Shown here: in pieces, positions 1 to 64,000 of the stretch
How positions within the stretch are numbered: the first letter of the stretch is position 1
Layout of the letters: the number at the start of each line of letters is the position of its first letter
Assembly (NCBI RefSeq): GCF_018873765.1
Contig: NC_057917.1
Coordinates: forward strand, 53,375,464-53,439,463
Direction of reading: 5' to 3'
Length of the DNA stretch: 64,000 nt
Source of the DNA: Telopea speciosissima
Lineage: Eukaryota > Streptophyta > Magnoliopsida > Proteales > Proteaceae
Notes under the pieces: generated by a model
The model's input: the letters and a program-made list of their open reading frames with translations, nothing else
Told to the model about the DNA's origin: nothing
Databases searched by the model: none
Position numbers and translations under genes: made by a program

Positions 1-373
1 AATCCCTCTAGCCTTGATCAGACACAAAGCAATTACTAAAGGAGAGAACAAAGTTGCAAGTAGCAGCTTGAGCAATTTTTAAAAAATTCAGAGATTAGTA
101 TACCCCCGACCGAATTACTTTATTTACAGTGGCCATAGGCCATACTCCTAATCAGCCTAGGAGTGTAAATACTCCTCGCCGGCTTACTCTAACACCACCT
201 CCCCCTTCTAAATTCGTGGGAGGTGTGGTCCAAACAAAAAGTAAAAAAAAATAAATAAAAGGGTGGCTCAAGTCACTTAAATTGAACCACTGGTTCAACC
301 AGGCTGGGCCGGTTCAATTTAAAAAACACAAAACACTAAAAATAAACCAAGTATGGAAATACTATTACTACTA

Positions 374-440
374 CTACTTGGACAGCTTTTTGTTCCTCTT
401 CTTCTTGCGGATATAGTGCTTCAGCTCTGCATCACTACAT
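374..440 (-). CDS. Possible 3'-terminal coding exon of an unidentified gene
   Basis: On the minus strand a short open segment begins after a possible acceptor (TTGAAAAG at 441-448) and ends at a TAG at 374-376. It encodes a very basic tail, CSDAELKHYIRKKKRNKKLS plus a final K. The lysine/arginine-rich C-terminus looks like the end of a real protein, but I found no convincing upstream exon in the next 2 kb, which is occupied by repeats. It could be a terminal exon, a pseudogene scrap or chance. I do not recognise the family. Confidence 0.25.
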
Positions 441-1219
441 CTTTTCAACAAACACACACGCAAACAAAGAACCCCAAAGCAATCATACTACTAAGTTATC
501 CATAGAGTATGGGCTTTTAAAATAATAAAGAATAGACCAACTACTACTAATTAATGTGTATATATATATATAAGAAGGAAAGAAAACAAATTATAACCGA
601 AGAAAAGCTATGCATATAAAAAATGGAAAACTAAATAATATCCTGTCTACTTAAAGCTAGCTGGTCCACTAGGCTTGTATGAGCTCAATGGTCAAGTTTT
701 TGGTTCTCTTTGGATCTGTTCCCTCCTTGCAAGTCAGACTAGAGATGGCAGAACCTGACATGAGGAGCCATTGTTAGCTATACCCTAGGTCCCCAACAAT
801 TAAACAGGTCTGGTAGAAGTTTGGTTTTTAACTGTCATACCCAGAAGGAAACTGACATGGCATTTTATTGAGCAGCCTGGCCACCCAATCCACTCTAAGC
901 TCACACTTCTGAATTTGATTAATCAGAGGTTGGGCGGGGTTTGGGCCCTTGGTTTTTATCAGTGTTGTCAGCCTAATGGGGCCTATGCTCACTAAACCGT
1001 AGGACTGTTGGTTACACTTCAACAATAGTATAGAGGACTTGATAACCACAGTATTAGGGCTTGGATTAGACCCAAAATAGGTCAACAATAAAGACACAGA
1101 AAAGTACTTGACCCTCCAAAGCTAATAGAAATCCAATGGTTGGATTAACAATTACAGTAGGTCAAAGTAAATGGCAACTTGCTGTCAAAATTAGTAACTA
1201 TGTATAATTCTCAAACCCT

Positions 1220-2410
1220 AGGGTCGAATACCCCCAAATTAATATCAGTAGTAGGTCTTGGTTACGTTAGACACCCCTTAAATCATCTCAGTCTACTGAT
1301 GAACAGAACACAGGTTACAAGTTCAAACCAGATTTAGTAAGTAGCTAAAAACTAATCCCACAGTACCACCCGATTGAAACCACAGTTTATGTCAATGGAA
1401 TGGACTGTTATACTCCTTATGAATTCAGAAAATCTTCAAGAATTGATGGTTGGATGTGCAACCGCCTACTAATGGAATTAGAATCTAGGAATGAAATATA
1501 GCAACTTACAGATCTTAGGCAGATCCAGCCGCTGGATGTAGCTGAGATCACTATAAAATAAGGAGGCTAATGAAGAGATTACATAATGTAAGGCTAGATT
1601 ATAGGTAACCGAACCCCAAAGATAACCCACAAATGATAAACCAATCTCACATTCAAAGGCAGTCAAAACACTGCAGCCACAGGTCTAGAAATAGGGTTCA
1701 ACACCATAAAATTGACAACTTCCAAAATAGCAGTTACCCAACTTGTATGGTCCTGATATTCCTACCAAATAGAGGTCTAGTAGGGAGGATGAAACCCTAA
1801 AAATCTCAGCTCAAATTAATGGCTGGATGTAGAGATATCAGTAGGACACCGAAATAGAAACTAAATTCCGAATTAGTAACTTAGTGAATAAAAACCCAAA
1901 CCAACCGGCAGAACAAATCCAGGTTTGGATCGAGTGAAGAGGATGTTGAGGGGGATTTGTGCTCCAAAAATTAGCCAATTCCAATGGCTAGTTACAGCAG
2001 ATCTGGGCAGGAAACATGAACCGCAGGTGTGCAGCAGTTCTTCTATCAGCACTGTGCAACAGCAGCAGACTTGGGTGGTGATTAAGAGTTGATTTAGACC
2101 TTCACAAGTATTGCCGGCAGCGGTTTGTTGCAGTCTCACAGTAGCAGCAGCCAGCAGCAGAGGAGATCGATTGGAGGGTGAAGAAGAAGATAGAATAGAT
2201 AGGGGGAGGGGGGTCTCTCTCAGCCTCTCATCCTCTCACAGGAGTCAGGACACATAAACTGCCAAAGCAAGCATTCATTCATCAACTAAATCGTTGAGGA
2301 GACCCCCTGGGTCTATTACAATATATAGGACTAAGTTACTAAAGATAAAACTTGCGGCCTAAGTAACTCTAACTTAGTTGTTGTTAGACAACTATTACAG
2401 GGACAATATT
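1220..2410 (-). repeat. Degenerate LTR-like repeat, copy 1
   Basis: The stretch is similar in organisation and partly in sequence to 4400-5250 and 8613-9560. Shared blocks include TAATGTAAGGCTAG (about 1587), a run of GAGAGACCCCCC/CTCTCA-type sequence near 2200, and an ending that reads ATTCATC-AAATCGTGG-like followed by a TATATAGG box near 2326. On the minus strand the order (TATA-like box, then a purine/pyrimidine leader) resembles the LTR of the TRIM-like element at 11138. No coding capacity was seen. The boundaries are approximate and no TSD was found. Confidence 0.4.
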
Positions 2411-2466
2411 GACTTACTAAAATAGAAACAAAGATGCTGAAATTAAAAGGAAAGCAACTTAACTAA

Positions 2467-4381
2467 GGCACCGCTTGATAACCTTACCTGGTGTTTCTGT
2501 TCTGGAAGTGTGCTGCGCAACAAGAAAACATTTTTTTGTTGCGCAGCACATTTTTTTTCATTTTCTTTGCTGAGAAACTGTTTTTTACCTGCTTGGTAAA
2601 CCTGTTCTGGAAATGTTTCCAGAAGACGAATGAACACCATTAGTGCTTGATAAAATTTGTTTCTGTTTTGGAAATGTGACCAATTTGAATAAAATTTATC
2701 TTGAATAATGTATTTTAATAATATTTATCTTGAATATTGTATTTCAAACATTGTAATTAAAAAATTTCTTTCCTATTTGATGTTAATTACGATAATGCCA
2801 TTTTTTTTTTTCAATTATACCAAAAAAAGATCTTGTAAAATCCTTTTCTTACCAAAGTAGGTATAAAAATATGTCAAATTTTAAAGATGCCATTAAAATT
2901 GGGTTCTTGTGTGGATTATTAGCATAACTGACTATGCTATGAACAGCTGAATAATGAAGGAAGAGTTCTATTCAAACAGGACCCAGTCAATACTTTACAA
3001 ACAAGGAAATAAACAATAAAAATAAATTGAAACAACCCAAACTGAACCCCACGAACTGATTCTTTTAAGTGAAGCAGAAACTGAACCATGGTTCGGTTTT
3101 GAAACAGAAAATGGCCCCAAATGAAGCTGTAAGTCACTGCTTGGTTCTAGTTTTGTACAATTGCAAGAAATCCATTAAGTTACTGGTGTTCGAACTAAAG
3201 CTTTTGAACAATTCATGCTCAACAGACCAATATTTTAGCAGTGAAGGTCGAGGATCAAACACAGAACAAAGCTTTATTTTCTTTTTCTTTTTTATAATTA
3301 TTGAACATTTCAATGTTAAAAGTCCAACATCTTAAATACAAAATAAAGAAAAACTCCATTATTTTTCTGTTCCAGCTTCTAGTATTGGCAGAATTGAAAA
3401 CAAAGCTCAGCCTGAACGGATTACAGAGAGAGAAATCACATTTAACCAGACAGGGATAAGGGGAAAAAAAGTAATAAAACCAAGTTCCAAGAGTAGAGTC
3501 TATCAAACCAGAAATTAATCATTCATAAGCAATCTAACTGTTCAAATCCAACCAAACAAATCCGATATAGAGGGTTAATGAAAATACACAAAAAAATCAG
3601 AGTACAAAAAAATACTCTGATTTTTTTGGGTTTTTCTGCAAAAATCAGAGTACAAAAAAATAATAGAAGAAGAAGAAGAGTCTGACCAAAGGAAGAAGGA
3701 TAAGAAGATCACAGACGAAGAAGAACAATTTGATGAGCAGAGGTATACCTGAGTAAAATGGAGATTTGTTCTACCCACTAGATGCCTTCGATTCGGTTTC
3801 GGTGGAGAAGAATGGTAAGAAGCAAGACCAGAGCAAGGGTTTCTTGTGCTCGTTGGGGAAGATCAGAGCTATGGGTTCTTGCTCGTTGGAGAAGACGACG
3901 TCGCAAGATGCCTTCGATTCGGTTTCGGTGGAGAAGAATGGCAGGAAGCAAGACCAGAGCAAGGGTTTCTTGTGCCCGTTGGAGAAGACCAGAGCTAAGG
4001 GTTCTTGCTCGTTGGCAAAGAAATAGCTAGACGGCGAGATTGTCCCAAGCCGCCGTGGATTGATCTGTAGGAGAACCCACAGAGAGCGAGAGATCAGAGC
4101 GAGAGATCGAGAGAGCGACGAGAGAGCGAGAGAATTCCTTCGTTGAAGAATAGTGTTAGGTTTTGGGGTGGGGTTGGGTTAAAATTATCGGGCACACTTT
4201 TGAATCAGAACATGTAAGACATGTTCTGTAAAATGTCTTCTGGAGAGTAGAAATTCTGATTTATGCTCCAGAAAACAATTTATAAAGAACAGTGGTTATC
4301 AAGCAGTTTTTGTGCTCTGGTGTGTTTCTCAGCATAAAAGAACACCTGAAACTGTTTCTGGGAATGTTATCAAGCGGTGCC
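2467..4381. mobile_element. Non-autonomous PIF/Harbinger-like element
   Basis: The element is bounded by inverted termini GGCACCGCTTGATAAC on the left and, as reverse complement, GGCACCGCTTGATAAC on the right. It is flanked by a 3-bp TAA duplication (2464-2466 and 4382-4384), the signature of PIF/Harbinger insertions. Subterminal copies of the CTTGATAA motif occur near 2645 and 4300. The interior holds no transposase. It contains a strong hairpin at about 2510-2550 (TGCTGCGCAACA with its inverse across an A/T loop) and a 126-bp tandem duplication at 3781-4020. The superfamily is inferred from TIR and TSD only. Confidence 0.7.
3781..4020. repeat. 126-bp tandem duplication, about 1.9 units
   Basis: Two consecutive copies begin with GATGCCTTCGATTCGG at 3781 and 3907, so the period is 126 bp. 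They differ at a handful of positions. Both strands stay open across the repeat, giving the overlapping 60-86 aa frames seen here. That is a by-product of a period divisible by three, not evidence of a gene. It lies inside the Harbinger-like element. Confidence 0.75.
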
Positions 4382-4399
4382 TAAATAACTCACTAACTT

Positions 4400-5250
4400 G
4401 TTACCCAATTCAACTTAAAAAAGAAACAAAATTGAACTCCTGAATCCCCCATGCATAGACAAAATTGAATCTTCTAATAAAGCCTCCATGCAATCTGGTC
4501 TTGGGCCCACATGATCTTCTAATAACATTCCCACCAAGGCAATATGGCTGTGACACTGTTCACGTGAAAAGTACCATGTGAATAGCAGCTCGAGTACTGT
4601 TCACATGAACAGTAATTCGTGAGCTGTAACTTTTTCTGACTTCTATTTTAGTCCTTCACTTCTTCATGCTTCGACCTACAGCATTACACCTTCAAATTAT
4701 AGAATGGATCTGTCGGCTACAACTGAAGTTAGGAGAACCAGAAGTTAGTTGTGCCCAGGATCCCAACAGAACAGTGCCGCCAGCAGTACAGTGGTCTTCA
4801 ATCTCTTGGACAGAACTCGATGGGAGCAGCTCTTCAAGTTGTTAACAGCAACAACAACATTACTGATCGATGCCTCTCTGATCAGGCCTTGTAGCAGTCT
4901 TAGAAATAGAAACTAAAGAGAGGAGGGATATAAGAGAAAGGAGAAGGAAGAAGGGGGATATGACCAATTCCTCTCACCTATGGCCTTGGTCAGTCTCTCA
5001 CTAACCAAAAAGATTTCACACCTCTCAACTGCATCTCACAGCAGCCATGGCATAAAACCACGCTTATTCATTCATAAAAATCGTGGGTATGGACACAATG
5101 GCCCTTACAATATAGAGGTGCTGGTAGCACTCTAACAAACATAGAAAATAAATAAGAAAGAAGTCTCACGGATATATTTGGACCCTTGTACAATAAGAAA
5201 CATGAATAAAAGGAAAGATAATATCTAAGTAGTATCTAATTAAAACTCAA
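4400..5250 (-). repeat. Degenerate LTR-like repeat, copy 2
   Basis: This is related to the repeats at 1220-2410 and 8613-9560 and, in its CTGTTCACGTGAA / GTTCACATGAACAG motifs (4557-4612), to the LTRs of the TRIM-like element at 11138-12445. It lies in the opposite orientation to that element. It includes the ATTCATTCATAAAAATCGTG block near 5065. No coding sequence or precise termini were found. Confidence 0.4.
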
Positions 5251-5433
5251 AATAGAAACTACAGTAAGTCCCCCATGATTCTGGTTTTTAGTGAACCAAC
5301 TAAAACCCAGACCACATGGGCTTGGTCTGGCCTGGATCAAAGTCAAGTTGAAGAAACATGGGCCTAAGTATGTGCCTGGTTCTTCTTAGCTTTGCGATTA
5401 TAATGCTTGCTGTAATGTTTGTGTACATCACAG

Positions 5434-5526
5434 GATTCACAGCCTGACCAACCCATTGCCACCCCACAGGGAGGATGCTTATACCAGTGAATCTGCCACC
5501 ATAGATCCGCAGTACACTGCTAATGG
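5434..5526 (+). other. Doubtful upstream exon of the 5690-13181 gene
   Basis: Between an acceptor (ACATCACAG) and a good donor (GG|GTGAGAAG) one frame is open and reads LTNPLPPHREDAYTSESATI. Exon-like composition and splice sites favour an exon. However, its outgoing phase (two bases, GG) does not fit the phase-0 start of the exon at 5690: joining them directly gives an immediate TGA. It may belong to an alternative transcript, need an extra exon in between, or be spurious. Confidence 0.25.
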
Positions 5527-5689
5527 GTGAGAAGTTGAAAATGTGTGTGTTAACTGTTCAAGCAATCACCTTCTTTGAGACTTAAAAAAATTGTACTTTA
5601 ACTTGTTCTACTGTACCCTCATTTAAGCTTCATTTTGCAGTACTAGTTCTGCATTTCTGCCATGTCATTCTTTTGAATCGTTTTTTTAG

Positions 5690-8600
5690 GTGAACAAGAA
5701 TGCTGTGTTATGCAAATCGATAGATGAGTTGCTTCAGAAAGGAAGGCATGAAGTACAACATTCATCTCTGAAGGTGCTTATGCAAAAGGTGAGATAATTC
5801 ACATATGTTGTAGTTACAGTCCTGAACATTGTGGTTTTCTTGTACGCAAGGAACCAATTCTTAATATTTATTGATTGCAAAGTTTCCACTTTTCCATTTA
5901 CTGTCCTTTTATGGTCACAACTAGGCACTTGAATGTTGCTTTGTTTGTGTGTGTCTCTTGCATATATGCTGGCTCACTGTAACCCTACCTCAATGATCCC
6001 TTTCTATCCTAAATTTATTGTAGATTTTTTCCTTGGACTTGCTTTGCTAACACGTGGTATAAAACAGCTAAATGCCTATACATGTAAGAGTGGCCCTTAG
6101 TTTAACAAACCTATGATTTTTTTTTTAAATAATTTGAAAATCAATGCCCAAATATCGTGTTTTCCTTACTATGAAAGCTGCCTATATGCTTGTTCACCCT
6201 ATAAAATTATTCATTTAATATAAAGAGACAAGATAATAGAAAGTGCATGTCCATAATCTGAATCAAACAATCCTAAATTGGGGGTTTCTTTTATTTATTT
6301 ATTTTTCTTTTGAGAAGGAAATTTGGAACCAATTATGGCTAGATGAAATATATAACAAACTTTACCGATCAACTAAAGGTTGTTGGCATGCAAGATTGTT
6401 CAAGGGTTCAAGTATTGTAACCCATGTGTTTGTCTAAATAAAATTCAGCTCTTAATTTCACAAAAGATTTGCCCACAATCCAACCGTTTGGTTGACAGGT
6501 TTGAATGTTTCAAATGATATGGCTATGCAAATTGGACATTTCATTGAGCAAACATATTTCTAACCTATGAATAAAGTTTCATTTGGGATTGGACTGTTCA
6601 TCCTTTACAGGTGGTTTGGATGGTCCGATTGCTTCCTTTGGCTGTCTGTGATACACTGATTTATACTGCACCTGAGGTGTAGCTGAAATTTTCAATCTAG
6701 TTTTTTTTTTTCTTCCTTTGGGGGGGGGGGTGTTGTTGGGGTGGGGTGATGAAGGTGGGAACTTTGGGTTTGCAAGAAACTTCCATTGGAGAGGAGTGCT
6801 TCTTGGAAATGAAATTGTAGTATTTTGTGTTCCCTTGTGTTTTGCTTCAGAGTTTCTTTTACAACTTAAAATGTGCTCCAGGGAGTGACGGAGTGTGTAC
6901 TGTGGTCATCGTTAGTGATGGTGCACCTTTGGAATATCCCTGGTCAAAATTGACCTGATTGGAACTTCACATTCTTATAGGAAGTCAAAAGTATGACGGA
7001 AGGTCCAGATTTCTCCCTAGAGGATGGCTGAATTTTTTTGATTTGATTGTTTGTTGGCACTAGAAACCTTATTTATGGCAGCCTTCTCTAATCTTGGTTG
7101 AAACACCCCTTCAATGGTGCCCTTTGTATAGCAGAGGCATGTTTTGTTTTAGATGGATACTGCAGAGCCATATTGCTTTATTATATGATGAATTCATTTC
7201 ATTTTTCAGTTTTTTATTTTGGCCTTTATACAATAGCCTAGTTTATAGCCAGACAGGTTTTGACATGGAGGAAATTTTGCGGAAGTACATCCGGTATGTG
7301 ATGAATGAAAGACCCTTCAATGCAGACGTGGTTGCAGATCTAATCCAACTCAGAAAAGCTTCAATGTTGGATGATGCCACGGTTGCTGAAATTCTAAATG
7401 AGATCTCAAGGCGAATTGTGCGAGACAAAGGTAACATATTGCACCACTGTTTTTGCTATGTGGTCCTTGTGAGATATATATATATTTATTTATTTATATA
7501 TACAGTGTGTGTGTGTGTGATTTTTGTTAAGCATATAAAGCATGGGTATATTATCCAGTCAACATTTATTTGCTTCCCCTATCCCAGTAGGAAAAAATGC
7601 ATCTACAGGGGTATAGTATACGCTATAGATGAAAAATAGTGTCTGGTTCAAACAATGGTCATACAATCTTTAGGGGCAGTCATTGACCAAGTAAATATTT
7701 TCCCAAGAAAAGACGTGTAAGGAGGTTCATATGATCATTCAGGCCTATGGTAAGTGGTCCTAATAGCCTGACTACCTTACTCAGCAATTTGGAGTTTTGG
7801 GCGAAGAAACTAAAGCATGCAGATTAACAAAGGCGAGCAATGTGGAGCTTTAGACTTTTGATGTTAGATGTGGATTATTTGGTTAAAATCTTGGGGTCTA
7901 ATCAACTTTCACCTCTCACCAACTGGAAGAGTGGACTGTTAATTACAGTCATTTACTGGTTCAGCTGATTAGAAAGAAAAGAATAAGATTCTTATTGCAG
8001 ATCTTCTGCAAAGAATTTAAGTAAATTTTCGATGTTGAAAAGCTCTTTGAACTGGTTATGGAGTATTATGACTTTTTTTCCATATTGTTTGCAAAATTTC
8101 CTCAATTTCACCTTTTTTTATCATGTCAATGTAAATCTCCTTATGTGTCAAAAGACTTGGATTTGGTTCAGGGAATTGGAACATCAATACTTTAATAACA
8201 ATCAGGCTTCGGATGTATTGCTTCAACTCCACTAGGTGATGATCAGAAATTTTCGTTGATTTTTGAGGGCCATCAAGCTCTGTCATAGACCATTCTCAGA
8301 ATCATAACCAATCACCTGCTCAATTTCTAGGACTTATGCTGGAGTAGGCAAAAGTTTGCGCAAATCCATTACAAGGATGGGAATGATAGGGTAAAGAACA
8401 AGATTATAGTTTTCTATGGAGAATTAATAGCTAATTTTGGCTTTAGGGTCATTTTTCATTGTATGTTTCCCAGCAATTGGAAAATGGACAGAGAAAATGG
8501 AATAACTCTGTGAGCAAGGATCAAGAACTCAGTGCCGACACTGGTTTCGACCAGCCAAAAACCGAGATTTCCCAGGTTTCGTCCATATCTCGGTCGAAAC

Positions 8601-10565
8601 CTGGTACTTTCTTAATGTAAGGCTAGGTTGTAATCAACCCTAACCCCAAAAGATAACCCTCAACAGCAGATCCAAATAGTCCAGCAGAGCAATAGTAATT
8701 AACAGTCCACCGAAATAGAGGTAGAATCAGAAGTAGAAGGTTAGAAATTGGGGTTTTTTTCAGCCAACGAATAGATCTCTAACCTGGATCGAGTGGAGTC
8801 CTCTGAGGAAGAAATAAGTCCTTCGAATAACAGTCTGAACAGAAGATTATTTGCAGAGATATAGAAACTTGAAATTTGCAGCAGAGAAAACCTAAACAGC
8901 CAGCCGATTGAACCCAGGAGGAAAAATTCCAGATCTGTTTAATCTGTGCTCAACAGCTCTTCAAAGGCAGGTCGAGTGCAGCTTGAATGGGGCAGAAACA
9001 GCTCTCCAAACCTCACTCCTATTGGATGTAGGACAACTGAGATCTGGATTTCGAATCTTCAGCAGAAGATAGAAAATAGCAGCAGTCGGCAACTCTGGTT
9101 TGTCTCCCTCAGATCAGCAATCGAATCTGTGTTGCTATAGTTTGTCAAGGTTCTTCAAGCTTGAGTCAAATGTCCAGAATGCTCACTCGATTGCTTGGTT
9201 GCAGGTTCTTGAACAAAGCAGAAAATAGAAAGAGAGTAGAGATCAAGTAGGGAAGAAGACGGGGGAAAGGGAAAGGCTATCTCAGCCTGGGTATCTCACC
9301 CTCACAGCCCATCTCAGGACAATAATTTGCAAACTGCAAAGCTTCTTTATTCATCAAAATCGTGGAGGGCTCTCAAGAGCTCTTACGTATTTATAGCATT
9401 ATGGCTGAATAGAAAAACATACTCAAAATAGGACTCAAAATAGGTCTAGGATTCAAACTTAAACTAGGAATCTTAATTAGGATTACAACTCAATTCAAAA
9501 TAAATGACTAATTAAAAAACCAAATAAAAACCCTAACCTACAGCCCACAATTTAGTGCTGGTGTAGGGGAATCCCTACACCTACCCTATACCTACCCTAC
9601 TGCTGGTGTAGGGAAGAATCCCTACACCTGCAGCTGATGCACATCATTTTTCCAAGTCAACTCGAAACTTTGGTTTCAAGGCCCAGAAGTTGTTTTTTTT
9701 GCCCTGATTCTTGTTGTACTGCCTATTTTTGACATTTTGAACCCAATCCATGCATTAATTTCACATAGAGAACACTCAAAATAGTGCTTGTGGTTTTGAC
9801 CCAAGTGTACATTGTTCTTGGACATGGTATTGAATAAGGTTTGACCAGAACATAACTTCTTCAATATAAATCAGATTTAATCAATCTTGGATTTGTTTGA
9901 AAGCTTTCCAACAAATCCAAGATTGCTTAATTTGGTGTGCGCGAATGCTGTTTAAAATCGCTCTGAATGGAAATAAGTTTTAGACATCAAAACAAATGAA
10001 TATTTACTGCTCTTTTGGTTTTTAGCAGTGTTATATCATATTAGGATTTATGAAATTTTGAGATTTAAGAAAACCCCAACATTTAAAAGTTGAAAATTGC
10101 ATTTATTGTCGAAAATCTAGTTTTTGTTCTTGAACTGGGGGGTTTGACTTTTTATCGTTTTAGAATTTGATTTTTTAAACTATTTTTATTGGATTCAAAT
10201 AGGGGGTATTTGCTTATTTATGAATAATATCTTAAGTAAATGAAATATGAATAATTTCATTTACTTAACTGATGTTTGGCATAAATAAGTGGCTGCCTGG
10301 TTTTCGAGCCAGGTTTCCTCAAGTTTCAATGGGGATAAGTGAATTTATATAGGTGTTCAGGTCGAAACCTGGGAAATTACCAAAATATGGTTGAAACCTA
10401 TCGAAGCCATGCGAAACCAGGTCGAAAATAAAGTCAACCCACATCTGTCGCGGTAGGCTGTGAAACCGAGAAAACTCGGTCTAAACTGCAGGCTTTGACC
10501 GAGTTGTTCTTCCATGTCTGTGAGGATAAACATGTGTATCATTGTTTAACACAGTCCCAAAATCT

Positions 10566-10608
<43 letters not shown>

Positions 10609-13181
10609 ACACACATGCAAATAGATATAGGTATGCTGTAGGCAATAGTACTTGACCTTACTTGTCCTTTTCTGTTTCTTTATAATATGAAAATTTGTAT
10701 TCTTCCTGGCATGTCCACTATTAGACAAGACACAAATCAACTGCCTACGGTACAGATTTTTATTCTTGAAAAAAAGAAAAAGAAAAAAGGAATCAATATT
10801 AGAGCCTAGTTACATCGGTTTCAACATGATGCTTTCTTGTGCTTACAGCTCGTCTATGTTTTTCAGGACCAGTTGTCATGGATATTTCGGGATACACAGA
10901 AAAGGGATTAAGGCGAAAACTAGCTGTACGGGCCCTTTTTGGAAAGGTTCATTATTTATCTGAGGTAAATGGATGAAGATAATTTGAGTCTGTCCTCCAT
11001 ATTGATTTACTGCTTTTTTCTGGTATTGCATTTTCACTTTGTTAGGCGAGTATTGAGACACATTCTTCTTGTATTGTACAAATATGCCTTCTGTTCTACT
11101 GGGTAGGCTTAAAGTTGTCAGACTTCGATGGTTAAGCTGATGTAGATCGAAGCATGAAAAAGACCAAAGAGAGAGAGAGAGAGAGAGAGAGGGGAGTTAC
11201 TGTTCATGTGAACAGTACCTCCCGACACTGTTCACGTGAACAATGATTGGGGGGCTGGACTGCTGGCTTAGAGGAGTTGATTTTTGGTGTTATTGTTATT
11301 ATTAGACACTTATTATTTAGCTTCCTATTTGATTTGTAATCTCAATTGGGAATCCTAGTTAGAGTCTAGTTTTTATTTTATAGGTTTTATTAATTAGTTT
11401 CTTACATAGATTAGGATTGGGTTGTTTTACTATAAATACATGTATGTGGCTGAACAGAAAAAAGACAGATTGAAGAGAAAAGAGCTATTGATGAAGCTGT
11501 GAGATGCAGCAACAGTGAGATACCATGGGTGAGAAGCCCTGGGTGAGAGGATGATGGGCTGAGATATCTGAACCTATTCCCCCTTCTATATCGCTTTCTT
11601 CTTCTTTCCTAACCTTTGATGTTCTTCTTCATATGTAAATAAAAAATAACAATAAAAAAAGAGTTTCAGTTATTTAATTTTATTCATTTTATCGTATTGA
11701 TCATGCTGCAACCGATCTCCCACTGGTTTCCCTGGTTCGAGGTCGATTTGGCATTACTTGGTATCAGAGCCTACTATGGTCAGTCATGAAGATGGACGTG
11801 CACAACAAGAAGCTTTGTCTAACTCCTCGAGTTTTTTCAAGATGGGGAGAGTTGATGTAGGTCGAAGCATGACGAAGACCAAAGAAGAAGAAAAGTACTG
11901 TTCATGTGAACAGTTCCTCATGCACTGTTCACGTGAACAGTGATTTGGGGGCTGATATGGACTGCTGTCTTAGAGGAGTTGAGTTTTGGTGTTATTTTTA
12001 TTATTAGACACTTATTTAGTTTCCTGTTTGAGTTGTAATCGTAATTGGGAATCCTAGTTACAGTCTAGTTTCTATTTTATAGGTTTTATTAATTAGTTTC
12101 TTAACTAAATTAGGATTGGGTTGTTTTACTATAAATACATGTATGTGGCTGAACAGAAAGAGACAGAGATGGAAGGGAAAAGAGCTATTGATGAAGCTGT
12201 GAGATGCGGTAACGGTGAGATACCGTGGGTGAGAAACCCTGGTTGAGAGTATGATGGGCTGAGATAGCTGATCCTATTCCCCCCCTTCTATATCCCTTTC
12301 TTCTTCGTTTCTAACCGTTGATGTTCTTCTTCATATGTAAATAGAGAATAGAAATAAAAAAAGAGTTTCAGTTATTTAATTTTATGTATTGTATTGATCC
12401 TGATGCAACCGATCTCCTGCTGGTTTCGAGGTCGGTTTTGCATTATAAGCAATCAATCTAATCTCAAGTTGCTGGGACTGGGGGAGCGACCGACAATGGA
12501 GGTTTCTGTGGTTGAGACTGTTTAAACTACCTAAATGTCTTCACAAGCAATTGTTTGTTATGTGCCACACAGGGTTTGCCAATTGATTGGTCTGTTTGAG
12601 TGGGTCTCCTGTAAATTGAGGTTCATAGGGCTCATATGGATATATTGTGCATCAAATAGGCTTCTAGATTTGTTACCTGACTGTTTTCTGATCAATTGGG
12701 GCTAAAACTCAGTTGCTTGAGGTTCCATAACTTTCAGTTTGGTTTTTAAATCTCACATTTTCAATCATTGCATTTGGAGTTTCCATATTTGGGGTTGCTA
12801 AAGTTATTCCAAGTTGATTAGAAGATTGTGTCTTTTGCTTGTTGAATTGACTAAACGTTTTATTTGACATTTTGAGACAGCTTCCAGAGTTCTGCTCAAG
12901 GGATAGCTCCCTAATCGTTAAGGAGATATTTGGGGTTATAGAGTAGGCCTCTTCCCTTACACTATTTCTTAAAAAAAGGTGATGGGGTTTTCACTTCTGA
13001 ATTTATTGATTTTGCAATCCGTTGTGTTGTTTTCAGTGAAGATGTAGATACCCTTCGGATACATACTTTCTCTGAGGCTGGAGACATGGATTCGATTCAG
13101 AAAATGGTGGATGGATTAGATGCAGGAGACACCAGTGAGGGAGAATCTAATGGTTCTAAGAATGACGCATCAGGTGCTTAG
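5690..13181 (+). CDS. Conserved plant protein of unknown function (5' end unresolved)
   Basis: Five exons splice in frame with GT-AG introns: 5690-5788, 7253-7430, 10867-10964, 12881-12942 and 13037-13181, ending at TAG. They give 193 residues so far. The product is hydrophilic and helical: a segment with DELLQKGRHEVQHS, then MEEILRKYIRYVMNERPF, ADVVADLIQLRKASMLDD, VMDISGYTEKGLRRKL and LPEFCSRDSSLIVKEIFGV, and an acidic tail (DAGDTSEGES). I recognise it as a conserved plant-type sequence but cannot name the family with confidence; DUF760-type plastid proteins are one possibility. No membrane segment or catalytic motif is visible. The start codon lies upstream of 5690 and was not found. Introns 2 and 3 carry a hAT-like element (8515-10516) and a TRIM-like element (11138-12445). 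Confidence 0.7.
8515..10516. mobile_element. Non-autonomous hAT-like element, copy 1 (with nested insertion)
   Basis: The element is flanked by the 8-bp duplication TCTGTGAG (8507-8514 and 10517-10524). Its ends, CAAGGATCAAGAACTC and, inverted, CATGGAAGAACAACTCGG, are imperfect inverted repeats. The subterminal regions are full of GGTTTCGA/TCGAAACC motifs in both orientations. It aligns along most of its length with 15442-16477. The alignment breaks between about 8612 and 9650, where about 1 kb of unrelated LTR-like sequence is inserted. It lies in the 7431-10866 intron of the unknown-function gene. No transposase was found. Confidence 0.7.
8613..9649 (-). repeat. LTR-like insertion nested in the hAT-like element
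   Basis: This segment interrupts the alignment between the two hAT-like copies. It shares blocks with the repeats at 1220-2410 and 4400-5250 (TAATGTAAGGCTAG near 8616; TTATTCATCAAAATCGTGG near 9348). It is probably a solo LTR or LTR fragment in minus orientation. I could not find a clean target duplication. A small tandem duplication of CCCTACACCT-type sequence occurs at about 9565-9630. Confidence 0.45.
10567..10604. repeat. (GA)n microsatellite
   Basis: An uninterrupted run of GA dinucleotides, about 19 units, lies just right of the hAT-like element's target duplication in the intron. Confidence 0.95.
11138..12445 (+). mobile_element. TRIM-like LTR retroelement with 96-bp interior
   Basis: Two direct LTRs, 11138-11756 (619 bp) and 11853-12445 (593 bp), begin with TGATGTAGRTCGAAGCATG. 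They are flanked by the 5-bp duplication TAAGC (11133-11137 and 12446-12450). One base after the left LTR is a classic initiator-tRNA-Met primer binding site (TTGGTATCAGAGCC). A purine tract, AAGATGGGGAGAG, directly precedes the right LTR. The interior of 96 bp holds nothing else, so replication must depend on another element's enzymes. Each LTR has a paired GTTCATGTGAAC / GTTCACGTGAAC palindrome and a TATAAATA box. The left LTR also has a (GA)n run that the right one lacks. It lies in the 10965-12880 intron, sense to the host gene. Confidence 0.85.
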
Positions 13182-15441
13182 GATTCTTGCGGAGGGATAA
13201 GTGTAAGACTATAGGGTCTAGCCCTACAGAAAAGTCCAATTTTTGTTTGAAAAATTCTTCATATCTATTTCTAAGATAGATAGAAGTGAGAGAGGAAAAG
13301 AAGTTTGACAAGGCCTATTTTCCGTTTCAATTTTGCAATACTGTGTTACTCTTTTGTTATCCCCTTTATACATAAATTTTTGCTAAGAATTATTTGCTAA
13401 TCTAGGCGATGAATGGGTTGATTATTCTCCTAAAATGGTTGCCATGGACATTTAAATTACGTTGGGGTAATGTGGATAACTGGCCTTTCCAGTTCAGCAA
13501 GTGGCAAAATGAAGCATTGAAAAATTCTGAACTAATTAATATGTGGTTACATATGCACTATTATTGAGATATCCATATGGTTGAAATCATTGTTGGAAAA
13601 CCAGGGTTTCTGAATCACCCTCCCAAAACTTGGTGACTCAGTGCGAATCAGACCTGGTCAGGGCGAGTCGTGTTGTGGTTTAATCGATCCATCTTTGATT
13701 CTCCTTTCACCCTCTATCCCCCTTTACTCCAGGTTTGATTCTCTCTGTCTATCAATCCATCTTTTCTAATCGCTCTTTTCTTTGGATCTACAAAACTACA
13801 AATCCAAAAATCTCTGCTCCTTTACAAACGCTCTCTTAATTGCTTGAATTGCTGTCAGATCTTCGAGCAAACCATAACTAAGGCCTTTCGATCTCCACCT
13901 TTGTTTTCTCTCTCATGATCTATCCCTCCAACTTTGTCTGCTATGTAGTTCTCTCTTCATTGACTGTTTTTGGAACTTGGAAGGTGAACAATGGTGGTGG
14001 ATGAGGTGAACTAACTGATGAATTTGTGTGGCCATGGATCTAGTGAAATGAGCAGCTACAATTTTGTGACTGATGAAAGGTTATTAGGTTTCAATCATGG
14101 CGCAGGAGGCTACTCATAGCTAAATGACCCCTTACAATAACATGTAGGGTTTCTTTGAACTTCTTCATTGTGCCAGCTGCATTATAAAAAAGGGGTTGAA
14201 GAAAGCTGGTGCATCGGAGCTAGGGGTTGAAGTCTAAATACTCTGTAGATCTTACGCCTGTTAAATGGTTCGGTTCGATTTGAGAAGAGTTCATTTAAAA
14301 TCGAAACTGTTTATTAAAAAGTTCGATTTTTGTTTTCAAAAGGTTTGAATGTCACTTAATTTTTTAGTGGAATTTATTTATTTTTACCATAATTGTTTAT
14401 TCTAACCATGGATGACTTACTTACCATGTATAAGGGAGAATGTTTTCTGTGTGGGATGTAGGGGCCACTCCCACGCACAACAGGGGCCGGAATGACTGCC
14501 ATGCCCCCCAAGTATGACGGAAATTCCACCCCCTTTTGTGCCACCACGTGTGCTGTCATTGGCTGGTGCGCGTGGCGTGACCCCTGTGTCCCACCTAGAA
14601 AACAACGTCCCATATACTAATTGGTTAAACGGTTTGATTCGGTTTAAATCGTTCAAATAATTGATCTCAATTTTGGTGTAAATGGTTCGGTTTGATTTCT
14701 GTTTGGTATTGACACCCTTAGCCCTTATAAATCTAACCCAACTCCTCTACGTTTATCCTCTTTTTGTCTCATGCCTGTTACCTCTACCTCCTTTGTTTTG
14801 TTCTCCAACCAATTTCTTCTTTTTCTTCTAACTTTAATCCCTCCCCCCCCCCCCCCTCTTTTTTTTTCTCTTCTAGATTTTGGAAAAATTTCAGTGCAAT
14901 TTTTTTCTCGATGATTTATTCTTCGTCAGTGCAATTTTTTCATATTTTTGTTCTTCTCCACCTCCTTTGTGGAGGATTCTAAAGTCTTGGAAAGGATAAT
15001 TTTCCTCTTGGAGAAGTCTTGAAACCTCTCCCTTTTCTTAGCTATGTACATGGTTTTTCTAGAAGCTCCTCTAGAATTTTCTTTGCTACCAAAGGTTCTA
15101 GAAAGTCTAAAGTCCTCTAAATGTGGGATCATTATCAGCTCCATTTCTCTGCTCGGTCCATTTCCCTAAGTTTCTCTAATAGGGGGCTGAAATGACCACC
15201 CTACACCCTACTCGAACACACAGCCTGGATGGGGTTCACTCCCCCCAATTAGAGGAACTTGGGGACATGGACCGGGTAGGAATGGAGTAGATAATTTTCC
15301 TCTAATTGTGTGGATAGATTTAGATCTATGGTCTTCCTTAGTTCAATTGTTCATGTCCATGGGTCTGAAGCTCTTCTTTATTGCACAAGACTTCAACTGT
15401 GAATTGGTGATGAATATTTTTTTCGAAAGCTGACTCACTAT
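13182..15441. other. Intergenic region with degenerate TIR repeats
   Basis: No gene could be supported here. At 14255-14720 is a degenerate element with AAATGGTTCGGTTYGATTT motifs on both sides and a GTATTGACACCCTTA end. A second small TIR element (about 14440-14608, beginning GGGAGAATGTTTTCTGTG) appears to be inserted in its middle. A C14 run lies at about 14840. Confidence 0.4.
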
Positions 15442-16477
15442 CAAGGTTCTAAAACTCGGGTTTCGACTAGGTTTCGATCAGTTAGAAAACGAGTTCGTCT
15501 CGGTTTCGACCATATCTCTGTTGAAACTTGGGACTTTCTCCAGGCTAACTCGAATTTTGGTTTCGAGGCCCAGAAGTTGTTTTTCTTTGCCTTGATTCTT
15601 GTTATGCTGCCTATTCTTGACACTTTAAACTCAATCCATGCATTAATTTCACATAGAGAACACTAAAAATATTACTTGTGGTTTTGATCCAAGTTTGATA
15701 CTGTATATTGTTCTTGGACATAGTATCAAATAAGGTTTGACCGGAACATAATTTCTTCAATATAAATGAGATTTAAGTAATCTCGGATTTGTTAGAAAGC
15801 TTTGTTTTGATAGCTTTCCAATAAGTCCAAAATTGCTTAAATCTGATTTATATTGATGGAGTTATGTACCAATCAAACTTAATTTGGTGTGCGCGAATGC
15901 TGTTGAAATCGCTCTGAATGAAAATATTCTTTTGGACATCAAAACAAATGAATATTTTACCGCACTTTTGGTGTTTAGTAATGTTTTATCATATTAAGAT
16001 TTGTGGAATTTTTAGATTTGAGAAAAACCACAGCATTAGAAAGTTAAAAATTGCACCTACCGTCGAAAATTCAGTTTTTGTTCTTGAATTGGGGGGGTTG
16101 ATTTTGTTTGCTTTTGGAATTTTATTTTTTAACTATTTTTATTGGATTCAAATAGATGGTATTTGCTTATGTATGAATAATATCTTAAGTAAACGAAATA
16201 CAAATACAAAAACATTTACTTAAATGATGGTTTCTGATAAATTTCTGGCATAAATATTTGTATGTCCTAGTTTCAAGCCAAGTTTCCCCTAGTTTCGATG
16301 GGCATATGTGTATAAACCACCGAAATATGGTCGAAACCACCAGAAACTGGTCGAAACCATCGAAACCCGATTGAATCCAGAGATTTTATAAAATCCCCCT
16401 TCAACTCGTCTCAAAAACCTGAAAAATCGAGTTAACTCGGTGGTTTTGACAGGTTTCGATCGAAATTTTGTTCCATG
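15442..16477. mobile_element. Non-autonomous hAT-like element, copy 2
   Basis: This is an uninterrupted relative of the element at 8515-10516. It starts CAAGGTTCTAAAACTCGG and ends ATTTTGTTCCATG, and is flanked by CTCACTAT (15434-15441) and CTCACCAT (16478-16485), an 8-bp target duplication with one mismatch. The shared core includes GGCCCAGAAGTTGTTTTT and CCATGCATTAATTTCACATA. Its termini carry many GGTTTCGA motifs in opposite orientations. No coding capacity was found. Confidence 0.7.
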
Positions 16478-16993
16478 CTCACCATAGATCCCATTGACTC
16501 AATTGCCAATATCCTGGTTCGTAAAATGGTCTCTCCTTAAAGTTTCGTCTACCTAACATTTCCTTAGGCTATGTTTTGAAATGCAAAAAATGGATAGAAA
16601 AGAAAAGTAAAGGAAAGAAAAGAAAAATATATTAAAACAAAATTGTTGATGAAAATAATGATAAGTTTATGCCTTTCTTTTTTCTTTTTTAAAATATTTC
16701 AAATTTTTTCTTTAAATAAAAAATATATTTCATGTTTAATTCTTTTTTAGTTTTTGAATATAATTTTAGCAAAAGGTTTTGTGCACAATCGTACATTATG
16801 CACGGATTTATCCCCCTCTCACAAAAAGGGGTCGCAAAGACAAACCTTCGTATTTGACGTATCATAGTTCCCACCCCTCTCATGTGAGTGTGCCTCCCCT
16901 AAAAACAACAACAACAACAACAAGGGAGCTTAAGGTTCCATTAAAAGAAGAAAAAAGAGCCTTTTAAGGTAAAGGTGGGAGAGTCGATCTCAA

Positions 16994-17425
16994 TAGGGCT
17001 GCAACAGAGTTGGGTTGTTCCACTCTTTTTAAAACCCCACCCCAACCCTGAGTCCTTTTATTTGAGTCTAAGCTTTGCTCGACCCCGACTTAGGGCTTGA
17101 AAAATCCAACCTTAACTTGCCTCAGGGTCGGCTTGGGCTGACCTTGATTGGTCTTGACCATGGAGAGGGGAGGGGAGATGCAAAGGTTGGGCCAAGTTGG
17201 GGAGAAGAAGAAGAAGGTAGGCCAAGCTGGACCGTAAGAAGAAGAAGAAGAAGAAGAACGGGTTGGGCTAAGTTGATTCGGGCTTAATCCAAAACCTCAA
17301 CCCTCGTCCGACCCAACATTAACTTAGGGCCAGAAATTCCCACACTTGACCCATCCTCAGGGCCTGGGTTTCTCAGCCCAGGCCCTGTTCGGGCTCAGAG
17401 GCAACAGGGCAAACTTGCACCCCTA
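16994..17425. mobile_element. hAT-like GC-rich MITE
   Basis: The termini are TAGGGCTGCAA and, at the right end, TTGCACCCCTA, an imperfect inverted pair. The flanks GATCTCAA (16986-16993) and GATCCCAA (17426-17433) are an 8-bp duplication with one difference. The interior is rich in GGGTTGGGC/GCCCAACCC motifs and includes a (GAA)n run. It sits about 200 bp upstream of the putative 5' exon of the 19099-23759 gene. Related copies lie at 58777-59247 and nearby. Confidence 0.6.
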
Positions 17426-19098
17426 GATCCCAAGACCTTGACACAAGCAACTCAGGCCGTTACGGGCTGGTCTGGTCGCACTGGGCGGACCTTCTAATTC
17501 CCCAATATCATCCTGGCCGCACTGAGTCTGAAACTCGAGGAACTTCAACGTCGTAGCTCCCTTACTTCCTCAATCCAATAATCAATCTCCCTCCCAAGTC
17601 TCATATAATTTCGAAGATCATTCCCGTCTCTGCTTCGCTAATTCAGTGCTGCGGCTGCTGCCTCTCACGCAGTCCCACTCTCGGTTTTACTTCGCTCTGG
17701 AACTTGCGATACGACCTCAACTCTGCAGCCCTACTCCCGCGCTCTGGCTTCACTTCACGTTGATCCTCTACGGAATTCGACCTAAGGTTTGCTCGCTTGC
17801 ACACACTCTCGATTTTCCAATCAACAAAATTGAGATGTTTGGTTAATTGAAAGAGATTTTCGCCTTGTTCAAACCCATGTTCCCTTTGGCACGTCAATAA
17901 CCCAATAGACGTCGTGGAATTGTGAGAAGATCTGTTTTTTTTTTCAAGTTAAAGGACTTCCATGATGATTGATGATACTACAGTCAGATTAATCTGAAGA
18001 AAATATTGTTCACTAACAGATTTTCTCGAGTAAATACTGGTTTAGCGAAATTGTTTTTATTTATCTGGACTTTAAAAAAACCAAATTTCTTAAATCAAAT
18101 CTACTCCACGTCTCAAGCCCATTTCGTTATTACATTCCTTTGATCGGCATCGTAATCTGTTCCACACCTCCACCCATTCTTTTAATTCTATCTTTCCTAC
18201 ATCCTCATCACTTCATGAAATATCCAGCTCCAACTATATTCAACTATTCTCTCTCCTCTCTTCCTGTATTCTCTCCCTGCTTGGAGGTTTAGGACTGGAG
18301 GCCATGTTCTTAATTTATGTCTTCCATTGGATCTGGGGGGAGCACATTACTGAAAGTTAAGCCATGTTTCTGCTTAGGTGACCCAAGCATATTGAGAAAA
18401 TTCTTCCCTTGTTTGTCTTTATTTTTTCAATTTGAAATCCTAGGATATATTCACTCACAACAGCCACAAAACTGGGGATTTGATGTAAAAAAAAAAGAAT
18501 AAAAAAAAGGGAGGGGGGGGGAGGGGGTTGTGTGTGTGGAATTTGGTGATGAATTGGGCCATCTTCCTAGCTGCTGATATATAATTTTGTGTTGAACAAT
18601 GTAGTTAATGGAAACAAAATCTTCTATCAGCAGCTCAGTTTTCTCTGGAAGTTGGAATTCATGTGATTTTCTAGTTTTTTCTGTTGTAATATGTATTAGT
18701 TAGTCATCGATCTGTAACTTGAACTTGCTTTTTGTGACGATCGATGGTGTTCTCTGTAGCCACTTTCGTTGTTTGACTTTTCTGTTTCCAAAATTTTACC
18801 TCTTTTCTTCTCCCCACATCCCAAACTGAATAATATGCAAACTTTAACTTTTTGCCAGTCCTGGACCCTAGAGCATCCATGGATATGAAAAACGAACACT
18901 TTAGCTTTTTTATTTCTAGGTTACTTTGTTCCTTTGGTTTTTGTACTGGAGGTAAACAATACTAACTGTTCAGTGGAAGTACAGAAGGATCAAAGGAACT
19001 TTGTCTTTTGAACCATAAAAATACTGGGATTTGTTTTGGTTCTGTTCCACACAGCTTGTTGTCTTGGACTTTGATACATGGTTGTTGAGGTTTCAGGG

Positions 19099-22000
19099 AT
19101 GGCTGGTAGGGAAGTTCGAGAATACACCAACCTCACCGACCCAAAAGGTATGTTCCATGGTTAACTTGTTAAATATTTTTTTCTCGGTAATATATGCAGT
19201 TTTGTTTATATGCTTTTCTTCTCTAATTTATTTTGTTCTTGTCCTGCTTCAATTTTTACATATTTTATATTTTTAAAATTTTTTAATGTTTATGCTTGTC
19301 CTTTGGGTTCTCCATTAATAAGAGATATGGTTCCTGGTTGCATTAGTTTCGTAGATAAGGAATTATGAGATGGAAGCTTTTGCTTTTCCCCTTTCATCTG
19401 AGTGCCTTTATTAATTTTTCATTTTGAGTATTTTGTTTCTATAGACAGGAAATTGGGGAAAGGAAAGGATAAGATTGATGACGAAGATGTCACTTTCCAG
19501 CGGATGGTGGCAAAGGTTAGCGAATCGAACCTTCTATCTGTTTTTTTAATTTATTTGCTTTTTATTGGATGGTATTATTAGGATGCTTCTTTTTGGCCTC
19601 CATGTTGAATGAAGAAAGAGAAAGGGTCTCTCTGCTTATCTTGAAAATCTTATCTTCTTGTTTGATTGAAATGAAGGAGTTTCAGGGGGATGATTAGAAT
19701 CCTAGTTGAATGAAATGATAAGTTCTTCATAGAATTTGAAAGCATAAGATCATCACAGGAATGCATAGAAATGCTTTCATATCATGCAATCCTTAATTGT
19801 CACATATCCCACCTCCCTCCCCAAGTGAGCTGTCATGAATCCATTTTAGACTTTGAAGCTGTGAATTCAAATGCATGAAAAATAAAAAATATCTAATGAT
19901 TTCCAGATGCCCATAAAGTCTATACCTTGTGACTGTATTTTGATGAGTAGTCTTAGGTATTTTGATAACCACATCATTTTTGTTGAACAGGAACATAATT
20001 TTTCCACTTGCTTTAAAATTGTGGTATCTCAACAAAGAGTAAATAAAAAAATTCAATTAGAGAGAATACTGAGTAGTTATATAGTTCATCTGTTGGTTTT
20101 GAGAAAGGTCCTGCTGGGCCATTTTCTTGGTAATAGATGATTTCAGCTGAATAATATAACAATGCTTCCACTGAGTTATAGGCCATTGAATGTGTACAAG
20201 TATATTAGTAAAGACTGTTTCAGATACAATGTCCAGTTTCATCTTATCCTCCACCTAACTAGACCTTGATGCAGGCATTAGAGGTCTAGGTAGGAAAAAT
20301 GATTGACTTAAGATATATTTTAACAATAGTGAATAGGCAAACCATGCATTTGGCTGCGCAAAGCTTTAGAACTATTTAACATTCAGATTTGAGAAGGGAT
20401 GAAAGTGACAGCATGCTCCCATGTCCTTGCTGGGTGGGTATCAAGGATATCTTCATTGCAGGTACAATAGAGTTTCTAATGATTGTGCATGGATAGTTTT
20501 GGTGGGTGCACAAGAAAATTTTGAAGGATTCTTTCTGGTGACGATGAATAGTATATTGGAACTGAGAAATTTCTTATCTTTGCTTAGAAGGTATAAACTT
20601 TAGTTGTCAAGGCATCTTCTAAGCATCGTCTAGGCATCCAAGCTCTTTCTTGGGTCCAAGGCGACAACATGTTTGGTTGACACGTCACTGGTTTACGTTG
20701 ATTGATGTTTATTGCTTTGTTTTTTAATGAATATGCTTATATTATATCCCAAAGCATATGTTGACTTTCTCATATTTGGCCATTACTAGCATAATTATAT
20801 CATATTGCGTTGATATGGCTTCTATGTTGCATATAAACATAATTATATAAAATTATCATTGATATGTTACATATACCCATTAATGCATGCCTAGGAAGGT
20901 GCCTTGTGTAAGTGCCCCTCCAACGCCTTGGGTCGCCTAGTCACCTTAACAACTATGCTTCTTCTGTATCTAGACCAGTGAAGAAGCTGCCTTGCGTTTG
21001 TACGACTAGAACACTAATGGTCATGGTCGTCAACAGAATGTGTGAGGAAACATTCACAAACATTCCAAAACAGCCTAAACTGATCAACCAACCCTGCATT
21101 AGTAACCCCCTAAGCCCATTCAGGGCAGAAAAACTAAGTGAGTATGCTGACAAGCAAATATTAGATCTAGGCACTAATCTTCTGGTTATGAGAACAGAGG
21201 CCCATGCAGAAAATGATCTATTAGCACTTGGGGTTCATGCCATCCCCCACTATCCCATGTAGAAGGTCTAATTCTTTTATCGAATTCAGTGTTGGTTTCT
21301 GTTGTTTTGAAACTGGTGATCCTCTTCTATATCTTCTATGTTATCTGCCTTTTAAGTGGTACACGCCATTTCTCATCAAGGTTTGAACCGGTTCGAACCA
21401 AGATGAGCTTGAGCTTGTCAGGATTCAGCTTTTGGTGGTGGCACTCATAGGAAAGAAAGATAGTAACAATATGAATGTATGAGGATTGGTTCTTGAGATT
21501 TTGAAGGTTAGGGCTAATAAATGATGGATTACAAACATCCCTCTGGTGGCTGGAAACGAAAAATAGAAAAGATCAGGGGCTGAATGTAAAAAAAAATGTT
21601 GGTTAGGAGGTCTTTAGAATTCACAATTTTTTTTTTCTTTTGATTTACTGACTCTATGTCTACCCGGTGTAGATGCTAACAATCATGTGAGATATACTGG
21701 TTGGAATTAAGAATCCATTGGTATGTCTCAGTTTTAATAGAGAAAGTAAATGATGTTCTATTCTAACTGGTTGGTGTTTGTTGGCCTGAGTCACCTGAGG
21801 ATATATTGTTTGAACATCTTTCTGGAGCTTCCTACAATTTGGTTAACTGTGTTATCATGTGGATTTTGATCCTCAATCAGAGAAGGCATCCCTTCCTCCT
21901 TTTGATCCTCTACTTACTTCCAAGGCAGAGTGGTCTTGGTTCAGGATTCTATGGTCCCTAGGAAGACCTATCAAGCTAATTCCTCCATCAATATAAACAG

Positions 22001-23759
22001 TTACAATATAAAAATGCAAAATCCATGGTATCTCTCTGTTTTAATAGAGAAAGTAATGATGTTCTATTCCAACTGGTTGGTGTTTGTTGGCCTGAGTCGT
22101 CTGACGATATATTGTTTGAACATCTTTCTGGAGGTTCCTACAATTTTGTTAACTGTGTTATCATTTGCATTTAGTTATGAGAAAATGCATTCTAAACCTG
22201 AAAGCCTTGCACATAGTTTTTCTTTTTCGGGCAATCTACTTCTAGTTTGCATTTTTATATTGCTACTGTTTAGATTGATGGAGGAATTAGCTTGATAGGT
22301 CTTCCTAGGGACCAAAGAATCCTGAACCAAGATCACTCTGCCTTGGAAGTAAGTAGAGGATCAAAAGAGGAAGGGATGCCTTCTCTGATAGTAGATTGTT
22401 TGAGAGTGATATACATGTCTCTTGTTTTCTATTCTTAGGATATTTGTGATTTTATCCTTTTCTTTTGGGCCCTCTGAAGGGAGTGTTCTGATAACATGCC
22501 CCGGCAGGGATCTTGGCTTTTTGTACCGGGTGGTTGATGCAAGCAGATGCAGGAGGTTGCTGGAGAACGGGGAGGTTACCTTCATGGGAGAGGGGGTACT
22601 GCCTTTCTCTCAAGACAAAAAAAAGAGTGGCACTTGTTACTTTACCAATATTCTGAATTTCTGTTATACTTACTGGTGCAGCTTTGGACAGTGATGATTT
22701 GCTCTATCTGAAGGAACAGATGGAAGCTGAGGAGGATGCTGAGCGTCTTCTTCGCCGCACTGAGAAGCGGGCATTTGCAGCCTTTAAAATATCCTCGGGG
22801 ACCATGTATTTCAAGTTGGAATGTCGCACTAAAGCAGGGGATGTGTTAAAATAAATGAAATTATATTATGTGCGAGTGGGATAACTTTATAGATCATCTA
22901 GCCATGATAACTCCTGGTTGGATGGTACTTACATTTTGAATTATAGGCCTATTCTTATTATTATTATTATTTACCAGTTGTATATTATATTTTTTAGGAT
23001 GATACAAATCAGTGCAATTTAGATTTGTCCTAGATTATCACCCATATACAGTTATTCTTTCTATTATTACTACTTTTCTTTGCTTAATTTCTGATTGTAG
23101 ATACTTGTCATGATGTCTAAAAAAGGGCGCATTATTTGGTTGTTAGGGACATCCATTCTGGTTAAATTGTCACTCAGGATTCTCTCTTTATTTTTTTGGT
23201 ACAATCCTGGAAATGGTGGGGTCTAAAATCGAAGTGACAGCTCTTCCTAGTCTTGAAAGGAAATATTCCTTATTTTATCATCTTTCTGAATTCATCTTGT
23301 TTTTCCTTAATCACTGGATACAAAGCTGCAAGTTTAGCAGATTCTTCACCTGCCTCTGTACCTTTGCCACTGCGTGTAGAGCCCAAGCCGAAGAGTGGGA
23401 TCAGGTAAAACTTTCCTGTTGTTTACTCTGCATACTTGTAATATTCTTTTCTGGGACTGACTTTGGTTTTATCCACTTATTGATGAAAACAAAGGCAACA
23501 AGATCTTCTAAAGAACATTGTGGAGATCAGACCGAAGCGACACAGAGTATCAAGTGAGTCAAGCCCTAACAGTGGAAATCAATCTGCCACAGTTAATGTG
23601 GCCTTGACTTCAACGAATGGGAAAAAGGAATCAATTCCAGATAAAATGCTTCTTCCATCAAGGCCAAGCAAAGGAGAAGTAGTGGATACCAAACCAGAGA
23701 ATTCTGTTAACAGCTTACTGGGTTTAGCTTATGAAACTTCCGATGAAGAGGAAGTATGA
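19099..23759 (+). CDS. Conserved plant protein of unknown function, U12 intron-containing gene
   Basis: Six coding exons (19099-19147, 19445-19515, 22547-22595, 22682-22788, 23322-23404, 23495-23759) join in frame into 207 residues and a TGA. The product begins MAGREVREYTNLTDPKD. It has an acidic/basic helical middle (DDEDVTFQRMVAK; LYLKEQMEAEEDAERLLRRT) and a proline-rich stretch (PASVPLPLRVEPKPKSGIRQ). A basic segment, EIRPKRHRVSSESS, suggests nuclear localisation, and the C-terminus ends SLLGLAYETSDEEEV. I recognise the layout as a conserved plant protein but know no established function. Four introns are GT-AG; the 22789-23321 intron is AT-AC. The chosen ATG sits two bases after an acceptor, so the 5' UTR is spliced, probably from an exon ending CCTAAG near 17786. 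Intron 2 (3 kb) carries an inverted-repeat element. Confidence 0.8.
20602..20952. repeat. Candidate MITE in intron 2
   Basis: The left end TTGTCAAGGCATCTTCTAAG and the inverted right end TTGTTAAGGTGACTAGGCGA are partial inverted repeats around an AT-rich core. TTGT(C/T)AAGG-type termini are common in plant MITEs. No target duplication was identified, so the boundaries are tentative. Confidence 0.35.
21711..22390. repeat. Compound direct plus inverted repeat in intron 2
   Basis: About 145 bp at 21880-22022 (starting AGAGAAGGCATCCC) recurs in inverted orientation at 22238-22388 (ending GGGATGCCTTCTCT). In addition, a 140-bp block at about 21711-21870 (ATCCATTGGTATGTCTCAG...) is directly repeated at 22020-22165, which lies inside the inverted-repeat loop. 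Transcribed as intron RNA, the arms could form a long, nearly perfect hairpin. No coding sequence was found. It is probably a foldback element with a captured or duplicated flank. Confidence 0.7.
22789..23321 (+). other. U12-type AT-AC intron
   Basis: The upstream exon ends in the codons GCC TTT AAA. The next bases are ATATCCTC, matching the U12 donor consensus ATATCCTT in seven of eight positions. At 23303-23311 stands TTCCTTAAT, an exact match to the U12 branch-site consensus TTCCTTAAY. The intron ends in AC at 23320-23321, 11 bases after the branch A at 23310, within the usual 10-20 nt range. Joining AAA to AAA GCT GCA keeps the frame (FAAFKKAASLADSS). No GT donor nearby would. Confidence 0.88.
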
Positions 23760-23984
23760 GTAGGGAACATATGGATCTATACTGTTGCAACTTTGTGTCT
23801 TTAATCTTTGTTTGTTGTAGTTTCAATGTTTATAACATACCGTTTCTTAGAGAGCCAGCTTATCTGAGTATTTTTATCAGCACACTTATTTGAGGCAAGA
23901 CTGAAGGTTCTAAGAATATGTTCACATTGACCTTTTTTTCCCTCTTCTTTTGGATGGAGGGGGGGATTTGGTACTCACATGGAA

Positions 23985-24190
23985 AAAATTAACAGAAGGG
24001 AAAAAGAACGCCGCCTGGTCGTCTGGTTCCTATGCCTAGACACAGGAACACATGAAATTACAATACAGCCCCAGCGAAATAAAAAATTCCATCCAGATTC
24101 CAGACATCGCCCTGCATGCACTCATTGGTCCCCCACGCTGTGGCAGGGGCTACATGACCAGGCAGTGATCTCTTGCCCTTCACAAAAGAG
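23985..24190. repeat. TIR element of the TGGTCGTGTGG family, copy 1
   Basis: The left end CGCCTGGTCGTCTGGTTCCT faces an inverted right end CTGCCTGGTCATGTAGCCCC. It shares an internal block (GAAATAAAAAATTCCATC... CTCATTGG) with 29311-29469, 49868-50048 and 55078-55246. It lies 230 bp past the stop of the 19099-23759 gene. Confidence 0.55.
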
Positions 24191-24207
24191 AATACAATAA
24201 TAATGGT

Positions 24208-24934
24208 AATAGTTTTTATTTTTTGAAAAGGAAAACCGACTGTTAAGCCTCAGTGGGCACCCCAAACTATACCTATTAGAGCATGGGGCAGAACTATTTA
24301 CCAACCATTTAATTCCTATTTAAGTAAGAATTTTCCACTCCTAGCCAATGGACACATCTAAAAATCTGCAAATGAAGTTCTTCCAAGAGGTATTTTCAAG
24401 ATAGCCTTAATCAACAAACAAGGGAATATCGACCTAATTTAGGGAACATTCCAACAGCCATTCATTAAATCACTAACATGAGATAAAGAAGGAATGAGAG
24501 TGATGGACTCTGAGGCTCTAAAATTATCAAGATTGGGGATCCAGGTGTCAGTTCATAAAGAGATAGACCTTCCATCACCCACATGCCAACCCACTTTAAG
24601 AATTCAACCGTCCACCCAACACATGAAAGGATAAAAAGACGTTACTACCCATGTTTTTACGGTTGGATTTTTAAGTGTGGTGCACTTCTTGAGAGGATGA
24701 AAATCCCTTTAACAATACTATTCCAAATTGGTGAACCTTTTTACGTAAAACATCATCGTCTAATAAGGATTTATGGGGGAAATATTTAGACTTTAAGACC
24801 TTTGTCCATACTTCATTTGATTCAGTAAGAAGCCTCCAAGCTAATTTAAGTAGAAGAGATTTGTTAAGCAAACTACTCAAACGAAATCCTAACCTACCCA
24901 TACATTTAGGCTTACATACAATAGCCCAAGATAG
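24208..24934 (-). mobile_element. L1-like LINE remnant, 3' part
   Basis: On the minus strand a reverse-transcriptase C-terminal region is readable: LSWAIVCKPKCMGRLGF, LLNKSLLLKLAWRLLTES and WTKVLKSKYFPHKSLLDD, typical of plant L1-type LINEs. Frames are interrupted, so it is dead. T-rich sequence near 24208 on the plus strand probably marks its poly(A) end. It is the downstream half of the element that continues at 27944-29300, split by a Copia insertion. Confidence 0.7.
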
Positions 24935-27900
24935 TGTTGAGGTTGAAAACAACCTTCTTTTTGTGATATGATCAATGCACGAAAACGGTATGCGCAAGAT
25001 CACCAAGAACAAACAAAAGAAAAGAAAAAGAAAATAATCACACAAGAGACAAGAGATTTACGTGGTTTGGCAATACCGCCTATATCCCCGGAGTGATCGA
25101 TCTTCCATTAAGAACAAGAGAAGAAAAACAATAGTACAACCTTTGCGATTTGATAGCCAAACCCAAGTCCCTTGTACACCCTTTCTCACTTGAACACTCA
25201 CTCACCTCCTCTCTCCCTTAGTGTCTCTACACATTGTTTTCCCTCCTCACTTTATTCTTCTTGGTATTTTCTTTCTCCTTAGAGAAAATCTACGAATACT
25301 CTCTCCTCTAACTTGTTGGAGAAGATTTGGCTTTCTCTCTCCTTAGAGAAAGCTCACTCACACTTCTTTCAAAGCGACTCTTGAAAGACTCCACCAAACA
25401 TAATATCTCACCAAAACCACTTCCACTTTTTTGGAAGTTCCAACATTGTTGAAGACTCAATTCTCCAATTTACAAGAAAACTTCACCTTCTTGGAAAACT
25501 CCAACACTTGAAGAATCTTCACCTCACATTCAAATGGATGACAAAAAACTAGACCATTGAACCAACCCATCAACCGGTCTAGATAAAAGCCAACAAAAAA
25601 ATCCAACAATCTCCACCTTGGCTTTTATCATAGCCACTTGGAGACATGTTGAACATGAATTCACTTCTCAATATTATAAACAAAAGAAAGCTTGCACATG
25701 TTCCTTCCAACTTGTGCACTACGTTTCCAATCACTCATTGTGGTTATGGAGTACCGTCAACCATTGTACTCCCCAACAATCGATACAACCCTTTACATTC
25801 TTCATCTTTCATCATGACTAGACCTTCACGTGAGACCTTCATTGATCTACCTGCAAATAAAATCTTAAAACCCTTGGAATCCAATCGACTAATTGAAATT
25901 AGATTCCTACGTATTTTTGAAATATACTTAACATCACTAAGAGTGCGGACTGCTCCATCAAACATTTTTATCTTCACCATCCCAACACCCTTGATATGAC
26001 AAGTAGAACCATCACCAAGTAACATAGTCCCTTTGGTCTCTTGAAACTTATTAAAAAGTTCTCCATTAGAGCAAACATGAAAAGTACTTCTAGAATCTAA
26101 AATCCATTCATCACAATAAATAATGTTCATACCTTTGAAAGAATGTATTTTCTTCTCTCCTTGGTTCAGGCACTCCCTCTCCATGTGCACAAATATTTTG
26201 CACTTGTAGCAACACATGTGTTTCTTGTTCACCTTCGGTCTCGAACTATGCTTGTCACCGGCTATGACAAGGATCTCATCACCACTAAAATAAGAACAAG
26301 TTTCAGTCATACTTGTTCGATTTGTATCATCACGAGTCCTCTCCTCCTTTCCTTTTTCTTCCAAATATTTTTTTCTTTCCAGACAATCCCTTTTTATGTG
26401 TCCTACCTTATTACCCCAAAAACATATGATCTCATTAGTATTTATGCTTCTTGACTTGGTTGATTTGTATCATCATGTGTCCTTTCTTTGCAAATCCTCT
26501 GTTATTGTTCATTCCCTTTGGGTGATTACCATCAACATTCATCGCCAATGCTTATGATTATGAACCATTATTGGGCCTCATGAACATCTCTGTATCCAGA
26601 AGAGTTGCAGTAACTTCATCAATCATTGATGTGTCATTTCCAACAAAAAGTGTAGTGACAAAAGTATCAACAATTGGAAGAGAGGACAATAGAAGTAAGA
26701 CCTTGTCCTCCTTTTCTATTTTCAACCCTAAACTCATCAACTGAGTGACAATCTTGTTAACCACATTGATATGATCAACAATATTTGATTCATCCTCCAT
26801 TCTTAGTTGATGCAATTTCTTTTTAAGAAATAATTTATTTGTGAGGGACTTCGACATATACAATTGCTCTAAATTTTTTCACATCTTAGTAGCAGAGGTT
26901 TCATTCAAAACACTATATTTTATCTTATTTGTGAGACACAAGCGAATGCTTCTTACCGTTTTCAATTCCATCTCTTTTCAGTCCTCAATTGAGTTCCTTT
27001 CTGGCTTCTCTCCAATCAACGGTTTAATTAAGTCTTGTTGCACCAAGATGTCTTTGACTGTGCTCTGCCACAAACCAAAACTATTCTTGCCATCAAATTT
27101 CTCCATCTCAAACTTTGTTGATCCCACCATCTTGTTGATCTCAAATCAATATTCTTGAAATACCGTATGTGCACACCATCTACCAATACTGTTAACCTCA
27201 AACTTGGTCACCAATCATCGGCTCTGAAACCACTTATTGGGACTGAAAACAACTTTCTTGCGATGTGATCAATGCAAGGAAACAGTATGCGCAAGATCAA
27301 CAAGAACAAACAAAAGAAAAGAAAAGAAAAAGAAAACAATCACATGAGAGACAAGAGATTTACTTGGTTCGGCAATACTGCCTACATCCACGAAGAGATT
27401 GATCTTCCACTACGAACAAGAGAAGAAAAATAATAGTATAATCCTTGAGATTTGATACCCAAACCCTAATCCCTTGCACACCCTTTCTCACTTGGACACT
27501 CACCCACCTCGTCTTTCTCTCTCACTCTTTCTCCCTTAGTGTCTCTACACCTTTGTTTTCCTTCCTCACTTTATTCTTCTTGGTATTTTCTCTCTCCTTA
27601 GAGAAAATCCATTAATTTTCTCTCTTCTAACTTGTTGGAGAAGATTTCTCCTTAGAAAAAGCTCACTTACACTTCTTCCAAAGAGACTCTTGGAAGATTC
27701 CACCAAGCATAATATCTTCAACCACCAAACCACTTCCACTTTCTTGGAAGTTCCAATATTGTTGAAGACTCAACTCTTCTATTTACTAGAAGACTCCACC
27801 TCTTGAAGACTTCATTTTCTTGAAAAACTCCAACACTTGAAGAATCTTCACCTCACATTCAAATGGATGACCAAAAATTAGACCATTAAACCAACCCATC

Positions 27901-27938
27901 AACCGGACTAGATAAAAGTCAACCAAAAAAATCCAATA
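24935..27938 (-). mobile_element. Copia LTR retrotransposon, internally deleted, nested in a LINE
   Basis: The LTRs lie at 24935-25608 and 27235-27938 and diverge moderately. The 5-bp duplication GATAG flanks the whole (24930-24934 and 27939-27943). On the minus strand the 5' LTR is followed by a primer site, AGTGGTTTCAGAGCC, and the 3' LTR is preceded by the purine tract AAGGTGGAGAT. The interior is only 1.6 kb. It encodes a gag segment (26558-26863, RMEDESNIVDHINVVNKIV), a zinc knuckle CYKCKIFVHMEREC (CX2CX4HX4C), and the start of a protease (DEWILDSRSTFHVC, where the usual DSG is DSR). Integrase, reverse transcriptase and RNase H are missing, and several frames are broken. Confidence 0.85.
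25744..26364 (-). pseudogene. Copia gag zinc-knuckle/protease fragment
   Basis: This open frame of 206 codons is part of the Copia remnant. It carries the nucleocapsid zinc knuckle CYKCKIFVHMEREC and a retropepsin-like region beginning WILDSRSTFHVC. The catalytic DS(G/A) is changed to DSR, so protease activity is not expected. It continues into GAG-pre-integrase-like sequence (SISRLDSKGFKILFAG) and then stops, near the 3' LTR. Confidence 0.75.
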
Positions 27939-27943
27939 GATAG

Positions 27944-29300
27944 ATGCCACCATTTTCAACTCCCATACTCATTGTCTTTCCAAAACGTAGAGTAAATACA
28001 ATTAAGAACCTTAGAGATTTTTGGAGAATTTATTGACATAAAAAATATTTAATAAACACAGAGCGACTAGCTTGAATAAAAAATGGTTATTTTTCACAAA
28101 CCAAACTTAGACTTAACTCTCTTAATCAGATGATGCCAAGCCAAGACTTTATTCGTTGTTAAGGCAACAAAAGTGTCTAGATATAACACATCCTACTTAA
28201 GAGTATGAACCCCTAATCTATTAAACACAAACCTTGCATAGCAAAAGAAATAGACCCACCAATTAATTCCTTACTTTTTGCAAAATTTATCTGCTAACCG
28301 GACAAGTCCTGAGAGAGATTAAGAATAGGGTTTATCAAAATCGAGAAAGATCAAGAATAGCCTAAATATTCATTACATCCACTTTAGAAGCACGACAAAA
28401 TAAGAAAGTCTCATCGACAAATCCTATTCTTAATCTCTTTCATGGTAGTGCACCGCACACGCCCAAGTAGTGTTCTTTTTCCCACATTTATTAATTTCAA
28501 AAACCCTAAACAAGTATGGGTCTAAGAGGGCAACCTTGCCACAAACCCCTAGAATGCTCAAGCAACTCGAAGAAATTACCTTCCAACTTTGTAGAATAAG
28601 TACATAATACCATCAGTTAGCAAACTATATTACACCACCTTTGACTAAAGACTAAAAATTCAAACACAGCTCAGACATAACCCCACTCCACCCTATTATA
28701 CGCCTTAGACATATCTAATTTGAGGGTCAAACTCCTACCCTTATGCTTAGAAACACAAAAAAAACAAAAATTTTCTTGAGCCACAACAATGTTATTAGTT
28801 ATTTGTTTCCTATTGACAAAAACCGTTTGAAAAGGAGAAATAAAAACGAGACAAAAGAGGCTTATTTCTATTAACCAACAATTTAACAATAATTTTGTAA
28901 TTCACAATACATAAGTTAATTGGCCTAAAATCCTCTACATGACAATCCTTCTCTTTCTTTGGGACAACAGTAATTAGGGTATGATTAGTTCCAAGGGAAA
29001 TATAAATTTCAAAGAACTCAAGCACAAACTTAATAACATCCATTTTAATCACATCCCAACATTGATGATAAACATAGTTGATACCCTATCACAACCATGG
29101 GGCTTATAAGCCCTTCGGCTAAACACCACTTATTTGATTTCTTCTTTTGTTGGGGGAGCAATCATTGCATTATTCTTATTTTCAGTTTTAAAAGGTTCAA
29201 TCAAAGGATGGATCCAACAGATTGGAAGTAGTGTAGATGTTATTAAAATGAACAACAAATAACGAGTCCTCAAAAAGGACATCATATTCTTTATTACCAT
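27944..29300 (-). mobile_element. L1-like LINE remnant, 5' part
   Basis: Minus-strand pieces of a LINE reverse transcriptase are readable: LITVVPKKEKDCHVEDFRPI (28810-29052), then VNRKQITNNIVVAQENF and KLDMSKAYNRVEWGYV (28671-28889). It reads on towards FWKDNEYGS next to the Copia insertion, where it resumes at 24934. Stops and indels throughout show decay. The 5' end is truncated within the upstream part of the RT region. Confidence 0.65.
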
Positions 29301-29310
29301 TATTATCATA

Positions 29311-29469
29311 AGGGAACGAGAATGTTGCTTGGTCGTGTGGCCCCTATGTGTGAAATTACCACCCCCTATGAAATAAAAAATCTCATCAATGTTGATGCTT
29401 CTGCGTGCGTGCTCTCATTGGCCTCATGTTGGTGCATGGGCTATATGACCATACAACGATCTCTTGCCC
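29311..29469. mobile_element. TIR element of the TGGTCGTGTGG family, copy 2 (TSD seen)
   Basis: This 159-bp element begins AGGGAACGAGAATGTTGC and ends in the inverse AACGATCTCTTGCCC. It is flanked by TTATCATA on both sides (29303-29310 and 29470-29477), an 8-bp duplication as for hAT insertions. Its interior TTGGTCGTGTGGCCCC / GGGCTATATGACCATAC is the inverted family signature. No coding sequence. Confidence 0.65.
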
Positions 29470-29784
29470 TTATCATAAATAAAAGCAATAGATTGTTTTC
29501 TAAGCGAGCTTTTACCCATCACATGAAAATATTTGTATCCCTCTCAACTACATAAGAACATCTAGATTTCTACATCCAATAAAGTTCCTCAGCCTCCAGT
29601 AGCCAGATAGTTTTTAGTATCTGGCTATAAACTACAATTGCTTGGTCAGTTGGTTGGTGGCTTGCCGGTTGGAGTGCATGCCCCCCTTGGTAGTTGTAGG
29701 CTTCTGTTGGCTTGTCTTAGCCTTCCCTTTGTAGCTTAGATTAGGGTACTAACAGTTTTAAAGAAGTTCTTGACCTCTAGAGCC

Positions 29785-29935
29785 TGTACGCACATTGGCC
29801 AATGGGAGGGCATGCTCAAGCATCGCCTTGTGAAGGATTTCTGCCTTTTCATGGGGTAGCGCAGTATTTTCACACGCTTCTGTGTCTAGGCACAGAAGCC
29901 ACACGACCACGTAGCATTCTCTTCCCTGATGCAAC
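29785..29935. repeat. TIR element of the TGGTCGTGTGG family, copy 3
   Basis: A degenerate copy with the family's right end: CACACGCTTCTGTGTCTAGG, then AGAAGCCACACGACCACG. The left end is poorly conserved and no target duplication was recognised. Confidence 0.4.
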
Positions 29936-30377
29936 GACTATCGACACCTATTCTATTGTCTACTTATCCTTCAATAAGCATAGGTCTTTCATAGTTATAA
30001 TGAGGCACTGGTCCACCATTGCTACTTTGTCTTCAAAAGCGTTCTTCACGGAATGCCAATTCCATAACCTGCAGTTGCATTCACCGTGTCTCCGAGTCTT
30101 ACCTGTTTTTTCATTTCAATGTAAGATTTTGATAATGTAACCTTAGTCTCTTCTTCCAAATACCTGTTGCGGATGAAATTTAAAATTAGCAAAAACTGGT
30201 TCCTACACATCCATGGTAAAGAACTCATTCTCATATGTCTATCATTCTTTTGCCTTGTGGCTAGATGATATGGTTATTTTGAACCATTGGACAAAGATCA
30301 AATCCATATCGACTTGACCTCTTCGGTTTTCTTCAACTTCTTACACCTCTTATTGGGTGGCTCTTGTTCCAAATTTC

Positions 30378-30844
30378 GGTTATGTGCCTAATGGGGCCCA
30401 CTCTAGTGTATGAACGCTAGATTGGGTCAGCCTAATATGGGATAGACTAAAGTAAAAGACTTGATTTAATGCGTTTCATCAGCTCTGGAGCTTTTGGAGT
30501 ATTGGTCAAGTACCTAATATTTGATATCAGATTTACTCACCACGTCACGGGTTCAAGTCACGGAAAAGGCTACCTAAGAGAAGAGCTACCTGGAGTAGAG
30601 TGAAAGCCGTCATGAAAAGGCTACCTACCGCCAAACAAAAATCTTGGAGCAAAGTAAAACTACTTGAAAAGGGCCACCGAGGACGATGACTACGAAAGCA
30701 TGGTGGTTTGTTATGTGCCTAATAGGGCCTACTCTAGTGTATGTGCTCTAGATTAGGCCAGCTTAGTATGTGATAGGTTAAATGGTTGATTTAACGCATT
30801 CCAACAACTCTGGAGCTTTTGGCGTATCAGTCAAGTACCTAACA
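30378..30844 (+). mobile_element. TRIM element, 467 bp, with target duplication
   Basis: Direct terminal repeats of 142 bp (30378-30519) and 136 bp (30709-30844) start TTATGTGCCTAAT and end TCAAGTACCTAAYA. The 5-bp duplication ATTTC flanks the element (30373-30377 and 30845-30849). Just inside the left repeat is TTGATATCAGA, a decayed form of the Met-tRNA primer site TGGTATCAGA. Purine-rich sequence precedes the right repeat. The interior of 189 bp has no coding potential and contains a small internal duplication (AAAGGCTACCTA). Confidence 0.8.
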
Positions 30845-30849
30845 ATTTC

Positions 30850-33188
30850 ACACTCAGAAGTTGACCAAAACTAACCATTTGTTGGAGACTTGAGTTGGTG
30901 CAACAAGAGAATCTCCATGACCAGAGAATCTCCATGACCAAGTGCAACAGAGGAGAAGAATCACTTTAACTTTTCGGACATCTAAGAGAATGTTAACTTA
31001 TAGTCAATACATATGACAAGAGTGTATAAGCCCTCTGAAATAAAGTGACCCTGTGAAATAAAGCGACGTAAATGTTTTGCTTTCCCTTTATTTTCACTCT
31101 GTATCTGAATTGCATACACTTACACCCTGTGAAATAAATCTGTCTGAATTCAATGCAGCAAACAAAAGATCCTTTGAGCTAATGTCTTCAGGACTTGAAT
31201 CAGCACTTAGATAACTGACACAGGGTTCATAAAAAATAAATAACATGAACAAGTACTAATAAATGCAAATCTTATATGACATCCACATAAAACTCCAAAA
31301 AACTGGCATGGTTCTAAAGTCCACGAAAGCAGAGTCAGATCAGCTTCCCCACTTCCATCAGAACCAACATTACATTTATCTGACTTCCAGAAATTACAAA
31401 ATCCTTGATCAAATAGGGATAATCTGTAAACTTTCCACCTAAGTACTTCCACTTACAATGGGACTAATGTTCATATCAAAACCTTAAATACTGGATCGTA
31501 GTTGGTTGTGCACTTTTTGGCCTTGAGCACCACTTCAATTCATGAGTATTCTACAGAACTAGCACTAAGTTTCTACAAGCGACATCATTTCCACTCTTGT
31601 ATAGGTTAAGCAAGCAACTGTCCACCACAACTGAAACACACCATTGAAAAAAGATATCAATTCAATAACAGTTCTACGACTTCTCCCAAACATTAAGGTA
31701 GTACAATTATCAAAATAAGAACAAGGAGGGCTAATGAAATATTCTCATAAATGAATTTCTTCCAAACATACTTCACACTACTTTGTTCTGATCTTCTGAA
31801 CATAGTTCTTATGACCTTCATTTCCTTAAACTGAGATACCATCTACATTTTTCCTATGGTTATAGCCTTATAGGTTGAAGCTCCATTCTCTTGATGACTT
31901 TTCTAGCCAATAGTTTAGGCATACGATTGTCCAAGTTTATCTATAACCTCACAAAATCTAAAGTTTTTACTCCATCAACAACCTTATTACATGGTGCCCT
32001 ACATGTTTTGTTTTGTGCTCAAACTTTGACTACTGTGTAATTATAAAGTAAAGATCTTAATAGAATCCTGGTGAAAAAAGTATATGAACTGATAAGAGTT
32101 ACAGTGAAGAGAGAATCTCTTCATCCACCATTTTTGGTGGTTGGATGGGACTCCTAGTACAGTGCCAAGGGCATTTTTGACCTTCGTACAATAGGGGAAG
32201 AGGGAGTAAGTATAAAATCCCAGTGGAGTTCCATGGCACACACGACCAGCAAAGTATTCACATGTAGCAAGTCAATGGTTAGAGTCAGTTCAATTAAGCT
32301 AGCAATACTACAGCATTCAAAAGTGTATACACTTCAAAGTGGAATTATAGACCAAAATTATGTTCAAGTACCAGCAAACTCCAACTATGGCTGTCCTATG
32401 TTCTGTTCTGTACCGGGACTTTGAATCCATCTACTATGTCCATCAATAGTACAGTTCGTCACATTATATACTCCTCCTGAGAGAACTATTTTATTCTCTT
32501 TCAAGTGCACATGTAATTCATGAGAGGTGTTTACAGGTTGACCATTAAAACAAACAAATTTCTTAAAAAGGTTTGTGTCCATAAAGTGATGTGATAACAT
32601 ATACCATCTGAGGTCTTAGTTATCAACTTCTCCAATACCTTTCATACAATATTCGAGAAATGGATCTTTGTTTACATTTACGATTCTACCATAGTAAGCA
32701 CAACTTCATGTCTTATGCTGGTTACCTTACATGATAAGATAATTGTTCTTGTTTGGTCCTCTAGCACTGTGAGATAAAACCTACACAAGTTCAACTCAAC
32801 ATTGCTTAGGAACAAGATATTGTCATCCATAGTTAAAACTTATAAAAAATGAAAGTAAAAAAATTCTGCTATCATTCATTAATAAAAGAAAAAAAAAAAA
32901 AGGAAGCAGATGTTTTATTTTCAATTATATGGGAGAAGTCTTCCCTCATTGTCTTAATGTTTTGGGGAGATTCATCTGCTGTGTCATGATGTGACATGCT
33001 AGCTCACATGTCTAAAAAGGCCCATCTGCTAACCAATCCCTACTTTAACTTTTCACTCTTGTTCCTAATGCTTTAATTCTCAGACATTGTGGAGATTTAA
33101 TCACACCAGACCTTCTGGATTCTGCATAACCCAAATGTGCACGAATACGACCATTACCCTACTTTTGGATCTTTATAGAATTTCTTAG
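30850..33188. other. Intergenic stretch without recognisable features
   Basis: I see no gene, RNA or clear element here. Composition is AT-rich. Short frames up to 81 codons show no family resemblance. Confidence 0.5.
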
Positions 33189-33456
33189 TGTTCAAAACTA
33201 TAATACTAAAACCAGAACTGAGAAAGCTTGAATGATCTATTGTGATCACCCAGGCACCTTTATTTATAATGCTGGAATATAAAATTACATGACCAAAATA
33301 CCCCTGCCTAGCCGATACAGCTAGGAAGTACATAAACAACTATAAAACATAATAATAAAGCACACAAAAGACCAGAATACCCCCACAGTATTCTGGTTTA
33401 CATTATTCAACACTCCCCTCAAGTTGGAGCAAATATGTCGATCATGCCCAACTTGA

Positions 33457-34400
33457 CTAGATTAGGGTGAAATAATTTTCCAGGAAGACCCTTGGTGAAG
33501 ATATCGCAAGCTGATCCGAAGAAGTCACAAAGGGAATACAAATCTGCCCATCTTCTAATTTCTCTTTGATGAAATGCCTATCCACCTCAACATGTTTGGT
33601 ATGGTCATGCTGCACCGGGTTGTGTGCTATCTCGATTGCAGCCTTGTTATCGCGAGACAAAGATCATAGGAAGGCGAATAGGGAGACCCAAGTCTTGTAG
33701 CAGCCCTTTAAGCCAAAGTAACTCACAAATTCCTTGTGCCATAGCTCGAATTCAGCTTCGGCACTAGAACGAGCAACTACATTCTGCTTCTTACGCCGTA
33801 ACAAGATTTCCACCTACAAAAGAACAATATCCGAAATGGACTTTCGATCCGTTGAACAAGCCCAATCAAGCATCGGTGTATGCCTCTACCCGTAGGTGAC
33901 CATGTGAGGACAAAAGAATGCCCTTTCCAGGAGCTGACTTCAAATAATGTAGAATACGAAGAACAGCCTCCATATGAGAAGTGTAGGGATCATGCATAAA
34001 TTGACTCACGCACTTACAAGAACAAGCAATGTCCGGACGAGTGTGTGAAAGGTAAATCAGCTTCCCTACAAGTCTTTGGTACCGGCCTTTATCAACAGCT
34101 CACCACCATTTTCCTTGAGCCGAAAAGTGGGATCCATAGGAGTGTCTCAAGGTGGCAGAGCTAGCAACTGGTTTCAGCCAACAAGTCTAGGACATACTTT
34201 CTTTGGGAGAGAAATATGCCTTTTGCAGATCTGGCCACTTCAATCCCAAGAAAGTATCTTAATTTGCCTAGATCTTTAATCTCAAATTCCGGCCAAGGAA
34301 GGTCTTCAATTGTCCGATCTCATCACCATCATTGCCGAGAACCACTATATCATCAACGTAGACTATAAGAACAGTGAGTTTTTCACCAACCCTCTTGATG
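33457..34400 (-). pseudogene. Broken Copia reverse transcriptase and RNase H
   Basis: The polymerase active-site segment LTVLIVYVDDIVVLGND lies on the minus strand at about 34330-34380. Downstream, the RNase H end reads SRDNKAAIEIAHNPVQHDHT and KHVEVDRHFIKEKLEDGQI (33457-33660), typical of the Copia C-terminus. Intervening frames are disrupted. Confidence 0.75.
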
Positions 34401-35771
34401 AAGAGTGTGTGATCAGCATTACTCGCTTATAGCCCACAGAAATCATGGCCTTGTGGAATCGACCAAACCAAGCCCGGGGTAAGCTGTTTAGCCCTATACG
34501 ATGCACACTTCACCTGCACACTTTTCCTCTATTATCACAAGAGAACCCTGGTGGAATGTCCATGTATACCTCCTCCTCTAGTGCTCCATTCGGGAAGGCA
34601 TTTTTAACATCTAGCTTGCAACTCCCAACCAAGGTTGATTGCACAAGATAACAACACACGAATCGTATTCAACTTTGCAACGGTGCAAAGGTCTCCGGTA
34701 GTCTATGCCGTATGTCCGAGTAAAACCCTTGGCAACGAGCCGTACCTTATATCTATCCACGGTGCCATCTACCCTGCTTCACCACAAACACCCATTTACA
34801 TCCAACGGTTTTCTTCCCAGGTGGAAGAACAACAAGCTCCCATGTGCTATTTCTTTTCAAGGCTTCCATTTCTTCCATCATGGCTACCTTCCACTTTCCA
34901 TCCGATAAAGCTTCCCGCCAATTATTAGGAACACGATGTAAGAAAGAGAAGTAACAAAAGCACGAAATGATGGGGAAAGGGAGTCATAAGAGACAACATG
35001 AGATATAGGATCTGAGTACAAGTCCCGACACCTTTCAAAGGGCAATAGGCAAGTCAGAGAAGGAACATTACCAGTGGAGAGGCAGGTTTTGGATCCAGGT
35101 TCGGCAATTGGATGGGTACAGGAGCAATGGATTAAACTCGATTATGTCTCCTTCCATAGGTCTTCATAGTGCTAGCATCAATCCTCCTTTGAAATTCACT
35201 AATGGTCCTCTGTATAGGAGTTTGGGCTTGAGGGTCCGCTCCCCAACAGGAACTCGATCCGACTGGAGTGGTCCGCTCCCCGAACAAGAACTTCTCCTCG
35301 ACTCGGGGGAGGACCGAGAAGTAGGCTGAATGGACTCATTATAGACTGGAGTGGAGGAGGATGCTTACAGTCAACACATCTTCGCTAACACTCTCCCCGA
35401 AGAGGCGGGGACACATAGTAGGAGAGACGCTCATGAAACACAACATCCATCCGACAAAAGTTCGGCGGGATGGAGGGTGATAACATTTATACCCCTTCCG
35501 AGTGGCGAGTACCCCAAGAAAATGCACCGAAGACTACGGGTTCAAGCTTGCCTGGGGACCTGGTATCCGGGTATAGACAAGCGACCAAACACCTTAGGGG
35601 AACAATAAAGGAGGAAGAGCCAAGTAGTAGCTGAGCAGGGGTCTAGAGTGAAGGACCCGGATGGCAGCCTATTAATTCAATAGGCGGCGAGAAGCAGCAT
35701 CCCCAATGAAGCGGGGACGTCCGGCAAGCAAAAGGGCACGAGCGACCTCTAAGAGGCGGCGGTTCTTCCTC

Positions 35772-36412
35772 TCAGCCACACCATTTTGGGGCTGGAGTAT
35801 CAACACACTGGTCTCGATGGAGGATCCACAGGCGGCCAGGTATTTTGGCGACCTTCCATATACTCTCGCCCATTATCACTCTGTAAAATTTGAATAGTGG
35901 TATGAAATTGAGTTTGAACCAGTGGTGAAAGTGCTTGAAAACATGAGAAAACTTCACTTTTGTTGTGCATCGATAAACCCAAGTAAACCTAGAATAGCAA
36001 TCAATAAAGGTGACATACCACCAATGACCGAAAGAGCAACTTTTCTACTAGGACCCCACACATCGGAATGAACAACATGAAATAAAGAAGATGACCTTTT
36101 ATTAGAAATAGGATGGTTGGAACGTGTCTGTTTGGCAAGACACGAGGCTCACAAAAAGTCTTCTTTATTATAAGTTTTGCCTAATGCGGGAAATAAAGTA
36201 GATAAGGTTCCTAAAGGTGGATGTCCTAGTCTAGAGTGCCGTAAGTGTAATTCAGAGGAAAAGATCTTTCGTGAACAAAGCCTAGAAGGTAAAGCCTGTG
36301 TAGATGTAGGATCTCCATCAAGCAAGTACAATCCGCCGTGCACTTTACCCGATCCAATCGTCTTCTCTCGAGTCCATTCTCGAAAAACACAATGAGTAGG
36401 AAAGAATGTCAC
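35772..36412 (-). pseudogene. Broken Copia GAG-pre-integrase and integrase
   Basis: The 36149-36412 frame shows the pre-integrase motif LRHSRLGHPPLGTLSTLFP, the usual H-x-R-L-G-H. Around 35850-35885 the integrase core stretch QSDNGREYMEG is readable but split between frames. Several single-base indels separate the parts. Confidence 0.7.
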
Positions 36413-36613
36413 TTGCGGTTTAAAGATTTAGTAATACTACTAATGGAGAGAAGGTTAGTAGTAAACTTGGGAATATGTAACCACGAAGATAAAGTCAATG
36501 AAGGAGAACAACCAATGGAGCCCTTCCCAGATATGGAGGAGAGGGACCCATCGCAATTTTTACTTTGTCTTTACCGAAGCGGGAAGTAGGTATTAAAAGA
36601 GCTGGAGGAACTG

Positions 36614-37268
36614 TCATGTGATCGAGCTCCAGTCTATGATCCAAGGAGTGGAGACTATCGATGCACAATGACCAAGAAAGGAAATACTTGTATGGGCAAA
36701 GAAGGAACCAGGTGGCGGTAGATGTAGGGGGCAGCAGATGTGTTCAACAGATGCCGGAGAGCTGAAGTTCTTCCGGGAGAAACCAATGTCAGTAGTGGGA
36801 GTTGAAGCTACACTTTGTGTGATTGGCCTTGTTTTTAGATTTAGCACGACCACGTTTGCTCTCAAAATCAATAGGCTTCCCATGAAGTTTCCACCACGAG
36901 CCTTAGTGTGATATGGTTTGTGGCAATGATCACACTTCACGAGGCTCTTTACTAGCGCGATGGCAGCAACATTATCGCGAAGTGTCGGTGTGATGGAACC
37001 AGAGAGTCCGTAAAGCTGATCTCAACCTTAGGAGTAATCATCATAGCAACCCTCCTTGTCTCTTCACTGTGAACATATGAAAAGGTTTCCTCCAAAGTGG
37101 GAAAAGGAACCCGACCAAGAACTGCACCCGAATAGGGTCATAATCATCATTAAGTCCAGCCAGGAAGTCATAGACTTGAAACCGATCCACATAAGTGTGG
37201 TAGGTCAATATCTCGCGCGATGAGTAAGCGGGAATCAAGCATAGTGATCCGCTTGCTGCCATAAGCAC
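36614..37268 (-). pseudogene. Broken Copia gag
   Basis: Two minus-strand frames carry recognisable gag: DRFQVYDFLAGLNDDYDPIR (37041-37268), then a zinc-knuckle start KCDHCHKPYHT (CX2CX4H) near 36940. The latter's final cysteine falls in another frame because of an indel. They belong to the element at 33189-38560. Confidence 0.7.
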
Positions 37269-38916
37269 TTGAGGGCAGCATAGTACTTGGTGATTGTCAT
37301 CTCTTTCCGGGTAGTGTTTTGAAGAGTCTTTCGGATCTCATAAACTCGAGCACCACCCCCTGAATGACCATAAGTACCCTTGACAGCAATCCATATCCGA
37401 GTCGCATTGTCAAGGAGAAGGTCGATTAGAAATGTCGATGGTCATAGAATTCAGAACAAAAGACATCACCATCGCATCATTAGCTGCCCATTTAGTGCGG
37501 GCAGCCCCTTCTTCGATGGGCTGTTTGGTGATACGAGAAGGTGGCCAGTGAGTCCCCTGCCCCCACGGTGAGGGCTAAGGATCGGCCCAAATCGGATAAT
37601 TGGTACCATCTAGTTTTATGGCAGCAACATAGGGTAGGAAATCAGTCCTCGTCTGATCTCCTCCATGAGCAGCTGATGTAACCTCGAGTCACCCATGATG
37701 CAGCAAGGTAAAATTCGAGTTTTTGAAAAAAGCTGAATTTTCAAAAATTCTGCGTAGTCGATCTGAAATTGGATAGAATTCTGATCTTCAAAAAACAGCA
37801 GGAATTCAAGGCTGAAACAGTGTCAGTACAACAATATAACCAGGGAATAATCCCTCAAAAAATCTTCCCAAACAGCAGCCTAGAAGAACCAAATCGATAA
37901 AGTGTCGGGTTTTGCAAAACCCACGCAGTTGAGATCGATAAGAAGGGGAAAGAGGCTGCAGCTGTGGGGTCTTCAATCAATGTGAAATCAGAGAGGATAG
38001 ATGCTGTCGTAGGCCTGCATTGATGCTCCAAAGAAACCAATCGATCTCCCAACTGTTATGAGATCGATCTCCAAAAAAAACTGAAGCAATCCTGAATCGC
38101 AGAGAGAGATAATGGCAGCAGCTATCGATCTGAATTAGGTTTTAAAATTGAGGTGAGATGGAGGGCAGCACTCGAACCATAGATGGATCACCTCATGGAT
38201 GCTGCCCTAAAAAGGGTTGAATGGATCAAAGGAAGAGAAGAGAGAAGGGAGAAGGGAGAGGAGAGGAATCAAGGGAAAAGGGTTTTTTTGAACAATCGAG
38301 TAGGTCTTAAAAGTTAAAACCCTAGCTTTGATACCATGTTTAGAACTAGAATACTAAAACCAGAACAGAGAAAACTTGAATGATCTATTGTGATCACCCA
38401 GGCACCTTTATTTATAATGCTGGAATATGAAATTACATGACCAAAATACCCCTGCCTAGCCGATACAGCTAGGCAGTACATAAACAACTATAAAACATAA
38501 TAATAAAGCACCCAAAAGACCAGAATACCCCCACGGTATTCTGGTTTACATTATTCAACACTTAGTATCCATTTTTCTCTTTTCCATTGCCCGGGGGGGG
38601 GGGAGTTTATTCCAAGAATAAACTAGCAGATCTGGAATCCAAACTACTTATATGAGAAGTACTTGTTGAACATTCGCAGGAGAGAGCCCAAAACCTAATT
38701 CTTCATTTATTATTCTCTTTGGCAGTCTTTCAATTCTGTGGAACCCCATAGGTGATTATATAATTCACAAAAGTCGTGGAGCACACATAAATGAAGCCAT
38801 TTCAAAGGACTGTTTTATCTGTGAACCCAACTATCAGCAATGCAAAGCACCAAGGATCAGGTTAAACAATGGTGCTGTGAAGTTGTTAAGAATACCGCAG
38901 GGGTATTATTGTCCCT

Positions 38917-39215
38917 GTGGTAATGTGTTAGATGTTGTCACGAGTGGAGGTTTGTCCCAATGTGATATAGTTGGTTTGTGTTAGGTTTTTAGTTCCTTTA
39001 TGCTTTCTACTTTCCTAGTTAGACTAGATCCTTAGTTTCCTAAATTATAGTTAGACTAGGATTTCTCTTTCTTATTTTCGCACTGTGGTTGTAATTGCTT
39101 GGTTTTGATTATTATAAATATACGATGGAGGGAGGCTGCCTAGTATCATCGACTACTTTTCTCTTAGGCAGTCTCCTTTCTTCTCTTTGGCAGGTACTGG
39201 TTACAGATTCTGGGT
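38917..39215 (+). repeat. Possible solo LTR fragment
   Basis: The order of elements is LTR-like: a region with TTAGACTAG / CCTTAGTTTCCTA repeats, a TATAAATATA box at about 39114 and a leader with TTAGGCAGTCTC. No paired copy or target duplication was found in the window, so this rests on layout only. Confidence 0.3.
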
Positions 39216-39890
39216 TTGTTACAGGTGCAAATGGCATGCCTCAGCCTACATTACTACAACTGATAAGTCATGATTGCTCCAAGAAAATAAGAGTTGAATT
39301 TTGAACCTATAAGTATGTGGAGTTATTTTCCATTTGTTCATAATTCAGTTTTATTTTGTTCTTCTGCCACCAATTCCATAAAAAAATCTCCTTATAGGCA
39401 GGATTTTAAGCATTGCAGAAGATACTGAATGAGAAACTAGTAGGACTGATATCATCATCAGGATGGAAAACTAAAAACAGCATCCATGACCTAGATTTCA
39501 AGAATTAGGACAGACATCCATGTTCCCCATGTGGTATCCAGTTTTTATCTAAGCCTGAGCATCTCAGAATGCACCCAAAGCATATCTAAGCATCTCCCAC
39601 CCAAGTACTTTGATGATTCCTTCTGAGGACTAACAAACAGAGAAATTTACCTAAATACATGGATAATAGCATCCAGTGATTATGGGCGTTTATGCTATAA
39701 ATGTTATAAAGTTATAATATTGTCTCTTGGATAGATTTTCCTTTGACTATTTTTTTTCCAGATTTCCTTTTTCTGTCACATTACAAGAATGGGTTGATTG
39801 ATGCCTTCAAAACTAAAGGAAACTTAAGCCTATATAGAATAACACGACGTGCTGCAAAGAATGATATTGTATATGGCTATATGCTACTTT

Positions 39891-40061
39891 AAAAAAAGGC
39901 CGTACCCAGTGCATGAGGCTCCCGCCACTGCAGGGTCTGGGGAGGGTCATAATGTATGCAGTCCTACCCCTGCTTTCACAAAGTGGCTGTTTCCAGACTT
40001 GAACCTGTGACCACTTGGTCACCATGGAGAAACCTATACCGTTGCATCGAGGCCCGCCCTC
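39891..40061 (-). mobile_element. Au-type SINE, full length
   Basis: The minus strand reads GGGCCTCGATGCAACGGTAT (tRNA-like A box), GGTTCAAGTCT (B box), CAGACCCTGCAGTGGCGGGA and GCACTGGGTACGGCC, ending in a short T run. This is the structure of the plant Au SINE family. It is flanked by an exact 17-bp duplication TGGCTATATGCTACTTT (39874-39890 and 40062-40078). It is Pol III-type, non-coding and depends on a LINE for movement. Confidence 0.9.
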
Positions 40062-40098
40062 TGGCTATATGCTACTTTCAGCATATCAAATTGTCTTA

Positions 40099-41241
40099 GG
40101 GAAATTTTCATCGACACCCCCTCCGATGGACCATTAAATTAATGCCACCCCTGTAAGGGCCAATACATCAATTTTGGCCCAAAAAAGAAGTGCAATTAAA
40201 ATGACTAAACTACCCTTTGCTTAAAACATAAAAAACCCAGCCCCAACCTATCGAATCATCTCTTGAATAACCCTGGAATTAACTGACTGGCTCCATCAGG
40301 GTATAGTTTGAAAGAGAAGAACCCTGGAGCAGGATCCATTGAATTCTTCAATTAAAAAATGAGCCCAATCTTTCCACCCAGCAACCAAGTGTCGGTTGGG
40401 TGATCAAAGCTCTTCCAGATTAAATTAGACGAAATTGAGACATTTCTCAAAACAAGATTTCCAGAGTCAAGAAGTGCTACCTCAGTAAAATTGATCAAGG
40501 ATGTGGAGATCAAATTTGTAGACCAGATAACGGTGTTCAATGAGTTGAGGATGACTACATTCCCATTCTCTAACAGCTTCAGTTGTGAGGAATGCTTATA
40601 GGAGAGGGGTTTGTCTCTGTTTGCCACCCAAATGACCGTCCTCTCCGACGAGATCTTTCTGTACCAGATACCGATGTAGTAATTCTCAGACTTATCATCT
40701 GGTGTAAAAAAACCCAATTCGAAGTTCCCATCTCCTTCAGAGACAATGGTCTGATCTCCAGAAATAGATTCACCAATAGAGAGGGATGCCAGCTCCGACA
40801 GAGAGGTGGGTGTTGTTGAGAGAGAAGCAGAGAACCAGAACAGAGAGGCAAAAACATGCTCTGATTCTCGCACCCATCATCATTGCATACCACAAAAGCA
40901 CTGAGAGATAAGCTAGATTTTTAGTAGACGAAGAAGAGGAGGACAAGAAGAAGAAGAAGATAACATCAAGGCTGTCGACCCTCTCCTTGAACACCAGGGT
41001 TTTGAAACCCTAAAATGGGAATATTCCCTCTCTGATTCCTTATTCCATTGATTAATATAAAAAAGGAAAAAAGGTAACAAGGGTAAAATAGTCTTTACAA
41101 AAATATTAAGATGCTGACATCACTAATTAACAGTTCAAAGGCTTTTTCCTTTAGTTTTTGGGCCAAAATTGATATATTGGCCTTTACAGGGGTGGCATTA
41201 ATTTAACGGTCCATCGGAGGGGGTGTTGATGAAAATTTCCC
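40099..41241. mobile_element. Pack-MULE carrying a receptor-kinase gene fragment
   Basis: Terminal inverted repeats of about 87 bp, with roughly four mismatches, start GGGAAATTTTCATC and end (inverted) with TTTTGGCCCAAAAA. An exact 9-bp duplication ATTGTCTTA flanks them (40090-40098 and 41242-41250), which is the size typical of Mutator-like elements. No transposase is present. Instead, the 970-bp interior is largely a fragment of a G-type lectin S-receptor-like kinase gene (next entry). TIR length, TSD size and captured host sequence together define a Pack-MULE. Confidence 0.88.
40352..40888 (-). pseudogene. Captured 5' fragment of a G-type lectin receptor kinase
   Basis: Two minus-strand frames belong together. 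The first encodes a signal peptide (MMMGARIRACFCLSVLVLCF, from about 40888). The second, after a 1-nt frame change near 40775, encodes the bulb-type lectin domain: SIGESISGDQTIVSEGDGNF, ELGFFTPDDKSENYYIGIWY, VIWVANRDKPLS, then DSGNLVLRN and LIWKSFDHPTDTWL. The sequence stops there, before the S-locus glycoprotein, PAN and kinase domains. It lies wholly inside the Pack-MULE. Given the frameshift and truncation it is not expected to make a receptor; small RNA or a decoy-type secreted product cannot be excluded. Confidence 0.8.
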
Positions 41242-41508
41242 ATTGTCTTAACACATACTTCTGAGGCCCAACTCAGAACTGTTCTTGAGAGCTTGTATAA
41301 GGGAAGGAACATGTAGCCACAAAATTTTAGATTTCAGATAGAGGAAGAACAATTGGGCTAAGGCTGAGTTTGTTGTTGTTATATAGAGGACGAATAAGGA
41401 CATGGATGATGCTACAAATCTCATTATATAGTTATATATTGAAAAAAACATTACCAAAGCATGATAACTTTCAAACTTCCAAGATTTAAGATTACCTTGC
41501 GTAGAACA

Positions 41509-44500
41509 TTACTTTTTTCTCCACAAGTTCATGAAATCATCTGCAATAGATTTTAGATTTCCCCAAATGTTTGATCTCTTTTGCAACTGATCTTCTTCCT
41601 TCTCCTTTCTGTCTCTGGCCACAATTAGCATATTGCATTAAGTTTCGAGTAATGATGGTAGGAGGAAAGACAACATGTTATATTAGAAATACAGGATAAC
41701 AGAAAAGAGTAGTTAAAATAAATAAAGTTAGGTTTCAAGTTGTTAAAATGCAATACCACCAATGCTGGAATTGGATGTAAGAAATGTTTCAGTAAATCAG
41801 TTATCAGTCACCATCCTATTTGAGAGATGTGAGTCATTCTTTTGAGAAATGGATTTCTCTAGGCATATGGCTTTTGCTTGAATGTGTGCGAAATTGGAGC
41901 ACAAAGATAAATTATATAGTTGCCTCCCATTCTAGGGCCATAAAAGCCCTTCTTCATGGAGATATAACTATGGACTGCAACATTCTTAGCATTTACGTTT
42001 TCTTTATCACATGTAGAACCTCAAGACTCAAGTTCATCTTTCAGCTACCTAGGTTATTGCAATTAAATACTGACATATGACTGACAGCAGCTTGATTTCC
42101 AAGGCGGCAATTATGAAATGTATCTATCAGAATAGCAATAAAAAGAAACAAGAAGCTAACCTTTGAAATTTATCTGATTCAGGGGCATGAGAAGTCTCTT
42201 GCACAACTTCTCCCCATGGACCATTTGAATCTAGCAAGCCCTTTGGTAGAAGTTCCGGATTTTTTACTAACTTGTTGTTCAGAATGTGAAAGTAAAACTT
42301 CCTTGCTCTCCAGTTTTATCTGATGAAAAAGAGCTTCAACAGAATTAGAATGATCATACTGTGTATAAAACAAACTAAATCTATAATTAAACTAAAAATC
42401 AGACTGGAATCCACCCTCCCAAATTAGAAAAGCATTATAATTACAGATATTTGACTAGTAAAAAGACAATAGTCACCCCCCCTCCCATGCCAAACATCCT
42501 CATACAGAGATTTCAAAATACATTAATTTAATAGGTAGTAGAGCAGATATCTTGGCAAGTTAAACCCTGACTGAAAAATCTAAACCACCCAAAATAACAT
42601 ATTCTGAAGGAAAATTTGTAATTTATGAGAAGAAAGCTTAAGATCAGTTATGTTCATCCTGTCAGTCTATTTCAGACCTAGAACATCTATCTGGTCAGTT
42701 TCAAACGATGGTTAGAGAAATTAGGTCCAAAACCTCCATAAATGTCAGCCACATTCAAGGTTTCAATCCTCCTGATCCAAACTCTCAAATGGAAAACCTG
42801 AATAAATAATAACAACAAATTCCATGGATTTTTAAGGCTTGCTGTGACAAAAGGGCTTACATTTTCTTTAGACAAAACCTCCATGATCATTGTGGAAACT
42901 TGTGCCTTTTCTTTTGCTTCAAAATGTGTACCACTGGCCCCATCCCTCGTGGTATTAATCATGGTTTGAGTGTCTTCGTCAACTCCCAACTTCTGCTCCG
43001 AAAGAGTACAACCAATTGTACTTTCAGAACTTGAAACCTCTCCGACTTCAGTAAAAAAATCTCTGGCTATCTGCTTCTACTTCTTTTCTCAGTATACTTT
43101 CTTGCATCCTGTTAGTAGGGGATACTTTGAATTTGTATCCTAGTTCCTGAATAATCTGCCTAAGAACATAATAAGAACCACCCAGGTATTTTCTAGCAAT
43201 CGAAGGGGGAGGGAATTCTCCTGAATTATCTGCCCTATACATGCAAAAATGACCGTGACAAGTGTTTCAATCAAAGATTCATGGGGCACATGCCTTGATC
43301 TCCAGAGTGATTGATCACAATCTTACAAACCACACTTAACTCCATCATATCACAGCTCAGAGAAAACACAAAATTGAGCTAGTTTTCATTCTCCATCACC
43401 CTTCAGTTAAAGAAACACAAGGGTATGCCAGGAAAAGTAATTAAAATTCCTAAGGCTCCGACCAATAACTGAAATCCCTATTTGTATACCAGAAGAATTA
43501 AAACACTTGATGAACCCCCACGGAGTTCAGCTTGAGTTAAAAGTATGAAAGACAACCACATGCGTATCTAATGATGATTGACAAATAATGGGGAAAAACA
43601 AACAGTTTAAAAACGCAATTAAGTGGAAAACAAGTAAAAAAGACTAAAGAAATTCTGAAAAAGTAGGTAGTTGAATTGTTCAAATTGGTAACATTGTTTC
43701 AGAAAAGGTGAATTTGGTGAATTTCTAAGTCCACAAATTTTTTAGAACATTCTTCTGAGGAATGTTGAATAAGTGTGTCTAAAATGCAAGACCAACAAGA
43801 GAGTCTTATCCTCTTTAAATGGTCAACCACATACATAATCTGTCAGCTTAAGCAGAGCAGTAAACCAATTTCTTTGCACACATTTCTCTTCATAATCCAA
43901 AAGAGCTTCAAAATAAGAAAACTACAATCAACTCTTACAATGACCAATGGTCAACCCCATAACTATTTGAAATCCATACTTTAGTAACCATGTTTACGAA
44001 AGAAAATAGGATCATACATTGACATCCAGAAACATGATAGGCGTTAATTTTCTAAAGCAACATTGATTTACAGAATTGACCACAAAAATAGCAAAAGTAT
44101 AACTTCCATAGATCCTAATGTAAGGTAGATAAGAGGTCATACTTGTCAATAAAGGATATCACCATTGCACGGCGTTCATCTTTTGATGGTCTCTTCCGGT
44201 GCCTCTGAGGTTCAGATGCATTAGAAGGATCAGGGGCAGCAAAAAACCTTGCATGATACTGAATATTTGGTTCATGTACAGAATCATATGTCTTGGGGGA
44301 CACTGCCATTTAACAAGGTCACACAATATTAAATATTAAGAAACTGAGAACACCAATATCAGCAAGAATAAAAGAATTGACAAAATGAAACAACTAAGAA
44401 GCAATAGCTTATCCATGAAACTGATAAATCTTAAAAACTACGAAATATGAGACATAAATAAAGGCAGAAAGAGGAACCAATTACAGATAATTCAGGCTGT

Positions 44501-47500
44501 TGAAACCTGAGGAATCATGAGCATTTGTTATAGAAGTATTTCCACGAAAAGGAATTATAAGAACCAACCTTCATTTTTTGATAAGATATTTTGTATCATT
44601 ATTAATGATGGAGAAATACCCCAAATAATCCTTTGATTTATTTCTTTTGATTACCAGAACCAAAGACCACATAAATTTTGAAGTTCTAAAGTTGGCACTC
44701 TGATTAATACTCATGACTAATCAGTTATTAGTGATTGACATGGAATTATGTTGATTGTTTGGCTCTAAATCTGATTTCTCAAACATTTTGTCATTATTGT
44801 TTGTTCTAGTGCTGGCTCAGCTTATTTTAAGAGATACAATTGCTGTTAAACGCAAGAAGATGGGACAAAAGCACAAAAGCTTACACTCTTTATTTCCAGT
44901 CTGCTTCTCTCACTCTCAGAAACAAAGAGTTTGCCAAGCACCAAGTGCTTTTGAAGCCACTAGCTGTAAAATTGCATCATTACAAAAATGAGACACTTCC
45001 AGGAGGAGGTAGAAGGTATTACTGTGACTCATTCCAATCAGCAGTGATTCACTTTCATCTATTATTCTTTCCTTGAATTACAGTGATTCACTTCCTTTGT
45101 ATATCTTTCTACCACTGTCATATCTGTACAGCTACCTACCACTCCATTGTACAATCTTGTCTATATAATAGATACTCAATCACACCCCATATTCAAGGGG
45201 AATTTATCTACAGAATTTCTATTTCTTCAGAAGGTTCACTCAATCCACCTACTTCTTCAGATAAGCGGATTGATCGTGTTCATTAGATTTTGCGCTCTTC
45301 TAGATTTTCTGTGCTTATAAATAGTGGTCCTTTTGGTTTCTTTGGAGCTGAACGTGGCCTCAGACAAAGGGATCAGATTTCCCATCTTCTTTTCATCATT
45401 AAGGAAGAGGTTTTATGTTGTGAGATCTCAGCTTTACAACATGACGGGAAGATTCGAGCCATTTCGGGCCCTATGATTGTCTTGGTTCCTACGCACCAAA
45501 TGTATGCGGATGACATTTTCATATTTATCTGCGGAGATTTGGTGTGTGAAGAGGCAGAAGGAGTTGCTACAGGATTATCAACAGTACTATGGTCAAAAGA
45601 TCAATGTGGAAAGCAAAGTGTTCCTTGGTAAAATCCCAGTGTCGTATAAAAGGAGAATTTTGGATACTCTTGGCTTTTCTGAGTGTAGCTTCCCTACAAG
45701 GTACCTTGGTGTGGAGATTTTCAAAGGGCATGCTAAAAAAGAGTTGATCCTTCCATTAGTGGATAAATTTAAAGCAAGACTTATTGGGTGGAAAGGGAGG
45801 TTGCTTTCGATGGCGGGGAGGGTGAAGATTGTCAAATAAGATATGTCCAGTATTGCCATTCACATTTTCTGAGTGTACTTTTGGCCAGCTTCTCTGGTTA
45901 AGCTTATGGAGAGATGGATGAAGATTTAGAGCAATCTAAATCTATATCTGCTAAATGGAGCAATTTGTGTAAGCCTAAAAAAGGACGGTTAGGGATTCAT
46001 TGATTACGAGATGTGAATTTGGCTTTGATTTCTAAGCTCTGTTGGGCAATAAAATATCAAGATTCGGCGTTAGGTGAGTTTATGAGCTGTAGATATCTGA
46101 CTGTAGACGGGGATCTCAGACTTCAGACTGGCTCTTCTTCCATTTGGCCATGCATGAAGAAAATGTGGCTGTTTGTGTCAAATAATGAAAGGTGGGTAGT
46201 GGGAAAAGGATCCAAAATCAGATTTTGGAAAGATAACTGGCTTGGATATTTTTCGATTGCTGATTTTTCTACAGTTGAGAGCTCTTTTCTCACTAATATT
46301 TATGCAAAAGTGGCAGATTTTATAGTGCAAGGTATGTGGTTTTTCCCAGTTGTTCATTCTGAAGTGATGAAGGAGGTGTGCAGTATGGCCATGGATGTAC
46401 CTCTATCTACTTCTTGGTCTGAGGATCACTTAGTATGATCTATTTCTCGGTCAGACCAGATGAAGGAGGTTTGAGTGAAATCCCCTTTGGTTTCTTGGTT
46501 TTCTTTAATTGGGAATAAATGTCTCACTCTAGGACAATCTGTTTTTGGGTGGAGATTGGTTAACAACTACCTGCCTTCAGATGACAATGTGATTAGAAGA
46601 AAGGTCCCTTTGGTGTCGAGGTGCAATCTTTGTTGCCAGGATGCGGAGAGCGTGCCACATATTGTTTTGTTCTGCCCTTTTTCAATTGGGGTATGGAATT
46701 ATTTCTTGGGTTTGTTTGATCTTCGCTGGCCAGGATTTCAGACAACCCATGACCTTTTTTCTTGGTGGAAAAGAAAGGCGCCGATGTCCTTCCGAAGTCA
46801 ATTTGGATGGCTGCTCCGGTCATTATATCTTACCAGCTTTGGTCTGAGAGAAACCTTAGAAGATTTGAAGGTTCGATCAAGAACCAAAATGTGACCTTCA
46901 AATCTATTGTTCAATGCTTGCAGGATGCATCCTCTATAGTTCCTTGTGCGTTTTCTTCAGTAAGGGATCTTATTATTTCCAAATCGCTGAGGATCTGTAC
47001 GGCTGCCCCCAAAGTTTGCTAAAATCATGAAGTGTTTTGGATGAAGCCAGAGGCAGGTTGGATAAAAATCATTATTGATGGCAGTGCTATAGGTAATCCA
47101 GGTCACGCTAGAGTGGGGGGAATCCTTCGATCATACTTGGGCATGACAGTTTATTGCTTCTCTATTTATATGGGAATTCCAACGAATTTCTGAGTTCAAT
47201 GCGTTTTTGGAAGGTTTAAAATTTGCAAAGAATCTTGATCAGTATAAGGCTTGGTTTGAATGTGATTCTTCATCGGTGGTGTCATGCATCCAAGATCAGA
47301 ATATCCCTTGGTTCTTTATGCAACAATGGCGGAGTCTTCAAGGATTTATGGATCGAGTTTCATGGAAAATCTCCCACTAATTTAGTGAAGTGAACGTGAT
47401 AGCGGATTCTCTAGCTAAACAAGCATTGGTTACTAAAGCTTCTTTCTCTGGAGTGGCTACTCCAGCTTCCGTTGCTGAAGATCTGAGATGGGATATGCAA

Positions 47501-48153
47501 GAGAGACCTTAGTATAGGTTTCATTGAGCTATCTAGCGGTTTTGTGGGTGTTTCAATTTGTGTCTTCTAGTCTGCTGATGGCATTGCCGAAGGTGGTTTA
47601 GAGGTCCAAATTTCAGCGTTTGTTATTTATTTGTTGTCCAGGGATGCCTGGACGTTAATCCTGTAACATATTATTCTTTTTAATATTGATTCTTTGCTGA
47701 CGTTTAGCCAAAAAAAAACTCAGAGCAATGACATAAGAATCTCAGTTGAAGGATGTGAAATAGGTCAAGCAAGAGAATTTTTTGCAACAATAGGAAACAA
47801 TGCTCGAAATTCCTTTAAGATAGAAACCTGAACTGAATGTGGAATCAATCCCCACCTCTCTGACTACAAGAAAAGGTTGGGCTGTATATTTGTGAAAGGC
47901 AGAGAAAAAGTAGGGTTGGAGGGAAGGTTCCTAGGGATCAAAACCAAAAAATTAAAGTAGTAAAAGAGAAATGGAATCATATGGATGGGTTGGAAACAAT
48001 AGCACTGACAGAAAAGAAGATTAATTTAAAAAGAAAATAGAAGAAGAGCTTACCCATTTTTGAATCCGCTAGTCGAACAGTACAATTTCTGGAGGATAAA
48101 GTCACGCTTCTTGCGATCTGCATTACGCGAACTCTTGCTGACGAAAATCCCAT
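41509..48153 (-). CDS. At3g52170-like putative DNA-binding protein (two frameshifts)
   Basis: Five minus-strand exons were modelled: 48153-48054 (start MGFSSARVRVMQIARSVTLS, arginine-rich and organelle-targeting-like), 44302-44143, 43234-42861, 42319-42161 and 41614-41509 (end IWGNLKSIADDFMNLWRKK). Splice phases all match. The core motif is RPSKDERRAMVISFIDK, followed by GEFPPPSIARKYLGGSYYVL and RQIIQELGYKF. This is the conserved N-terminal module of plant proteins annotated as DNA-binding (Arabidopsis At3g52170 type); naming is from memory of the motif. With one T removed from a T7 run (about 43054) and one A from an A6 run (about 42260) it would give about 298 aa. As printed, the first indel leads directly to TGA. 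Intron 1 (3.75 kb) contains an L1 element in the opposite orientation. Confidence 0.7.
45477..45839 (+). pseudogene. LINE reverse transcriptase fragment
   Basis: This 120-codon frame contains the C-terminal palm and thumb of the RT, including SECSFPTRYLGVEIFKGHAK and GWKGRLLSMAGRVKIVK. The preceding frame (45290-45631) holds the YADD-containing part, and a 1-nt shift separates them. It is part of the element at 45255-47720. Confidence 0.75.
46475..47022 (+). pseudogene. LINE zinc-binding RT-associated domain fragment
   Basis: The zf-RVT-like segment is readable in two frames: FGWRLVNNYLPSDDNVIRRK, RCNLCCQDAESVPHIVLFCP and FSIGVWNYFLGLF, followed after a shift by IISYQLWSERNLRRFEGSIK. It lies between the RT and RNase H parts of the same LINE. 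Confidence 0.7.
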
Positions 48154-51150
48154 TTCAATCCATTGATCTTTGCAGTCCGACGTTGCAAGTATGTCTGGTT
48201 TGATTAATGGGTTGTAGAGTTGGGTGATCAGGTCACAACTCACAAGCATGCAGCACATTTGCGCCTTCAAAGCTGCCGGAAAGACAAGGAGTCCGGGCAA
48301 AGTTACTGGTCAGATCAGCCAGTCGGCGTGAACCAGCAAACTATTTGTGTCGACATTGTTTGGGTAAGCAATTGGGCGAGCATCCATCAGCTGAAAGAAA
48401 AGGGTTCCATGTCCAACCGATGATGGTGTTAGTTTGGAACTTTTACTGTTCTCTTGGACCAAGAAGCCCAGACGGGGAAGCAAGCTACTGCTTGTTTCTG
48501 GGGATTTTTTAAGCGATGCTAACCATGTTCCCATTCAAGTCACACATCATGAAAGCTTCTTAACACATGGGCCTCAATCAATTACAGCTATTTCAGAATC
48601 AAGAAGTGTGAAGATGCGAAGGAATAGACATGATCTGAACAACTGAGAGTTGACTTAAATTGGACAGTTATATTCTTCTATCATTGGAAGAAAAAGAAGC
48701 TGAGGAAATCTATTCCCATTTGAATCTTTTAGGTTGAAGGTTTAAAAAAAAAAAAAAAAAAAACATATTCTGGTTAGTGGACAGGAGGGAAATTCTTTGG
48801 ATTTGCAGCATGGGCTCTTCCTTTGTTTTTTTCAGGAAAAATGTTTTTGGAGGCGGCCATGCTCAGACACAGTGGAGGAGAAATGACTGCCCTACCCCCT
48901 TGAAAGGTAGAAATCTCGTCCCCACAAATGCCACAACACGTGTTTGCATTGGTTGCTGCTTGTGCTCCCCCCACAAAGAATGTTCACCTTTTTTCTATTA
49001 GTAAATTTTCTCTTGAACCCACTCAGCCTTGAATTGAGATCCTCTCCAATGACATTTAACCACCAGAGTCGATCTCACATAATCCATGGGGTGTGGTCCC
49101 CATACTCCAAAGATGGTGCGAGATCGATTCTAGCCTGTCATTGGAGAGGATTTGGCCTCCTCAACCTTATACCAACTCAATGGGGTTGGCTATATGGATC
49201 CGAATGACCAAAATTAGAAAAAACAAATATCTACTCAAAAAGGAAAAGAAAAGATGGAAAAAGAGGAATGAGGAAAGAGATGAAAAATGAAAAAGAAAAA
49301 AAAACATATGCAAGATGATGAATAAATAGAAAAATGAATGAGGCAAGAGGCACAACCTAGCACATCGAGAGAACAACTACCTAGGATCTACGACATGGAT
49401 CCTTGCCCTCCAATCGGCTCTGTTCGAGGCCATACTTGGTACAAGACCTAGGCTATGCATGATCCATAATATCTCAAAAAGATTACTCTTTCATACAATT
49501 CTGGAAGCATGATTCTAACACTTTTTTTTTTTTTGGTAGATGATTCTAACACTTTGTTTTCCTGAAAACATGATTCTTACAATTGATATTTATTAAATAG
49601 ATGATTATTATATATCAAAAATATTTATGATACAATAATGTATTAGAATTGTTTCTTGCATCTTCGGTGTGAAGAAGTAAGTTGCGGGAATCTTGGGTGG
49701 ATCAACTACAAAATATGTATAATTAACTCATCTAAACCTTGTTTCAACGCATCATTCATTTTAATTAATAGATATAACAGCTGTTAATTTATAGCAAGAT
49801 TATACTGTTCATATATACAAAGAGATATTTATTAGTATTTCCATCAAACATTGAATGTAACAGGGGGTTAAGAGATTGCTACTTGGTCGTGTAGCCCTGC
49901 ACCAGTGTAGGGGGCCAATGAGAGCATACATGCTTAGAGCATCTATATGGGTGGGAATTTTTATTTCACTTGGGATTGAACAATCATTTCACACGCTCCT
50001 AGGCTAAGTCTGTGCACAGAAACCACACTACCAAGCAGGGTTTTTTTTTGCTACAAGAGGTTTGTAATGTTTTTGGAAGTCACAAGACAGATTTGAGCGG
50101 TCCATTTTCAAGGGTTTTCCAATCTAAGGCGTATGTACAGATGTACCTGCTCAAAGTTGAGAAACTGCAGAGCAATGACTAGAGTATTACAAACATGGGC
50201 ATACACAGGATGAATGCTAATACAACAAGGGTATTTGATAAAATCGACTCTAAAATTTTATACATGACTAATCTTGACCATGTCTTCTCAATCCAATGGT
50301 TGAAATGGATATTTCATCTATCCACGTGGCATAATAGGTATCTTATGATGTTTGGAAAAGTAACAAATTCTTGTGACAATAATATTTTGTCTCTTTTATA
50401 TAGATATATAATATATAATAATAAATTATTATATAATCATTAATAACAATCATTAATCATCATTCCCTTGATTGGATTATGTTGGCCATCGGTGGATACA
50501 CTTATGTGTTTGTCCTGATCAATGATGGGTAATGGTATTCAACACGCCCTCCCCACACCCGAAAAAAAAATAAAAAAAAATGGTCATGGTATTATGGTCA
50601 ATGACTTGTGGAAAGTCAATTAACCACAATGATGTCTGGGACTGGAAGTCTTTGGGCTTCAATTGGTTCAGAAGTTGGAAAACTTTGTTGCTTCAATCTG
50701 TTAATGGTTCCATCTCAGGGGAAACAGAATTCACTTCCTTGAAGATCTGAAAGCATTATAGCAGAGACATCTTCAGACAATGCAACACTGCAACTACAAT
50801 CATCTTGAGTCCTAACAATTCTTCTGCTTTCCACAAATTCAAAAAATGGGTAGAAAAGGTAATGAAATATCCAAGTTTGTTACTTTGTCATCAATAATTC
50901 AAGCAATGAGAAATAATAGCCCCTCAAAACAAATCTAACCTGTCAAAACTTAATCTTTCCTTTCTCTTCCTTACATAACTTTGCAATTTCTTTTGTTCTA
51001 TCTCTTCTTACAATCTCAAACCTTTCGTAGTTTTCCCTGCCCATTTCATCAAAACTTCCAATACGGAAGTTTGAGTTATCTTGAAGATGCCTGAAATTAA
51101 CAAAAATAGATGACCCATGTCTGGTCTAATCCAGTCAGAGATTCTGCAAC
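48154..51150. other. Intergenic region with small TIR repeats
   Basis: No gene was supported. At about 48815-48975 is a variant of the small TIR family (GGCCATGCTCAGACACAGTG ... GTTTGCATTGG), preceded by an A19 run. At 49868-50048 is a clearer copy (ACTTGGTCGTGTAGCCCTGC ... AGAAACCACACTACCAAGCA). The stretch nearest 51150 is the likely promoter and leader of the LRR kinase but shows no distinctive box. Confidence 0.45.
49868..50048. repeat. TIR element of the TGGTCGTGTGG family, copy 4
   Basis: Left end TTGCTACTTGGTCGTGTAGC; right end CACAGAAACCACACTACCAA is its inverse. Inside are GGGGCCAATGAGAGCATA and a T-rich/AAAT block like the other copies. No coding sequence. Confidence 0.6.
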
Positions 51151-53634
51151 ATGAGCAGTACTCAGAAATTCTCCATCTGTTTCATGGTGATTGTGTTTCA
51201 ATTGGTAAGCTCCATTTCATTTGGTGCTGATGGGTACTACCTAGATGAAAGAGATGCTCTGTTTCAACTGAGGGATTCCCTTAATTCAACAATTGATTTG
51301 CATTCAAATTGGACTGGTCTACCATGTTATGGTGATTGGGGTAATTGGGCAGGAATTACCTGTTTGAATTCGCATGTTATCCAAATTTCCCTAGATGGGT
51401 TCCAGTTGACAGGTTCCCTTCCCCCAATGTTTCTTCAAAACCTTACTTTCTTGAATAAACTTAGCTTGCAAAACAATTCACTCTTTGGCTTTCTTCCCAA
51501 TTTCACAAATCTTGAGTTCCTGCAATACATCATCCTCTCCCATAACAACTTCTCAGGTTCAATCCCATCAAAGTTAATCAATTTGCCATTATTAGCTACG
51601 CTAGAGCTGCAAGAGAATACTCTTACAGGGAGTATCCCACCTTTTAATCAATCCAGTTTAATAGTCTTCAATGTTTCATATAATCTCCTTGGAGGCTTGA
51701 TACCTAAAACCCCCATTCTTCAAAGGTTTCCAATGAGTTCCTTTGTCCATAACTCACAACTTTGTGGGAATCCTTTGGGAGGGCAGTGTTCTATTAGTCC
51801 TGCTCCAGCATATCAACCGATTCCTTCCCCAAGCCCTTCTAGTCCATTGGCAGGGAGTAGCAAAGTTGTCAAAGTATGGATTGCTGCTTTGGTAGCGGTT
51901 GTGGTGGTTGCGCTGCTCACTGTGATCTTGTTTACCATATTGTGGTGTCGTAAGAGGGTGAACAGAGAAATAAATGTTGTGGAATCTCCAGGTATGTCTT
52001 TTCTTCTTTGTTCAATTTTTTTTTTTTTGGAATTTGTAAAAACACTTCAAATTTTTTCTTGTCAAAAAGGTTTTTGGAAGAATTGCAAAACATGAAACAC
52101 ACCACAGGTTGCTGTAGAATGACATCATTATTTTCTGTGGTCTGCTCTGTGTTCAATGCAGCATCAGGCCTAGCATCCCTTTAGGTGGATATTTTGGCAA
52201 CTAAACTCAAATAAGAACTTATACATTTTTTCAGAAAAGAAAACTAACATATGGTTATTAGATGATAGTTAACAGTGCAATGTAACACAGCTTCTGGTTT
52301 GAATCCCTCGATGGGAACTCTCGAACTATGTGTCAGCATCATTTCGTATTTGAAAATAGTTGAATTCCCATGAAAGTTTGCTATTAATTCACTGACATGT
52401 AGAATTTGGAATCCTGTTTTTCTTTTTGGTGACAGTTGCAGGTATTATAAATCGGGTGGAAAAGAAAAGGCAAATCTTCAGAAACAGGAGAGATCCTGAA
52501 AGAACAGTAGAATTGGACAAACACAAACCAATTTTAGATCTGGATTATCTTCTGGGAGCTTCTGCAGAACAATTGGGGATGGGGAAATTAGGCAGTACAT
52601 ATAAAGCAACCCTGGATTGTGGTTTGGTTGTAACAGTAAAAAAGATCCAGGATATGAATGGGTTAATAAGCAACAAGGAATTTGTTCAACAGATGCAATT
52701 GGTGGAAAAGATTAAGCATGAAAACCTAGTAGAGATCATATATTTCTTCCATTCCAAGGATGAGAAGCTCATTGTCTATGAATATGTCAATCATGGCAGC
52801 TTGTTTGAGCTATTACATGGTAAAATTCTCTTCCTTTCCTTGGTCTAATCAATTCATAACATCATAAACTAAATTCTCATTGCTTAGGTAAAGAATCCTT
52901 AACAGAAGTTCATCATAATCTGGTAATGCATATTTTTTAACACCATATATGCTGCTAGATTGACATAAATAATGGGCTTAACCAGTTTGTTAAAATCTCA
53001 TATGTTTGTAAAAAAAATTCAAACTTTTTTTTGTGTTACAGGAAACAGAATGGAAACAAGAACTCCAGTGAAGTGGAGTACAAGATTGTCAATTATCAGA
53101 GGTATAGCTGAGGGCCTGAATTTCCTTCACCAATCTTTGCCTTCTCACAAGGTTCCCCATGCCAACCTCAAATCCTCAAACATTCTAATCCATCTCCATA
53201 ATAAAAAATACCATCCTAAGCTCACTGATTTTGGATTCCTGCCACTGCTATCATCTCGTAAATCCTCTGAGATGCTTGCCGCTGGACAGACACCGGAATT
53301 CTCTCAAGCCAAGAAACTGACCCACAAAACTGATGTCTACTGCTTCGGCATTGTACTTCTAGAGGTCATCACTGGACGAATACCGGAGGCATCTTCACCA
53401 GGAAATGACGATAAGCCAAATGATCTCGCAGAATGGGCAAGGGAGGTTGTTAATGTTGACTGGTCAACAGATGTATTGGATATAGAGCTATTAGCAACAG
53501 AAGAAGGCCAATGTGAGATGTTTAGGCTCACAGAAATTGCACTTGACTGTACAGCTATTGAACCAGAGAAGCGTCCGAAGATGAGTGAAGTGTTGAGAAG
53601 AATCGAAGAGATTGAAGAAAGAAGCTGCAAATGA
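51151..53634 (+). CDS. LRR subfamily III receptor-like kinase, probably catalytically inactive
   Basis: Three exons (51151-51991, 52436-52819, 53042-53634) join in frame into 605 residues. A signal peptide (about 1-26) is followed by a cap (WTGLPCYGDWGNWAGITC) and about five leucine-rich repeats (LQYIILSHNNFSGSIPSKL, LATLELQENTLTGSIPPF). A serine/proline juxtamembrane stretch precedes one membrane segment (about 242-266, VWIAALVAVVVVALLTVILF). The cytoplasmic kinase-like domain keeps a glycine loop (LGMGKLGSTYKA), the VTVKK lysine and DFG (LTDFGF). The catalytic loop HRD is replaced by HANLKSSN and the APE by PEF, so phosphotransfer is unlikely; many family III members are such pseudokinases. 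It would act at the plasma membrane, ligand unknown. The chosen ATG opens a strong signal peptide. Confidence 0.88.
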
Positions 53635-55549
53635 AGAGAATGAAGTAGAAGATGGAGAGTGATAATTTTATCTTTACCACTCTACCAGTGGCTTCTTGCT
53701 TGATGCTCGACTCAGAATTCAATATTGGCTACCATTTGGTGTTGGATAACTGGTTAAACGAAATGGGGAAAGAAGAAAAAGAGTTTGAGTTTTTCACCAT
53801 AAAAGATTCTTAAGAAGCCCCCCCCCCCCCCTCCTTTCCTGCAAGTATAACCATAAATGCACTGAAACATACAAGTTTCCCTCATTTGTAATTTCATCCT
53901 GCCTGTAATCCACTTTATTCAGATCAAGTTTTGAAGTCCCTCTCCATTTCTGTGCTTATTGTTATTAACATTTTCAGATAATTGAGATCTACTGGTTGGT
54001 TGGGTAGCAAAGGACCTTGGCTTGACTCTGCCAGAAGTCACTTATGTGAGAGGCCTAAGGTAGTTTCAAAATTTAGTCCCTAGTAGCAGGAATGTTCCAT
54101 AAGTGACTTCTGCCAGCCTTGTAGCTGGAAAAAAAACTAGTTGACTTCAATTCCTTCTCCCCCACTTCATAAGAAAACTTCATAGTATCAACTTGTGATA
54201 ATAATTAAGACATCTAATTAACGAGATGATCCTATCAAGAAAACAAAAAATCTAATTAACGTGATGAACCATTCAGTATTTTGATGAGAAATGCCTTGTT
54301 CTTAATTAAATGATGAGGACTGATCTGAAGACAAAGAGTTGACCAATTCCCTTTCCATTCCCATCTAAAGTATTGAGTTTGAGTGAGGTTCATGGATGTA
54401 AGTATTGGTATTGGTATTGATGATGATACGTATCGGTATTGACAGTGAATGATACCGATATGGCATCGATACATATCGGTTGATGTGGTTAAAAAGTGGC
54501 CCACTACAGTCAAAATTTACAAAATAACATCAAATTTCATTAGAGCGAAAGGGTGACTACTAGTCAGGGTGTCAATCGGTTCAGTTTTAGTTATTTGATT
54601 CGGTTCAAGATGATACAAAATACAGAAATCAAACTGAATCGAATCGAGCATAGGAACACATTTTTTAAAACCAAAATCGAATCAGTTCAGTTTGATTCGT
54701 TTCATTTTTTATTCGGTTTCATATTTAGTTTAGGTTCTATGTTAGATGTTTGGGCTAACTTTTTACATCTTCATCAACAAAAAAAAACCTCTTATTTGTT
54801 GTGGTCATAATCCACCAAACTTTTTCCAAATATTAAAAAGAAATAAAATTTATCATCCCATTGATTGAAATATTAGAAAAGAATATATAGAATATAGGAC
54901 AAGAGCTCACTTCCAGGTTGTGTGGAATTTTTATCCTCTCTAGTATGGTGCATTGCCCAGTGCATCCGACGGTGGCCAAGAACATATTCTTGTATTTTTA
55001 TCCTCTCAAGTGCAGTGGCCACCTTCGGATGCACTTTAAATGTACATTGGGTAGTGCACCGCACTTGAGAGGATGAAAATCTAATCGTGTGGCCCTTCAC
55101 CAACATAGGTGGGGCCAATGAGAGTGTGTGCAAGGGCATCAATATGAATGGAGATTTTTTTTTTAAATCACAAGGGTAAGACTGTAATTCCATGCACTCG
55201 TATGTTTAGGTGCAGGATTTACACAACCAGACAGCATTCCTTTTTCCCTTTATTAATCATTATGCCTAATGAGATGAGCATAATAAATGCTTCTATTATG
55301 TGAATCTACTCAATATCCTTCAAATTTCCCCCGTGAATAGAAGTGATCTGATATTGAGAATGTTATTAACATTCTCAATTAGCATTTAACTCGTTACTAA
55401 CTAATTTACATTTGAGAATGTTTTGTTTTCCCATTTGTTTTCATTTCTGGGTTGATGGGGGTGAAGGAAACATTTGGAAAGCAGCCGGAGATAAGGACGT
55501 AAGGGAATAGACCTTTTTTTGACGTGCCATCACACTTAAACCCTACCTC
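53635..55549. other. Intergenic region between the LRR kinase and the aquaporin
   Basis: No gene was seen. Noted inside are an inverted pair CCAGAAGTCACTTATG / CATAAGTGACTTCTG (about 54032-54118) downstream of the kinase, and a block rich in GGTATTGAT / ATCGATAC motifs (54400-54485). A GGGTGTCAATCGGTTCAG repeat end lies at about 54567. At 54935-55075 there is a foldback with CACTTGAGAGG arms, running into a small TIR element at 55078-55246. Confidence 0.45.
55078..55246. repeat. TIR element of the TGGTCGTGTGG family, copy 5
   Basis: Left end TCTAATCGTGTGGCCCTTCA and right end GGATTTACACAACCAGACAG form the family's inverted termini. The interior GGGGCCAATGAGAGTGTG matches copy 4. It lies about 300 bp upstream of the aquaporin promoter. 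Confidence 0.55.
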
Positions 55550-55550
55550 C

Positions 55551-55567
55551 CACGTGTCTATAAAAAT
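55551..55567 (+). promoter_or_regulatory. ABRE (CACGTGTC) abutting a TATA box, aquaporin promoter
   Basis: CACGTGTC (55551-55558), an ABA-response/G-box element, is followed immediately by TATAAAAAT (55559-55567). The start codon is 205 bases downstream. A CATGCA RY-type element, the core bound by seed B3 regulators, is at 55630-55635. Such a combination fits the embryo/seed expression known for TIP3 aquaporins. The motifs are seen directly; their activity is inferred. Confidence 0.6.
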
Positions 55568-55725
55568 CCAATTCATCTTTTCTCTGATAAACTACTCCTC
55601 CCCCCACCATTTCTCTCCATCGCGCTCTGCATGCAAAGCTCTCAGAGAACAGGAAGAAGAGACAGAAATAATAATAGCACTTTGAGCCTAAGAAGAAGAA
55701 AGAAGGAATAGTACCAACAAAGGCA

Positions 55726-55748
55726 GAGAGAGAGAGAGAGAGAGAGAG
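55726..55748 (+). repeat. (GA)n tract in the aquaporin 5' UTR
   Basis: About 11 GA units lie just upstream of the start codon at 55772. They are complementary to the (CT)n run that opens intron 1 at 55906-55938. Confidence 0.9.
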
Positions 55749-55771
55749 GATCCGGACAAGTAGCGGGAGAC

Positions 55772-55905
55772 ATGCCTGCGCGCAGATTTACATTTGGGAG
55801 GTCAGATGATGCCTCCCACCCTGATTCCATCCGAGCCATGATCTCCGAGTTCATCTCCACCTTCATTTTCGTCTTCGCTGGTGAAGGCTCTGTCCTTGCT
55901 CTTGG

Positions 55906-55941
<36 letters not shown>

Positions 55942-56726
55942 CCCCTGTATTCATACATGCACGCACCCCTTAATTGAATCCCTAACTCTTTTTTGGGTGC
56001 AGGTAAGCTCTACAAGGACACAGAGATTACGGCCTCTGGTCAGGTGGCTGTGGCCGTGGCCCATGCGTTGGCTTTATTTGTGGCCGTAGCAGTTGGATTC
56101 AACACATCAGGAGGACATGTTAACCCAGCTGTTACATTCGGTGCACTCGTGGGTGGTCGAATCACCTTCATCCGAGCTTTCTTTTACTGGATAGCTCAGC
56201 TCTTGGGTTCTATTGTAGCATCTCTCTTGCTCAGGGTTTGCACAAATGGCATGGTAAGAAAGTGAAGAAATTGTTACATTTGCTCACTCAGGCAATTGAT
56301 CGATCATTTAACTAATGTCAATCTAATGGTGGGTTTTTGCAGAGACCGGTTGGGTTTTCTGTGGCGTATGGGGTTAGCGAATTGAGTGCTTTTTTGCTGG
56401 AGATAGTGATGACATTTGGGTTGGTCTATACAGTGTATGCAACTGCTTTGGATCCAAAGAGAGGTAGCCTTGGGACAATCGCACCACTGGCTATAGGGCT
56501 TATCGTAGGTGCAAATATCCTTGCCGGAGGACCCTTTGATGGTGCATCGATGAACCCAGCTCGAGCTTTTGGGCCGTCTCTGGTTGGGTGGAGATGGAAG
56601 AACCACTGGATCTATTGGGTGGGACCTTTCATTGGGGCAGGAATTGCAGGTCTAATCTATGAGTATTTGGTAATCCCAACAGAAACGCCACATACTCACC
56701 AAACCTTAGCCCCAGAAGATTACTAG
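55772..56726 (+). CDS. TIP3-like tonoplast (seed vacuole) aquaporin
   Basis: Three exons were modelled: 55772-55904, 56003 to about 56253 or 56261, and 56343-56726. The protein resembles alpha/beta-TIP (TIP3): an N-terminal [20 protein letters not shown], six membrane spans, both NPA boxes ([14 protein letters not shown] and [14 protein letters not shown]), and the characteristic end LAPEDY. The selectivity-filter positions read His (VAVAHALAL), Ile (PLAIGLIV), Ala and Arg, as in TIP3. It would carry water, and possibly small solutes, across the storage-vacuole membrane of seeds. Oddity: joining the strong donor ATG|GTAAGA to the acceptor GCAG|ACC shifts frame and stops early. A weaker donor eight bases on (AA|GTGAAG) restores it with two extra residues. 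Family members have MRPVGF here, so two exonic bases may have been lost. Confidence 0.88.
55906..55938 (+). repeat. (CT)n tract in aquaporin intron 1
   Basis: About 16 CT units begin directly after the intron 1 donor (CTTG|GTATCT). They form a complementary partner to the GA tract on the other side of exon 1. Confidence 0.9.
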
Positions 56727-56986
56727 CTTAAGGATCTCTTCCCTGTGTTTGCATGTCTCTGTTTTTCATCTGCACATTGTGTCTAGAATCTGTATTTGTG
56801 TTTCTGTTGTAAGGTTATAATAAATGTCAACCTCCACCTTTTTTTTCTCTTTGTAATTCGTAATTAAAGTTGAAATTTTCTTTGTAATACGTAATTAAGG
56901 TTGAAAAGAATCTTATTCTTTTCCTGTTATGTTACCCACTTCCCCTGTTCCTTTAGCTTTGCTCTGCCCATGCACCTACGTACACA

Positions 56987-57017
<31 letters not shown>

Positions 57018-57804
57018 CACGGATACCCTTACAATTGAAAGAGAATTTGGATTGGAAGTCCCAAGACAGAGATGTATACGACCAGCAGCAGGTCAATTGT
57101 CGATTTATTTTAAGGATTAATCCTTCATTATCGGATTCTTCCATGATCAATCTTCTAATTCCAATTGCTCAGGCTTGCTAGATCTAATTGGAGAATGTAT
57201 TGAAGAATCCTCCCATACATTCTCCTTGATTAAATTTACATTCTAATTACACCACTTAATTCAATCAGAACCCGAGTTACCTGTAACTACTCCATCAATG
57301 TTCACCGAACACCGACGCTGAGGGGAGATCCACAGATCACCAACATGAGAGACCAAGCAATCTACTTGAGGACCGAGTCTGCGTGAAGTCTATGTGGCTC
57401 CTCACGAGTCAACTTTCTAAAACAAATCAGTTAGGGGTGTAAGTTTGGCCCCCGGCGGCCCCGCCCACCTTGAGCGCCGGCCCAAGTTAAAGATTTCTGG
57501 CCTAAGGATGAGTGCGGAAATTTTTAGCCCTGAGCCAAGGTAGGATTGGCTTGAGTTGAGGCCATGGGCCCGGCCCAACCCAACCTTGATTTTAACCCTG
57601 AGCCTAACCCTGATTTTGACTTTGATTATATAACATTACAGTTAGGGTTTCATCTTTTTCCAATTTCAAGTTACACTTACGGACTTCTCACCTCAACAGG
57701 AACAGAGCCTATGTCTTTCGAGAGCCGAGTAGGTACAAGGTAGTGACGTCATGTTGTAGACAATGCACTACCACAATCATCTCCTTCTCATGGACCGTGT
57801 AGCG
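56727..57804. other. Aquaporin 3' flank and repeats
   Basis: The likely 3' UTR runs past a TTATAATAAATG signal near 56815. A (GA)n run lies at 56980-57017. From 57432 (TAGGGGTGTAAGTTTGGC) a truncated copy of the GC-rich hAT-like family extends to about 57610. No gene was seen. Confidence 0.45.
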
Positions 57805-58140
57805 CTACTCCATCTCATTCAGCTTCCAGCTCTCAAAGGCAATGGGATGTCTCTCTTGCATCACTCATTCAACTTCCAACTCTCAAAGGCAATGGTATGT
57901 CTCTCTTGCATCAACACCCTTCCAAGCTCCATCGCATTCAGCTTCTGGTTCTCAAAGGTAATGAGATGTCTCTCTTGCATCAACACCCCTCCAAAGTCTG
58001 ATGCATCTGTGTGCACCTCGAAGGGCTTGCCATAGTCTGGCAAGGTAAGCACCGGTTCCACCATTACCGCATTCTTAAGGTCCTCAAGGGCTTGTTGGCA
58101 TGCCTCGGACCATTCCCATGCCTTCTTCTGCAATAGTTCA
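57763..58140 (-). mobile_element. Ty3/gypsy RNase H fragment with internal triplication
   Basis: The minus strand reads AWEWSEACQQALEDLKNAVM, VEPVLTLPDYGKPFEVHTDA and SDFGGVLMQERHLITFENQK, the start of the RNase H domain of a Ty3/gypsy polyprotein; two residues usually found before GGVL are missing. The segment encoding VLMQERHxIxFExxKLN is present about three times in tandem at 57805-57996, the copies differing in length and sequence. No LTR or other domain is attached. Confidence 0.75.
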
Positions 58141-58159
58141 ACCGTTCCTCTCTCTCTTG

Positions 58160-58560
58160 TTGGGATTAGCACACGAACAGAAGCGTATGGATATACCGAT
58201 TCGATTAAAAATAACGCACACCTCCAAAATCTAATGAAAAGAAAAATGATAGAGATTTGACACAAAGAAATACAACACGTAAGATTTACGTGGTTTGGTA
58301 AAAACGAGAGATATTATGTTCTTCACTAAGAGAAAAATACAGTACAAGAATGGTTTAAATTTAATCCCCACAATTCTCTCTCTCTCTCAAACACTCTTCT
58401 TCCTCAATACTCAAGAATCGAGACCATAACACACTCGACACTCCTCGTCGATCTTCAACAACATCAATACTCGATGAAGTTCGAAGAACTAGTCTTCTTC
58501 TACTAATTGTTGTAATATTTCTTCAGGTAACCAATCTTGTCATTGATCCGTCTTTAATAT
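58160..58560. repeat. LTR-like fragment
   Basis: The block AAGATTTACGTGGTTTGG (about 58281) is also found in the LTRs of the Copia at 24935-27938 and is common in plant LTRs. It is followed by CTCTCTC-rich and AACACTC-type leader sequence. No partner LTR or target duplication was seen. Confidence 0.35.
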
Positions 58561-58776
58561 CGTACAATGTCCTTTCTCTTTAATTTTCCCTTTTCTATTT
58601 CATTCTTCTATCTCTCTTTCTCTATATTTCCCGTCCAACAACCCCTCCCTCCATCTCTGACTACGACTCTGTAGCTCTCCCCCTCTTTCCTTTTCCGACT
58701 ACAAAACCATCATCGATTTCCTTCCCTCTCATCCCTCATTCCCTCTTTGTCTCTCTTACTATCCCTCTCTCCCTCT

Positions 58777-59247
58777 TAGGGGTGTCAAAAAAATCCGGCC
58801 AGCCCAAACCCTCCCTAACCTGCCTTGAGCCCGAGTCGGGCTTAGGATGAGGCCTTAACCCTAGCAAGGCTAGCCCTACCCTATATGATATAATATACAT
58901 TTTTACAATTTATCAATTTATATAGAGAGGGCCTTGGTGCAATGGTCAAGGTTGCTCCATTCTGACCAAGTGTCACAAGTTTGAGTTCATAAATAGCCTC
59001 CTCTTTGCAAAAAATGGCCTTCTTTTTTATAGTCTGGGCTTTGTTAGTTCCACAACTCAATGGGCCAATATATTCAGGGCAAATCACGGTTGGGCCGGGC
59101 TTGGGAAACCCCTGCCAAGGTCGGGCTGGGTTGAGGGTATACTTGGACCTGACAGTGTTGGGCTGGGCTTGGGTTTAGGTTAAGGCTCCTAGGATTGGGA
59201 TAGGGTTTAGGGCAAGCCTGGCTCAGCGCAACCCGTGGACACCCCTA
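58777..59247. mobile_element. GC-rich hAT-like MITE
   Basis: It opens TAGGGGTGTC and closes GGACACCCCTA. The flanks CTCCCTCT and CTTGCTCT match at six of eight positions, a decayed target duplication. The interior has GGGCTTGGG/GCCCAACCC-type motifs and an inserted Au-SINE fragment. It is related to 16994-17425. Confidence 0.5.
58924..59030 (+). repeat. Au SINE fragment (5' part)
   Basis: GAGGGCCTTGGTGCAATGGT (A-box region), GGTTGCTCCATT, then AGTTTGAGTTC (B-box region) and CCTCTTTGCAAA match the 5' two thirds of the Au SINE seen in full at 39891-40061. The 3' part with the GGGTACG end is missing. It is embedded in the GC-rich MITE. Confidence 0.7.
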
Positions 59248-59570
59248 CTTGCTCTCTTTATCTCATATGCTGTAGAAAACATTTTTTTTTTATTATTCAT
59301 CAACCACTAACCAATCTCCCTCTCCCTCATTTGTAGGGTAATTGCTTGAAAATATTACAATCTGAGATCTAGCGGTTGCCAACACCATGTAATTTTAATC
59401 ATTGACTTCTATCTTGTTCACTTTTGTTTTAGTCCGGTTGGATATGTTAATCTGTTATATTGTAATTCAATAAGAATTTTCCAACTAGTTGACTTCTTTT
59501 TAGCAGTTGTGTAACAAGTTCCTTAACAATATATTACCTTGTGTGATTGAAAAAATATGTGGGTTGCAAG
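59128..59570. repeat. Segmental duplication, unit A
   Basis: This segment, from the 3' half of the GC-rich MITE through GTAGGGTAATTGCTTGAAAA and CCAACTAGTTGACTTC, is repeated in the same orientation at 60105-60600 with moderate divergence. Confidence 0.65.
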
Positions 59571-59998
59571 CTTGGCCATGACGGTCGAGCCCACCCAAAG
59601 CCTGAACAGGGCCTAGGTTGAGATACCATAGCCATGAGGGCGGGTTAGGATTGGGAATTTCTAGCCCTGAGTCAGGCCCAGGCCAGGTTAGGGTTGAGGC
59701 CTCGGGTTGAGCCCGATCTTACCCAACCCAACCATGTCTTCTTCTTCCCGTTCTCTCGTTTTCTTTTTTTTCTTTTCTTTTCTTGTTCTTCTTCTTCTTC
59801 CCCTAGGTAGCCCATGCATCCCCCTTCTCCCCCTCTCCCTCCCCCCCCCCCCATGGTCAGGGCTAATCAGGGTTAGCCCGGCCCGACCCTGAGGGTGGGT
59901 CAGGGTTGGATTTTTCTGGCCTAGGCCCAGCTAAGGGGACTCAGGGTTGGGCTGGGGTTTTAAAAGGCCCGGCCCAACCCGACCCTATTGCAGCCCTA
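59568..59998. repeat. GC-rich hAT-like MITE relative
   Basis: Begins GGGTTGCAAGCTTGGCC and ends TTGCAGCCCTAG, an imperfect inverted pair. It is full of GGGTTGGGC-type motifs and a C12 run. It separates the two duplicated units. No clear target duplication. Confidence 0.4.
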
Positions 59999-60104
59999 GT
60001 TGGGATAGTAGATGATTAATCTCACTTTTGACTTGGTCTTCTACCATAATTTTAATCTCGGAATGTATCTCATCCTTGTTAATCGTCCTTCAAACCATTC
60101 TTGG

Positions 60105-60600
60105 GTTGGGTTGAGTTGAGTGTATGCTTAGCCCTGACAGGGCCGGGCTGTGCTTGGGTTTAGGTGAAGGCTCCTAAGGTTGGGCTAGGGTTTAGGGCAA
60201 GCTCAGCCCAACCCTGCCTGTTGACACCCCTATTCCCTCTCTTTATCTCATATCCGTTTGTAAAAGGCAATCTGACAGATTAGGAGTGCAAGTTTGTAGG
60301 GTAATTGCTTGAAAATTTTACAATCTGAGATCTTGCAGTTGCCAACACCAGGTAATTGACAGATTAGCATATGCATTTGTGGGTAACTGCTTGAAAATAT
60401 TACAATCTGAGATCTAGTAGTTGCCAACACCAGGTAATTTTAATAGACTTCTATTTTTTTCACTTTTGTTTTAGTACGGTTGCATATGCTAATCTGTTAT
60501 ATGGTAGTTCAATAAGGCTGTTCCAACTAGTTGACTTCCTTTAGCCATTGTGTAATAGGTTTCTTAACAAATATTACTTCGTGAGATTGAAAGAATATAA
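60105..60600. repeat. Segmental duplication, unit A', with internal partial tandem copy
   Basis: It matches 59128-59570. In addition, the GGGTAAYTGCTTGAAAA ... GCCAACACCAGGTAATT block occurs twice here (about 60298-60357 and 60373-60437). A block near 60000-60075 (GACTTGGTCTTCTACCATAA) recurs inverted at about 60660-60715, so the region has been rearranged more than once. Confidence 0.6.
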
Positions 60601-61058
60601 GGTGCATACTGATTTATAAGCTAGAATACTTTTAAAGCAGAGAATAGTCTGACGGATGATTAACTGGGATGGAATACATGCTGAGATTAAAATTATGGCA
60701 GAAGACCAAGTCAAAGTAGGATTAGGGTTGAAGCTACAAGGAAAATGACTCTCAACAAAGAAGCTTTCCTTTTCTGTCTCTTACTAGGGATCGGATTTCC
60801 CCACTGTCCATCCTATAAATAGGAAGGTACCAAGTACGATACATTCAATCATATACTCAGTTGCTCTCACCCTCATGTTCTGTCAATTATCAACTCATAC
60901 TATTGTTACTTAGAGTTCTAACTTAAGCATCGGAGAGTCCCCTCGGAGTCTTCTCCGATCTGTCTTGCTCAGTTCTTGGCCTATGGTGTGCAAGTCTCCC
61001 CCCGGCGTGACGATTCAGATTCTAGCAGCAACAACGGATAAAAGAGAGGAGTAGCAAA

Positions 61059-61322
61059 TAGGGTTGTAAATGGATCAGATTCGGCTCAGATAGTGCTATA
61101 TTCGCATCCGCATCCAATTAGCTATCGGACGGATTCGGATAGTGCTAAACAGATACGGACACGGATACGAATCGGATATTTTATCCGTTTACATATAAAT
61201 ATGGCTTTTCGGATAGCTATAGCCTATCCGTATCCGCATCCGTTTAGCTTTCGGACGGATTCAGATAGTGCAAAACGGATACGGAAACGGAAACGGATTT
61301 CGGCTATTCATTTACACCCCTA
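61059..61322. mobile_element. hAT-like MITE with GGATACGGA motifs
   Basis: The termini are TAGGGTTGTAAATGG and, at the other end, CATTTACACCCCTA. The flanks GTAGCAAA (61051-61058) and GTAGCAGA (61323-61330) form an 8-bp duplication with one change. The 264-bp interior is built from CGGATACGGA / TATCCGTATCCG motifs in both orientations plus a duplicated GGACGGATTCGGATAGTGC block. Confidence 0.7.
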
Positions 61323-61330
61323 GTAGCAGA

Positions 61331-62326
61331 GGTTCATAATCACTATCATGTACAACTGTTCATGCAGTTGCTCAAGGAAGTGGACGACCACAAGAGTAAA
61401 AGATGGGAAATCAATTGAAGTCTGGTTACAGAATCGGTTAAAGCACCTTCTAAAATGGGCTTCGTTCTTGGATGCATTGGAATGCATACCAAACACTATT
61501 TTTGTCATCTTAGAATGTATTATCGGCCTTGAATGCATACCAAACATAACCCTAATCAATCGAACAAATGATTGTCAAAGAGAGCTGATTAGTAGAATGC
61601 ATTTTAACAAATCTTAAATCTGCGAAGGGTACAACAAGGCATGTTTTTTTTTTTTTTTTTTGTTTGGTAAGATACGACAAGGTATGTTCAGACCCATAAG
61701 AAATGCATACAAGTTGAACCCCTGCTGTGTTCACAACATGGGCCATACCATACGACCCAAATAAACCATGAATTTGACAAGATCAATATTTAAGAAACTT
61801 GAGATACCCCAAACATAATATTAGTCCAAACCTAATATATCAAACGTAAAGCACTAAACATGATTTTTCTAAATGTTAGGTACCCTAGGTGTAAATAACC
61901 CTTCCAAAAATCTTATCCTACACATTTCCTTAAAAGCTTAATCCACCCATTAATGGGGCAAGTGCAAGACTCTGAGATGATGATGATAGAGCCAATGGAG
62001 ATAGAAGAGTCAAGCATATATAATTCATCAGTTCATTGTCAAACCAGGGAGGTGAGCGTCATTGCAATCCCTAGTCCCTACTTCTTCAAGTTAAGCATCT
62101 ATAGTTCATTAGTCCATTGTACTCCATTATACATCATCTGCAAGAAGGAAGATACCAGGTTGCAAGAGAGAAAGCTAAAATGATTAAATATCATATTTAA
62201 TTTACTTAAAATTTATTTTATTGTTGTTAGATCTAGCAGCATAAGGTGCAAATTCAAATATACAGAGTTACTAGCAAGTAATAAGGGGAGAGTAAATGTA
62301 AAAAAAAGAAAGGAAAATGAGTTTTA
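61331..62326. other. Intergenic stretch, no gene seen
   Basis: It holds a T18 run at about 61645. A weak duplication of AAGCATxTATAxTTCATxAGT-type sequence lies at about 62013 and 62093. Otherwise nothing recognisable. Confidence 0.4.
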
Positions 62327-62783
62327 TTATCTTTTATAAAATCTGGAAACCCAAGGTGCAAGTTCCATGTTTTCAGGATCTCTTTTGTTTCTAGAATAAT
62401 AATCGGACCAGTAACATGGTGATATTTGATTATTCAATCTTCCATTGCAGTAGATGCAGAAGGGTAACCAATCTTCACCACCATTCATCCTCCTCTTCCT
62501 TTCTCTTGGATAAGCTAAGGGTGCCTGTACATATCTGCATGAGAGAGAAGAGACTAGGCTATGAAAATCAACCAGGAAAAAAAAAGTTCTTCTAAAACTA
62601 ATTATCCAAGAACATAACATGGACTCCATCTGAAAGAACAAGGGGACTGGGTGTGGAACACAAAATCCCTTGGCAAATTACAAATCCAAATGGTGAGCCC
62701 AGAGATGATGACAAATCAAGCAAGATGTCTCCCATTTTGAATGGAAACAGTAGGCAAAGTCCTCAAGGTATGTTGTGTCCTCG

Positions 62784-62815
<32 letters not shown>

Positions 62816-62995
62816 CAACTCAAGGAACTTGCATGAGTTTCTGAAGGGCTGTATGGGTAGAGCCCAGATTAATAACATTTACACACTCAAGTGGAAGATG
62901 GCATTTCCCATTTGGAGGATGTCACATAAAGCATTTATACAAACAATTGTAGCCGAGAAAGCAAATCCATGTAAGGGATAAACTACTGCAGATGA

Positions 62996-63026
<31 letters not shown>

Positions 63027-63411
63027 AAGAACTCTAGCTCAGACTTCTCCAGCAATGAAACATACTCCTGATGTGGTTACCCAATGGATGGGCACATTTG
63101 TGCCCAGTACCATTACTAGAGAAAGCTGACTGATGAACCCAATCATGGGGGAGGAAATCTACAAGCTAAAATGTGTTCCAACTTCTAAGACCACATGATT
63201 TTAAAGAAGAGGTACCCAAGGTGACAAACAGTACCTGAGACCATCAAGCACAGCATCCCAGCAGAAATGTGTATGACCAAATGCGTGGCAACCAGTTGCA
63301 CTCCCGTTGGCCCCATGTATAGATCTTATGCGGTCTTCAAGATAATCAGAACCAATAATCTTAGGGAGGTTTGGATAGAATAACATCCTCTTCTCTGGAC
63401 ATAGCTCTTGC
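62327..63411 (-). CDS. Calcineurin-like metallophosphoesterase, 3' end
   Basis: Two minus-strand exons, 63411-63235 and 62534-62327 (TAA), splice in frame (CTC AG|A TAT). They encode QELCPEKRMLFYPNLPKIIG, SDYLEDRIRSIHGANGSATG, CHAFGHTHFCWDAVLDGLRY, VQAPLAYPRERKRRMNGGED and a tail ending LAPWVSRFYKR. GHTH is the metal-binding motif of the last block of calcineurin-like phosphoesterases. The rest matches a conserved plant family whose substrate I do not know. The first exon here starts in mid-codon after a TCATAG acceptor, so earlier exons with the other metal-binding motifs lie further upstream. I could not place them in 63412-64000; they are probably beyond the window. The intron contains poly(A) and poly(T) runs. 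Confidence 0.8.
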
Positions 63412-64000
63412 CTATGACATGGAAACACATAGAGTTCAGTATATATGTTACCTGAAAGAACTGGCTTAGAAACAAGAATATTTGCATGAAAACAGAGACT
63501 ACATAAACCAATGTGACAGGAACATGAAAAGAAAAATCACATAATGACAAGTAAAACTTAATTTTCAAGAGATCCATAAAGGTAAGCTATGAATAAAATT
63601 AAACATTTGAAGCCTAAAACAATGAATTTTTGAATTGAAAATCTACTTGAAATGACTAAGATAATGGCCATCTATCCAGACTCCAGTTTGTCTCACTTCC
63701 AAACATTTCATTTCCCCTAAAAATTCCTTAGTTTATCCCATTCTAGCCATCCGGTAAAGGATACCAAATCTCATGCCCATAGGGCCTCCACATGGGCTGA
63801 ACAAGCAACATCCCCAGTACATGACAAAAGCAGCCCTCTTAATAACTCAAACCCAGAAGACACTGGTACAGCTTGAACTTTTCTTAAGAAATTAGAAGTA
63901 CCTAAATGTGACTTCCAATATTCACCAAAATGATCAATATTACCACAGCAGGACATGCAATTGCTAGAACGGAGAAGAACCCTATTTTCTGCATTCCAAA
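63412..64000. other. Probable intron of the metallophosphoesterase gene
   Basis: No exon with recognisable phosphoesterase motifs could be found on the minus strand here. A 61-codon frame at 63771-63956 has no family resemblance. A T-rich stretch and acceptor-like sites precede 63411, as expected for an intron. Confidence 0.4.

Follow-up and report, generated by a model that had tools for sequence, protein, structure and literature searches.

A hallmark of Mutator-like elements (MULEs) is a target duplication (TSD) of 9–11 bp. Those that carry host gene fragments between their terminal inverted repeats (TIRs), the Pack-MULEs, were reportedly described by Jiang et al. in 2004, in rice and other plants, and the process by which MULEs capture genes is still debated. 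A table in PMC3310237 counts 46 Pack-MULEs in Arabidopsis, 220 in tomato, 2853 in rice and 276 in maize, and gene-carrying MULEs or related transposons are reported for several plants in the available parts of PMC3310237, PMC8903248, PMC13317346, PMC2846932 and PMC2528002. Our literature search over open-licence papers met no case of a Pack-MULE with a receptor-like kinase or lectin cargo.

The element studied here occupies positions 40099–41241 (1,143 bp) of the window, i.e. the whole 64-kb stretch of DNA that was analysed (C2:53375464–53439463 in an 823-Mb assembly). We regard it, with a probability of about 0.9, as a non-autonomous Mutator-like element (a Pack-MULE) with a cargo from the lineage of the C1 gene g4; the element would have been mobilized in trans and would now be decaying. 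It is a Pack-MULE of the ordinary kind, an example of a common plant phenomenon and nothing new in kind, and it adds one case to elements that number thousands in rice alone (2853 in the table of PMC3310237). Its use is that of an annotated example of gene capture, with ends, TSD, empty site, cargo limits, donor, siblings and a transposase-bearing relative in one genome.

Like other Pack-MULEs, the window element has TIRs, a 9-bp TSD and a host gene fragment, no transposase was found in it, and its TIR family holds several different cargos. Its size of ∼1.1 kb is the one at which tomato Pack-MULEs are most abundant (1000–1200 bp; PMC3310237). It differs from typical Pack-MULEs in its TIRs, which at 87 bp are slightly shorter than the 100–500 bp given in PMC3310237 (the likeness of its right end to relatives extends to ∼281 bp), and in its donor, a G-type lectin receptor kinase. 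The tomato PM-ZIBP family (PMC3310237) likewise consists of MULEs that bear gene fragments and whose parental gene is identified, and one cargo of the present family, an isochorismatase fragment, is multi-copy as in PM-ZIBP; however, PM-ZIBP has 14 copies, 13 of them with tandem TIRs (PMC3310237), whereas the TIRs of the window element are single and one copy of its cargo was found. The grapevine transduplicated fragments carried by MULE, CACTA, PIF and hAT elements (PMC2528002) are, like our element, cases of host gene capture outside the grasses, but the cargos named in the available part of that paper are cellulose synthase, PPR and ULP, whereas here it is a lectin receptor kinase.

The two TIRs (40099–40185 on the plus strand and 41155–41241 on the minus strand; 87 nt each) are identical at 83 out of 87 positions (95%; E 4.7e-35 in a BLAST comparison inside the window). 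An exact 9-bp TSD, ATTGTCTTA, abuts both ends of the element (40090–40098 and 41242–41250), as expected of a MULE, and one similar copy is present at the empty site on C11 described below. In a control with the same search (end shifts of at most 2 nt permitted), only 3 of 20,000 random pairs of window positions gave an exact 9-bp match. Inside the TIRs the element continues into subterminal sequences: the left MULE end (40099–40270, plus strand) is common to other family members, with element positions 1–118 matching L009 and L010, 1–153 matching L023 and 108–172 matching L011, and the right MULE end (40961–41241, plus strand) is common to L009 and L010 and partly to L011 and L012. No transposase was detected in the element by a six-frame reading and a Pfam scan of eight stretches (few frames shorter than 60 codons among them), in which a lectin domain was the sole match above cut-off. 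The first-pass annotation had proposed, from the letters alone, a Pack-MULE holding the 5' end of a G-type lectin receptor kinase, with TIRs of about 87 bp, an exact 9-bp target duplication and no transposase. Its coordinates proved correct to the base, its description of the ends and its finding of no transposase hold, and its overall reading is borne out by the TIRs and TSD together with the TIR relatives, the donor cluster and the empty site.

The empty site lies on C11. The right flank of the element (1000 nt) has a duplicated counterpart at ∼57.17–57.18 Mb of C11 (three out of three candidates scored), of which we compared 5 kb (L045; C11:57179500–57184500). Similarity of the left flank to it extends as far as window position 39873 (75%) and that of the right flank begins at position 41406 (83%), in the same order and on the same strand on both sides of the insertion point. 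When the element and one copy of the TSD are removed and the flanks joined, the resulting sequence aligns to C11 across the joint (68 columns, 82%, E 1e-12); C11 reads AAATT-TCTTAA there, a single copy near the target sequence, and the exact 11-base TIR start is absent from the 5 kb compared. This region of C11 is the empty site, without the element or the target duplication. If the neighbouring SINE is removed as well, one alignment of 965 columns (73%) spans both insertion places; since the C11 counterpart has neither the element nor the SINE, both insertions postdate the duplication. TSD, empty site and TIR family together show that the element was inserted at this position. The first-pass annotation had itself named one finding that would tell against a Pack-MULE, namely TIRs that belong to a larger conserved gene structure; instead, the duplicated region is simply without the element.

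The SINE-like insertion lies just left of the element (39874–40078; the SINE itself at about 39891–40061, probably on the minus strand) and is flanked by a 17-bp target duplication, TGGCTATATGCTACTTT. We take it to resemble the Au SINE. Its relatives are abundant (4263 first-look candidates), and others among the best 40 of these 4263 are 88–91% identical; the C11 counterpart is without it. Pieces of the duplicated neighbourhood are found at C11:57179500–57184500 and C11:57172812–57173388, and the identity of the longer pieces (70–83%) points to an ancient duplication, either segmental or of the whole genome.

The TIRs of the window element belong to a family, and the search of the genome for further elements with the same TIR, which the first-pass annotation had suggested, succeeded. 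A pattern made from the TIR start (first 30 positions, 25 of them specified, two mismatches allowed) has 161 matches in the genome (83 + 78) and none for the backward control. We compared 18 paired elements, the window element included: groups of them share interiors, but between the window element and the other 17 only end regions align, so that the TIRs are common to other elements and the cargo is not. The right end of the window element (281 bp) and its first 118 bp resemble L009 and L010, and similarity to L011, L021 and L023 lies in its left subterminal part; the cargo is flanked on both sides by ends that match the family. TSDs were checked for 23 elements, not all of which are independent insertions: 11 are exact, six have one mismatch and six have two or more, and many are AT-rich. 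One TSD is common to L021 and L023, and that of L031 is almost identical to it; these three are therefore probably copies of one locus. Six loci without a clean full TIR pair (L011, L020, L024, L037, L040 and L042) were left out of this count.

Recognizable gene fragments are found in 10 of the 18 paired elements, counting the window element. Six elements, all at matches of the genome search (L025, L026, L028, L030, L033 and L035), carry an isochorismatase fragment (E 2.3e-34 against Pfam for the frame in L028), whose source is likely at C6:46420475 (83%), a locus that matches query residues 67–222 only. Two others, L009 and L012, carry part of the 744-codon frame found at C3:22592086, and L027 has a kinase-like piece (below the Pfam cut-off) that resembles C2:1354657, where a 745-codon frame lies. 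One frame each from L010, L022, L029, L032 and L034 had no Pfam match above cut-off; L021, L023 and L031 resemble L029. Within the isochorismatase subfamily, L028 and L030 have open frames of 223 and 230 codons, and the fragment might still be expressed. L010 has a left end like that of the isochorismatase subfamily and a right end like that of the L009/L012 subfamily, as an exchange of ends between elements would produce.

Related TIR starts occur as two pairs among the matches listed, with spacings of 6.8 and 7.9 kb. L043 (6,829 bp, with an exact 9-bp TSD) matches the Pfam families DBD_Tnp_Mut (E 2.9e-16) and SWIM (E 1.4e-8) and contains a piece of a MULE domain (E 3.9e-5; 24.5 bits, below the cut-off of 27.6), and its TIRs are 85% (87 nt) and 82% (67 nt) identical to those of the window element. 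The window TIRs are thus related to those of an element with mudrA-type transposase pieces. With its domain matches of the mudrA type, its exact 9-bp TSD and a TIR akin to that of the window element, L043 resembles autonomous MULEs of the MuDR type; it differs in a transposase that reads as separate open stretches, and its TIRs are only 82–85% like those in the window. It is therefore a relative of the helper and a candidate only. The window element would have been brought to its present place by a relative of L043 that provided a transposase of the MURA type in trans. L044 looks, from a reading of its frames, to be filled by a Copia-like retrotransposon.

The cargo of the window element is a 5' fragment of a G-type lectin receptor kinase gene (40277–40954, minus strand) that runs from the 5' UTR through the signal peptide to slightly past the start of the lectin domain. 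An open stretch of 174 codons without a methionine (40355–40876, minus strand; stop at 40352–40354) covers most of the B_lectin domain (Pfam E 6.7e-28), and it also matches the S-receptor kinases SRK8 (E 1.2e-28) and SRK9 (E 4.2e-25) in PDB. A signal-peptide-like frame, MMMGARIRACFCLSVLVLCFSLNN..., is found at 40773–40883 (minus strand). A frameshift near 40785 brings it to a stop after 37 codons: in an alignment with six relatives, the element shows a single additional base there, just after the signal peptide. Downstream of this frameshift the element is 27 nt shorter than its nearest relative (g4), and a second open stretch (LKNSMDPAPG...; 40259–40351, minus strand), 3' of this internal loss, reads into the MULE end with its final codons. 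The signal peptide and bulb-lectin coding fragment that the first-pass annotation had reported are thus both present, but they do not form an intact unit: the two are in different frames and therefore not one coding unit, and with the frameshift, the 27-nt loss, the stop and the lack of an in-frame methionine the cargo as it stands cannot, judging by its reading frames, yield a lectin protein. It is not a functional S-receptor-like kinase gene either, with a frameshift, a stop and a cargo that ends before the kinase part, and the lectin match at 40355–40876 should not be annotated as a receptor gene.

The first-pass annotation had also advised a search of the genome for the donor S-receptor-like kinase, the absence of which would have told against its reading, and that a donor gene exists elsewhere is now clear: at C1:7.82–7.86 Mb, genes for G-type lectin receptor kinases form a tandem cluster that provides the donor candidates. 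The match to this cluster begins at element position 179 and ends at 837 or 856: window positions 40277–40935 are 85% identical to C1:7850179–7850871 (the aligned identity to the parental locus), and the match to C1:7823623–7824337 (80%) extends to 40954. The sister of the cargo is the cluster member g4 (C1:7848337–7850918; support 100/99), from which it differs at 59 out of 651 aligned sites (9.1%; K2P 0.097). Under a strict outgroup criterion, the element has 22 private substitutions (one outside the aligned codons; 10, 5 and 6 on codon positions 1, 2 and 3) and g4 has 18 (four outside the aligned codons; 5, 5 and 4), and both sequences look little constrained, although the numbers are small. 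Because the cargo and g4 have no disablement in common, the captured stretch was probably open at their split. Neither a donor closer than g4 nor another copy of the cargo flanked by these TIRs was found among the best 40 of 448 DNA candidates and all 132 of 132 protein candidates, and the 40 kb of the cluster contain no TIR match at E 1e-4. None of the four cluster genes (L013–L016, C1:7820000–7859999) has one long frame in this assembly, in which errors are possible: their longest frames, in a list of frames of at least 120 codons, are 507, 430, 674 and 608 codons. Relatives with open frames exist at C9:9331659 (855 codons), C1:41110464 (847) and C1:41069785 (835); several members of this family are broken in this genome. 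A MULE ancestor would have taken up the lectin fragment from the lineage of g4.

The event had been called fairly recent in the first-pass annotation, and this we do not uphold. The TIR mismatches are few (4 in 87 sites, a divergence of very roughly 1 to 11%), but they are a weak measure of age, as the TIRs of different elements can be equally alike (95% for one on C9), and the divergence between the cargo and its closest detected donor is 9.1%. Because the true donor may have been lost, this 9.1% bounds the age of capture from above, and the insertion itself may be younger than the capture.

Could the lectin fragment be a local, degenerate receptor-kinase pseudogene that lies between two MULE ends by chance? 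The fragment is degenerate, and broken members of its family occur elsewhere in the genome, but the limits of the cargo coincide with the ends of the family-shared sequence and one exact TSD encloses all of it, no other lectin stretch (E < 0.1) is found within the 64-kb window, and the C11 flanks continue across the insertion point without a lectin fragment. We reject this reading, which is contradicted by the empty site and is hardly credible. That the fragment was retained because it serves as a short new lectin gene, secreted or acting as a decoy, is very improbable too and is likewise rejected: its 174 codons are still open, and when the element was dinucleotide-shuffled 1000 times a stop-free run of at least this length arose only twice (the longest was 193 codons), but the frames are broken, with signal peptide and lectin in different frames and no methionine in the latter, and the substitutions private to the element do not fall mostly on codon position 3, small as their numbers are.

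Small RNAs offer another role for the element. The cargo would yield them, by read-through or from the TIR inverted repeat, and they would silence the lectin receptor-kinase family, which would make the element a regulator; an effect of this sort on donors is described elsewhere (PMC13317346, available part). Out of 664 cargo 21-mers, 88 are found exactly in g4, 61 in g1 and 42 in g3, but only two in g2 and 10 in L017. With none of the four cluster genes having one long frame, the best-matched targets may be dead, and the open-frame relatives share few 21-mers with the cargo (22 for L019, 14 for L018 and 11 for L036), which is within the 1 to 34 that these three share with the cluster genes. 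Among the best 40 of 448 candidates the cargo did not occur a second time. We consider a regulatory role unlikely on these sequence comparisons, and a broader version of it, in which one MULE family repeatedly captures gene pieces, including those of receptor kinases (the lectin receptor kinase here and the kinase-like piece in L027), and feeds small RNAs back on a decaying donor cluster, somewhat less likely again; if true, such feedback would link the capture and the decay of receptor genes. The Pack-MULE in the window is probably an inert fragment carrier, which would now be decaying and probably holds a silent gene fragment without a protein product. Elsewhere in the window, at 51130–53634, stop-to-stop frames resemble, by eye, an LRR receptor kinase gene in pieces.
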